In this document: piece after piece, positions 1-64,000 of the stretch
Layout: the number at the start of each line of letters is the position of its first letter
How positions within the stretch are numbered: position 1 is the first letter of the stretch
Source: Thelephora terrestris
Taxonomy: Eukaryota; Basidiomycota; Agaricomycetes; Thelephorales; Thelephoraceae
Length of the DNA stretch: 64,000 nucleotides
Assembly: GCA_015956445.1 (NCBI GenBank)
Contig: WIUZ02000007.1
Coordinates: forward strand, 1,736,001 to 1,800,000
Direction: 5' to 3'
The notes under the pieces: model-generated
Told to the model about the DNA's origin: nothing
Databases searched by the model: none
The model's input: the letters and a program-made list of their open reading frames with translations, nothing else
Translations under genes and position numbers: made by a program

Positions 1-504
1 GAACTCGCGACTGACCGAAATTTCCTCAGCCTCGGCTATAATATCTACAAGCTCATCTACCCTATGGAGAATCAATAAGTACTGGTATACCCTTTTCATG
101 TAGACGTCAATATCACGATCAATGTCACGCCCCCTGTAGTTTTCTTTGTACGCTTGTGTACAAATGCCCAATTCGTAGTCTTTTGCTCGTTCGGAGATAG
201 TGCCGCTCCTTGACTCTTGATTTTAATCTTCCATCGTCACCTAGGATACCGCCTCTTCCAGCCAGTTCCCTCCAAAAAAGACTCCAGCGGTGGTGACTCT
301 CTCAGTCCTCACCAAACCACGAGCTGACGCGCCGTATTCGACGTTTTACGAGGCCCCGTTGTGACAAAAACAGATCGTTCGTGCTCAAGTTCGGAGAGTA
401 CACAGGAGGCGTGGAACAATCTGGACGTGAGGCTGGGTGCGGTGTCCATGGGTGCAGAGTTCTGATCACGGTGTGTATTACTAGCGAGGTATGTGAGGAA
501 GAAA
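1..504. other. No gene recognised
   Basis: Short overlapping open frames occur on both strands but none shows a recognisable motif or a consistent intron pattern. The stretch ends where similarity to kinase copy E begins. I see nothing supportable here. Confidence 0.4.
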
Positions 505-1050
505 ATCTAGCCAATGCCAAAGACAGGAAGGCCCAAGATTACGACGCGCATCGATGTGGAGTATCTGCCGTCGTGAACCCAGATGTCGATGATCGGTGGG
601 CGTTCCCGAGGGGTCCCAATGCTCCAGCATTTCTCAAGGAGTTCCCAGACCGTGTCATCAGTCATGCCAGGAAGCCGCATCGGGATCCCTTCCTCCACTG
701 GAGCTGATAAGCCGCGATTGCTAGATTCCCAGTGCGGCGCTATCCCCGTCGAAACCCAAGAGGCAGACGTGAGAGTTGACCTTCAGACCGGATGATGTGG
801 GTCAGTCGGGTCTACGAGATTAGACGGGCGTAGCTGTTACGTACACGTCGCTCTCCATCTTCGCGTCGTCCTTTGGCAGAGATTCTGTCGAAGAGAATGG
901 GATTGGGCACTGGCGTTACATAGATCGGCGTGGGAAAGGGCAAGGGCAAGGAGACTTCGGACTTGCTTCGGGCGGTGAGCTCCTCCGATGCCGGCGAGTC
1001 GTTTCGCGAACTTCAAAATGCACGCCTCGTTTCCATCTGCTACCACGACT
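505..1050 (-). pseudogene. Relic of kinase 3' half (copy A)
   Basis: On the minus strand 590-700 encodes a kinase C-lobe piece (DDTVWELLEKCW, then RERPP) that matches kinase copy E at about 48700-48860. The stretch 837-1046 matches copy E at about 48940-49090. Bases 505-590 instead resemble 41120-41200, so the relic is a mosaic of duplicated pieces. There is no ATP-binding lobe, no catalytic loop and no start exon. After about 1075 the sequence switches to the spacer also found at 41745. It is a dead fragment of the local kinase family and shows that the array once extended further left. Confidence 0.6.
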
Positions 1051-1074
1051 ACACGCTCACATATCCATCCAGTG

Positions 1075-2600
1075 GAGCTCTGGTCGTGCTGGTGTCACAA
1101 GAAACGAGAAATTTGAAGCTGACTCACCGACAATGGTCCCATGCAGCACGGTCCGCCCAACGGGCCATTACCAGGAGGAAAGGGCGAACTCAAGGCTGAA
1201 TCGGAATGGCTTTATCTCCCTCAGGACCCATCAACCCAACGTTGACCCCAAACGTGTTTTCTGAGCAACTTACGGAGAACTTTTAATCGCTCCGACCGAA
1301 CTTCCATCTTCCCCTCGCCTCCTGCTCATCGTCCATTTCTTCCCAATCCTCCTCCTTGGCCTCTGTATCTTACTTCCTCAAATTTTCCAAATCCCGGCCC
1401 AATGAAGCTGCCTTACGACTGAGAAACATTCCGCTCGTTCTCGCAGTCTCACCGATCGCTCAACTATCTTCCCCTCAATACTTTCGTCAATTACCATCGT
1501 CTGGAACGCGGTCACTCCCGAACCAACGCTCTCGAAATCGCGTGTTGGGGGCGATAACAACAGGCATGGGGAAGAGACCGGACTACGGTGGTGGACGATG
1601 TCACTCATTGGTGCGTGTTTGAAGATGAGCCTTCTTTCAGCCTGTTAAAAACACCTCGGTTTCGTAGAGAGAGGCGTGTATTCGCTGCTCCTGATGTCGA
1701 TATTCCAATCTGCCTTCGCACTGAAGTACCCCAGGGACCCGTACCCATCCATGTCCACGCCAGTGAAACCTTTCAACACCTCATTCAACTCACCGGCCGT
1801 GTCAAAATCCAAGATCCTTTCACCTGCGGCACGTCCTTGAATCTTGACTTTGAATGTATCCGCGTGTGCTCACTAAACCCCTTCTAGAAGGTGACGCCAT
1901 AGAAACAAAAACCATTTAACCCTGCTTCTTCCACCTTTTCTTCCTCGACATACCTTACTTCACCAGTCTCAACCTCATCGAGGACGTTAAACTACAAGTT
2001 TCCAGCCGCTTCCCCTTTCAATGACTCGACTAATTCCAACGCGTCGATGTCTACGAGCGTGCCACCTTCACCTTCACCACTGTTGAGCTCGCCGTTGATG
2101 GCGTACCGGGGAAAGCATTCACAGAGTGCCGGAAGTGAGTGTCGTATTCCACTCAAAATACTAAGGAAAATGGTTGACGGTCAAATGGCACTAGGACCCC
2201 TGACGAGTTCCTTCCTTGGGGAACTTACGGCTGACAACGACGAGGACGATTAGGCGGAGTTTCTCGGCTCGATCTCTCGTGATATCGAATCCCTCCCACA
2301 TTTTCGACTATTTAAACACCATTGATCTAGTTCTCCGTGTGTGGAAATCTCATAATTTTCCTGTCGTCTGCCCTCAGAATCGTCCATGAAATTGCCTTCT
2401 AGCCACAGCCAGTGACGCCCAGAGGGTGAACATCATTTCAAAATGTACACAATCGGACCTCCAAGTGCTTATCAATAGGTTAATCAAGGCCCTTCATTGT
2501 CTCAAGGAGACGAGTTTCTACGAGCCCCCCCCCCAACAAAAGGACATTGCCGTCTCGGGTGGGAGCCCCGACGATGAGTAGAACCATTACAGCATTGTAA
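1075..2600 (+). pseudogene. Decayed plus-strand segment, unit B
   Basis: This stretch is repeated, with divergence, at 20300-21830 and 41745-43300, and more weakly at 46840-48140, 39750-41100 and 51700-52160. On the plus strand copies share readable stretches such as DVDIPICLRTEVPQGPVPI (about 1700-1750) and DFECI (about 1850), with frame breaks between them. In unit D the segment begins with a plausible start (MASSPSEATNP at 41863). A different minus-strand frame (CECFPR, GELN.GEGEGGT) is also partly kept, so I cannot prove which strand was coding. It always lies tail to tail with a kinase copy. Function unknown; probably a broken host gene carried along by segmental duplication. Confidence 0.35.
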
Positions 2601-2641
2601 AATGTTTGCAGGATGATCGCTTACACCAAGGTGGTCGATAG

Positions 2642-3763
2642 CTACGTTGCCATCACTAATATTAAGACCTTTGCTGCTACCCTGGCCCCGTCGAGGAAGG
2701 GGACTGTGATGTGCTCATTGGGGCTTGTTATGGGCTGGACGTGGATTGTCAACAGTGTTTGCGGTCACGGAGCGGTTAGAGACCTACGTATGACTTTCCT
2801 CTCACGCAAACCTTCTCGCTCCTACGTGAACCACTCCGTATGACCACTTCCAAGGAGATCTGTACCCCCGCGAAGTCTAAATATCCTTTGTCTGTTTCTA
2901 GCACCCAGGTTTGGGGGCTGTTCCTGCGTGGGACTCAGCGGTAGCGGCGATAATTAGAATGGACGGAGCGCGTACCATGTATATTCACCCCAATCGTTTT
3001 GAAAATCCGTCGGAGCAGTCATGTAGTCTTTGAATTTGTACCTGAGCTTGACATGGAATTCCTGTGAAGGCGGCTGATCGTTTGGGAACTTGATCCCGTG
3101 AACATGCCACTCATATTTCTTTGCCGACTCTCCCGCCGCGAACAGCCTCGGAAGAGTGCGGATTAATTTGGGACGCGATTTGAGCTTACGGTACACTTCG
3201 CCAATCGGTGGGCGTTCCTGAGGCCTCCTCCTCCAGCATTTTGCGAGGAGTCCCCAGAAGGTGTCATCAAACACCCCAGGAGGCCGCGCGGGCACCACCG
3301 GAAATGCCCGATGGGAACCATCCCAGTACGGGACTATCCCCGTTAGAAGCTAGGAAGCCGACGTGAGTTTTGTTTCTCGCGCAGGATGGTATGGATTTGA
3401 CCTCGTAAATGACTATGGCCATTCCATACACGTCGCTTTCCATCGACTTTATTTCTGGTACCCCGTAAGGGAAGTCTTTGATATCAGCCGGAGGGGTAGG
3501 TCGCGAGCGAAGCAGTGTAGCGATATTTGACTCGTCGGACATTGCAATAGTCGGCGTGTCAGGTATGGCAATCGCCAATCGGGCATTTCCGTCGTCGTCG
3601 ATTAACATGTGCTCCTGAAGAGCGTGTTAACCTTGACGGCTTGACGAATGACAGCCAAGTCTCACGTACTGGCCGGAAAGAGCCATGGACTATTCCATTG
3701 GAATGTAGGAAGCGCAACCCTTTGACCGCGCCCAATAACTGTTCGTGAGGTTCATGTCAGCAT
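2642..3763 (-). pseudogene. Kinase copy B, 3' part (split by transposon)
   Basis: This is the C-terminal part of kinase copy B, whose 5' part lies at 17767-19965. It encodes the end of the second kinase domain: LHSNG at the catalytic-loop position (no HRD Asp), then ILIDDDGNARLAIA where DFG should be, DVYGMAIVIYEV (helix F), and a C-lobe with CWRRRPQERPPI. A beta-rich C2-like tail follows (WHVHGIKFPND, FHVKLRY, WGEYTW). The stop, by alignment to copies C and D, is near 2642. The reading frame is broken in an exon at 3755 by the 14-kb element; no other disabling change was noticed. Without the insertion the gene would look intact. Confidence 0.75.
3756..3763. repeat. 8-bp target site duplication, left copy
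   Basis: GTCAGCAT lies immediately outside the left terminal repeat and is repeated exactly at 17767-17774. Kinase copies C (gtaagcat, 37377-37384) and D (gtgagcat, 44442-44449) carry the single, unoccupied equivalent. Confidence 0.95.
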
Positions 3764-3910
3764 TATCCTGTACGGATCGGTTCAAAAATAATAGGCCCGA
3801 TTATCGCGATTATTGCCCTATTTTCGCCATTTATAGCTCCTTTCTTTGCAAGTCCAAACCTTCTCCCTATCCACGCTTTTCAATGATAGGATATGATACC
3901 CCTTTTCCCA
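3764..3910 (+). repeat. Left terminal inverted repeat
   Basis: Read inward, it matches the reverse complement of 17621-17766. By eye the first 80 positions differ at one base (position 66), and similarity then decays to about 145 bp. Outermost bases are TATCCTGTACGGATCGG. Confidence 0.93.
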
Positions 3911-4012
3911 AATACAGGTTTTTTTCGATTATTGCCTCAGATTGTTCGATTATTGGTGTTAAAGGTATTGTACACTAGGATAAAATCATTGATTCATATG
4001 CTTCTATGTGCG

Positions 4013-4060
4013 CAATAATTGCATCCAATAATTGTGTGCAATAATTGCGCCCAATAATTG
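4013..4060 (+). repeat. Left subterminal array, CAATAATTG x4
   Basis: CAATAATTG occurs exactly at 4013, 4026, 4039 and 4052, a strict 13-bp period. The array begins 249 bp inside the left end. The reverse complement recurs four times near the right end, 259 bp inside. This is the layout expected of transposase-binding sites. Confidence 0.85.
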
Positions 4061-4186
4061 CATAAAAGGTTTTGATAAACGTGCACAAACAACACGGGTT
4101 GAAATGCTATGTCGTGCCACAATGTGATCGACCAATTTGAACCACATCCAGCCCGATCAGGATATACTGGAAGGGTGGCTAACCCG

Positions 4187-4470
4187 GATGTCTGGGGGAG
4201 CCCTTGTGGTGGTTATGCTGCACCCTCAGTCTAACCAGGATGTCCTGGAAAGATGCGGCCTTCCTGGATGTCCAGGGAGGCCAGAGGAGCATGCATCTGA
4301 TCATTTGTTTCGCCTTAGATTCCAACCAGGCCTTCCTGGGGGGGATGTGGCCTTCCTGGATGTCCAGGGAGGCCAGAAGAGCATACAATTGGTCGTTTGC
4401 TTCACCCTTCAATCTGCCAGGATGTCCTGGAAGGAGTTGGCTGACCTGGAAGTCCAGGAACGTCAGGGGT
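4187..4470. repeat. GGATGTCC-core repeat cluster, left
   Basis: CCTGGATGTCCAGG occurs at 4263-4276 and 4355-4368. The variant CCAGGATGTCCTGG occurs at 4235-4248 and 4417-4430. Each is a near-palindrome around GGATGTCC, embedded in longer repeats with GGCCTTCC and GGAGGCCAG. A second cluster lies at 13820-13985. The open frames across this region are repeat-driven and not considered genes. Confidence 0.75.
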
Positions 4471-5098
4471 GATGTGTATTAAATATTGCTTAATATATAC
4501 ATATATGGTATTTACCTGCTCATCTGTAGGAGCCTTGAGGGAGAGTGGCGACCAGGGGTAATTTATGAGGGTAGCAACAAGAAATGAGATGGGTCACGAC
4601 TGTGAGATGACCCATGCACAGAGAGGGAGAATCTAGTATATTCTGCGTGGCTACACTGACCTAAATACAAAGTCAAACTGGAGACACTGCAAAGGGTTTG
4701 GAAACCGGACTTTATGTCATGAACCCCATGAGGTCAAGTGATTGTGACATGGAGTCAACTCACATCAGGATTGCAATGGTGTCAAGCAATCTCTTGAAGG
4801 TCTTATATGAAGATCAATGCAAGAAGATGGACATGTACTTTATCCGCCATTGGAGGCACTGGGGGGGGATAGCTGTGATCATCATTGTATACACGTTCAT
4901 GATTAGGGAGACAGGTAGACAGATTCTGTACGTAAAGATTATTGCTAGTAGGCGATGCGGAAGAAACAGAGTCTGCTATGTCATTATGGACGGGACAGGA
5001 ATGATGGACATGAAGGATGCGTAAAGAGAGCGACACGAGTTAGTCAGAAACGGAGAATGGGGCACCTATGGGAACAGGACAGGGTGGAACAGCGGACA
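4471..5098. other. Non-coding stretch inside element
   Basis: AT-rich at 4480-4520, then low-complexity sequence with small open frames lacking recognisable motifs. No gene is supported. It separates the left repeat cluster from the 3' end of the cysteine-cluster gene. Confidence 0.4.
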
Positions 5099-6714
5099 TC
5101 AAAAGTTCCAAAGCTCTGATTCCTCGTCGCTCAACCAGGCCGGATTGTCAATCTCATTCTTGAATGAGGCGGAGTGTTGGAGGCGGAGTGCCAACGTATT
5201 GACGTCGCGGTGGTTGTCACGGGAGGATCCCTCGATGAACTCTGGTGTTTCAGGGACGATCGTATCTTGGGCCTTTAGAGGCATGCCTATAGAAACCCTA
5301 TTAGTATGCTATCCACTGTGTATGTGAAGGACATAACTTACGGCGGGCACGCTTCTTGGGATGTTCAATGACCTTGACGTCGTCGACCTCAGTGTCCTCA
5401 TCGATATCAATGGTGGAGATATCTTTGGGGCTGTCTGAGGAGTCAGAGGAGATGGATACTGAATCTGTGAGGTGCTATGAGACTGCCACTGATTAGGCTG
5501 GACTATATGCTTACTGGATCTACGACGCTTTAGGGAGTCGACCGGAATCAGGGGAGCTTGGGATGGAGAGAACCACTCGTCAATGACCTCCTGTGGGATG
5601 CGTCTTCTGGTAACTTTTACCGGCCTGTTAGTGCCCTTCAATTGGGTATATGTATGGAATGACTTACCTAGATAGAGGGTCTTGGCCTTGAACCCTACAC
5701 CCTTTGCCTTTCCACTGCTCATGGAGTCTACATATGAGTCGGCGGTTGGGTGGGTGTCGTCAACCAGGGAGTAGTTCTTCCGGTTCTTCTTGAGGAGGAT
5801 GTAAGGCAATTGGTAGCTGAGCCTCTTCAGGCCAGTAGAGTCGGACTCGTCAGGGATGTCTTGGAATCCAGTGGTGGTTGCATCAAAGTAGCCGAAGAGG
5901 GTGGGGAAGTGGAGGCGAAGGAAGGCATTCATTTGTTTGGTGCCCCAACTGAGACGGATCGAAAACCCTGGCTTGCTGGCCTCATTGGCTAGGCCAGCAT
6001 TAATCCAAGGCTCTAATGCTGTAGAGTTGATTGACGGAAAGGTGAATCGGGTGAGGTTCTAGTCAAATGTCAGATAAAGCATTCACTGATGAATGCAGGT
6101 GGTCGGCATACCTGTTCACCACATGGGAAGAACACGATCCTACCAAATGCTACTGAATCCTTCACCTTGCTTTGGGTGGCGACCCTACTGGAGACAGCCC
6201 TGGACGTAGTCTTCCCCTTGGTGGATGGGGCATTGGACTGATGGCGTCAGATGTGGGGTTAGCAGGTGGTGGAATAGAGAGATAATGGACTCACCGAAGC
6301 CGATGGGGTTGGACGGAAGCCCTGCAGGGTTTCCTTCCTCGCCTTCTCATGTGTGGCAGAGGCCTTGAGGGACTTAGCTAGACGATCAACATACTTGTTG
6401 TGGTCCCGTTGAGTTGCTGCAACAGCAATATGCTCATGGGATTGGGTGGCAGGGGGATCGGAGTGCGAGGCCAGGCTATGATTGCATTCCTTGCACCTCG
6501 ACTTCCTTGACTTCCTGGGAACAAAGGCCACACATTCACAGTCGACGTCTTCATCTGAAGATCCAAGGCAGATCGAAGGCATTGGGAGGGAAACCCTGGG
6601 GATGGTGGGAATAGAGAAGGAAAAGGAGTGTGGGGGTAAATGTTGAGAGGAGGGAAAGAGGAGATGATGAGAGGAGAAGGCGGAATCCTGCTTTATGTGG
6701 TCCATGGTAGACAT
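5099..6714 (-). CDS. Cysteine-cluster hypothetical protein, transposon-borne
   Basis: A multi-exon minus-strand gene. Exon 1 (6714 to about 6295) has a Cys/His cluster near residues 60-85: CECVAFVPRKS then CKECNHSLASH, a likely zinc-binding C-x-C...C-x2-C-x-H-x4-H. Exon 2 (about 6237-6112) reads VAFGRIVFFPCGEQ up to a GTATG donor. Exon 3 (from about 6060) holds GFSIRLSWGTKQMNAFLR and LHFPTLFGYFD, a segment I associate with a widespread uncharacterised Agaricomycete family that also starts with a C..C..H cluster. After a Lys/Arg- and Ser-rich tract, a last exon (5284-5099) ends at a stop. The start could be 6714 or an internal Met (MPSICLG). Role unknown; the basic tract and zinc cluster would suit nucleic-acid or chromatin binding, which is inference. 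Confidence 0.6.
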
Positions 6715-6812
6715 AGATCACGTGATGGGGCGATCATACAGGATGAGATAAAAGAGAACGTGGGCTGCGCATGCCATCTCTCATCCCCCACCCTTCACAC
6801 TTCCCATCCAGA

Positions 6813-7929
6813 ATGTCAGATATCACCATGCCGCCAACGCCTCCACCAACACAAAACCCACAAGAGCAGTGGGTGATTAGACGGAATGGTCAGGCGATTC
6901 GGCATGCGCACTTTTACGACACAGGCAAAACACTAAGGGATCCTGTAATCCTGCGGGTGGGTTCCATTTGTCATGTTCACTATCACACCGCGATTTATTG
7001 TGCAGGCAGAGGATACCCTCTACAGACAATCGGCTCACTCCCTTAGCCAAGTGAGCAACTTCTTTGCTTCTGCCTTCTCGATTTCAGGCATCACAAGCCC
7101 TGAGGAGGGGACCTCAGATGATTGCCCCATCTTCCTCCCTTCATCAGTCACATGTGCGGACTTTGAGGTCCTCCTATGGTTCCAGATAGAGTAGGTCTAT
7201 TTCCCTCAATCGCTGAGGTATCACTTACAAATTGGGCATGATGCCAGCTACAATCCGGATCCCTCACAGGACACCCTCTTACGTGCAATATCAATCTCCA
7301 GGCGTTGGTCGGTTCAAAGCCTGTACAATTACGCGTTTGACCACTTCAAGCGAAAGTTTGAGAGTGGTAACATTCACCCTGCCATTGTCCTTGGTGTTGC
7401 CCGAGAGTATGGTATCCCTGCCCTCATCAGCCCAGCAGTCAGGGCCTTGGCCAGCCCTGACATATCACTCTCCAGCTGGTCAGTCAACCTCGACATCATA
7501 CTCCACATGTCTGTTGTGGATATTGGTGCCATTGGCCGGATGAAGGAGAGACTCCTTGATACACGCACCGCCCTCTGCACACCACCACCTGACATTCACG
7601 ATCAGGGGACATGCTCAGGCACAAATCGCACTCTGTGTTCTGCATCCTGGAGGAGCTTCTGGGCTTCGGAAGTCGTGCCACAACTTCTGGGGACCAATGG
7701 CAAGGATGCCAGTAGGCTCCAGGAGGTAAGGGATGGTGTCATGAATGCCAAGGTCCTCGGAATGATGGGGAAGTGTATAACCCAAACAGTCACAGGTGCA
7801 ATCGGAAAGCCTGCATGGAAGGCTGAAGCAAAGATTACTGATGGGGCGGTGAAACTCCTCATGGTTGAGGAGCGTGGTATGCTGGCGGCAGGGGACATTT
7901 CAGATGATGAAGTGAAGATGGCTGAGTGA
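6813..7929 (+). CDS. BTB/POZ-domain protein, transposon-borne
   Basis: Three exons (6813-6956, 7006-7190, 7248-7929) give 336 residues in one frame, with GT-AG introns of 49 and 57 nt. The exon 1/2 junction creates DPVILR-AEDTLYRQSAHSL, the usual opening of fungal BTB domains. FFASAFSI, DDCPIFLPSSVTCADFEVLLW and SIS.RWSVQSLYNYAFD continue the fold, and HPAIVLGVAREYGIPALI is the typical segment just after it. BTB domains mediate dimerisation and often recruit Cullin-3 ligases. The C-terminal 200 residues are unrecognised. It sits back to back with the cysteine-cluster gene (about 100 bp between starts, 6715-6812), suggesting a shared divergent promoter. It looks intact. As transposon cargo it may affect host chromatin or protein turnover; that is inference. 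Confidence 0.8.
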
Positions 7930-8481
7930 TGTGACACTTTTGGGGTATCTAGTGACAAGGCCTCCAGAGATCTCTGTTGTTATTCTGCTCTCCACCCTTG
8001 AGGTGAACCTCCTTTGCTCTCGTGCCCCCCCCCTTTGTAGTTTACGTCATGGACTATCTCTTGCCTTCACCCATGCCTATCCCTTTGTGATTCTTCCAGG
8101 GTTTTTTGTGGATCATCTAGGTGGGGCAATGCAACCCCATTACATATGCCAGTCATCCTGTACACGTCTATATGAGGCCAGCCATCCTGTACACATCATT
8201 GTGACCATTTACGTATCCTGTGGGGTCAAATTGGGTTCTCTTTACTAACCTTTTACTAACAGGATAATGGTTGAACGATGTGACAGTGGTTGAATGACAA
8301 TACACCGCGCAGTCCATTTACGTACTATTCTATGTACTCCCTACATGTTTCAATGCGCATCAAAAGATCTAGAGCCTTACACCACACTACAATTCGAGGG
8401 AACCATATATCATGGGGAAGGGGAATGACTAAGGGCCTCGATGAACGTCCAGTCCTGTATGACTCCGACGATTCATACTCA
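7930..8481. other. Convergent intergenic spacer in element
   Basis: Lies between the 3' ends of the BTB gene and the transposase gene. Short open frames only, with no motif. Near-repeats around 8160-8200 (CCAG.CATCCTGTACAC) are visible. Presumably both 3' untranslated regions. Confidence 0.4.
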
Positions 8482-10439
8482 TCATTCAGATTGAATCCCT
8501 GCTGGGTAATCCTCTGACAAAAGGGCATCATCTAGGGCATGTGCAAAGACTTCACCTTCACCTGTGTTCATGGGAGGCACCGTGGATGGAGCAACCCCTG
8601 CTGCCTCATGTCGGACATTCCCACCCTGTGCTGCTGCAATCACCTGTGCAATATCCCTCCACGAGCCTGCCAATCCAGGTTCAGACCCATCCATCAGATC
8701 CCCATCGGTATCTGAGTTAGAGTCATCATCTGAATCGGAGCCGCCATCGCCATCGCTATCTGATCCCACACCGTTGCTGGAGTTGGGCTCTGAGTCAGAG
8801 CTGTGGGATGATGATGTAGAGCTAGAGCCAGAGCTAGAGCCAGAGCCAGAGCCAGAGCCAGTACCATAATAGTGATGTAGTAGATCTGGATCCACGTCAT
8901 CCACTGCATCATAGACGCCATGCATGGTCTGGCCCAACAGCCGGAGATCCTATTGAATGTTGGGCACTAAGCAGGATTGAGACTTTGGCATTTGGTACAT
9001 ACCACTGGGCTCATGTTCGCCCCCTTTCCAGATATGGGGTGGTTGTTCCAGTCCTTGATGAACTCCTTGCAGTCATGCTGTATATCCTCGAGGAAGAGGG
9101 TATGAAGGAGCCAGATGTGGTGGGGATTCTGCCTATCAAGGCGATGAAGCCTTTCAAGGCGGGTAAAGAAGGCCCTCCAGCTACGGGCGAAGTGGCGGCC
9201 AATCTCAAGCCACATCCTCTCGATCCGGGTATTATTTGTAGAGCTGTATGCATACGGTTACCATTCAATTTACAAAAATGCTTGTGGGGTGTCACCTACG
9301 TTCCCCACATGAATGAAGCACGATTTGGACCGCGGTACATAATCATCCATGTACACAGGTCAACATTCTCTGACCCCCTGTCTCCCCTAACACGATAGGG
9401 ACACCCAAACTCCTCGATGGCATCGAGGAAGAGCTTGAGAACAGTCTGTGATGTGTTGCGTGTGTCAACACGCATGCCAGTGATCTGGTGAGGGATGGGA
9501 GATCAATGTTATCATTCTTCTGAGGGCATGATGCCAACGTACCATCCTATCATATCCATCAACAAACCCATGAACCACAATGCCCCAGGGCCCGAGCTTA
9601 TGATGCCCATCAACATGCCATAGGGCGTTTGGCCTGCTTGACTCATATTCACGGCGCTTGATGGCCTTTCTCTGGAACATGACCTTTGCAACACTGTCGA
9701 CTCGGCTGAGAGAAGCAATAATCCGTTCCCGTTGGACACGCATCCCTTGCTGAGATAGGTAGCCACGTATATAACGAATCCCTGTGTTTGGATGGACTGC
9801 TTTATACTCCTTGATGGCCATGTCAAGTGAGGAGTCCGACATAGTTGAGAATGGCTGTCGCTCTATCCCATATTGACGCATGTATCTCTTGACTGTGCTT
9901 ATGTGGATACCAAGTGATGATGCCAGCTTTGGGATGCCAATATTTCGCCCTGGTCTAAAGGCCTCCTTGAGGAATTCCTCTGAGATGACCTTCTTGGGGC
10001 GACCACGCCCCCCGCATTTCTCAACTGTGACCACCTCAATTTTTGAGACTCTCAAGGCTTCACTATTCTGGGGATGAGCTATGAGCCATGATACAAATGG
10101 GGGGCTGACCTACGCCGATGTTGCCCGATCTTGGGCGGCATGTAGTCCACTAATGAGTAGTGCCATGGAATCTCTGATTGTCCTAATGTAGCTGGATGGG
10201 AGAGGGCTATCTGTCTGGGAGCCAAGGACATCAATTATTGTTGTCATGAACGTCTCTGCCTGTTTGATATGGTGGCCGAGCCGGACAGGGTCGGATTCAT
10301 CGAGATTTACAGCCCGTCGTGAAGCCAAAAATGCTGCACTTAGTCCACGGTGGGCCTCAGTCACATCGGCTGACCATGGAGCAGAGGGGGAGGGAGGGAG
10401 AGAGGGGAGTGCCAATGGGATAAGGACTGGAGCGGACAT
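8482..10439 (-). CDS. Integrase-type DDE transposase
   Basis: Five exons (10439-10114, 10062-9543, 9484-9300, 9243-9003, 8949-8482) join in frame to 579 residues; the four introns are 51-58 nt, GT-AG. After a Pro-rich N-terminus comes GRGRPKK (AT-hook-like), then a helix-turn-helix region (IPKLASSLGIHISTVKRYM). The retroviral-integrase-like core has RPNALWHVDGHHKL (first Asp), VRGDRGSEN (second Asp) and NTRIERMW (Glu), with 34 residues between the second Asp and the Glu. The C-terminus is a Gly-Ser repeat and an Asp/Ser-rich acidic tail. All three acidic residues are present and I saw no stop or frameshift, so it may be active. It is the only recombinase in the element and should mobilise it. 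The exact superfamily is unknown to me; the start could be further upstream. Confidence 0.85.
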
Positions 10440-10745
10440 GGGAAGCGTTACTGTCCCCCAAGCCCCTCAAAGGGGACATGTGATGTGTATCCCTCGGAGC
10501 CGGACCCAGTGTCGGAAGCAATCTGAGATTACAATCCAATCATCATCGGTCATGATGGGAACGGTTGGTGGGCTCCATGGGCCCTTTCCGATTCTAAATA
10601 GTAGAGCTGACAAGGGGCATGGCCCACAACCTCTAGCAAAGTTTGTAGTGTTCGATCGTAATACGGGACTTGTGAAATCACTTTGTTTCATGCTCTGACA
10701 ACCTACTAATCGTACAAACCTTACATCGAGAGATCCCTTCGTAAC
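10440..10745 (-). other. Upstream region of transposase, possible extra exon
   Basis: Minus-strand frames here (MTDDDWIVISDCF at about 10550, then HITCPL) run open into 10467 and could be an alternative 5' exon or leader of the transposase. I cannot choose a splice site. A short direct repeat (ctcaaaggggacatgt) occurs at about 10467 and 10948. Confidence 0.25.
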
Positions 10746-10945
10746 TTAATCCCTTGCAAATCACATTACATACTGTCCTGCATTGCCACCGTCCCCTCCA
10801 GGTGGGCAGGTTCGAGAGCATGGGAAGGCTATGAATTATGGGTTATTTGTCAGGAACTCAATGGGATAGTTCAATAGGCGGTGGGGATTCAGGCACCAGA
10901 TGTGTGTGACAGAGAGGCTGGGGGGGTTTGAAACCATCCTCCCAC

Positions 10946-11298
10946 TCAAAGGGGACATGTTCTGCAGGGGATGTAGGTCCCACTCCAGTAAGCCCTCAGC
11001 AAGTAGGGGTGAGGGCTGATAGAGAGCGTGTGATTAACCTGAGTGCTGATTGAAGGATCCAGGAATAGTTGGATGTCATCGAGAAGGGATGGCCTTTCTG
11101 TAGTCGTGTGAGTTAGCAGGAGGGAACAAGCATCAACTTTGTTCGGGAGGTGGAGGATGGCAGTCGGCGGAGCAGTGGTGGTGGCAATTGTAATCCTGGA
11201 GGTGGCAGTATATTGCAAAGCATATCAGGAGAACGAACCATGAAACCATTCAACCTGAGGCCTTGTGTGGATGGGTCATAGTAGGAGTACCGTGTCAT
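10946..11298 (-). CDS. Hypothetical small gene
   Basis: Two overlapping minus-strand frames (starting MTRYSYYDPSTQGLRLNG at 11298, and a second through 11218-10946 with LLDDIQLFLDPSISTQ and HPYLLRAYWSG) look protein-like and could be joined by a small intron. No domain is recognised. Its place between the transposase and the acidic gene, on the same strand, would make it another element gene. It could equally be chance. Confidence 0.25.
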
Positions 11299-11639
11299 GG
11301 TAGGTCAAGTCAGCCCGCCATGAAATGGCAAAAGCACGACTGGAACACACCACTATGATGGCATCAATGCTTTGTCGTATACACTTTTCTTTCAAGACAT
11401 TGATAGATCCGAGCGGCCTACCTAGCTACGAATATAAATACAAGCTGTATCTACCTCAGATTAATCATCCTCAGTCTCTTCCTTCGCCCTCTGCTCTTAT
11501 AATTTTTTACCGGCTCAAGATAGCGTTCAACATGGGACACTCGTCCAACGTGGGAACCCACTGCGATGCTGTTTCTTGCAATTGGGAGAAGACCCCTTTA
11601 TGGAGGGTTTGAGCGGCTAGAGTGGCTAGTAATAGGGTG

Positions 11640-12054
11640 AGTATGGCTTTCATCCTGCCGGTTGGCATGGCTTGTCATTGCCCGCAGACATATCATATAC
11701 CTCTTGGACCAAAACCGGCCTCAAGGTAGGTGACCTTGGAGTCTTCCATCTTCTATGGCTCTTCCATCGTTGGGAAATATTGTCGGAGCTCTGATGCTTT
11801 CCTGAACTGAACAGTGATGCAGGTGGTATTCTCAGGAAGCCAGACGTTAAGGAGACAGGAGATGGCGGCCCAGGACCTGGAGCCTGGATGAGTGTATGTG
11901 GGCTGGACGAGACAGTTGTGGGTGCCTGTTGGGTCGGAGTCATCAAAGTCTGGAGGGAGAGTCGATTTAAAGGCCTTGCTGGCATTGGTGAAGACAACAA
12001 CAATAGCAACACAATCACATTCATTGGAGTAATTCAAAACCGCAGACATAGGCA
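11640..12054 (-). CDS. Hypothetical small gene
   Basis: A minus-strand frame starting MPMSAVLNYSNECDCVA at 12054 and ending near 11756 (FPTMEEP), with a possible continuation in another frame to 11650. No recognised domain. The stretch between it and the previous candidate (11299-11640) holds nothing else I can support. Confidence 0.25.
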
Positions 12055-12156
12055 TGGTCAGAAAAAAACGTAGTATGCAAAACAAAATTGAATGAGGCAG
12101 TCCTGGTAGTATCAACTTCGGCCATCGTCGCCAGGGGTGCTGTTGTTGTGGGGGGG

Positions 12157-13589
12157 CTATGAGCCAGAGTTGGAGGGAGTAACCGCCCCAACCATCTCCT
12201 CCTCCTGATCATCACCCTCCGCATCCAAACCCTCCAGTTCGCCCTCCGCATCCAGATCATCCTGTTCGCTCTCATCCTCATCTCCTTCCACTCGGGGAAC
12301 CTCTCTCATTTGTGCTGCAACCGTGATCGAACCTTGGCTCCTGGCACTGCTTGACTGAGCATCTCTCTGCTGCAGTGCCGCTTGAAGGAAAGGGAGCTAT
12401 AGAAATGTTTGAGAAATGTTAAAAGAGATTGGATTTAGCACATACCACACGTTCACGTTTGAGCTCACTGTCGAAGAATCCTTCAAGGTGCAAACGGACA
12501 ATAGCATTCACCTCGACTTCGTTGAATGAGGGAATCCCTCGCTCCTTTGAGAGTCCCGCACGCTTCAGCGCCTCTATGATGAGGTCATGCGTCTCCAGCG
12601 AATCCAAATAGTCCCCCCTGCTTTCGACGCTCTGCGTCCCCGCAATGACTGCGAGGTGCCATAGGGCCTCCCGGCTATAGATGATGTTCCGGCGATAAAC
12701 CCGGACGTGCTTGGGGTCAAGGGGATTATCCTTGAGGTAAAAGCGGGTGATATCGACGATGGTTGGTAGATCTGCCCCAGGGGCAATTGCAGCTTTGATG
12801 GATGGACCGTATGGATCCGGGACTCCCTTCAGCTGGCGAATGAGGATTGGGGAAAGGGCCTTCAATGGGGCGGCACGGATCGGCCCCGCTGCGTTGTCCC
12901 TGTCAAGCTCTTGACCGACCGCCTCAAGGACGTTCCCTGCGTAGGCCATTCGACGTAGTGATTCATGGCCACGGTCATGGAACCCATGCTTTCGCTCCTG
13001 AAGGAGCTGGTGGATGATCCGTGCGTTCTGTGGATGAACCTTTCGCCGTATCCAGGCTGACCATTGATATGTCTGCTTGTTGGCCACCTTCCGGCGTCGC
13101 CGATAGGAAATCTCGCATGTTTCGCCCTCACTCCACTGAAGAAACTTCTTGAGGCTTGGAGCGGGGACATCGAATCCATATCTCCGTATGCCACTGTATG
13201 TGGTTCAGAGTTAGCATAGCCATAGACAAGGTCAGACCCAGTACTTACATATGTGGTTTCGGCTTGTACTGCTGAAGAGTCCCGTCGGGGTCTTCATCCG
13301 TCTCGTCCCGAGTATCCCGGAGGTTGGGGGTGGGGAATGGATCCGGATCTGCCTCGTTGTATACCGTTCCTTTTTTGAACACCCGGGTCGGGTTTACAGC
13401 GTCGAAAAGGATGTACGAGGGGAAGTTTTGGTAGATCTTCCAGCGATCTACCATGTCTTTGGCGCAGCGTTCGGCAACAGGACGATCCATCTTCGAGCGG
13501 TCGGTTGTATCCTCGTATCTCGGAGGATCGGAGTCAGAATCAGTGCTGACTCTGCGCTTGTGCTGCTTGGAGTTCTTCCTTTTGGTCAT
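12157..13589 (-). CDS. Hypothetical acidic-tailed protein of the element
   Basis: Three exons (13589-13249, 13193-12446, 12396-12157) join in frame to 442 residues with GT-AG introns of 55 and 49 nt. The N-terminus is basic (MTKRKNSKQHKRR, a likely nuclear signal). The middle is helical and conserved-looking (YGFDVPAPSLKKFL, then QWSAWIRRKVHPQNARI). The C-terminus is strongly acidic (Glu/Asp repeats around EGDEDESEQDD). No known domain was recognised. It is intact, on the transposase strand about 1.7 kb upstream, and spliced in the same style, so probably part of the element's core set. Its function could be structural or regulatory in transposition; there is no direct evidence. Confidence 0.65.
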
Positions 13590-13819
13590 CGCTGGACCGG
13601 TGAAGAGCTTGATCGTTATCCCTGCAACGAGGGGGAACAGAGAAAATTGCTGGAGGCTTCGATCACTGTGATCCGGCGTTACCGTAACGCGTAACGGACG
13701 CGCGGTGTGTAAACAGAAGCAAACAACGCGGATGATCAAAACGCGATCGACGATCGACAACCAACCGTGGACGTGAACCTCTACCATGCAAACCCGACTC
13801 TGGAAATTTCCAGAAAGGG

Positions 13820-14003
13820 TGGCCAGCCTGGATGTCCAGGATGGCCTGCTGGAAATGTTTCGCCCGCCTCCTCACTTCCAACCAGGAGTTCCTGGTTGGA
13901 TTTGGCCTGCCTGGATGTCCAGGAAGGCTTGAGCGATTTTGGTATGGCAGCCAGCCTGGATGTCCAGGAAGGCTGCCAGCCCATACCCCCCCCCCCCCCC
14001 CCC
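13820..14003. repeat. GGATGTCC-core repeat cluster, right, plus C18 tract
   Basis: CCTGGATGTCCAGG occurs at 13827-13840, 13910-13923 and 13955-13968, each in the same orientation as the two exact copies in the left cluster. It is followed by a run of 18 C at 13986-14003. Open frames on both strands here derive from the repeat and are not annotated. Confidence 0.75.
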
Positions 14004-14039
14004 GCTTCAACCAGGCACGTTTAATGCATCGTCGGGGCA

Positions 14040-14910
14040 GCCATATCTAACATATCCTGCTGTGAACAGGGACCCACTCGTTACCCATGCGTTCGAAGTT
14101 CGAACGCGAACAGAACTTGAACCGAACCGAGAGGACCCAAACGCGAACTGAACGGGTGGTCACGTTCGCGTTCACCACCGCCAAGGATAGCAGTCAAGTT
14201 TGGTGTTTGCGTTCGTCAAAACTTGCCTGAACCAGACGTGAACCAGACTACGAGAACATTAATATAGGACGGTTGCCAGCCGCACTTCCCACTTCAATAA
14301 GGCGTGTTTGAAGTGTTGTCAGTGTCATATTATTTTTAAGGCATGCTTCACCCTTTTGAGACTCGCTTCGTTGATAGTGATGTATGTTATTTTTGACATA
14401 ACTTTTGATTGTGTGCTCGCAATATTCATACTCGCCTGCATTCCACGTTCAACACATTCCGCTTCCCGCCCAGTAGTTAACGTCACGGTTTGTCCGCTTC
14501 CACCCACCACTCCACTAATAGAGCTAGACCTATGATACTGAAAACACATCCCTCCCTCTTCGTATTTGACCAGCTCCGTGCGACTCGTGCAGAGCGTGTG
14601 AACTTCTTCCATATCAGGAGGAGATAGTTGTACCGTGTGCAGGCGGTCTCCACCATTGCACATCACTCAATATCATACCCTGATAGGTTTTTTTTGTATT
14701 TTAAGAGAGAAACTATATACTCTGAATTGATTCCCAGCTTTTGAGCCCTTAGAAATAAGGGGATAAGCCTACAGCAGCATGGGTCGGGCATGCCCTCAGC
14801 CCTCAGCCGCTGATCAATGATGTCATGGGTGGCTTAAGCGCTCCGAGACTCGAGACAGGCCGCGCGTTCACGACTCATACCGCAACCCCCCACCTCAACT
14901 CCCCGCAGCT
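14040..14910. other. Non-coding stretch with GTTCG-type repeats
   Basis: 14085-14260 is rich in GTTCG/CGAAC words (for example gcgttcgaagttcgaacgcg), giving local hairpin potential. The remainder up to the start codon at 14911 is AT-rich with no supported gene; it presumably contains the promoter of the zinc-domain gene. Confidence 0.4.
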
Positions 14911-17336
14911 ATGTCATCTCCAGTAGGACCATCCCAGGCGACACAAAGCTCCTCCTATCCAGGGACCCCGGATGAGGAATTTGAAGGCTACTTCTCAAAT
15001 GTTCACGCTGCCGCTGAGGCTTTCATTCTTGGCCAGGGATATGAATCAGTATCCCAGGATCGGCTGCGAAGAATTATGAACAAAGACTGGATAAAGCTGT
15101 GTACGTCTATCCCACACCGTACACAACCGCTCCACACAATATGGGCTCATCCTCTCATAAGTCAAGCGGCGGGGTATCAATCAGACCAAGACCTTATCAA
15201 CAAAGGCCAAAGAGTGTATCACGAAGGACTTGGCTGCAGGGAGATATGCGGACAGGGAGAATGCAAATGAGTCGGCACTCATGGCGCCATCTTCAGATCC
15301 TCGGGACTATTCACATGTGAGTTTAGAATTCAGCTCCTCATCTCTGCAGCGACTTACCAAGGGCAGTGGTGTACGCTCTGCATGGACTTTGCATTGCAGC
15401 TGATCCTGTGCGCTGGGTGTCGGGTTGGCGTCTGCTACCCATCCATCGGCTCGACAAAAGGGTGTGTGGCATGGGATGAAAGGATCGAACAGGACGACTT
15501 TGTCTTCTTCTGCCCATTCTGCGCAAGGTCCGCCAAGGTTACGTGCCCAGTATGACCTGTTGCTTTCACTTCCCACCCCCATCACTAATCTATTCCAGCT
15601 CACATTGGCAGAGCCAGAGAGGGTTCCAAAGAAGGACTTGACCCTATTCCGTTGCGACCCTCCTGCCCTCGTAATCTCGATTGTGTGGCACACAACGAGA
15701 CACCCATTCATAAATACGTTTCGAAGCCACCTCCAAGGCAGATATTCCGGCAATGAGAAGTCGGTATGTATTCCTCATGTGCATTGAAGAGGGTGGAGGT
15801 GATGACGTCCTAATAGGTGAAGTTCATGGACCGCAGCCTGCAGCATACATCGGGGGAAAACGATGAACGTCTCACGGGGTCACAGGCGGCAGCAGACGCC
15901 ATTGAATTCTTGGAGGCCAATCCCTACGCAAAGATTGTAGTGATTATCGACACCCATGTCGCCGAAAACAGGATATTTCGTTTGGGCCAAAGATGCGAAT
16001 GGGGACTACCAGGCGTGCTCGCTCCTGGAGGTGGGTGTTGCCTGTTGGCTAATGTGCCTTCCTGCTCACACTGCCTTCACAGATCCTTCAAGACTGTACT
16101 CCCAAGGAGATCTTCAATTACATGTCCGATGCAGAGGATGCCCCGTCCCACCACCACAAGATGCTAATCGTGAATCTTGCCTGCGGAGCTTCGGTCTCTC
16201 TGCCCCAGCCACGGAGTGAACTGCTTACTGGGTATGTGCCATGCATCAGACTCTCCCGGTCACACACACACGCTTACCAGCTCACACACATCAGCCACTG
16301 CGCCGATGCAGTGCTGTCATTTGCAACAAACACGACAATCACCAGTGAGGTAGCGCCCGTTCTGCTTCCCCTGATCTCAGATTGGGTGCAGACCTCCTCC
16401 GACTATGATGTTCTGATAGCAAAGTCCGTTCAAGCCGGATGGGCACACAGGAACCACCCTGTGCTATCCAGGCGTGGTCATGACCCTTCCCGTTACACCA
16501 AATTCACGTCCACTGAAGAGCCACATGTCATGGCATCGGGCAAGGACGATCACATCCTTTATACCCGGTTCGACCTTGGCCAGCCTGGCGGAAGAATAGT
16601 CAGGTGTTTCCGTGGATGTGAAAAGGGGATTGGTGCCAAACCGGGGAAGAATACTGTGCGCATCAAATGCGATGGATGTAAGTACAGGACTACCATTCCA
16701 GCATTCAGGTCGTCGACAGAAACGACACTGGGAAGGTTTTCACTGGTTGCGGTGGCGTACCCACAGGAGCTCTATCCTACCCCTCACTGGAATCCCACCA
16801 ACACAGAAAATGATCAGGCGGGTCCCTCGATGCTGACGCCAGCCCCTCCCCCTGCAACGCCAACCCCTCCTCCAGAAAGGTCAACCTGCACCTCTCAAGA
16901 GCCGGTACCCCCTCCTTCTCCTCCTCTCCAGTCAACGCTGCGCCCACCACGTCTGGATCCAATGGTGCGATCAATATCTCTCCCCTCGATGACAAGCACA
17001 GAATCCACCACACCCATGCAACGTAGGCTCCCCACAATCCGGATCCCCCCACGGCCTTTGCGCCAAGGCTCCCCAACGATTCGGATCCCCTCACGGCCAT
17101 TGGGCCAAGGCTCCTTGACAGCTGTGGAGTCCAGGAGGGCAGGCACTCGGAGCGCCACCGCCACCCCACCTGAACCTCGGAGCGCCACCGCCACCCCACC
17201 CAAACCCCAAAAGCGACCACAGAGCAAGTCGCCCGAGCCTGAGACTGAGCCTTGGATGAGCGACCTGGTTAGCAGGATGTGGCAAAAGAAGCGAAGGCGT
17301 GGGGATGACCATCCCCCCACACCACCAATGTCTTAG
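14911..17336 (+). pseudogene. Zinc-domain protein with His/Cys pair, likely frameshifted
   Basis: A multi-exon plus-strand gene. Exon 1 starts MSSPVGPSQATQ and splices (15101-15163) into KRRGINQTKTLS. The third exon carries a cysteine-rich module: WCTLCMDF, LCAGCRVGVC, FFCPFCARS. Then come KIVVIIDTH (about 15930-15957) and, in exon 6, MLIVNLACGASVS (about 16160-16195). The spacing of a strand ending in His and a strand ending in Cys resembles the dyad of caspase/CHAT folds; this is inference from motif shape only. A second C..C cluster (CFRGCEKG, KCDGCKYR) lies near 16610-16690, and the tail is Pro/Ser/Arg-rich. Around 15955-15970 the frame shifts by one base inside an exon, so this copy is probably broken unless the sequence has an error. 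I associate the family with repeated Agaricomycete proteins of unknown function. Confidence 0.55.
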
Positions 17337-17426
17337 ATATATTCTGTATCACGTAGCACAGACTCAATGTAGGTTTAATTAACAGAATGAAAATACCAAA
17401 CACAATGATTGGATGCAACTATTGTA

Positions 17427-17507
17427 CAATTATTGGATGCAATTATCGTACAATTATTGGATTCAATTATCGGACAATTATTGGATGCAATTATCAGACA
17501 ATTATTG
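17427..17507 (-). repeat. Right subterminal array, CAATTATTG x4
   Basis: CAATTATTG (reverse complement of the left motif) occurs at 17427, 17451, 17475 and 17499, a strict 24-bp period with GGATGCAATTAT-type spacers. It ends 259 bp from the right terminus, mirroring the left array. Confidence 0.85.
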
Positions 17508-17620
17508 GACGCAATTATCAGATACAATCATTGAGGTGTACAACGAAACCAAGACCCCATTTAAAGGCTGAACACATGAATAGGCTACCCAAAGACAATA
17601 ATCGTAAGTACATAATATTT

Positions 17621-17766
17621 ACAACGAAAGGGGTGTATTATTTATGACAGAAAAGTGTGGATAAGAAGAGGGTTTGGACTTGTAGCAAAGGAGCTATAAA
17701 CGGCGAAAATAGGGCAATAATCGCGATAATCGGGCCTATTATTTTTGAACCGATCCGTACAGGATA
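17621..17766 (-). repeat. Right terminal inverted repeat
   Basis: Reverse complement begins TATCCTGTACGGATCGG and matches 3764-3910 as described for the left repeat. Confidence 0.93.
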
Positions 17767-17774
17767 GTCAGCAT
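17767..17774. repeat. 8-bp target site duplication, right copy
   Basis: GTCAGCAT, identical to 3756-3763. Downstream sequence resumes kinase copy B exactly where copies C and D continue. Confidence 0.95.
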
Positions 17775-19965
17775 CGGTAATGCACGGTCAGATCGGATAT
17801 ACTGGCCAAGTCATATCGATCTATGTCAGGATTCTTCTTCAAATATTGTTCGATGTCGCCATTTTTGTACCAGGGAAACACCAGACAGAAGTCGGAGATG
17901 GTCGTCGAGACCCCGTAGAAAGGAATAATGTTCTTATGTTCTATTTGCTTCATCAAAACCGCTGCTGCGCAAAACCGCTGCACCATCCGTCAGCTGCAAC
18001 GCCAAAAGAGCCCCCTGCTTGGGGTCATACAACACGCTTACCTGTTTGGCCATTTTTATGTCAGAGTCGCCTGTGGGCAAGCATAAATCCTTGCGCGCAT
18101 CGGCCTCACTTTTGTTTGGGGGCAGCCTAAGAACCTTGAGTGCCACAGTCTCACCGTCGTACGTGCCCTCCCAAATCTCGGTCATGCCGGAGACTCGTTG
18201 GGCGCGGTCCCCTTGCATCACGACACCCCCCAGTCCATAGGACGCTGGGACTGTATGCCATAGAGTACATAACTGCGAGAGCTCGATATAATGCTTCCCC
18301 TTCGGCCCTTCCTTTTCATTCGCGAGACCCTTGAAAAGAATGATCAGAGCGAGGAGGAGACCGAGCGAATGTCATTACCCTTGAAAGCTCGTTGATGCGC
18401 CGGTAAGCACTTGGAAAGCCGACGGGGGTCGTAACTGTGGGAAAGTTAGAGATGTGAATTGACCATGTTACGAGCAGCGAAGGGTGGAAAGTGGACAATC
18501 ACCGCAATCAACGCCTTTTGCCCTAGATTCTTTCTTTGCCGGTTGCGGTCGACTTGGGCAGGATACCTGCAAGTTTGCAGCATACGGCCTGTAGCTGCAG
18601 GAAGCAAAAGCATGTCATGATTGCGGTTTTGCAAAGGTGCGATGTACTGGCCATTCACGAAAACTCCGAACCACTTCTGCCATGGCGGGCCGACAAGCAG
18701 GGACTTGTTGCCAACAAGCAAGTGTTACTTCCCATACCGAGTCTGTTAAACTCGGTTCTCGCGGACGATCCGGCCGTTCGCCGCTTATAATCTTCGACAC
18801 CGTGACCATGTGATTAAACTCGCTGAAGGGACTCTTTCCTGTGAAAACCTTACAGAGGTTCAAGTGTTAGGCAAACCAGTCCACATTCAATATCAGGTGC
18901 AGGGAGGCGCGATGACTGACCTCCACAACAACCATCCCAAAAGAATACACGTCCGCTTCTCGAGTGTTTCTATCGCCGCTCTCGAGAACCTCCGGCGCGG
19001 CCCACCTTTCAGTATATCCCTGTACGTTGGTCACGAGAACAGAGCTCAGCCCACGAACGACTGAAGTGAGGCCGAAATCTGCCAGACAGGCGTGACCGGT
19101 ATGGTCGATAAGAATGTTGGGCTAATCAAGGGTTACTGATGCAGCTCAAAAGGAAGTAGAGATAGAACCTGCTCCTTTCAGGTCTCCGTGCGTCGTGTGA
19201 TTTGCATGGATGTAGTCAAGACCTTCTGCCACATCTAACAGCTTGAAAAAAAAGTTGACGGTCAAGCACTGTTTGGAGAAGAAAAAACTTACCAAGCCAA
19301 CCCGATTTACCCTTGGATTATTGATGACGTAGTTTGTTAGAGTCCCATTTGGCATCCACTCCGAAACAAATTGCAAGGGATTTCGTGTGGCGCCAATGAA
19401 AGCAACAACGTTCGGATGCTCGAACCTTTTCCATGTGATTGCCTCTTTGCAAAATGCCTACGTGACGATAGCATCTTTCGGTAGAAAAGCTGATGACAGA
19501 TACTCACCTTCTCGACGGCCTCACGACTTTGCTCAGAAAGCCTCAAGCGCTTGATGCAAACCTTGCGGCCGTTGTGAGTGCCTTTCCATACGTCGGAAAA
19601 GCCGCCAAAGTCGAATGGGTCATCACCAACTCGGGCGAGATCACCCAGAATTGCATACGAAGATGGCAGGATTGCGTTATGGCCACAGATGGTTCGTAGT
19701 TTGTGTAGACATCGTCGGAACACATCGTCAGCAATCGGGATGGCATCAAGGATCTGTAGAGTCTGTTCTGTAAGCTGGGATAGGCCAAGAGGAAGGAGCA
19801 CACTTCATCAAGGAAATCGACGAGGCGAATCAACTCCGATCCTTGAAGAGTGGTCAAATGTTGTTCTTCATCATCACTTCGCAACAAGCAGTAGAGGTAG
19901 CGCAAGACGTCAGAGGAAGAAGTATCGAGCGAATAGAGGTGTTGTAAGACTTGTGCAGTGGACAT
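17767..19965 (-). pseudogene. Kinase copy B, 5' part (split by transposon)
   Basis: The start Met at 19965 opens MSTAQVLQHLYSLDTSS, shared with copies C, D and E. After the first intron comes DVFRRCLHKLRTICG, typical of Agaricomycete TKL kinases. Kinase domain 1 has FGGFSDVWKG (glycine loop), KVCIKRLRL (ATP-binding Lys), HPNVVAFIG, THGDLKG (catalytic Asp kept), a DFG-type segment, and CWQQ with ACRPAMAEVV (C-lobe). Domain 2 follows: a weak glycine loop (SGMTEIWEG), ETVALKVLRL, KNIIPFYGV and FPWYKNGDIEQYL. The exon is then cut by the 14-kb element. Domain 1 should be active and domain 2 is a pseudokinase. Reassembled with 2642-3755 the gene would be near complete. A truncated protein could still be made from this half; that is inference. 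Confidence 0.8.
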
Positions 19966-19999
19966 CGCAAGCGGTTCCACTTCCAGAATCCAACAGGCA

Positions 20000-21838
20000 G
20001 CACGAAGACCGTTCAAGGCAAGGCAAAGACACCTCGTGGCAGCCTAGCGCTGCAATGAGCGGGATTAGACCGAACGCCAACCCCAAGCCCGCGGCCGACC
20101 ATGATATCATTGATCCTCGAGAGCCGTGGCCTTACGTAATGGACGTCCGCTCCGTGATCACTCCATGATCAAATTGACAATATTGAACGTTCGACATTGG
20201 CGATGATGACGAAAGATACTGCTTTCCTCAAGATTATCATAACGAAACCCTGTGGACAGATCCCCTCTCAGAGTTCGCCTTAAAAATTACGACCCACGGC
20301 AGGGACGGCAACGAGAATGGTGAGTGTTTGGATCGCATAGTGGACGACGCGGGTTCCCAGTGGCCTCTGAGCTTGGCGGGTGGCACTGGCAGTGAGATAA
20401 TTAGAGACGTGATTTCTTCTGGAGCCATGATTTGCCCGCAATTTTATCCGTCTCCCAGAAGCAGGTGTGTGTTCGCTACTCATGGTGTCATAACTTCGAT
20501 CCATCTTCCCAAGGAGGCATCCTCGATGTGCCTACTAAATGCTTCGATAGACGAGGTTCCCTGGCAGCCGCTTCCAACTGAAAGCTCCGATCGCTGCGAG
20601 CGTGCCACCTTCAAGTTCGCTTCCACCATCGTTGACATCGCTGATGATGGAGTGCCAGTGGGAAAGCACTCCCGGAGCGCTGGATGTGAGTGCGGCGTCC
20701 ATATCAAAGGGAGTCGAGGACTCGGAAGGAAACTTTGATTTTGGCTCCCCGTGATGTGGAATTTCACCTTGTCGACTGTTTAGTGAACGCGTCTTGTTCG
20801 TCCGAATTGCCAAGCTCTCGACTGCTTTCCCTTCAATACTCCCTTCATTCGCCGGTAAAAGCAGGGGAGAGGTCGGGTCATAGTGGTGGACGATATCCCT
20901 CATCGGTGCGTGTTTGAAGATGTGCTTTGTTCAAATTTCCCAATCTGCCTTCGTATTGGGGTACCCTGATACATCCTAACCCGTGCCGACCCAAGCGAAA
21001 TCCTCCAGCTCACATGCCGTGTCAAAGTCCAAGATCCATTCACTTGCGGTACGTCCTTGAATTTTGACTTTGAATGTATCCTCGTATACTCACCTAAGCC
21101 CTTCCAGCTTGAAGGTGATGCCACAGAAGCAGAAACCATTAAACCCTGCTTCTTCCATCTTCTCTTCCTCAACATCCCTGACTTCACCAGTTTCGACTCC
21201 ACCGAGAACGTTAAACTACAAGTTCCAGCTGCTTCCCATTTCAATGACTCGAGACTAATGATGCGTGTGCCACCTTCACCTTCACCCTTATTGAGCTCGC
21301 CGTTAATGGCGTACCGGGGAAAGCATTCACAGAGTGCCGGAAGTGAGTGTCGTGTTCGCCTCTGACGAAAAGGAACATCGTTGACGGTCAAATGGCACTA
21401 GGACCCCTGAAGAGTTCCTTCCTTGGGGAACTGACGGCTGACGACGACGACGATTAGGCAGAATTTCTCGGCTCGATCTCTCATGACATCGAATCGCTCC
21501 CTCACATTGCCAACCATTTCACCACCATTAGATTGGGTCTACGTCTGTAGAATTACCACGGTTTCTCCTCTTCTGCTCCCGGATTTGTCTATGAAGCTGC
21601 TCTCTAGCCAGAGCCAGCGACACCGAGAGGGTGAAAGGTCATTATTTGATCTGACCTCCGGTCCTTACCCAGGACCCTTAATTGGTTAAAGGAGAAGAAT
21701 ATATTTAGTTCGCGGCAACCTCGCCTCATTCCCCCATAATTTCAGAGACGATCTAATCGACCCAATCCCCCAAGGGCCCAGTAAAGCCGTTACAATATTT
21801 AACAAGGTTCGCAGGATGATCGTTGGCGGGATTTTGCC
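20000..21838 (+). pseudogene. Decayed plus-strand segment next to kinase fragment
   Basis: From about 20300 this repeats the unit-B/unit-D spacer: FECILVYSPKPFQLEGDA is readable on the plus strand at 21060-21120, VPPSPSPLLSSPL follows, and GNLASFPHNFRDD near 21715-21755 matches a segment at about 43210 in unit D. Frames are broken in several places. 20000-20300 is kinase B upstream sequence. No intact gene is supported. Confidence 0.35.
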
Positions 21839-21839
21839 A

Positions 21840-22450
21840 AGGTGGTAGATAGCTACTTTGCTATCACCAATATCAGGACCTTTGCTTCTACCTTGGACCC
21901 GGCGGTGAAGTCGCTGGTGAGGTCGACTACAATGTGCTCACTGACATTGTTTGACAGGAGCTGGACGCGGATGGTCAACAATGTTCGCGGTCACGCCGGG
22001 AGCGATCATAGACTGACACGAAAATTTGCTCCCGCGTACCATCTCTCGCTCTTGCGTAAGCCACTCCATACGACCAATACCAAGGAGACATATACGGTTT
22101 CATACCACCCGTCGGCGTCTGATTCTACCACCAGGTTTTGCGGACTGTTCCTGGGTGGAGACTTAGCGTTGGCAGCGAGGGTCGAAATGGACGGAGCACA
22201 TGCCATGTATATTCACCCCAATCATTCTGAAGATTCTTCAGAGAAGTCGTGTAGCCTTCGCGTCCACACTTGAACTTGACATAAAATTCCTGTGAAGGTG
22301 GCCGGTTGTTTGGGAATTTGATCCTGTGAAAATGCAACTCATATCTCTTTTCTAAGCTCGCGAACCGCCTCAGAGAAGCGCAGTCGACTTGGGGACGTGA
22401 TTGGACCGTGCGGTAGACTTCATCAATTGGCAGGCGTTCCTGAGGCCAAT
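21840..22450 (-). pseudogene. Kinase C-terminal fragment, truncated by copia sequence
   Basis: Minus-strand sequence matching the C2-like tail of the kinase family (HRIKFPNNRPPSQEFYVKF, then WGEYTWHVLRPF) and the last bit of the C-lobe linker (PIDEVYRTVQ-like). At about 22450 it changes abruptly to copia reverse-transcriptase sequence. No kinase catalytic lobe remains, so it is a dead remnant of a fifth unit. Confidence 0.65.
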
Positions 22451-22726
22451 CCCGGCATCTGAGCTCAAGGATTTAAATCCAAGCTTTTCCATGGACCGTT
22501 TCAGGGCTTGCCACCATGTGAGCCCAGCTTGTTTCAGTCCGTAGAGGGCATGCTTTAAGTGGAGAACATGGGTCTCTTTTCCTGGAGCTACGAACCCCTC
22601 TGGTTGTTCCATGTAGATTTCCTCGTCGAGTTCGCTGTATAGATATGCGTTGTGAACATCAAGTCCTTTAAGGACCCATCCTCCAAGGGCAGCCATTGCA
22701 AATATCAGGCGCTGTCGGACATGAGA
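22451..22726 (-). mobile_element. Ty1/copia reverse transcriptase fragment (inner part)
   Basis: Encodes RLIFAMAALGGW, VLKGLDVHNAYLYSELDE, IYMEQPEGFVAPG and HALYGLKQAG, classic copia RT blocks. The YVDD catalytic block would lie beyond the truncation at 22450. It continues the frame of 24152-24950 across the inserted LTR-like sequence, apart from a small frame defect at the junction. Confidence 0.85.
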
Positions 22727-22754
22727 ACAACCATGTCATTATTTATGATAATTC

Positions 22755-22816
22755 ACCACAACAAGATTAGATTAGATAAGATAGCAGCCTTATCAGATAA
22801 GATTAGATAAGATAAG
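22755..22816 (+). promoter_or_regulatory. GATA-site cluster in LTR U3
   Basis: Repeated AGATAAG / CTTATC words (agataagatagc, ccttatcagataag, agataagataagg) lie within about 60 bp. GATAAG is the binding core of fungal GATA factors such as the AreA family. Sites in both orientations strengthen the case, though AT-rich repeats can create them by chance. Confidence 0.45.
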
Positions 22817-22851
22817 GACAAGAAACTCATGGAAAGTTACAGAATGTTACA

Positions 22852-23039
22852 GAAAGTTCAGGAACATCCTAGAATGCGCCGGAACATCCTGGAACTTGCC
22901 GGAATGTTCTAGAAGGTGACGGAACGTCACACCCCATGTGACACCGGTCACATTTTTGTGACATTTTGTCACGCTTGTGACGTCTGTCACTCCATTAACT
23001 ACCATAGAATACAGTAGAAGGCCATAGAACGTTCTAGAA
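22852..23039 (+). promoter_or_regulatory. Three perfect heat-shock elements in LTR U3
   Basis: The three-unit HSE consensus GAAnnTTCnnGAA is matched exactly at 22852-22864 (GAAagTTCagGAA), 22902-22914 (GAAtgTTCtaGAA) and 23027-23039 (GAAcgTTCtaGAA). Near-matches lie between them. The last ends 19 bp before the TATA box. Palindromic GTGAC/GTCAC words fill 22938-22990. Confidence 0.7.
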
Positions 23040-23057
23040 TAATCTCACATGAAAAAG

Positions 23058-23065
23058 TATATAAA
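23058..23065 (+). promoter_or_regulatory. TATA box of LTR-like insertion
   Basis: TATATAAA downstream of the heat-shock elements, followed about 40-60 bp later by a C/T-rich region suited to a start site. It sets the LTR orientation as plus, opposite to the copia gene it interrupts. Confidence 0.6.
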
Positions 23066-24151
23066 GAACTCACCCCCAGTTCTAAGGAAAGGCAACTCAC
23101 CCATAACCTTTTACCCCTCTCTCTCTCTACCCAACAGCTGTTGGCCACTGGCCAGTAGTTGCCCCCTCTATCCCCTCTTCTCTCTATAACTCACCCTCTT
23201 TTACTCTACCCCTTTTTACCAAGACCCCTACTTTGCCTCACCTCCTTAGGCCTGAGTGGTTGAGTGATTTTCAGTAATCACATACCATTTTGAGCCCCAC
23301 CTCTGTGTGAATAAGTTCTAAGTTTGGACTTCTGAATAAGCTTAGTACACTTGACTCTGTGACGTAGCAATATCCTTATCTCTGTTAGTGCTGAAGGCAG
23401 ACCCTTCAGGCAGAGAGTATTCTACCTCAGACTAGTGACTGACTAGGTGACAGACAGATTTAGTAATAGTACCACATTGGTATCTGACGTATCAGTATCT
23501 CAGACATATCAAGAAGTTTATCTTATCAAGACAGGTTCTCAAGTTTCAGCAGTATCAAGTTATCAGACGTATCTCAGCAGCATTTGGACGTACCTCAGCG
23601 GTATATTGACAGATCATCAAAACTACTCAGACATATCAGCACAGCCTCAGAAGTATTAGCACAGCCACCCCCTTAACACAGCCACAGCACAGCCACTTAC
23701 ACAGCCACAGTGCACAGCATTCTACACAGCCTTCTTCACAGCCTCATACACAGCCTCGATCGTATCAGTTTCACACATCATTATCTCCATTCCCGATCAT
23801 CAGCGTAGATCAGGAACTCCATTCTTATCAATATCAGCAACCCCCTTTACATTCTTACTAGGTGTTTGGACCAGGGAATATACGTGCAGTAGTGATAAAG
23901 GTTACTGAACCCCTCTGAACACATCTGAAGGACCTACAACCTCCTTCAGCGAACTCATCAGGACAAGGAGCCGGAAAGTACGAAACCCCGCCCACCCTGT
24001 GGAGTTGATAGTCGGGATAACTGACTTCTCAACCAGCCTACTTAGTTGTTAACACTTAGCTTCTAAGTAAACCAAGAAGGACTAGTAAGAGTTCTTATAG
24101 ACCTCTTCACTACAACCTCAGCTAACTCGACAGTGCACTGTCTCAAATCAG

Positions 24152-25356
24152 ACAACGGGGGAGAACACGGCATCGTAGTCCATTCCCTCAACCAGTGAGA
24201 AGCCTTTCGCTACTAAGCGGGCTTTTTTACGACCATCTGGTTTCTGGTCGAATACCCAGCAGTTTTTGATAACCTTGCGTCCTCGAGGGCGCTCTACCAG
24301 GTCATATACTTTGCGCCTGCGAAGAGCTTCCAACTCTTTGTTGCAGGCTGTCCTCCATTCCTTGAGCTCAGCCTCAGCCTGTGGTAGTGTGGCGATGTCT
24401 CGGTATTTCCATTCTTTTGGAGTTTTTCCGTTGGCAGTTGGTGAGATAGCCTTCAAAATCAAGAAGTTTTGGAGTTCTACTCCCCCTTCCCAGCATAGCC
24501 TAGCTAGAAGGGCGTCTGAGTCCTCCTCAGGGGTGGTGAACCCCGATGGTTCAACGGATTTTTCAACCTCGTCTTCAGACTCTGATGCTTCTTCAGTCTC
24601 TTCCTCAGCGAAGGATTCTCTCTTAGGAAGTGGCTGCGTGCTAGGTCCGGGAACTTTTTTTGCTCCTGAACTTCGCCTGCGCCTAGGTGCTACGGAGAAA
24701 TCTCTAACAACTTTCTTCCAATCCTTCATATGCCAAGTGGACTTTATTATCTCTACCGGATGTTTACTTCCGTAAACATTGCGGGGCTTGGCCAGTACTT
24801 TCCGCTCACGCTGAGACCTCCAAGCTTTGACTGGTGACGGAGGCATAATTGTCGGTGGAACGGGTGGCGCTTCCTCAGGGTTGGAATCTGGGCTAGAGCT
24901 GGGGGTAGGTGATCTTGGCGGCTCCGGGCTGGGCGCTCTAGATTGCACTGGTGTCTGAGGTCGTGACGCGGGCTCAATGGCTCATTCCTTACCCTTTGAG
25001 GAAGGCTTGGGGGTAGGTTTAGAACGCACTGGGGGTGCTGCATCGTCTCCCTCTTTGTCTCCTGGAAGGGGACACTGGCAGTCACTGTCTTTATGGCAGT
25101 GATGACTGGGTGGGAGTGGTGCAGTAGATTGCAGCCGTGTATTACACCGTGTACTGGCTGTTGGGCACTTGGGAAAGTGCAACTCATCGAAGGTGGCCTG
25201 TGCAGCAGAGAATATGGTATTATTAGGTCCGCACATAAAGATCCATCCTTTTCCTCCTGGGTGAGTGCCCAGGTAGGTCATCAATTCTGACCGAGGTGCG
25301 AGCTTGTTTATCTGTACTTCTTCCGGGATGAAGACGTAAGCTCCGTAACCGAGGAC
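24152..25356 (-). mobile_element. Ty1/copia integrase C-terminus and RT start, decayed
   Basis: Minus-strand reading: VLGYGAYVFIPEEVQINKL and MTYLGTHPGG (integrase C-terminal/GKGY-type region), a Pro/Ser-rich linker with a frame change near 24950-24990, then EWRTACNKELEALRRRK and NCWVFDQKPDGRKKARLVAKG up to DYDAVFSPVV. Only part of the polyprotein is present. No gag, protease or integrase catalytic core is found, and neither end has an LTR of its own. At 25357 it abuts the terminus of the 3.3-kb LTR-like element. Confidence 0.85.
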
Positions 25357-26730
25357 TGTCAGGGCCACTCTACCCCAACAACTACCAGTGCACTGAGCCG
25401 ACTCCGCAGAGTACTCACTAGTCCAACTAGCTTGTGAGAGAACGATCACGTCTCTATTCTTCCGGTAGGTTGTCCGAGGTCACTACAAGTCAGGTCGAAA
25501 TCCTAAAGGGAAACCCAACCTAAACCGTACTTCGTTCGGTTTAACATGCAAGGGTTTATCCCTACAACAGGATTGATGACTCCACCAGGTGATCGACTGG
25601 ACGCTCGAGGTGTTCTATAAGGTGAACACTGGGGTTCTATAGTTACGAGGCGCAGTTGACGCGCAGAGCGGGAGGGAGAGCAGATGGGGTGTCTTGGGTC
25701 AAACAAGAAACTCTGACTTGTCCTTAACTGCAACTGGGCTGAGAAGGGCAGAGGATTTCCTGAGGTAACAAAACTAAGGTACTACAATACAGCCACAGTT
25801 GCTACTTATACTAAAGGAGTGGCCATGACGTCAATACCCTAATATACCCTTATCAAGTCCGAACAAAGGGAGATAAGGAGTGTGAGAACGCTAAGTAAGG
25901 GAAGCGAACAAATATGACGCGTGGGAGAATAAAGGACAAAGGGCCTTACTAGTGTGTGAAGGATTGCATAAAAGATAATGAATGTCCGCATGAAACATAG
26001 GGGTAAAGATAACACTAGCCCTAAAAGAAAAGGGGGCATGGGGTCATGAAAGTTCGTACCTGGGGATCACACCCAAGGGTCAGGTGGAAACCTCCCTTTA
26101 CATGGCTTTGCCAGCTGGATTCGGGAGTGGAGCCATGCAGCATCCCTTGTTGTCTGTAGGCGGTAACAGCATCACGGACTAGTGGCAACCTCAACGTACG
26201 TCCGAACATGAGGAGGTCGAGCCTAGACTCATGGGACATGAGGGATTACAGATTCGCCAGTGTTTCACGCTAACGGCTACTCCACATTCGCTGGGCTAAA
26301 CAAAAGGAGTCTAAGGCACTCCTTCCGAATAACGGTGATTCCTTCCTCCGGTTAGGAGACTGTGATGTGACTGTCCACGTGTGTGATCAGGGTCCAGGGT
26401 TGATTGTAATCGTAAGGTCATGAGGGGTCGTAAAAGGGGTTCGTGATGTCATAAAGGGGTCATCAGGGTCTTGAGACCTATTTTTAGTGCGCACACGTTC
26501 TAGGCGTTCCAGAACGAAGTTCTTCCAAGGCTGTCCCGTGGGCCGAGGTGTCAGCTTGATGTAGTAAGCCAACGATGATGGTACAGGGGCGGAAGTTGAT
26601 GTGACCCGGACCAATGAGGTTCGTCGAGGTAGGTCACGTGAAGGATCACCGATCTAGGCTATAAGAAGGACATCTTCTTGGAGCCATCCTTGATCAGCAA
26701 CACCAGCAACTTCCCCATCATCTTACCAAA

Positions 26731-27717
26731 ATGTCTTTCCCCAACAACTACACCTACAAAGTCGCCAATAGCATCTCCACCATCTCTCGTATCGATCGTC
26801 GTGCCGCTGCCCGCAAGACCTACGCCAGTGCGGCGGGGGTTCCATACAGTACCAATGAAGAGGTATGGGGTGGAGCTAGAACTCTGTTTGTGTTTGTTCT
26901 AACTCCTTCCCTAGATCTTGAAGGTTGTGCAGCAGGTGGACGCCGAATGTCTCAGGGAGATGATCCCACATTTGATGGGGTTGACCTGGGACGACGAGCT
27001 CTGGGTCCGCTCTATGATTGCCGAGAAGGTGATCCACCAAATGCGAGGGCGCTTCGGAGAATTGGAGCATCCCATCAAGAAGGAGTTGTGGTACACCCTA
27101 TGGCGAGGGATCTACGATCAAGACCTGCTGGAGCATGGGGCAACTGTTCCTCGGGCCGTTCACCATTCCACTGCCGCCACTACGCTATTGTGGTCGCTTG
27201 TTCGAGAGGGGGAAAGCCGGGTAGGTTTTCTGTTTGGATATACGAGTATGACTCTCGTTAACCAAACTGCCTAGGTTGAACGGTTGGAGCGCGAGGTGAA
27301 AGAGGCAAAGGCCAATGTCCTTTGATTGTCTGCAGAGGGTCTCTTGATGAAGGAGACCATGGCCGAGTTCCAGAAGAAGACAAATGAGGTGTTGGAGGCG
27401 ATGGTGGCTAACCATCAGGACTTGGTTGCAGGTTTGGGCATTTGGGACGACAACCTGAGGGATGCCTTGGACAGGAGGGACGATTGCCTGGATAGGCACT
27501 CAAAGAAGATTGAATATGAAAGCGGCAAGGTAGACGTCTTTCAGCCTTTGTGATTGTACAATGACTGAAAGATATCTTTCTAGGTTGATGAACTCGAAGA
27601 CAAGATAGCTGTCCTGACTGCGCAGATCGAGTCCTTGCAGGACAAGATCTGCCACTGCGACAAGTCACCACGTTTGGCAGGCCAGGGTTCGGCCAATGTT
27701 CCCTTCAAGTTGGAGTA
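26731..27717 (+). pseudogene. Gene X, copy 1, 5' part (interrupted)
   Basis: Start MSFPNNYTYKVANSISTISR at 26731, then ILKVVQQVDAECLREMIPH, MRGRFGELEHPIKKELWYTL, coiled-coil helix VERLEREVKEAKA, and LQDKICHC. Four exons line up with intact copy 2. An in-frame TGA follows KANVL (about 27323). At 27717 the gene is broken by insertion of copy 2; the remainder resumes at 31021. Non-functional. See copy 2 for the protein. Confidence 0.75.
27713..27717. repeat. 5-bp target duplication GAGTA, left
   Basis: GAGTA here and at 31021-31025 flank copy 2. The undisturbed sequence in copy 2's own gene X reads ttggagtacgccgac, so the target is gene X itself. Confidence 0.9.
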
Positions 27718-28036
27718 TGTCAGGAACATGGTATTTTTAAACTTTTTATAACACGCTCTTTCTTCGAACTCTTCTTACCATTTCTTATGTTTTGAATGCT
27801 TCACACTCCTTATCCTTCACATCAATCATTCGAAACACACACACGCGCGTACTATTCCCAGCGAATCCACAACGAGCTATACAAGTGCTATCCTACATCC
27901 TTAAAAGTCGACTCTATCTACGGCAGGCCTGAAGGTCACCAAACGTCCATCTCGGAGATCGTAGTGCTGGCCCCTCCTCGCAAGAACCTCCCCGAACATG
28001 GCGTCACCATCTTCGGCACTCAGCTGAACGACTAGT

Positions 28037-29641
28037 TCAAGCCGATAGGAAGAGACTCCTTCGAGCGGACCGATCAGCCTCCCAGATGTCACTGAACTCT
28101 GGAACACCTGGTCCCACATCGCCATCACCGGGTGACTGCTCTCCAGCACTATCGACGTAGTCGGCAAGCGACCCTCCGTCTCCCTCGTCGGACCCCTGGG
28201 TGGGATCCTGTCTTGCGAGTCGTAGCTGGTGGCGAAGCTGGATCTCCGACTCGACCTGTCGGTAGGAACGGTTGACCCGATAGCGGAACTCTCGTCCCCC
28301 ACCTCGACCAGACTGGTCACCATCCGACTCAACTGGTCGAGGGTAAGGATTAGCCGATGGAGCCATGCGATGAGCAGGACGGCGTCGAGAGCGCTTGCAA
28401 CGTTGCCCCTTAGTCACCGGACGTACCTCGGCGACCCTCGGAGCATCTTCGGCTCGGTCAACCTCCATGACCTCATCCTCGATCTTCACCAACTGATGGA
28501 TCGGCTGCAATACACAGCGCCCACAGTTCTCCTTGTCGGAAGCGGCCAAGGTAGAAGCCGGACCTGGAGTCGGAACGGGAACCGAGTTCTCGATCGGAGG
28601 CGTCGCATAGGACGACGGGTTAGGAGAAGGGAGTACCACCTCGTCGGCGTACTCCAACTCGAACGGAACCTCGGCGGTCCCCTGACCAACCAATTTGGGA
28701 CCCTCCTTACAGTTACAAGTCTTGTCCTGCAAGGACTCGACCTGCGCTGTCAACACAGCCACCACGTTCTCGAGTTCTTCGGTCTAGGAAATGTCAGCTT
28801 CCATCATTCTAAACAATGATGAAAGCAGCATTACCTTTTCATCCCTTCTGGCCAACGCTCCCTTGATGTTGTTGTCCCGAACCTTCAACCCTGCGATCAA
28901 CTCTTGATGGTTGGCGACCATTGCCTCCAACGCCTCGTTCGTTCCCTGCTGGAAGGCGGCCAAGGTCTCCTTCATCTGAAGACCCTCCGCCGACAAACGA
29001 AGGACGTCTGCCTTCGCTTCCTTCACCTCACGCTCCAAACGTTCCACCTAGGCAGTTTGATTATTTGAGAGTCATACTCGAATATTCAAACGGAGAACCT
29101 ACTTTGCTCTCCCCCTCCCGAACGAGCGACCACAACAACGACGTGGCGACAGTGGCTTGACGGACGGCTCGAGGAACGGTTGCTCCGTGCTCCAACAGGT
29201 CCTGATCGTAGATTCCCCGCTGAAGGGTGTACCAGAGCTCCTTCTTGATTGGATGCTCCAGTTCCCCGAACCTACCCCTCATCCGGAAGGCCACCTTCTC
29301 GGCGATGATCGTGCGGACCCAGAGCTCATCGTCCCAGGTCAACCCCATCAAATGAGGCATTGTCTCCCTGAGACGTTCGGCGTCCACCTCCGTGACGACC
29401 TCCAAGATCTAGAAGCCGTTAGCTGGACATCAACGCCCAAAAGAACGTAACCTCTACCTAGAGGAAGGCGTTAGTGCTAGCGAATAAAAGCTCTAGGTCT
29501 CCCCCATACCTGGTCATCCGTGGTATAGGGAGTCCCAGCCGCACAGGCATAGGTCTTGCGAGCGGCGGCACGACGGTCGATGCGAGAGATGGTGGAGATA
29601 CCATTGGCGACTTTGTAGGTATGGTTGTTGGGGAAGGACAT
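28037..29641 (-). CDS. Gene X: coiled-coil protein carried by LTR-like element
   Basis: Four exons, approximately 29641-29510, 29408-29106, 29047-28834 and 28784-28037, giving about 465 residues with no stop noticed. Reading: MSFPNNHTYKVANGISTISR, then HLMGLTWDDELWVR and RGRFGELEHPIKKELWYTL (a conserved helical block), a coiled coil (VERLEREVKEAKADVLRL, then ENVVAVLTAQVESLQDK) with CNC, a Pro-rich stretch (VLPSPNPSSYATPP), a basic cluster (RCKRSRRRPAHR), and an acidic Gly/Ser/Asp tail. No known domain is recognised. Copy 1 has the same gene with at least two stops, so this copy is younger or selected. It might be a captured host gene or a gag-like accessory protein; neither is proven. It is transcribed antisense to the LTR. 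Confidence 0.6.
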
Positions 29642-30135
29642 GTTTTGGTAAGATGATGGGGAAGTTGCTGGTGTTGCTGATCAAGGATGGCTCCAAGAAG
29701 ACGTCCTTCTTATAGCCTAGATCGGTGATCCTTCACGTGACCTACCTTGACGAACCTCATTGGTCCGGGTCACATCAACTTCCGCCCCTGTACCATCATC
29801 GTTGGCTTACTACATCAAGCTGACACCTCGGCCCGCGGGACGGCCTTGGAAGAACTTCGTTCCGGAACGCCTAGAACGCGCGCGCACTAAAAATAGGTCT
29901 CAAGACCCTGATGACCCCTTTATGACATCACGAACCCCTTTTTACGACCCCTCATGACTTTACGATTACGATCAACCCTGGACCCTGATCACACACGTGG
30001 ACAGTCACATCACAGTCTCCTAACCGGAGGAAGGACTCGCCGCTATTCGGAAGCATCGCCTTAGGATCCTTCTGGTTAGCTCAGCGCATGTGGAGTAGCC
30101 GTTAGCGTGAAACGCCGGCGAATCTGTAATCCCTC

Positions 30136-30346
30136 ATGTCCCATGAGTCTAGGCTCGACCTCCTCATGCTCGGACGTACGTTGAGGTTGCCACTAGTCCG
30201 TGATGCTGTTACCGCCTACAGACAACAAGGGATGTTTGCATGGCTCTACTCCCGAATCCGCTGGTACAACTATGTAAAGGGAGATTGCCACCTGACCCTT
30301 GGGTGTGATCCCCAGGTACGAACTTTCATGACCCCATGCCCCCTTT
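30136..30346 (+). other. Small conserved frame divergent from gene X
   Basis: MSHESRLDLLMLGRTLRLPL and TAYRQQGM are preserved in both copies (30136 on plus; 26239 on minus in copy 1), divergent from gene X. It may end at an intron donor (CDPQ-GTACG). It could be a sense U3 gene exon or merely conserved because the copies are recent. Confidence 0.3.
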
Positions 30347-30564
30347 TTCTTTTAAGACTAGTGTTATCTTTACCCCTATGTTTCATGCGGACAGTTGTTA
30401 TCTTTTATGCAATCCTTCACACGCTAGTAAGGCCCTTTGTCCTTTATTCTCCCACGCGTCACCTTTGTTCGCTTCCCTTACTTAGCGTTCTCACACTCCT
30501 TATCTCCCTTTGTTCTGGACTTGATAAGGGTATATTAGGGTATTGACGTCATGGCCACTCCTTT

Positions 30565-30574
30565 AGTATAAGTA
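30565..30574 (+). promoter_or_regulatory. TATA-like box of copy 2 LTR
   Basis: agtataagtagc followed about 30 bp on by tgtattgtag. The same arrangement occurs on the minus strand near 25800 in copy 1. It sets the element's orientation. Confidence 0.4.
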
Positions 30575-31020
30575 GCAACTGTGGCTGTATTGTAGTACCT
30601 TAGTTTTGTTACCTCAGGAAATCCTCTGCCCTTCTCAGCCCAGTTGCAGTTAAGGACAAGTCAGAGTTTCTTGTTTGATCCAAGACACCCCCATCTGCTC
30701 TCCCTCCCGCTCTGCGCGTCAACTGCGCCTCGTAACTATAGACTCCCAGCAGTCATATTAGAACACCTCGAGCGTCCAGTCGATCAACTGGTGGAGTCAT
30801 CAAATCCTGTTGTAGGGATCAACCCTTGTTTGTTAAACCGAACGAAGTACGGTTTAGGTTGGGTTTCTCTTTAGGATTTCGACCTGACTTGTAGTGACCT
30901 CGGACAACCTACCGGAAGAATAGAGACGTGATCGTTCTCTCACAAACTAGTTGGACTAGTGAGTACTCTGCGGAGTCGGCTCAGTGCACTGGTAGTTGTT
31001 GGGGTAGAGTGGCCCTGACA

Positions 31021-31171
31021 GAGTACACCGACGAGGTGGTACTCCCATCTCCTAATCCGTTGTCCTATGCCACGCCTCCGGTAGAGAATGAGGCTCCCAT
31101 CCCAACTCCAGCTCCGGCTTCTACTCTGGCAGACTCCGACAAGGAGAACTGTGGGCGCTGCCCAATGCAGC
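31021..31171 (+). pseudogene. Gene X, copy 1, middle part
   Basis: Resumes copy 1 after the GAGTA duplication: EYTDEVVLPSPNP, YATPPVENEAPIP, SDKENCGRCPMQPI. It is cut again at the CGATC insertion site. Confidence 0.75.
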
Positions 31172-31447
31172 CGATCTGTCATGAACACGTGACATAGTGT
31201 CTAAGCTCACTCAGATAATTCAAGACATTGGTCTTATTCGAAGTAATAAAAGTACAAAGGAGGTTACCAAATACTACAGAACTAAACAAGAACGAAAGGA
31301 TCCACGTCACAAGCACAGTCCTGCTCAAACGGACAACGATGAGCGAAGTGGTGAGGGTTGTGTACACTCTGAGGACAGTACGAGTACACTCACGTTACCA
31401 GATCTTGCCAGCACTCCCTGCACCCCAACACATCATGAGATAAGCTA

Positions 31448-32179
31448 TCATACATCTCCCGTTTCACGTCCGTCAACGCCGCGCTCACTAACGCGAACCC
31501 ATAACGGTCCTGGAGACCCGATACTTCCACCTTCAACTTCATGCGAACCTGACGTGACTTGTCGGAGGGACGACAACGTTGACCAGTACGAGTCATCGGA
31601 CTCTTGCGACTCTTCTTCTTCTGGGTCCTCTCCACCATCTGACGCGTCGGAACAGGACTCCAAGGAGGGGACTGAGGAAGAGGAACTCCCTGATCGTGAA
31701 GGTGGCAGAGGGACGATGGGGGAGTGAGGAGCTGCGTTGGTACAGTACGCTCTGTGACACCTGTGACCGAAGTACCGGAGGAGAGACTCCTGGAAAAGTT
31801 TCCAATGTTCCAAGGCAAAGTGAGAAAAGTCTTCATTTAGACTGTTGACGACCACATACATGACATCCATCCTCTTCTCCAACTTCAGAATCCTATCCTC
31901 CCTCTCCTGCTCCATCGCGTCTTGCATGGGAGTGACCCCAGGAGCCCACCTTCGAGTCCTGTTGGGGTCTTCGTACCCAGCTTGCTCCCAGTACTCGGCG
32001 GGAGCATTGTGAGCGGTCAAAAAGTCCACCGCTACCTGATTGTTGTGAGCGATGTTGGCGGGGGTATCGTACAAATGCTGCTCCACGTCGAAGGGAGCGT
32101 CCGTCTCGAGGGACGGAGAGAAGTCGAAGGGGATGGCTGCAGCGTTGAGCAGAGCATTGTTGGCGGTGTAAGCAGACAT
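31448..32179 (-). CDS. Hypothetical protein of 2.3-kb LTR-like element (antisense ORF)
   Basis: A single open frame of 243 residues from MSAYTANNALLNAAAIPFDF. Residues about 85-140 include charged helical sequence (EQEREDRILKLEKRMD, then FSHFALEHWKLFQE) that could form a coiled coil. The C-terminal third is Ser/Asp/Glu-rich and may belong to an alternative exon frame, because the plus strand is also open here. No known domain. Like gene X it is encoded antisense to the LTR promoter. It could be a captured coding region; support is moderate for the first 140 residues only. Confidence 0.45.
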   Translation of the reverse strand: MSAYTANNALLNAAAIPFDFSPSLETDAPFDVEQHLYDTPANIAHNNQVAVDFLTAHNAPAEYWEQAGYEDPNRTRRWAPGVTPMQDAMEQEREDRILKLEKRMDVMYVVVNSLNEDFSHFALEHWKLFQESLLRYFGHRCHRAYCTNAAPHSPIVPLPPSRSGSSSSSVPSLESCSDASDGGEDPEEEESQESDDSYWSTLSSLRQVTSGSHEVEGGSIGSPGPLWVRVSERGVDGRETGDV

Positions 32180-32389
32180 TATAGCAAAGGTAGTTCGAGA
32201 GAGGAGATGATAGTAGTGTTGGTGGGGAAGAGAAAAGAGACGATGAGAGGAAAGAACCAATAACTCCCCTAGATTATATATAATCAAGTCAATAGGAAAC
32301 CGAAAGAGGAGAACAACAAACCACCACTCATTGAAATCCCAATTAGGGAAAACAAACCCTCAGCCCCAATCGCGATCCCATCAAACCCT

Positions 32390-32500
32390 GAGAAATCCCC
32401 ATCAGTCTTCTATTGCTACCATGAAATGAGAGAAATCCCCACCGATCACGAGAAATCCCCACTAGCCTTCTATTACTACCATGAAACGTGAGAAATCCCC
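32390..32500. repeat. GAGAAATCCCC motif, four copies
   Basis: GAGAAATCCCC starts at 32390, 32430, 32450 and 32490 (spacings 40, 20, 40), two of them within a longer repeat containing cttctattRctaccatgaaa. It lies between the two divergent ORFs, so a shared control region is plausible. Confidence 0.6.
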
Positions 32501-32828
32501 ATTGTACTCCTAAAAGATTCATTCGCTACTATTCCCTTATTTCATATTCGTCATTCGTCGTTCTAAAGTCCCACCTCTCTGACTCATTTACCCTGCCCTA
32601 AACTACGCACAGACCATGTTGATCCCTGTTTGGCTCGTTGTAGAATAATGACTCCTGTAGAAGATTGGGTATATAAGGAAGAGCGTTCGCTCCTCTCTTT
32701 TCCCCATTCTCAATCTCTTCTGTACTCCTCTACAAACAACTCTCAATAAAAACAAAGTAAGCTGGGGAATTCTCCTCACGCACTACTTCTTTCTGACTCA
32801 TTCAAAGCAGGAATTCTCCTGCTAGTGT

Positions 32829-33452
32829 ATGTTCAGTGCCCCTAACCCATTCTCCTCCACCAGTCCCATTCAACGTCCGGTCATACCAGACGCCCGAAGA
32901 TCTATCTGGGAGTATAAGCTCATCAGAAGTCTTCAAGTAAACCGAACCACAGGTTTACTCACTCATTTCCCTTATTATCGCCCCTTTGCGGCTCTCAATT
33001 CCGGAGTCACCACTCCCCCTTTCCTCTTAGGAGCCGATCACCAGTTCCTTTGGAACTCAGATACTACTGAGAGCGTCCTAGCGACCGTCTACTTCAGTAT
33101 AAGCCCTGCCTTCTATTTTCCCAGCCCTCGCATTCATCTTACGACTAACGTCCACACTCATTCCCCTGCTATTATTGTCTTGTGGTGGGAAATCCCAACT
33201 GAATTACCTTATTCGGTTCTAGAATATCTCGTAAGCTTCGAACACCTTAGCGATCAAGACTTCGACCCGTTCATTCAACAACTGAGTCAGTTCTGTCAAG
33301 ACTACCACTCGGCCATTCACCCCTATCAAACCGAGTCGCCACTCGCTCTTGATATCCCTCCTTCTCTCACCTCTACACCTGGAACCCCCCTCAACATTCG
33401 ACCCGACACCCCTCACCCTTCCGCTAATCCTCTAGCGTCCTTTGAACAGTAA
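32829..33452 (+). CDS. Hypothetical protein of 2.3-kb LTR-like element (sense ORF)
   Basis: An uninterrupted 207-residue frame starting MFSAPNPFSSTSPIQRP, about 160 bp after a TATA box and ending 20 bp before the element terminus. Features: WEYKLIRSLQVN, a hydrophobic block (IIVLWWEIPTELPYSVLEYL), and a Pro/Thr-rich tail. No known domain. Its place between promoter and 3' terminus makes it the natural product of the LTR transcript. Function unknown; a gag-like or accessory role is speculation. Confidence 0.5.
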   Translation: MFSAPNPFSSTSPIQRPVIPDARRSIWEYKLIRSLQVNRTTGLLTHFPYYRPFAALNSGVTTPPFLLGADHQFLWNSDTTESVLATVYFSISPAFYFPSPRIHLTTNVHTHSPAIIVLWWEIPTELPYSVLEYLVSFEHLSDQDFDPFIQQLSQFCQDYHSAIHPYQTESPLALDIPPSLTSTPGTPLNIRPDTPHPSANPLASFEQ

Positions 33453-33477
33453 GCAGGCCCACAACCCTGACACGATC

Positions 33478-34090
33478 AGACAATTGGTACCGATCGAGGA
33501 TATGGTCGTTGACAAAGCCGAGGACAAGTCGAGGGTGACCGAGGTACGTCCGGTTCGAACTGGGCAATGTTGCAAATGTTCCAGGTTCTGCCGCGGTCAT
33601 TGTATGCAACCCTCGGCCAACCCTTACTTCCTTCCAGTTGTGTCCGATGGTGACGAGTCTAGCCGAGGTGAAGGAAGACAGTTCCGATACCGGGTCAACC
33701 GTCCCAACTGACAGGTCGAGTTGGAGGTCCAGCGTCGGAACCTCACTCGACTCGCAGTACAGGATCCCCCCCAGGCCTCTGATGAGGGAGACGGAGGGTC
33801 GCTCTTCGAATACGTCGACAGCGCTGCCAAGCAATCACCCGGTGATGGAGATGTGGGACCAGGTGTTCCAAAGTTCAGTGACATCTGGGCGACTGGTGGG
33901 TCCCTTCGAAGGCATCTCTTCGTATCGACTTGAACTAGATGTTCAGTTGAGCACCGAGGATGGGGACGCCATGTTCGGAGAGATCCTCACTAGGAGGGGC
34001 CAGTTCTTAGACCGGGATGGACTGCTGATGCGCTGGGTACCCGCTGTAGATAGAGTCGACTTTCGATTGGACATTTATAAGCATCGTATA
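33478..34090 (+). pseudogene. Gene X, copy 1, 3' part
   Basis: Resumes after the CGATC duplication: QLVPIEDMVVDKAED, the Cys-rich and basic region CCKCSRFCRGHC, then RQFRYRVNRPN followed by an in-frame TGA (about 33710), and the acidic tail ESSDEGDGGSLFEY-type sequence. The 3' untranslated part to 34253 matches 27718-27900 of copy 2 in reverse complement. Confidence 0.75.
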
Positions 34091-34253
34091 TAGCCTTGTG
34101 GTTCCGGTTTTGCATGGAATGTATGCGCGTTGTGTGTTTTGAATGATGGGATGAAGGAAAGGGAGTGTGAAGCATTCAAAAAATAAGAATTGGTAAGAAG
34201 AATTCGAAGAAAGAGTGTGTTATAAAAAGTTTAAAAATACCATGTTCCTGACA

Positions 34254-35560
34254 CTGTTGAGCAGGTAGAGTATATTCTATACTACTACATGGTGTACTCT
34301 AGTCCTTACCTGAGAGGGGAAGATGTAATAGTGCAAGTGGGGGTGAGAGAGAGAGAAGCGATTGATTTATCTATCTACACATGTGGGGTATATATATCTA
34401 TCTACTCTATTGGCGTCACAACTATACAGCGTGACTGATGCAGGGTCCATGTGGCGGCTTAAGGCATGTGCGTGTCATACCGATCGATCGGATCACTGAT
34501 GTTATACCGTCCCTTCAGGTCGCTTATCCAGCGCTCTCCGGCATCGGCTCTCGCACGAAGCGGTGGAGCCGGTTGACCCGTTACCAGGCACAGACCTCCG
34601 GTTCAACACGGTGTGTCCGATTGTTTGATTCGGAAGAGAACTTGGTTGGTGGGGACGTGAGCCGTGCGGAGCTGGGTTAGCAAGCTGGCTTGGTTTCGAC
34701 GTAGCTGGTCGATAATGTGAAGGTAGTCCCCCAATAGAATTGTCTTGTTGATTTTGTCAATACAGGTGAAGCACGGTGACGCAGTCCATTCTGCGGCCCA
34801 TCTGGCCTTCAGATCTTTCTTGAGGGTCTGTCGGGTGGCTGATATACTAATGGGTAGTCGTTTCCGTCTCAGAAAAGTAGGGAGTTTCACCTTGTCGCTG
34901 GATTCTCCTTTCACTGCACTTTTCACCTGTGCATCTGCCCGTTTGTTCCCTTTGATGTCCTCGTGGCCTGGCGTCCACACAAGTTCTACTTTGCACCATT
35001 GTTTCAACTTCCACTCTTTCCCTTGTCCCATCTGCTAGTTGCATTCTACCTGTGCCTTTCCTGTATCCTTTTACCGTGATACCTCTTTTTCTCGCTTGGA
35101 TGACCTGGAAGTCCTCAAGGATGTCGTGGATCCTGTCAAGTATGTGGTGTCCTGGTCTGGACTTCTGGGTGTGTAGCGCCATGAGTACGGCCTGGTTGTC
35201 GAGGCCTATGGTGACGCTGTCGTAGTATCTGTCAGTTGAGCACAGGGCGTGTATACCTAGGACGACTGCGATGGCCTCGGCCTCGTAGACTGTGTGGGCT
35301 GAGTCAGCGCCCAGGTGGTATTTGAGGGTTCTAGATAGAAATCTGTTCTGCATCAGTACTGCCACTGCTCCAATTTTGTGTTCATAACCTGAGCCATCAG
35401 TGAAGACGGCTGTTCCTGTGATCTGGTTCGCGTATGTGATTGCCTTGTCCCTGTCCTCTTCAATCTTGACGTCCACCAGCAGCTTATAGTTACGTTGTCT
35501 CCTTGCTGTGAGGATACAATGAACTAATAGGGTCATGAAGATGGCCTGAACCATCTGTTT
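34254..35560 (-). mobile_element. LINE (non-LTR retrotransposon) 3' fragment with RNase H
   Basis: Minus-strand frames encode an RNase H domain: AVFTDGSGYE (first Asp), TVYEAEAIAVVLGI (Glu), TIGLDNQAVLMALH (Asp), VWTPGHEDIKGNKRAD (His and last Asp), then a C-terminal region with LLTQLRTAHVPTNQ. A frame change separates the first three blocks from the fourth (about 34850-35000), and the reverse transcriptase is missing, so it is a dead, 5'-truncated copy. RNase H after the RT is typical of Tad/I-like fungal LINEs. 34254-34430 (simple-repeat and AT-rich sequence) may be its 3' end or unrelated. Confidence 0.8.
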
Positions 35561-36089
35561 GCTGGCACAAAGATACTCTTGCAGAAATGATCAGTAAACC
35601 TCAACAAATGTGACATGGGCTGTTGCAAAGAATTGTTGTCCAGGAGAATTGGTAGGCATGGCACGACCCAATCGCCTCCAAGGTCCACATTGGTGGTCAA
35701 GTCAAAACCAGCTGTCAAGCTAAAACAAGAATGATAAAGCCCACAACACTGGGACTGCATGCGTTGCAAAGCACTGTTCACTGCCAGAATCAGTATATAT
35801 AGGCTAAATTAAGCAGATGTGCAAGAAATCACAAGATTGATGTGGAGAACGGCAAATCAATGTCAACAGTCAACCAGTCACCCTGAGTGCTCATCCTGGT
35901 GGTTAGCTGGTGGACAGGGAAGGAGTGATTTGTGATAAGTGAGAATCTACTTAGTAAGCATACTTAGAAGGTCAATGTAACTGATGTAGATTGTGACAAC
36001 TTACCATGAAATCAGGTTTTTGGCAGTGGCGCCTAAAATCCAACTCAATAAGACCCAGTACTTACATCCTGGGAAAAGGATACAAAATA
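35561..36089. other. Unassigned CpG-poor stretch
   Basis: No gene supported. It is noticeably poor in CG dinucleotides, like the adjoining 3' end of kinase C. Similarity to unit D starts at about 36090. Confidence 0.4.
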
Positions 36090-36297
36090 TCCACAAGCCC
36101 CCCTTCAAATGGCCATTGCAGTCTTAGGGGGAAATCTGACAATGAAGCAGGGCACGACAACACAATCTACTTCACGGCCACTTTGCCTAATTCCCCATGA
36201 TCTAAGAGGGGATCCAATTGACCCAATACCCCAGGGCTAAACCATTACATGCAGGGTGATAGTTGAAAAGGTTTGAGCAGCTTTGCAAGGTGGGGGA
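36090..36297 (+). pseudogene. Short decayed plus-strand segment, unit C
   Basis: Matches the end of the convergent segment of unit D (43130-43330), including ccccccttcaaat and gatctaagaggggatcc. Most of the segment seen in the other units is missing, so the unit is truncated here, close to the LINE. CpG sites of the unit-D copy are mostly TG or CA. Confidence 0.4.
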
Positions 36298-39200
36298 TTA
36301 ATTCCTCCTCAGTATCAAGACCTTTGCCACTATGCAGCCCCCGCTTTTGAGGTCAACTACAATGTGTGAATTGAAGCCATCTAGCGAGAACAACTGGACA
36401 CAGATACAGTCAACACTGTTCACAGTCACAGAGTGATTATCAACTTACTAAATGATATCCTTTCCCGTAAATGCTCTTGCTCCCAAGGGGACCACCACAT
36501 ACAACCAAGGATATCTCTACAAGTCCGATTAACAAGGTGTTGGGTTCTATCACCAGCTTTTTTGGGTAGTACCTGGGTGGAGACTTAGCAGTAACAGTGA
36601 GAGTCAAAAGGGGCAGAGCACATGCCACATATGTTCACCCCAATCATTTTGAGGACCCGTCCGAGGAGTCCTATATTCTCCATCTTCCCAACTGAGCTTG
36701 ACATGAAATTCCTGCGAAGGTGGCTGGTCCTTTTGAAATTTGATTGCATGAACATGCAACTCAGGTGCCTTTAAGCCTGGTAACCACCTCAGAAAGTCAT
36801 CTTTGACTTCAGGACGTGATTTGACCATGCGGTAGACTTCATCAATTGGTGGGCGCTTCTGAGGCCTCCTACTCCAGCATTTCTCAAGAAGCTCCCAGAA
36901 CAGGTCATCAAACACTCCAGGAGGCCTCATGGGCACGACCAGAAATGCCTGGTCATAATCACAACCCTCCCGATGTGTGAGTATCCCAGTCAGAACCTAG
37001 GAAGCCAATGTGGGTCTTGGTCCTCAGGCAGGATGATATGGAATTGTGGAATTTCACCTCGTAGATTACTATGGCCAGTTCAAACACATCACATTCCATT
37101 GACTTGGTTTCTGGTTCCCCATAAGGGAAGTCCTCGGGCCCAGTCACAGGAAATTGCGAGCAATATGACCTTTGAGATATTTGCGTATCAAGTATGGCAA
37201 TTGCTAATCGGGCATCACCGCCGTTGTCAATTAATATGTGATCCTGTTCAGGGTGTTGAGCTTTATCAATGAAAACAAAGTCTCACATACTGGCCAAAAA
37301 GCGCCGTGAACCACTCCATTGGAGTGCAGGAATCTCAGCCCTTTGACCGCACCCAATAGCTGTGTGTGAGGTTCATGTAAGCATTGGTAATACATGGTCA
37401 GATTGGATATACTGGCCAAGTCATATCGATCTACATCAGGATTCTCCTCCAGATATTGCTCGATGTTGCCGTTTTTGTACCAAGGAAACACCAGAGAGAA
37501 GCTGGAGGTGGTCGTTGACACCCCGTAGAAAGGCATAATATTGACATCTTCAACCTGCTTCATCAAAACTGCTGCTGCGCAAAACCGCTACGTCATCCGT
37601 CAGCACAACAACAAACGAGCCCCCTGCTTGGGGTCATACAAAACACTTACCTGTTTGGCTATTGTTATGTCAGAGTCGCCTTTGGGAAACCCGAAACCCT
37701 TGCGCGCCTTGGCATCACCATCACCTTTGCCTTGGTGTGGCCTAAGAACCTTGAGCGCCACCACCTTACTACCGTACATTCCCTTCCAAATCTCGGTCAT
37801 CCCGGAGGCGTGTAGGGCGCGGTATCCTTGCTTCACGACACCCACAAGTCCATATGACGTTGGGAATGTGTGCCAGAGAGTACACAGCTGCGAGAGTTCG
37901 AAATAATGTTCTCCCTTTGGCCCTTCCTTTCTGTTCGCAAGATTCTTGTACAGGATAATCAGAGCTGGGAAGAGAAGTAGTAAATGGGGTTACCCTCGAA
38001 AGCTCGTTGATGTGCCTATAGATGCTTGGGAAGTCGGAGGGCATTGTAACTGTAGGAGGGTCAGAGATGTGGACTGTCCGTGCTACGGGCAGCGAACTGT
38101 GGAAAGTGGGTAATTACCGCATTCAATGTCTTTTGCCCTAACCATTCTCTTCACCAGCTGCGGTCGACTCAAGCTGGATAATTGTAAGTCCGCAGCACAT
38201 GGAATATAGCTGCAGGAAGCAAAAGCATGTCATGGTGATGGTCCCGTTGAGAGAAAATGTACTGGCCATTCGCGAAGAACCCCAACCACTTCCGCCATTG
38301 CGGGCCGACAAGCGGGGACTTGTTGCCAACAAGCGAGTGTGACTTCCCATACAGAGTCTGTAAACCCCGGTTTTCGAGGACGATTCGGACGTTCGCCGCC
38401 CATGATTTTCGACACCGTGACCATGGTACTAAACTCGCTGAACGGACTCTTTCCTGTGAAAACCTTAGATAGGTTCGAGCGTCAGGCAAACCGTCTCACA
38501 TCAACCGCCAGGTACAGGGAGATGCGACGACTGACCTCCACCATGACCATGCCAAAAGCAAACACGTCCGCTTCTCGAGTGTTTCTATCGCCACTCCCGA
38601 GAACCTCCGGTGCGGCCCACCTGCCCGAGTATCCCTGTACTTCGGTTACGAGAACGGAGGTCAACCCACGAACGACTGAGGCGAGGCCGAAATCTGCCAG
38701 ACAGGCACGACCGGTGCTGTCAATGAGAATGTTGGGCTGTGCAAAGGTCATCGATGCAGTCGAAAACGACGTAGAGTGAAAACCTGCCCCTTTCAGGTCT
38801 CCGTGCGTTGTGTGGCTTGCATGAAGATAGTTGAGACCTTCCGCTACATCCAACAACTTGGAAAGATAGTCAGTCGAGTCATGGCTGTGGAGAAAAATCT
38901 CACCAAGCCAACCCGGTCTGCGCCTGGATTCTCGTTAACGTATTCCCCTAGGGTACCATTTGGCATCCAGTCCGAGACAATTTGGAAAGGATTTCGCGTA
39001 ACGCCAATGAAAGCAACAACATTAGGATGTTCCAATCTTTTCCACGTGATTGCCTCTTTGATGAATGTCTGCGCGGCGATATGAATCGTTCAGTAGGCAA
39101 GGAAAGATAGGCAAATGCCAGATACTCACCTTCTCGACGGCTTCGCGATTTTGCACATTAACCCTCGGGACCTTGATGCAGACCTTAGAGCCGTTGTGGA

Positions 39201-39586
39201 TGCCTTTCCATACATCGGAAAAGCCGCCGCCGCTGACCGCGTCATCGCCAACTCGGGAGAGATCGCCCGAGATTGTATAAGAAGAGGGCAAGATGGCATG
39301 ATCGCCGCATATGGTTCGTAGTTTGTATAGGCATTGTCGGAAAACATCGTCGGTGCTCGGAATGACATCAAGGATCTGTCCAATCTGTTCTGTAAGCTGG
39401 AAGAGGGCCAAAGGGGGAACGCACTTCATCAAGAAAATCGACAAGGCGAGTCAACTCCGACCCTTGTAGAGTGGTCAAATACTGTTCTTCATCATCATTT
39501 CGAAACAAGTAGTGGAGGCAGCGCAAGAAATCGGGTGAAGAAGTATTGAAGGAATAGAGGTGCTGTAGGACTTTCGAAGTAGACAT
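36298..39586 (-). CDS. Kinase-pseudokinase-C2-like protein, copy C
   Basis: About ten exons. N-terminus MSTSKVLQHLYSFNTSS (start 39586), then DVFRQCLYKLRTICG. Domain 1: SGGGFSDVWKG, KVCIKV (Lys), HPNVVAFIG, MPNGTLGEYV, THGDLKG (Asp kept), ADFGLASVV (DFG), RWAAPEVLGSGDRNT (APE), CWQQVPACRPAM; all key residues are present, so it should be an active TKL kinase. Domain 2: GMTEIWKGMYG, VVALKVLR, FPWYKNGNIEQYL, LHSNGVVHGAF (no catalytic Asp) and GGDARLAIA in place of DFG, so a pseudokinase. The C-terminal C2-like region has LHVHAIKFQKDQ. No stop was noticed in the exons. The 3' quarter is strongly CpG-depleted. Substrates unknown; a pseudokinase probably regulates domain 1 in cis (inference). Confidence 0.75.
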
Positions 39587-39589
39587 CAC

Positions 39590-41862
39590 GGGTGGTTCCA
39601 CTTCCAGAGTTCGACGGCCAGCGCAATCGCAATGAGCGTTGAGGGCAAGGGACGGGGATCTCGTGCCTGACACTGCAATGAACGTGACTTGACAGGCCAC
39701 CAAAAAATGGGGTCTCCTCATGTTCCAAGCATGTGATCTGCAAGAGACGCGGTCCCATCAATGAATTTGAGCTGGACTCCGGTTACTCAAGTCTGAGTTC
39801 AATGCGTCCACGATCTCTGTCAGCGATGATGATGAAAAGTCCCGCTTCCCTCGATTTTCCCGAACCCCTCCCGACAGGTTTTCGACTACATAACTTCAGC
39901 GCTCTGACGTCCAGGAGTGTGCCACATTCTCACTCACTCTTGCTGACGTAGCTATTGATGCATGATGCCGTACCCGGTATGTACGGGGGTGCTGGTGAGC
40001 TCGAATGAGACCTCAAGTAATGGACTCGGAGATAGCCGAGCGGAGATGGAAAGCGGCCACCCTCAATCTCCGCCTGGAAACAAGTGTGCCATTTTTGCCG
40101 TTCCTGGTATTGGTGTTTTCCATTCCGATAACCCATCATCACGCTACGGATCCCGCGATGCCGCATGCCACAGCCATGAAGCCGCCTTACAACGACGAAA
40201 GCCCTCGCAGTCTTGTTCATCGTCACGCGCCGGGGCAATAACAATCAGGATGTGGTATAGGCCGGGTTTTTGTGACGGACGACGTCTCTCATTGGTGCGT
40301 GCATTCGCTGCCCCCGATGTTGATACATACTAGGAACTCGTGGCAGCCTAGCGCTACTAGTATGATCTCGAGCGCGGGTTATCGAGGTCGTCGACATCCA
40401 TTGACCAAGCCGTCCCGCAACAACCTCTGTCTACGAGCGTGAGACGCAACACCTCTTGAGGCTGGCTGGGACTTGGGTCAATGTTTGGTGTGAATATGCA
40501 ATCGAGTTGACCACGGTTAACAATGATGACGTGAACTCACATTCTCCTCAAACCTCTCTCTGCAGCTTTCCTTCTAGCTTTCAGTGCCGTACCGCATCCC
40601 TTTACACGCGATAGCACCCGTCCTTATTCCCCCGAAATTGCGCGGCAAGAGGAACAACAAGAATGTTGAGAGGGCTGACTTCGTGGACGACGGTTCTCAA
40701 CGGTTCGTGTTTGGTGGGCAACCGGGGACGTGATTTTCGCTCCGTTTCACGGAGAGAGGTTCGCCAATCGTGGTGTCGGCATCTCAGTTCGCCTTCGCAT
40801 TGCGGTATCCTATCCAACGATCCATTCCCACCCGCTATAGTGCGCCTAAAAATCTTGAACGCGCTCTCGCGCCCTTGGTTCTCTGCAGGGCGACAGGAAA
40901 GAAGCAAAACTCACTCAGATCTGTCACCTTCTGCCCTCTCATTCTCGCTTCATCTACTCCGACCCCGCCGGTGACGCAAAATCCGAGCCGCTTCCCCCTT
41001 CAGCGACCGAACTGATCCCAACGCTTCGATGTATGCGAATGTGCCATCCGTGTCTCTAGAGTTCTGCTCCTCCGGATTGTACTCTCTGGGAAGGACAGGT
41101 TTCTTAATGTGACCAAGGATTCCTAGCCAATACTAAAGACAGGAAGGCGCAAGCTTATGACGTGGATCGAGGTGCATCAGCTGCCATCGTGAACTATCCG
41201 AATGTAGTTGATTCTATCTATCATGTGCGCAAACCTCTATTACAAAGTCGCCCAGTGAGTCTCGGGTTACCCAGGCAGACTATCGAGCGGCTCGTGCATC
41301 TTCACCTTGTGTATCGAGTGAGCTTCCGTGGCGAAATAGGGATGTACTTCGTTTGTTATCAGGGTGCCAATACTTTTAGTTTGCGATGGGATCGTAAATT
41401 CATCCTGGTTGCTATTGGCACGGAGTCACGTTCGCCCTGGCCTCCGGGCTTAGCCATGGACGACATCCTCTGGCCTGCATCATGCCCCTCAAGTAACCTG
41501 TGATGGAGGCCACGAGCCACATTGCTGACCAGTCAACAGGTCAACGTGCAGGCGGCCAATGGTGGCCCGAACACGTCAATATCGCAGTTTTATCCGGCGG
41601 TACTGGAATCCTTGGTCTAATCAGGACAAGGATACGTCGCGGCGCTCAACTCGATCAGGAACTTCCTCAAAGTGTACGCCGCGGCCTCGCGTCCTTCTGG
41701 TACCATGGTCCACACTCTACACGATGTGAAAATGTCCATCAAGTGTCGTGCTGGTGTCACAAACAACGGAAAATGCTGACTCACCGACAATGATCCCAGG
41801 CAGCACGGTCTACCCGACGGGTCATTACCAGGAGGAAACGGCGAACTCAAGGCTGAAATGGA
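39590..41862. other. Spacer between kinases C and D with decayed duplicate segments
   Basis: Contains pieces shared elsewhere: 40340-40480 resembles 51640-51780 and 54390-54480 (for example acgagcgtgagacgc), 40620-40870 resembles 51900-52160, and 41120-41200 resembles 505-590. A plus-strand reading VGISVRLRIAVSYPTIHSHPL-like near 40780 may be cognate to VDIPICLR in the other units. No intact gene supported. Confidence 0.4.
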
Positions 41863-43330
41863 ATGGCTTCATCTCCCTCAGAAGCCACCAACCCAACGTT
41901 GAACCCAAATGCGTTTTTCCACGCAACTCGCGGAGAACTTTCAATCCCTCCGGCCGAACTTCCATCTTCCCCTCGCCTCCTGCTCCCGTCCATTTCCCCC
42001 GTCATTAGCCTCTGTATCTTACTTCCTCGGTTTCCTCAAACCCCGACCCAACGAAGCCGCCTCACGACTGCGAAATAGCCTGCTCGCTCTCGCAGTCTTG
42101 TTCGTCATCGCCAATCTCTCAACCGCTTTTCCTTCAATACTCTCATCGTTTACCGTCGTCTGGAACGCGGTCACTCCCGAACCAACGCTTTCGAAATCGC
42201 GTGCTGGCGGCAGTGATCACAGGCATGGCGCAGAGACCGGACTACGATGGTGGGCGAATCACTCATTCGTGCTTGTTTGAAGACGAGCCTGTCAAAAACA
42301 CCTTGGTTTCGCAGAGGGAAGCGTGTTTTCGCTGCTCCTGATGTCGATGTTTTCATCAGCCTTCGCACTGAAGTACCCTAGGGATCCATTCGCATCTACG
42401 TCCACGCCAGTGAATCCTTTCAAACCTCACCGGCTGTGTCAAAACCTAAGATCCTTTCATCTGCGGCACGTCTTTGCCTCTTGACTTTGAATGCATCCTC
42501 GCGTACTCACCTAAGCCCTTCCAGAAGGCGACGCCACAGAAATAAAAACCATTTAACCCTGCTTCTTCCACCCTTCCATCCTCAACATGCCTCACTTCAC
42601 CGGTCTTGACCCCATCGAGGACGTTAAACCACCAGTTTCCATCCCCTTCCCCCTTTAATGACTCGACTAATTCCAACGCGCCGATATCGACGAGTGTGCC
42701 GCCTTCACCTTCACCGTTATTGAGCTCGCCGTTGATGGCGCACCGGGGAAAGCATTCACAGAGTGCCAGAAATGAGTATCGTATTCTCCTCAAAACAAAA
42801 AGAAAAATTCGTTGACGGTCAAATGACGCTAGGACCCCTGACGAGTTGCTTCCTTGAGGAACTTACGGCTAACGACGACAGCAACAACGATTAGGCAGGG
42901 ATTCCCGGCTCGATCTCTCTCGTGATTTCGAATCCCCCTCACATTGTCAGCCGCTTACCCACCATCGGATTGGGTCTACGTCTGTAGAAATACCACGATT
43001 TTTTTTGTCTTCTGCCCCCGGCTTTGTCTATGAAATTGCGTTCTCTGAAGCCAGTGACGCCCAGAGGGCGATCAAACCTCCAGCACTCACAGGAGACCCT
43101 TCATTGGTCGAAGGAGACGAATATCTACAAGCCCCCCTTCAAATTTCCATTGCAGTCTCAGGGGAAATCCGACGAAGACAGGGGACGACAACACATCTAG
43201 TTCACGGCAACTCCGCCTCATTCCCACATGATCTAAGAGGGGATCCGATTGACCCAATACCCCAGGGCCCTGCAAAACCATTACATGCAGGGTGATCGTT
43301 GGAAAGGTTCGAGCAGCTTTGCGAGGTGGG
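41863..43330 (+). pseudogene. Convergent plus-strand segment, unit D
   Basis: The best preserved copy of the segment: a plausible start MASSPSEATNPTLNPN at 41863, a middle part with FVIANLSTAFPSIL, and a tail GFVYEIAFSEASDAQRA with FPHDLRGDPIDPIPQG (43010-43290), ending about 40 bp before the stop of kinase D. Frames change repeatedly, and I could not assemble one protein with normal introns. It may be a real multi-exon gene I cannot resolve, or a relic. No domain recognised. Confidence 0.35.
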
Positions 43331-43333
43331 GGA

Positions 43334-46300
43334 TTACACTTTCGCCATTATCAAGACCTTTGCCACCACGCAGCCCCCGCTTTCGAGGTCGACTACGAGG
43401 TGCAAATTGAAGCCGTGTAACTGGACGCGGATGCAATCAACAGTGTTCGCGGTCACTGAGCGATGATCGACTCACAAGAAAATTTCCTTTCCCGTAAACT
43501 TTCTTACCCTTGTGTGAACTACTCCGTACGACCAATACCAAAGATATATCTATGGACGTCTGGAACCAGTCTGAAAAATCTATCACCAGGTTTTGCGGGC
43601 TGTTCCTGGGCGGAGACTTAGCGGTAGCGGCGGGAGTTGAAATGGACGGAGCACATGCCATATATATTCACCCCGATCGTCTTGAAGATTCGTCAGAGGA
43701 GTCGTGTAGTCTTTGTCTCCGTACTTGAACTTGACATAAAATTCCTGCGAAGGTGGCCGGTCGTTTGGAAATTTGATCCCGTGAACATGCAACTCGTATT
43801 TCGTTTGCAACTCTCGGGCCGCGAGCGGCTCCAGAGAAGCGCGGTTGACTTTAGGACGTGATTTGACCATGCGGTAAACTTCATCAATTGGTGGGCGTTC
43901 CCGAGGCCTCCTCCTCCAGCATTTCGCTAGAAGCCCCCAGAACAGGTCATCAAACGCTCCAGGAGGCCGCGCGGGCATCAACGGTACTTCCCGTTCGTAA
44001 TCATAACGCTCCCAGTACGTGAAGATCCCCGTCAGAACCTGACAAGCCGATGTGGGTTTTCACATCCTCGGGCAGGATGATATGGATTTGTAAGACTTCA
44101 CCTCGTAGATGACTATGGCCAGTTCATACACGTCGCTTTTCATCGACTTGGTTTCTGGTACCCCGCAAGGGAAGTCCTCGAGCACGGTCACAGGGGATTC
44201 CGAGCGAAAGTCGGAGAATAATGAGCTTTGAGATGCGGTAGTATTTGGCGTGTCGGGAATGGGAAATGCTAATCGGGCATTACCGTCGTCGTCGATTAAT
44301 ATGTGATCCTGTTCAGGATGTTAAGCCTTATCAATGAGAACAAAGTCTCACGTACTGGCCGGAAAGCGCCGTAAACCGCTCCAGTGGAATGCAGGAACCT
44401 CAACCCTTTGACCACACCCAATAGCTGTTTGTGAGGTTCACGTGAGCATTGGTAGAACACGGTCAGATTGAATACACTGGCCAAGTCATATCGATCTACG
44501 TCAGGATTCTGCTCCAGATATCGCCCGATGTCGCCGTTTTCGTACCAAGGAAACACCAGAGAGAAGTCAGAGGTGGTCGTTGACACCCCGTAAAAAGGGA
44601 TAATATTGGCATGTTCAATCTGCTTCATCAAAACCGCTGCCGCGCAAAACCGCTACAACATCCGTCAGCACAACGACAAACAAGCCCCATACTTGGGGTC
44701 ATGCAACACGCTTACCTCTTTGGCTATTGTTATGTCAGAGTCGCCTTTGGGAAACCCGAAACCCTTGCGCGCTTTGGTATCGCCATCGCCTTTGCCTCTG
44801 TGTAACCTAAGAACCTTGAGCGCCACCACCTCACCATCGTACACCCCCTTCCGAATCTCGGTCATCCCGCCGGCGTGTAGGGCACAGTCTCCTTGCTTCA
44901 CAACACCCCCAAGTTCATATGTCGTTGGAACTGTATGCCAGAGAGTACACAACTGCGAGAGTTCGATAAAACTATCCCCCTTCGGCCCTTCCTTTCTGTT
45001 CGCGAGTTCCTTGATAGGATAATCAGAGCGGGGAGGAGACATAGTGAGCGGGGTACCCTCGAAAGCTCGTTGATGCGGCGATAATCGCTTGGGAAGCCGA
45101 GGGGCGTCGTGACTGTGGGAAAGTCAGAGATGTGGGCTGTCCATGTTACGGGCAGCGAACTGTGGAAACTGAATAATTACCGCAATCAACGTGTTTTGCC
45201 CTAACCGCTCTCTTCAACAGTCGGCTTGTGCTGGATACCTCCGAGTCTGCGGCATATGGCCTATAGCTGCAAGAAGCGAAGGCGTGTCATGATGGCAGTC
45301 TCGTAAAGGTTGGATGTACTGGCCATTCGCGAAGAATCCGAACCACTTCCGCCATTGCAGGCCGGCAAGCAGGGTCTTGTTGCCAGCAGGCAAGTGTTAC
45401 TTCCCATACCGTGTCTGTTAAACTGGGTTCTCGCGGACGATCCGGCTGTTCGCCGCTCATAATCTTCGACACCGTGACCATGGTACTGAACTCGCTGAAG
45501 GGACTCTTTCCTGTGAAAACCTCAGAAAGGTTCAAGCATCAGGCAAACCATTCCTCATCAGACCTTAGGTACAGGGAGACGCGACAACTTACCTCCACCA
45601 CAACCATCCCAAAAGAAAACACGTCTGCTTCTCGAGTGTTTCTGTCGCCACTCCCGAGAACCTCCGGTGCGGCCCACCTGCCCGAATATCCCTGTACTTC
45701 TGTAACGAGAACGGAGGTCAACCCACGAACAACTGAGGCGAGGCCAAAATCTGCCAGACAGGCACGACCGGTGCAGTCAACGAGAATGTTGGGCTATGCA
45801 AGGGTCATCGATGCAGTCGAAAACGATGTAGAGTGGGAACCTGCCCCTTTCAGGTCTCCGTGCGTTGTGTGGCTTGCATGAAGATAGTTAAGACCTTCTG
45901 CTACATCCAACAACTTGGAATATATTGTTAGTCAGGTCCTGGTTACGGACGAGATACTCACCAAGCCAACCCGGTTTGCGCCTGGATTCTCGTTGACGTA
46001 TTCTCTTACGGTACCATTTGGCATCCACTCCGAGACAATTTGCAAGGGATTTTGCGTAACGCCGATGAAAGAAACAACGTTAGGATGTTCCAACCTTTTC
46101 CACGTGATCGCCTCCTTGCAAAACGACTTCATGATGATAGCATCTATTGGTAGATAAGCCGACACCAAATACTCACCTTCTTGACGGCCTCGCGATTTTG
46201 AACATGAAACCTTGGATCCTTGATGCAGACCTTGCGGCCGTTGTGGATGCCTTTCCATACATCGGAAAAACCGCCGCCGCCGACCGGGTCATCACCAACT

Positions 46301-46635
46301 CGGGAGAGACTGCCTGAAATCGTATAAGAAGATGGCAAGATCGCATTGTGGCCACAGAGGGTTCGTAGTTTGTGTAGGCATCGTCGGAAAATGTCGTCGG
46401 TGTTCGGAATGACATCAAGGATCTACTCAATCTGTTATGTAGGCGGGAAGGAGGCCAAAGGGGAGGAACGCACTTCGTCAAGGAAATCTACGAGGCGAGT
46501 CAACTCCGATCCTCGAAGAGTGGTAAGATACTGTTCTTCATCGTCACTTCGGAACAAGCAGTAGAGGCAGCGCGGGACATCAGGAGAATAAATGTCGAGT
46601 GAATAGAGGCGTTGTAGGACTTGTGAAGTGGACAT
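43334..46635 (-). CDS. Kinase-pseudokinase-C2-like protein, copy D
   Basis: Start MSTSQVLQRLYSLDIYS at 46635; stop TAA at 43334-43336 after VLIMAKV. Domain 1: GGGGFSDVWKG, GRKVCIKDPRF (Lys), HPNVVSFIGV, MPNGTVREYVNENPG, HGDLKG, ADFGLASVV, RWAAPEVLGSGDRNT, CWQQDPACRPAMAEVV, intact. Domain 2: AGGMTEIRKGVYDG (glycine loop degraded), VVALKVLRLHRG, HANIIPFYGV, FPWYENGDIGRYL, LHSTGAVYGAF (no catalytic Asp), DDDGNARLAFPI (no DFG), a pseudokinase. C2-like tail: LHVHGIKFPNDRPPSQEFY and a last exon CIRVQLHGFNLHLVVDL. No stop seen. CpG content is normal, making it the reference for copy C. Probably the most intact family member. Confidence 0.8.
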
Positions 46636-46639
46636 CGCA

Positions 46640-48149
46640 GGCGGTTCCGCTTCCAGAGTTCGACGGGCGGTGCAACTAAGGAAGGCACTTGCAGCCTACT
46701 AGCGCCGCTGCGAGCGTGACCTGGCAGTTTGCCATGCCGCCACTAGCGTCTCCCCATCCTAAGCATGGGGTCTTCGTCATGAGACGCAGCCCCGCCCACG
46801 ACCTTGAGGCTGCCTACGTCTAAATTCAATCCGCGATTGAGTTGGACATCGGTGACTCCGCGTCAAAGTTTGCGATGAAAAGTCTTGCTTTCCTCGATTT
46901 CCCCGAACCCCTCTGGACGCCTCAGTCACTTGCCGAGGCTCCTGATATCGGTGTTTCCCATTCCGACAACCCACACTTGGAGTACGCAGGGCTCGCTGTG
47001 TTATTTTGGGGTGTCTCTGCAGGGGTTCGATGTGTTATCGCTTATCGACTAACGGCCTTCTGGAGTGGGACTATCGGGACCGACTCGTCATCTACACTAG
47101 TTCAGACAAGAAGAAAAGTGGAATGAAAAGATATTCTGGGCGTGCGATTGTTGTCTACAAAAAGGCAACGAAGGTCCTCCCAAGCGCATACACCACGGAT
47201 CCCGCCGTGCTGGCCCTATGCAACAATTTACGGTGAAGGTGGTTCCCGATTCCCTCAAACCCTCGACACGATGAAGCCGCCTCACTACTAATCTCCTCAA
47301 GGTTTGCCACTGACGATCACCGGTAAGGGACGCAGTGGTACCTTACAACTAGTCACCAAAAACCCGCAGTCCGAAGTCTTGTTCATCGTCACCAACCCCC
47401 CAACTGCTTTCTTTTCAACATCCTCATCACTTCCGGTCGTCCGAAACGCAATCAGTCCTGAACCAACACCTTGGGATCGCGCGCCAAGGCGGTAACAATC
47501 AGGACGTGGTAGAGGCCGGGTTTTTGTGACGGTCGATGTCTCTCATTGGTGCGTGCGTTCGCTGCCCCTGACGTTGATATCCCAATCTGCCTTCGTATTG
47601 AAGTACCTTAGGGATCCATCCCCGCCGATTTCCACGCGGGGACGTTCTCTGACTGCCCGGAGTGAGTATCGTGTTCGTCTCGAAAGGAAAAAAACATACC
47701 GACATACACATGATGTTGAAACCCCTGACGAGCTCTTTCCTCGGGGAGCCTACAGCTGACGAGGACGACGATTAGGCAGAGATTCTCTGTTCTGATCCCT
47801 CGTGATGTTGATTTCCTCCCCCACATCGCCGGCCATATAATCGCCATTGAACTGGGATTGAGTCTATGTGTGTGGAGATACCACACGGTTCCCTGCGGTC
47901 TACCCTCAGTTTGCGTATAAGAAATCGCCTAAGAACCTTCATCAGTTAAAGGAGACGAGCGGCTACAACCCCCCTAGATGACCAGCGCAGTCTCATAGAA
48001 AGTGCTTCAACGGTGAGGCAAGAAAACCGGTAGGTATCGTTGGCGGAAATCTCATCGTATTGAACAAGGTCTGTAGAACGATCGTCGGAGAGGCCCGAGT
48101 GGCCCTGCGAACTGTCGAGAGTCAACTAAGGAGGCGTAGATAATCACAT
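46640..48149 (+). pseudogene. Decayed convergent segment, unit E
   Basis: A diverged copy of the plus-strand segment: words such as gtgacggtcgatgtctctcattggtgcgtg (about 47527) and atctgccttcgtattgaagtacc (47585) are shared with 40270 and 42360. Many frame breaks; no gene supported. Confidence 0.35.
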
Positions 48150-51100
48150 TCAAGCCGTCATCAAGATCTTGAGGTTCACTCTTTCGGCGTACGTTTTCGT
48201 GAGCTCCACTATGATCTGCTTGTTGACATTGTTCACGAGCTGGACGCGGATGGTCAACGATGTTCGCGGTGGCGGAATAGCTACAGACTTACGGAGAAAT
48301 CTCCCGTCACGTAAACTTTGTCCCTCTTGAGCGGACCGGTTCGCATGAAAACTTCCAGCGAGACCAACTGCCCATAGTTTTGTCCATCCGTTTCTATCAC
48401 CCAGTTTTCCGGACTGCTCCTGTGCGGGACCTGACTTAGCGGCAGCGATGAGAATCGAAACGGACGGAGCACAAACCATGTACGTTCGTCCGAGTCGTTT
48501 ATAAGATTCGTCGGAGAAGTCGCGTGCTCTCTGTTTCCGTACCTGAACTTTACATAAAATTGCTGGCGAGACCGCTGAGAGGACGGAACTTTGATGCTGT
48601 GAAGGCGCAACTTCAACACCCGCGGCAGCTCTCCGACCGCGGACCACTGCCGAGGGATGTGAGCGATTTTGGGACAAGATTTGAGGGTACGGTAGATGTC
48701 GACGATCGGCGGGCGTTCCCGGGGGGTCCTGCTCCAGCATTTCTCAAGGAGTTCCCAGACCGTGTCATCAATCACGCCAGGAAGCCGCGTCGGAATCCCT
48801 TCCTCCACTGGAGATGATAAGCCGCGATTGCTAGATTCCCAGTGCGGCGCTATCCCCGTCAAAACCTAACAGGCTGACGTGAGATTTTTCCTCGGATGAT
48901 AAGGGTTAGTAGGGTCTAACCTCGTAGACGACCATGGCTATTCCGTAGACGTCGTTCTCCATCTTCGCACCGTCCCTTGGCAGAGATTCTGTCGAAGAGA
49001 ATGGGATTGGTAGAGGTGGTACGTAGATGGGCATGGGCACGGGCAAGGGCAAGGAGGCTTCGGACGACGAATACGAACGCCTCCTCCGGTGCCGGCGGGT
49101 CGTCCTCCGGGGCACCAAACAATGAGTATTTGAAGTGTCATGCGCGGCTAAGGACAGTCGAGCGTTACCGTCGTCGTCGACTAATATGTGACTCTGTTAA
49201 CGGTGTTAAACGTTATCAATCACAAAAAAGTATCACGTACCAGTTGCACCGACCCATGAGCCACCCCGTTGGAATGCAAGAAGAGTAACCCTTTTACCGC
49301 ACCCAACACCTGTTCGCGAGATTCACGTGAGCGTTGGGTATGCACGGTTGGCTTGGATGTACCAACCAAGTCGTACCGATCTACATCAGGATTCTCCTCC
49401 AGATATCGATCGAGATGGCCGTTTTTATACCACGGAAACACCAGAGAGAAGTCGGAAATGGTCGTTGACACCCCATAAAAAGGGAGAATGTTGTCATGTT
49501 CAAGCCGCTTCATCAAAACCGCTGCCTCGCAAAACCGCTACGCCATCCGTCAGCACAACGACGAAGAGGCTCCCGCCTGGGGATCGTACAACACGCGTAC
49601 CCGTTGAGTAGCCTTTGTGTTGTATCGGGGCGACCCAACGCGACCGCGGGTGATCGCCTCACCATCGTCTTGGGACAACCCGATGACCTTGAGGGCCACC
49701 ACCTCGCCATTGTACATACCCGTCCAAATTTCGGTCCGCAGAGAGTCGTGTTCATGTTGGGTACGGTTCCCCTGTTTCACGATACCCTCAAGTTCATATG
49801 ACGCCGGGACTGCGTACCAGCGAGTACACAACTCCAAAAGCTCGTTATACAGGGCCCCTTTAGGCCCGCTCTTCCTATTTGCGAGGTCCTTGATAAAAAT
49901 GTTCAGAACTGGGAGAAGAGATAATGGGTGGTGTTACCTCTTCAATCTCGTTGATGCGTCGGTAAGCACCCGGAAAGCCGAGGGGCATCGTGACTGTAGG
50001 ATGGGTGGATATGTAAGTTATGCGTATCTCAATGATGGAAAACGGGTAATTACCAGAATCAATGTGTTTTGTCTCGGCCCCCCTCTTCACCGATCGTGGT
50101 GGACTCGAGCTGGATAAATGGAGGGCCGCAACACATAGCCTATAGCTGCAGGAAGCCGAGATATGTCATGATGACAGTCCCTCGAAGAGAAAAGGTACTG
50201 ACTATTCGCGAAGAATCTGAACCACCTTCGATATCGTGGGCCGGTGGGCAGGGTCGTGGCACCAACAAGTGTGTGTCATGTCCCATACCGAGTCAGTTAA
50301 ATCCGGGTCTTGTGGACGATCCGGCCGTTCGCCGTCCTTAATCTTCGACGCAGCGACTGTGGCAGTGGACTCGCTGAACGGACTTTTCCCCGTGAAGACC
50401 TTCGATAAGGTTACAGCGTCAGCAATCTCCTCACATCCAACACTGCAGAGGCAGGGACTGACCTCCACTACAACCATACCAAAAGCAAAGACGTCTGCTT
50501 CTTGAGTGTTTCCGACATCCCCACTCCTGAGCACCTCCGGTGCGGCCCATCTTGAAGTATATTCCGGCGCATTGGTTCCAAGAACAGAGCTCAACTCAAG
50601 AACAACCGAGGCAAAGCCAAAATCAGTCAGACGGGCATGGCCGCTGCTATCAACGAGAATGTTGGACTGGTCAAGGATTACTAATGCAGCTTGCAACAAG
50701 GCAGAGTGGGAACCTACCCCTTTCAAGTCTCCGTGAGATGTATGGTTTGCATGAAGATATTCGAGGCCTTCTGCCACGTCCAACAGCTTGAACAGATGTT
50801 GTCAGTCAAGTAATGATTACAGAGGCAAGACTCACCAAGCCAATTCGGTTTGCGCCCGGATTTTTGTTGACATACTGCGTTAGGGTTCCATTTGGCACCC
50901 ACTCCGAGACAAACTGCAAAGGATTTCGCGTGACGCCAATGAAAGCGACGACGTTTGGATGCCTGAACCGTTTCCACATGATCGCCTCCTTGTAAAACGC
51001 CTGTGACGACAGGAACCTTACCTTTCAGTGGGCGCAAAAAGAATAGACCAGTGGCAGAGACTCACCTTCTCTACGGGCTCACGGATTTGCTCAGGGACTC

Positions 51101-51523
51101 TCAAGTGTCTGATACAGACCTTGATGCCGCTGTGAGTGCCTTCCCATAGGTCGGAAAACCCGCCAAAGACGACTGGGTCATCACCAACTCGGGTGAGATC
51201 GCGTGAAAGGATGTAAGAGGATGGCAGAATCGCGTGATGGCCACAGATAGTTCGTAGTTTGTGCAGACATCGCCGGAAAAGGTCGTCGACGATCGGTGCG
51301 ACACCAAGGATCTATATCTGTTTCGTAAGCTAGAAAGCGGCTGAGGGGAAGGCACACTGACCCCGTCGAGGAAATCGACAAGTCGAACCAGCTCCAATCC
51401 CTGCAGACTGGACAAATACTGTTCTTCTTCGTCGGTTTGGATCAGGCAGTAGAGATAGCGCAAGAAATCGGGAGACGAAGCGTCGAGCGAATAGAGGCGT
51501 TGTAGGACTTGGGAAGTGGACAT
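48150..51523 (-). CDS. Kinase-pseudokinase-C2-like protein, copy E (domain 1 Lys to Arg)
   Basis: Start MSTSQVLQRLYSLDASS at 51523; stop at 48150 after NLKILMTA. Domain 1: FGGFSDLWEG, then GIKVCIRHLRV, where the ATP-binding Lys of the other copies is Arg (AGA, complement of 51108-51110). HGDLKGV, LTDFGFASVV and RWAAPEVLRSG are kept, so structure is conserved but catalysis is probably impaired. Domain 2: EIWTGMYNGEVVALKVI, NILPFYGVSTT, LHSNGVAHGSV and DDDGNARLSLA, again a pseudokinase, with an extra Arg/Ser/Pro-rich insert (RRHRRRRSYSSS). The C2-like tail is longest here: LRLHSIKVPSSQ, FYVKFRYGNREH and VIETDGQNYGQLVSLEVFM. It is the most diverged copy and the likely parent of the 505-1050 relic. 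Confidence 0.75.
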
Positions 51524-51529
51524 TGTGGG

Positions 51530-52603
51530 CGGTTCTACTTCCACAGTCCCACCGACAGTGCGGGGGTAACTGGGGGGAAGGGGGTGGATGCTGGGTTGCA
51601 GCCAAGGAGAAGGATACCCGGAACTCGTGGCAACCCAGCGCTATGACGTCCTGAACATCTCGGGCGCGGCTTTGTTGCAGGTCGTCCATGTCCGTCGATC
51701 ACTGAACGCCATCCCGCAATAGTCTGTCTACGAGTGTGAGACGCGATACCTTCCTATGAACTTGAGGCTGGCTGGGACCTGGGTCGAGGTTTAGTCCGTG
51801 ACTATACGATCGAGTTGAACACGGCTGACGACGATGACGTGAACTCCCATTCGCCTCAATTTTCTCGAACCTCCCTTCCTTTCGATACTGCACCGCATCC
51901 ATTTCCACACGACAACTCCCGCACTGACGTCCCCAAAATCGCGCGGCAAGAACGATAACAAGGATGCTGAAAGATCCGACTTCGGTGGACGACGCTTTTC
52001 AATTGTTCGTGCCCGATGGGCTAGCGGAGACGGATTTTCTCTTTGTTTTGCAGAGGGAGGTTCGCCACTCGTGGTGTCGGCTTTCCAGTCCGCCTTCTCA
52101 TTGGGGCATCCTATCCAACAATCCATTCCCACCCGCTGTAGTGCGCCTACAAACCCCGAACAAAATCATGCGTCCAATTTTCCAACAAGAATCACGGAGT
52201 CCGACTCATGATTGGTACCAGTGATCACAAGATGGCGCCAGTTCCCACAGCGTGTGTCGTTGCGGGTCGTGCAAACTCTATTGCACCGGCACGAAATTCC
52301 CTTGGTGAGGCCTTGAGGGACCGGTGAAACTCAACCAGGGGTTCGGAAGGCCCACGGTGCAGGACCCAGATTCACCCGCAAATCTAAGCTGGAATCCAGC
52401 CTCAAATTCAGAGAAGGGGAGGAGGATGCGAGGGTGGGTGGGAACGCTCTGAATGCAAATCTGCTGATCGTGCGGAAATGGGCACGATTGGCGTTGATTA
52501 ACGTGTCATTCGCCAGAGGGAAATATCTGAGCCATTTGTATCGTATCAGTACGAAAGTGATGCGCGAAAGTAGAATAAAGTCGGGCGTCAGAAGGGTTCG
52601 TGT
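51530..52603. other. Spacer upstream of kinase E with duplicated pieces
   Basis: 51640-51780 and 51900-52160 are shared with 40340-40480 and 40620-40870. A plus-strand reading includes VDDAFQLFVPDG but no full gene. 52165-52600 shows no recognisable feature. Confidence 0.4.
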
Positions 52604-54365
52604 TCACATTAGCCAACTATCTTTTAGTAACTCCTGTGTGCTCGGCCGCAGCTTGGGATCCAAAGTCAAGCATCTGCGCAAGAACGCAGCGACACCCGGG
52701 ATATCGCTTTCATCTACAACCGCGAGGGACCGTAAAAAGTCTTCGAGGGGAGTGGAATTATCGATCGTCTGAAGAAGCATGCCTAAGCGCAGACATTAGC
52801 TCAAGTAACTGCGATTGATGAGGTATGCTCGCCATTCTTGTCAAAGTATTTGTTCCTATCTTCGCAGGCTTGGAGGAACTCAAGCGGGAATGGCCCCAAG
52901 CACTCCACTATCAACCGCAAATGGAGATCGTTAGAATAACTGCCGCTTTCCTGGCCAAAGAGGTGGTATTCGGTGAGAAGCTCGAACAACTGTGACGCAT
53001 TCAGTATCAGCAGAGCGATGAAGCAATTAACTCACGAGGCAACCGACTGTCCAAATATCAATTGCAGATGTCCAGGGGTATTTGAGGGTGACTTCGGGGG
53101 CACGAAGGATAGGAGGTTGACAAAATCCATCTCTCCGGGGATTATCGACGGTAGTTACTATTGATGGCGCGTCAGTAAGGGTGAGCAACAGTGGTCGTAT
53201 TACCTTCGCTATAATCCACCACGCGCAATGAGATATCTTCAAGAGATCCACCAAGGTCGAGATACGGGAGAGGGGTAGAACGTGAGAAGACGAGAGGTAA
53301 AGCCAACGATTTCAGGGGGAGGGGGGGACCATAGATTTCCGCAGGGTGTGACTTAATGTATTCATCTATCCGCGAAGTTTCTGGTGGAGGTATTGTGACA
53401 AGGATGTTCTCGGATTTGAGGTCTCAATAAATGATTATCAATATACATTGGGGCAGGAGCGGAGTTAGCCCCACCAGTGTGAATGTACCCGCATTCGCGG
53501 TGAAGGTAATCCAGAGCGAGAAGGACTTGTTTTATTATGCGCTTTGCAACGGGCAGGGTGTACCGGTTCTGCCCGGACGGCCGGAGTGTTGCCAGGCTCG
53601 AGGATAGAGGGTCCGTCACGAAGCATAAATGACCGCCAGCCTCGCTGTAGGCAGTGAAACAGTGTCGGAGGGTCAAGCAGTGGTTGAATCCCGGGCTTTG
53701 GGGATTCGTGTTTTCAATCTTCCGATACGCGTCATATTCAATCGAATTGGCGCAGACGATACGTGCAGTAGCTTGCGATGTCAAGATCTTTATGGCAACG
53801 TAAGTCCTAGCCTTCGTTGACGTATCTCTGATTGGTGTAAAACGTTAATTATTGCCAGTGGGAATTCACGAGGAGCTTACAGGGCAAGCCACACGGAGGA
53901 GGATCCAGCCCAACCGAGCTGTGCTGGATGATCAAACACGGGCTGAGATGGGAAAGCTACAATACGGACCTTGCGGGCAAACTCGTAACGATTCAACGAG
54001 CGTCCAACTGCGGCAGAGGTGAAGTACCCGTGACCCTTCTCGAAACTCGAGAACAAGGGTTCTTCTGGAGGCTGATCGCCCCCTCCCATTGCATTGGCTA
54101 GTACCTTGGGGTCGATTGCCTTGAGATCTTCTTGAAAAGACGATTGCGCTTGCTTAACCGTCGTCGGTGCTTCTTGTAACTGCCCAGGAATCTCCTGCGG
54201 GGAAGATGGTTTGAAGATTGAGAACGTGCGGCCCCGAATGGAGGGAACATGTGGAGGAGTAAACGCGGCGAGGATTCTGGTCCTCAAGTTTTTAGAATGT
54301 GAAGCCGTTGCCCGTCCAGGGTTGAATGATGCGCTGCCGCGCTTCAACACGGTTCTGTTAGACAT
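52604..54365 (-). CDS. SRPK-like protein kinase
   Basis: About six exons; start 54365 (MSNRTVLKRGSASFNPG), stop 52604-52606 after LLKDSWLM. Exon 1 ends in LGWAGSSSVWLA (nucleotide-loop region) and splices to LDTSTKARTYVAIKIL (ATP-binding Lys). Then LTLRHCFTAYSEAGGHLCFV, PVAKRIIKQVLLALDYLH, and across a short intron CGYIHTDLKSENIL, the SRPK-type HTD catalytic loop. The metal-binding motif is VVDYSE rather than DFG. QPPILRAPEVTLKYPW and DIWTVGCL then FELLTEYHLFGQ follow, ending with PKLRPSTQELL. The SRPK family phosphorylates Arg-Ser splicing factors, but this type, expanded in Agaricomycetes, lacks the long spacer and may do something else. DYS in place of DFG and a short activation segment make catalysis doubtful. 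Confidence 0.8.
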
Positions 54366-55376
54366 AGTAGAAGGATAGTCGGAGCGAGTCGTGGCAGCCT
54401 AGAGCCATCCCGCAACAATCTCTGTCTACGATTATGAGACGCGATACCTCCCTCTTAACTTGAGGTTGGCTGGGAGGAGTGACTGGTCACAGTGACTATG
54501 CGATCGAGTTGAACACGGCTGATGACGTGAAGTCCCATTCGCCTCAATTCTCTCGAACCTCCCTAGCTCAGTCAGCTTATCCTCGGCTCTCCATCTTCAA
54601 GTTCCTCCCTTCACGCGCCTCCTTCGCATTGTAGTACAAGCGGTACCCCAAACCTTCGGGTTCTCGAAGTCCCAATTGATGATTTGGCGGTAAAAGTGGG
54701 ACAACTTGACCGTCCTAAGGCGCTGATAGACACCAACTCTTCCACGTTCCTCCTGTGCTCAGTCCTTACCTTCAATTTTACTAAGTTTTACTTCGGACCA
54801 ATCCAACTATGTATGCACCAAGCATTGGAACAGGTGTCCACTCCCGACTCTCGACCCAAATATGTATACCCCGTACGCCTCCGAGCTTCTGTCGTCGGTT
54901 TCTTTGGATTTCATCAATTCGGACCAAGATGAAGCTCTCTCATCTGAGGCTGGTTTGACTACAGATACGGCATGTTTGTTGTCTACGCCCTACAGCCGGC
55001 TTTACAGCGTCATGGACGCAATTCGATGTGGAAAGACATTCGTGAGTCCGTGACACATTCTTAGCGTTCGGCAGAGCTCAGCGGATATAGTTTTGAACTT
55101 ACGACCCTTGTCAGCGCTGCAGGCTTAGACGTCTCATGCACACCCGCACACAAGAGGATAGCGCCAAAATTTGATCCAGCTAGACTTTTCGGTCTTAGTC
55201 CCTGGCTCAGCTTAGCTCAGCTCACGGCAACACTACATACTCGCAAGCCAGTGCGTGGGAACATGTTTGGGGCTGTGCGGTATATATTTATAACAGTATA
55301 TAACCCGGGATCCCGTGGTATCGTTTGTATCAGTATCCCCAAAGAACTCCACCTCCAACCGATTCGCGACGTCCTA
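54366..55376. other. Intergenic region
   Basis: 54390-54550 repeats the block seen at 51700-51850 and 40400. Plus-strand frames at 54684-55053 have no recognisable motif. The SnoaL-gene promoter lies at the end. Confidence 0.4.
55280..55310 (+). promoter_or_regulatory. Probable TATA region of SnoaL-like gene
   Basis: tatatatttataacagtatataac about 75-95 bp upstream of the ATG at 55377. Confidence 0.45.
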
Positions 55377-55960
55377 ATGGCCGGCCTACAAACCAACGGT
55401 TCCCCTCAACTCGAGCTCCTCCGCTCATTTTGTCTTGGGATCGAACAGAAGGACCTGTCCCAAACTGCAAAAGCCATGCACAAGGACCATCGCCGTATCA
55501 CTTATCCCAAAAGTCTCAACATTCCAACGCAAACGGGGGAGCAGTACCTTGAGCGCCTTGAAGGATTTCTCAAAGCTATGGCCGATGGCCCCAAGGCATG
55601 TTAATATCAGCCACTACCTGATCTGCCTTCCTCCCGGGCTAAACCATCCCCGTAGATGACCTTTCATTCTGTGATTGAGACTCCAGGAAAAGTTGTCGTT
55701 CATGTGCGTATCTCAAGCGCTCTGGTCACCGATACCGCGTTTCCCAACGGGTCCCTTCCTCATAGATTACATCAAACGGGATTAGTCCACTCGGGGTCAA
55801 CATGGATCGTGAAATGATCTTGACCGCACACATCGTCACTGACGAAGACGGAAACCTGAAGATCAAGCAAGCTGAAGAGTTCACTGACTCCAAAGCCCTC
55901 CTTGACGTTGTCAAGGCCATCGAGGAGGCAAAAGCAAACGTGGAGCACCCTGCTACCTGA
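55377..55960 (+). CDS. SnoaL/NTF2-like protein
   Basis: Three exons (55377-55595, 55656-55703, 55766-55960) join in frame to 153 residues. Intron 1 uses a GC donor (AAG-GCATGT...CGTAG); intron 2 is GT-AG. Motifs fit fungal SnoaL-like/NTF2-fold proteins: MAGLQTNGSPQLELLRSF near the start, LSQTAKAMHKDHRRITYP, then FHSVIETPGKVVVH, and the final strands AHIVTDEDGNLKIKQAEEF with DSKALLDVVKAIEEA. Such small barrels act as ketosteroid-isomerase-like enzymes or ligand-binding proteins; the actual role of fungal members is mostly unknown. It is intact. The upstream ATG at 55251 precedes the TATA region and is unlikely. A frame that ignores intron 1 would end after DGPKAC. Confidence 0.75.
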
Positions 55961-56493
55961 TGATGGAACCCGGGAGCTGCGCAAGAGAGAAGCACATTCA
56001 GAGTAGACGGAAAGCAGACGTTCTTGTAAGCCGCGAACTTGACCTGTATTGTACCCGATAAGGCATCTACAAGTTCGTTGAATTAAACCCAAATCATCGG
56101 ACACCTACGGCTGCGTGCGCATCGATGAGTTGTTTTTGAGACCCTATTTGATATGCCAAAGAATGATTCACGTTTTGTATTGAAGTTCATGTTATATCAG
56201 ATCCGCGAGGTCGATGTGATGAGATGACGATCTTGCGTTATCGAGCCCAGTACGGAGCGCACAAGCTCGAAGAGCGCCTGCAAAAACTGTAGGTGCGGCG
56301 TTCGGTAGAAACATAGAGTCCGTTGTTGGCAGGATTGCCGAACCGCTGGCAGAAAGCAATACCGACAAGGTTGGTATTGTAGTGATTGATATGTTTGGAG
56401 TCCTGTGGTTCCTAGGACGCTGCCAGCGGCCCGTTCCAGCCCCCTCCTATTTAGTTGAAATACACTCCCCCAAACCTTACATCTCCAGCCGGT
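55961..56493. other. Intergenic region
   Basis: Convergent spacer between the SnoaL-like gene and helicase copy 1. 56403-56470 (tgtggttcctaggacgctgcc) is repeated at 61982-62050 and marks one edge of the helicase duplication. Nothing else seen. Confidence 0.5.
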
Positions 56494-59276
<2,783 letters not shown>

Positions 59277-60553
59277 GGTACAGCAGTTGGCTTGTTACGT
59301 CATGAAGGGAATTCTACAGACAGAATTGAATCAGGCATCACATCAAAGTAAGACCTAGGCCGTCCCCGTGGGCCAACGATCCGGAAGAGTGCAAGTGAGA
59401 CAGGTGGGGGGTATCAGGTTTCGTGGGGAGTCTGGAGCGATTCACGATTCGCAAACACGAGGGGAGGCCGAGGGGGGCAACGTGGGTCGGTAGGATCGTT
59501 TCAACTGGTCTCCGATAGGTGAAAAAGAGCCGTGAAAAAGATTTGAAGGAGGTTGAGGGGCCGGTTTGCTACTAGTTCCGTGACAAACAACAGAGGGGTG
59601 GTCAACTCGCCACTGCAGTCCTCAATGCATCGGAGTGAGACGGTTTTCGGGACAGCAAGCGGAGTTCGGTTCGGAAAATGCCGATCGCTTTCAAGACTCA
59701 GCGGCGCTCCGTGAACGCGAACCGCACCTCCCTTAAAACCTATCCGGGCTCATGTGATGTGCGTTTGCCTGACAAGATGGAGGCCTGTATTGGAACGGTA
59801 CTCGTGCATCGAACACCCTGCTCGCGTTCGGCGTTCCCTGTGACAGACCCCACCGAAGCATTTGTAAATCATCTCATGGCCGCTCATCAAAATCGAGGGT
59901 GAATTCCTGTTATGGAGTTCACCATACGAAGTGCAGGGAGAATCATTTTGTCTCAATTAGGACTGATAGCCCTTGACCTCGCCCCCGCCACACTCGTGGT
60001 TGCAGCATGGGACGCGAGCAAACTGTGGCTGGATAGGTAGCCTGTCTGGCAGCCCCACGGTAACGTCATGCCCTCGATTGAGTCTACTGATTATCTTATT
60101 GAGAAAACCAACGAAGGAAAAATGTCAACGGGGCTGAACTCGATGGTAACGGGGCACGACGAGGGAGCGAGGTAGAGCCTGCCACGACATTAGGAAATCC
60201 CACACCTTTTGATATCACTTCCCTTGTTTCTAGCGGCATTTTCAAGGCCATTAATTGGACCGGTCCATTTACGGACTGAAAACCCGCAGCCATTTCCGTC
60301 CCCCGCCACACTCCCACCTTTCGAATAAAAGGGTGAGGCAGACTGAACGTCAGCGCAGTTTTCCCCCACCCCTAATCAACCCAGCAGGTCACGAGATAAC
60401 TCGTTTTTTGGTCAGTCCAAATACTGCCCAGCTCAGTACGCCTCCGCATTAGTCGTCGTCTCTTTGATAATTCGTGATTGATTCCAAGGCATCTCATCCC
60501 AGGCCAATTTTGTAACCACGACCATTCGCTCTTCGATCCGTCACTCTTCCTCA
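59277..60553. other. Intergenic region
   Basis: A divergent spacer between helicase copy 1 and the GTPase gene, so both promoters lie here. Small frames only, without motifs. No repeats recognised. Confidence 0.5.
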
Positions 60554-61767
60554 ATGGATCAACCCATAAGGATCGCGTAAGTATTCACTTCTGTATGGCT
60601 ACCTGGGAGTCTTACCGTTCGTCTTTACAGTGTTATGGGTGCAACTGGGTGCGGAAAAACAACCGTAAGATTCGTATAACGCTCTTGATGTTCCACAGAA
60701 CTCACTGGGTAGTATAGTTCGTGAACATCGCCAGCAGGTCGAATCTGCAGGTCGGGACATCCTTACAGTCATGCACCCCTGACGTCCAGCTCGCGAACGA
60801 GTTCACGCTCGACGGGAGACGAGTTGTGCTCATCGATACACCTGGATTCGACGACACCACGAAAAGCGACACGGACATCTTGAGGAACATTGCAACCTTC
60901 CTGGCCACATCGTAGGCTCCAGCACAGATTCCTTTCCCGCATATGACCTGAACCACAATTACTAGGTATAAAAACGGGTCGCGGCTCGCGGGGCTCATCT
61001 ACATGCACCGCATATCCGACGAACGTTTCACCGGTATCGCAGGGCGGAATTTCAAGATATTTCGTGATCTCTGTGGAGAGAAGAGCCTGAAGAACGTCGT
61101 CCTTGTCACGAACATGTGGGGTAGGGTGTCGGTTGGAGTTGGCGAGGATCGCGAAAGGGAACTTTCTTCCGACTTTCTCAAACCTGCCCTCGATAAAGGC
61201 GCTCAGATGGTCCGCCACCACAACAACGAACAATCCGCGCACCATATCATTCGCCGTATCATGAACAACCACCCGGTTGTACTCCAGATCCAACATGAGC
61301 TCGTGGACGAACGTAAAGATGTCGTGAACACCGCCGCAGCAAAGGCAATTAACGCGGAACTCGAAGAAGAAAAACGGCGGCACGAGGCCGAAGTGAAGAA
61401 GGCCCAGGAAGATATTGCACGAGCGCTGAGGGAGAAGGAGGAGCAGACCAGACGAAGGATAGAGGAAGAGAAAACCAGACGAGAGGAAGAGCTGAGGAAG
61501 GCGAGGGAGGAGCGGGAAAGGATAGAGCTTCAACGTCGCCAGGAGGTGGAGCGAGTAGAGCAGGAGGCCAGACGTTTTGAAGAACAAGCAAGGGCTGGGA
61601 GAGAACGAGCTGAGGAGGAACATCGGCGTCAAGTGGCCATGCTCAACGAGCATCTCGCGGCAGTGGCAGCTGCGGCTGAGACCGCACGTCAGGTGATGGA
61701 GCAGCAAATCAACCATCTGCACCATCAGGTGCAGCAACATTCTGGCGGAAGTTGTATGATCATGTAG
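60554..61767 (+). CDS. AIG1/septin-like P-loop GTPase with coiled coil and CaaX end
   Basis: Four exons (60554-60576, 60631-60664, 60718-60911, 60966-61767) give 350 residues; introns are 53-54 nt. Exon 2 is only 34 nt and encodes the P-loop VMGATGCGKTT, bordered by introns on both sides. G3 is LIDTPGFDDT; a probable G4 is VLVTNMWG. The C-terminal 150 residues are a long charged coiled coil (repeated EEEKRRHEAE-type and RRIEEEKTRREEELRK). The protein ends GGSCMIM, a CaaX motif suited to farnesylation, so it should be membrane-anchored. Such GTPases are abundant in Agaricomycetes and of largely unknown function; resemblance to immunity-associated AIG1/GIMAP G domains is at fold level. It lies between two helicase copies and looks intact. 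Confidence 0.85.
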
Positions 61768-62127
61768 ATCCTCCTGGATACGCCTTTTTTTGTACTCCCA
61801 TCAGACGAACCGAAAAGCACCGATCGACAAATCCCATTCCTCCAATTTTCCTTCGAATATCCCTCCCCTTCCAACCACTCTCAAAACGATGACCGTCTTT
61901 CGGCCCACTCCGTCTCTCTCTCGCAAATTACGTCCGTTCCTCCAAACCCCTCCACCGTTGGGTAGAAACAGTGTAATCTTTCCTGTGGTTCCTAGGACGC
62001 TGCCCACCTGCCCATTTCAACCCCCTCCTATTTCATTGAAATAAGCTCCCCCGCATCTCACATCCCCAACTGGCACACAAAATGAGATAAGACCTTTCTC
62101 CCATCAGTGACACCTCCACACTACCCT
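61768..62127. other. Intergenic region with duplicated helicase 3' flank
   Basis: 61982-62127 corresponds to 56403-56500 (shared cctaggacgctgcc, ccccctcctattt, ttgaaata), so the tandem duplication includes the 3' flank. 61768-61980 holds nothing recognised. Confidence 0.55.

Positions 62128-64000
<1,873 letters not shown>

Follow-up and report, generated by a model that had tools for sequence, protein, structure and literature searches.

A 14-kb stretch of the Thelephora terrestris genome is one mobile unit that, from its sequence set beside published descriptions, very probably is an autonomous-type DNA transposon belonging with the IS3EU superfamily. We read it as an IS3EU element with its own accessory module rather than as a new class; its gene set is what looks new. 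The element spans positions 3764–17766 (14,003 bp) of the window, the whole 64,000-nucleotide stretch that was analysed, and these limits, already given in the initial annotation, proved exact. Its terminal arms (3764–3843 and 17687–17766) are 99% complementary over 80 nt, in agreement with the near-perfect inverted repeats reported earlier, and a second stretch of 40 nt is complementary at 83%. In the window the 24-nt terminus is found at two places (0.00 expected, 100 shuffles). The flanks read gtcagcat–TATCC...GGATA–gtcagcat, an exact 8-bp target duplication, as the initial annotation had it. An unoccupied site on contig C39 of the same assembly aligns with the joined element flanks along all of their 450 bases at 99% identity, and its 34-base junction (C39:2208–2241) has one mismatch, outside the duplication. 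Because this empty site has a single GTCAGCAT, we conclude that insertion was precise; of the two versions of the site in the assembly, one carries the element. The observed/expected CpG ratio is 0.62 in the element versus 0.91 at window positions 17767–64000. An Rfam scan of the window at gathering scores gave no match.

Comparison of copies and relatives within this one T. terrestris assembly yielded five complete copies: C58 (the window's own), C23, C12, C5 and C3. All five end in TATCC..GGATA, with TA..TA termini, and carry five genes in identical order between these ends, which upholds the earlier view that a single large transposon, with an integrase-type transposase, carries several genes that move as a set. 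The duplication measures 6 bp at C3, C23 and C5 and 8 bp at C58 and C12; C24 and C18, read across a contig break, show 6 bp. The 8-bp length on which the initial annotation leaned is thus the minority length in the family (two of five complete copies). C58 and C23 are 99.2% identical and the family looks recent; insertions enlarge C3, C5, C12 and C24. The element ends exclude four two-mismatch hits from the terminus search and a chance match in L023; the two-mismatch hits are at chance level, since a control with the pattern backwards gave three matches.

Features of the element, in window coordinates, with exons in reading order
Feature	Position	Strand	Basis
Target-site duplication, left copy GTCAGCAT	3756..3763	.	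Sequence; single copy at empty site C39:2208-2241
Left terminal inverted repeat, start TATCCTGTACGGATCGG	3764..3888	+	Arm comparison
Left subterminal 13-bp array CAATAATTGCATC	4007..4063	+	Complementary to right array
Palindrome repeats CCTGGAWNTCCAGG, left cluster (4263, 4355, 4445)	4230..4468	.	Sequence
Gene D, 422 aa, N-terminal CxC/CxxC cluster; exons 6582-6295, 6237-6112, 6058-5515, 5464-5342, 5286-5099	5099..6582	-	Copies, Pfam
'BTB' gene (name from the initial annotation), 336 aa; exons 6813-6956, 7006-7190, 7248-7929	6813..7929	+	Copies, Pfam
Transposase core: HTH-like N part, rva_4 D-D-E domain, acidic tail; exons 10067-9543, 9484-9300, 9243-9003, 8949-8482	8482..10067	-	Sequence, copies, Pfam
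Probable N-terminal transposase exon, start MSAPVL at 10439, presumably spliced to the core	10110..10439	-	Inference
Gene B, 442 aa, acidic tail; exons 13589-13249, 13193-12446, 12396-12157	12157..13589	-	Copies; NCBI protein
Palindrome cluster CCTGGATGTCCAGG, upstream of gene B (13827, 13910, 13955)	13827..13968	.	Sequence; equivalent place in C60 family
Gene A; exons 14911-15100, 15162-15316, 15367-15537, 15599-15763, 15817-16030 (frame-breaking 1-bp insertion, this copy), 16083-16231, 16295-17336	14911..17336	+	Copies; NCBI models differ
Right subterminal 24-bp array ACAATTATTGGATGCAATTATCGG, 4.9 copies	17402..17519	+	Sequence
Right terminal inverted repeat	17643..17766	-	Arm comparison
Target-site duplication, right copy GTCAGCAT	17767..17774	.	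Sequence; empty site C39

The transposase core is continuous across three GT-AG introns (58, 56 and 53 bp) and keeps D, D and E, confirming the spliced DDE transposase first annotated. In Pfam only rva_4 (2.9e-55; 187 bits, cut-off 26) and rve (2.8e-10) rise above the cut-off. The best NCBIfam matches, to bacterial IS481 (9.7e-16) and IS3 (9.5e-12), both lie below those models' cut-offs. The 152 core residues ahead of the first D include a single cysteine and the probable N-terminal exon none, and across these two parts no HHCC domain precedes the D-D-E core. In excerpt, published work gives IS3EU elements TA..TA termini, duplications usually of 6 bp and no HHCC domain (PMC10045372), and already records multi-gene fungal IS3EU with TET/JBP in rusts and Tuber indicum (Kojima 2025, PMC12730594). 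The rva_4/IS481/IS3 kinship, the TA..TA ends and 6-bp duplications in three of five complete copies fit these accounts, and the initial proposal of an element class, possibly undescribed, is not supported. As in the excerpted descriptions of IS3EU/GingerRoot (PMC10045372), the ends are TA..TA, the D-D-E core lacks a preceding HHCC domain and the kinship is with IS3/IS481; unlike them, two of five complete copies have 8-bp duplications, and our gene set is absent from those excerpts. The rust elements, so far as the same part of PMC12730594 describes them, likewise combine an IS3EU-type transposase, TA..TA ends, 6-bp duplications (the majority here) and several genes per element, but they end in TAYGG..CCRTA and hold TET/JBP between the transposase and an alpha-kinase, whereas our element has TATCC..GGATA ends and the genes A, B, D and 'BTB'. 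Among the stretches and proteins of the element scanned with Pfam, none matched TET/JBP or alpha-kinase.

The mixture of 6 bp (C3, C23, C5) and 8 bp (C58, C12) could instead mark a superfamily of its own, or one resembling IS481EU, among the eukaryotic transposons derived from IS3/IS481. We consider this very unlikely. IS481 does score ahead of IS3 among the NCBIfam matches, and the available part of PMC10045372 records IS481EU with more than one duplication length in one family. However, the IS481EU elements of Trichomonas vaginalis described there have TNT..AYA ends and duplications of about 4, 15 and 25 bp; here we found TATCC..GGATA with 6 or 8 bp, and in three of the five complete copies the length is 6 bp, as in IS3EU. 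An 8-bp duplication, as in the window copy and C12, would by itself suggest a Zisupton/KDZ or hAT element, and TET/JBP genes occur in mushroom elements of the KDZ type according to the excerpted text of PMC12730594. Such an assignment is extremely improbable: it is contradicted by Pfam, since the transposase reaches the cut-off for rva_4 and rve alone and shows no KDZ transposase domain in that scan. Three other complete copies, moreover, have 6 bp. Zisupton/KDZ, Polinton/Maverick and Starship are likewise large elements with extra genes, built around a KDZ transposase, PolB with an integrase and a tyrosine recombinase (DUF3435) captain, respectively. Ten element stretches and the spliced proteins gave no Pfam match to PolB, capsid genes or the tyrosine recombinase (DUF3435).

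It is extremely improbable that host genes were trapped between two unrelated transposon ends, as a composite or by chance. The insertions that enlarge four copies show that such structures form, but five genes in one order between the same ends in every complete copy, with an empty site for one of them, contradict this origin. How the element leaves its donor site is a separate matter. Bacterial IS3 transposes by copy-out-paste-in, and the kinship of our transposase to IS3/IS481 makes the same route, in place of the cut-and-paste presumed in the initial annotation, a genuine though lesser possibility; it is compatible with the IS3EU reading and would alter the release step only.

The initial annotation counted at least four other spliced genes; A, B, D and 'BTB' bear this out, with the frame of gene A broken in the window copy. 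None of the four matches a Pfam family at its cut-off. Gene A combines a C8 PHD-like cluster, DTH, NLACG and HCADAVLS motifs, a second cysteine cluster and a proline-rich tail; its frame is interrupted by the 1-bp insertion in the window copy and broken in C5 too, and is intact in C23, C3, C12, C18 and C19. The NCBI models P0001–P0003 use other splicing and miss the cysteine-cluster exon wholly or partly; we retained this exon because its cysteines recur in the relative on C60. The zinc label given earlier to gene A is weak, with zf-PHD-like at E 0.1–0.53 in Pfam. By eye, DTH..NGYF.W, NLACG and HCADAVLS look like the His and Cys portions of a caspase-like fold. Pfam contained no peptidase match for gene A, its profile found nothing in the PDB up to E 10 and two domain-only searches for caspase likeness were negative. 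The sole PDB hit of gene A, procaspase-7 (E 1.8), aligned in a different register and was counted as chance, as was PADLOC HamA (E 0.023, one of four members of A1).

Our model of gene B is identical, letter by letter, to NCBI protein P0007; the one PDB hit of its family (E 0.69) was taken as chance, and NCBIfam returned nothing for gene A or gene B. Within the T. terrestris genome, gene D is confined to this element family. The 'BTB' gene has no Pfam match even at E up to 10, which leaves its label without support; against the PDB it gave weak hits only, the best being DNMT3A at E 0.37.

The four accessory genes seem to be kept in working order by selection. Across the five genes, dN/dS was below 1 in 20 of 23 comparisons (two had dS of 0 and one stood at 1.49 on 12 differences), in pairs that are non-independent and include broken-frame rows, read in the frame of C23. 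Insertions stretched gene B in C5, gene D in C3 and 'BTB' in C24, and these three rows were left out of translation and dN/dS. Broken genes are common among the copies: the transposase is broken in C5, its tail is broken in C3 and its last few residues are out of frame between the window and C23, C12 and C24; gene B is broken in C5, in C24 and in C3, where it has an insertion and one stop; gene D is split in C3 and out of frame in both C5 and C12; and 'BTB' has one stop in C5 and is split in C24.

Relatives of A and B are adjacent on C60 and C11, near a divergent rva_4 transposase. The palindrome CCTGGAWNTCCAGG occurs in the B–A gap of both the element's family and the C60 family, and the element holds all six of the window's matches to it (chance 0.01 for the window). 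We read the left end of the C60/C11 family as C60:99886 because homology to C27:3397–3474 begins there with TATGAAGG; homology of C60 to C11 begins 75 bases further inward. A right end was not found for this family with up to three mismatches allowed. In the C20/C34 family the ends fall beyond the stretches analysed. Among viral contigs, 35 pattern matches for B and 143 for A yielded zero confirmed relatives. The common order in five copies, the mostly purifying selection and the A–B pair near a divergent transposase argue that the accessory genes are not chance passengers.

For this element, we propose that the rva_4 transposase would bind the inverted repeats and probably also the subterminal ATTATTG arrays, as predicted sites; the 14-kb unit would be released or copied at its TA ends and joined to target DNA cut with a stagger of 6 or 8 bp. 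Most likely, A, B, D and 'BTB' would help the element, itself CpG-depleted, to be expressed or to transpose in the face of host silencing. The chromatin- or proteolysis-related role first suggested for the cargo is a guess, as is a caspase reading of gene A from its motifs. A more elaborate scheme would make this an IS3EU lineage of mushrooms with its own regulatory and counter-silencing machinery, in which A (a PHD-like finger fused to a caspase-/CHAT-like His/Cys domain) and B would work as a pair under the control of CCTGGAWNTCCAGG operator palindromes lying between the two genes, the transposon would encode a chromatin-directed protease and the transposase would have two discrete staggers, 6 and 8 bp; we regard it as speculative and unlikely.

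To the TET/JBP and alpha-kinase sets of published multi-gene IS3EU elements, these results add a different one from the mushroom-forming T. terrestris, and they illustrate that the duplication length of one copy can mislead classification. Since the family looks recent and has an empty allele, transposition and the function of the accessory genes can be tested. Selection apparently maintains gene families A and B, unknown to Pfam, within transposons. Should they counteract silencing, they would be a second answer to a problem supposedly solved by TET/JBP in other fungal transposons.

The inverted ends and exact target duplication reported in the initial annotation for the 14-kb element were both borne out: the ends are 99% complementary over 80 nt, with another 40-nt stretch at 83%, and GTCAGCAT is repeated exactly at both flanks. 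Aligned end to end, the outer bases of the two termini were identical at 60 of 60 positions. Searching the window for the 24-nt terminus with up to three mismatches returned just two sites, both element ends, and none in 100 shuffles. Arrays of ATTATTG type lie internal to the ends; their repeat unit is 13 bp at the left end and 24 bp at the right, and the two arrays are partially complementary to each other. The right flank matched contig C39 at 98%, and the flanks joined with a single GTCAGCAT matched there across all 450 bases at 99%; the 34-base junction pattern had one mismatch, outside the duplication. The insertion is real and precise. Since blocks downstream on C39 and on C58, the contig bearing the window copy, scored equally against the query, C39 looks like a second haplotype left unmerged. 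DNA relatives of the right flank also occur elsewhere on C58, on C39 and on C13. A right-flank piece matched a kinase family (PK_Tyr_Ser-Thr, 8.3e-9), and no kinase match was found in the three left-flank pieces scanned; on our reading of the joined sequence, the left-flank pieces would continue the right-flank kinase gene, with a short intron holding the insertion.

The 17-bp terminus marks 15 element ends in the genome (13 exact, two with one mismatch; four further matches with two mismatches are not ends and were excluded). Ten of these pair to give five complete copies, and the five single ends (C18, C19, C24, C34 and C51) belong to elements interrupted by contig ends. TTATAC is common to the C24 and C18 ends, so we read these two as one copy split at a contig break. 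The initial annotation's 8-bp duplication was correct for the window copy, and C12 also has 8 bp; C3, C23 and C5 have 6 bp, making 8 bp the minority length (two of five complete copies versus three). Two target-duplication lengths thus occur inside one transposon family (loci L009-L021). C58 and C23 are 99.2% identical over their full length. Differences in copy size are due largely to insertions. Several insertions in C3, C24, C5 and C12 bear short direct repeats (L009-L017, L020). The C12 copy looks mosaic from its sequence, with 86-91% identity over ~10.3-15.3 kb (window coordinates) versus 92-100% in other comparable 500-base bins.

Coordinates and properties of the element, its copies and associated features
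Feature	Location	Length	Details
Element	window 3764-17766	14,003 bp	inverted ends 80 nt
Complete copy	C58	14.0 kb	8-bp duplication GTCAGCAT
Complete copy	C23	14.0 kb	6-bp duplication GTGATA
Complete copy	C12	15.8 kb	8-bp duplication CCGAGTGA
Complete copy	C5	15.0 kb	6-bp duplication GGCTAC
Complete copy	C3	20.9 kb	6-bp duplication GATCAT
Insertions in C3	window 5300-5305, 11491-11495, 13312-13316
Insertion in C24	window 7629-7637
Insertion in C5	window 13530
Insertion in C12	between window 14823 and 14874
Empty site	C39:1962-2412	450 bases
Protein-kinase-like genes around insertion	window 17768-19121, and probably 2954-3756		first on minus strand
Second unit (rva_4, B, A)	C60:99886 to beyond 119.0k		L057-L059, L032, L035
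Long open frame in C60 unit	C60:106.4-107.2k		minus strand
High-copy repeat	C60:119049-119888	~0.84 kb	inverted halves; L057 from ~5050; many genomic matches

The transposase core has three GT-AG introns and the D-D-E residues D153-D210-E245 (numbered in the 347-residue stretch used), with 34 residues between the last two. It scored 187.5 bits against the Pfam integrase-core family rva_4 (cut-off 26) and 40.8 bits against rve (cut-off 32.6); the NCBIfam models IS481 and IS3 gave 58.1 and 44.8 bits, each under its model's own cut-off. Only one cysteine lies among the 152 core residues preceding the first D, and we therefore take an HHCC domain to be absent before the core. The frame is broken in C5 and the tail in C3.

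Four accessory genes (A, B, D and 'BTB') accompany the transposase. Gene A encodes 694 aa in C23 by our gene model, with a PHD-finger-like C8 cluster, a domain in the middle, another cluster of cysteines and a tail rich in proline; the NCBI models (P0001-P0003, 620-639 aa) leave out the cysteine-cluster exon wholly or partly. In the family alignment, DTH and HCADAVLS occur in four of four rows and NLACG in three, the exception (P0006) being apparently mispredicted at that place. Its frame is intact in C23, C3, C12, C18 and C19, carries a 1-bp insertion in the window copy and is broken in C5; C24 stops short of the gene. Gene B (442 aa) is identical to NCBI protein P0007, which like several other hits is assigned to Thelephora terrestris, and is broken in C3, C24 and C5. 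Genes D and 'BTB' had no Pfam match, leaving the latter's original label without Pfam support; D is broken in C5 and C12, 'BTB' in C5. Codon comparison of C23 with other copies gave dN/dS of 0.05-0.43 in 20 of 23 gene pairs and dS of 0 in two, values that are an indication of selection and not a test on independent events, because pairs share ancestry and some rows contain broken frames. Against the more distant lineages, dN/dS was 0.15-0.21 for the transposase, 0.34-0.43 for gene A and 0.18-0.20 for 'BTB' (all three against C3 and C5), 0.21 for gene B (C12) and 0.39 for gene D (C5). The single high value, 1.49 for the C12 transposase, comes from two silent and ten other differences.

Parts of this gene set recur. 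Relatives of A and B (33-53% identity) adjoin each other on C60, C11, C6, C1, C23:94k and C59:1529-1531k, with an rva_4 transposase ~5 kb (C60) and ~15 kb (C11) from the B relative; among the at least 45 rva_4 exon matches listed in the genome, other families included, none lay near the remaining four pairs. B and A are divergent; the distance between them is 1.3 kb in the window element and ~2 kb in the C60 unit, where B starts at 112068. The C60 unit appears to start with TATGAAGGGGTTTCCTGG, TA again, and its right end was not found within the tabulated span. At C23:2681k and C8:588k, rva_4 has a weak 'BTB' relative no more than 2 kb away (E 2.1e-8 and 2.3e-6; identity 21-22%), and gene D was seen only in the window element's family. 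Among the matches listed, metagenome proteins include A and B relatives at 29-68% identity; these protein searches scored the 8000 candidates with most shared words, so the lists are a lower bound. Identity within rva_4 families is 99.4% for C60/C11 and 73-75% for C23:2682k/C8/C23:858k. Another family (C20/C34/C58:484k/C12:733k/C4/C1/C59) has at least seven members, at 97-99.5% over the DNA compared, and extends past that sequence.

All six sites of the palindrome CCTGGAWNTCCAGG in the window fall within the element (0.01 expected). It occurred in 11 of 59 loci examined, nine being parts of the C3, C23, C12, C5 and C24 copies and two coming from the C60 unit, and these patterns suggest a candidate binding site for an element protein. 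C60 has 11 palindromes; ten occupy the B-A gap, at 112782-113588, and the other is at 117877. They form a dense array of CCTGGAATTCCAGG type. The CpG observed/expected ratio is 0.62 in the element versus 0.91 in window 17767-64000, and CpG accounts for about half of all C-to-T and G-to-A differences relative to the window copy (C23, 21/39; C12, 104/228; C5, 173/335; C3, 100/194); both observations fit past methylation of the element.

The initial annotation had raised a possibly undescribed class of large element. No published description of this gene set was found in an open-licence library that does not include Repbase, and passages of PMC6431247 held nothing of the kind. The transposase and published IS3EU traits do not support such a class. 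Complete IS3EU families, according to PMC10045372, always have TA..TA termini and usually 6-bp duplications, and are without an HHCC domain; the tree there does not separate IS481EU from IS3EU/GingerRoot. IS3EU elements of seven rusts, as described in PMC12730594, have 6-bp duplications, TAYGG..CCRTA ends and TET/JBP between transposase and alpha-kinase, and IS3EU is annotated in Ganoderma (PMC8955403). The status of the 14-kb unit as a transposon and its kinship with IS3EU are well supported. We conclude that the element is a new multi-gene variant of IS3EU, an ordinary mover with an unusual load.
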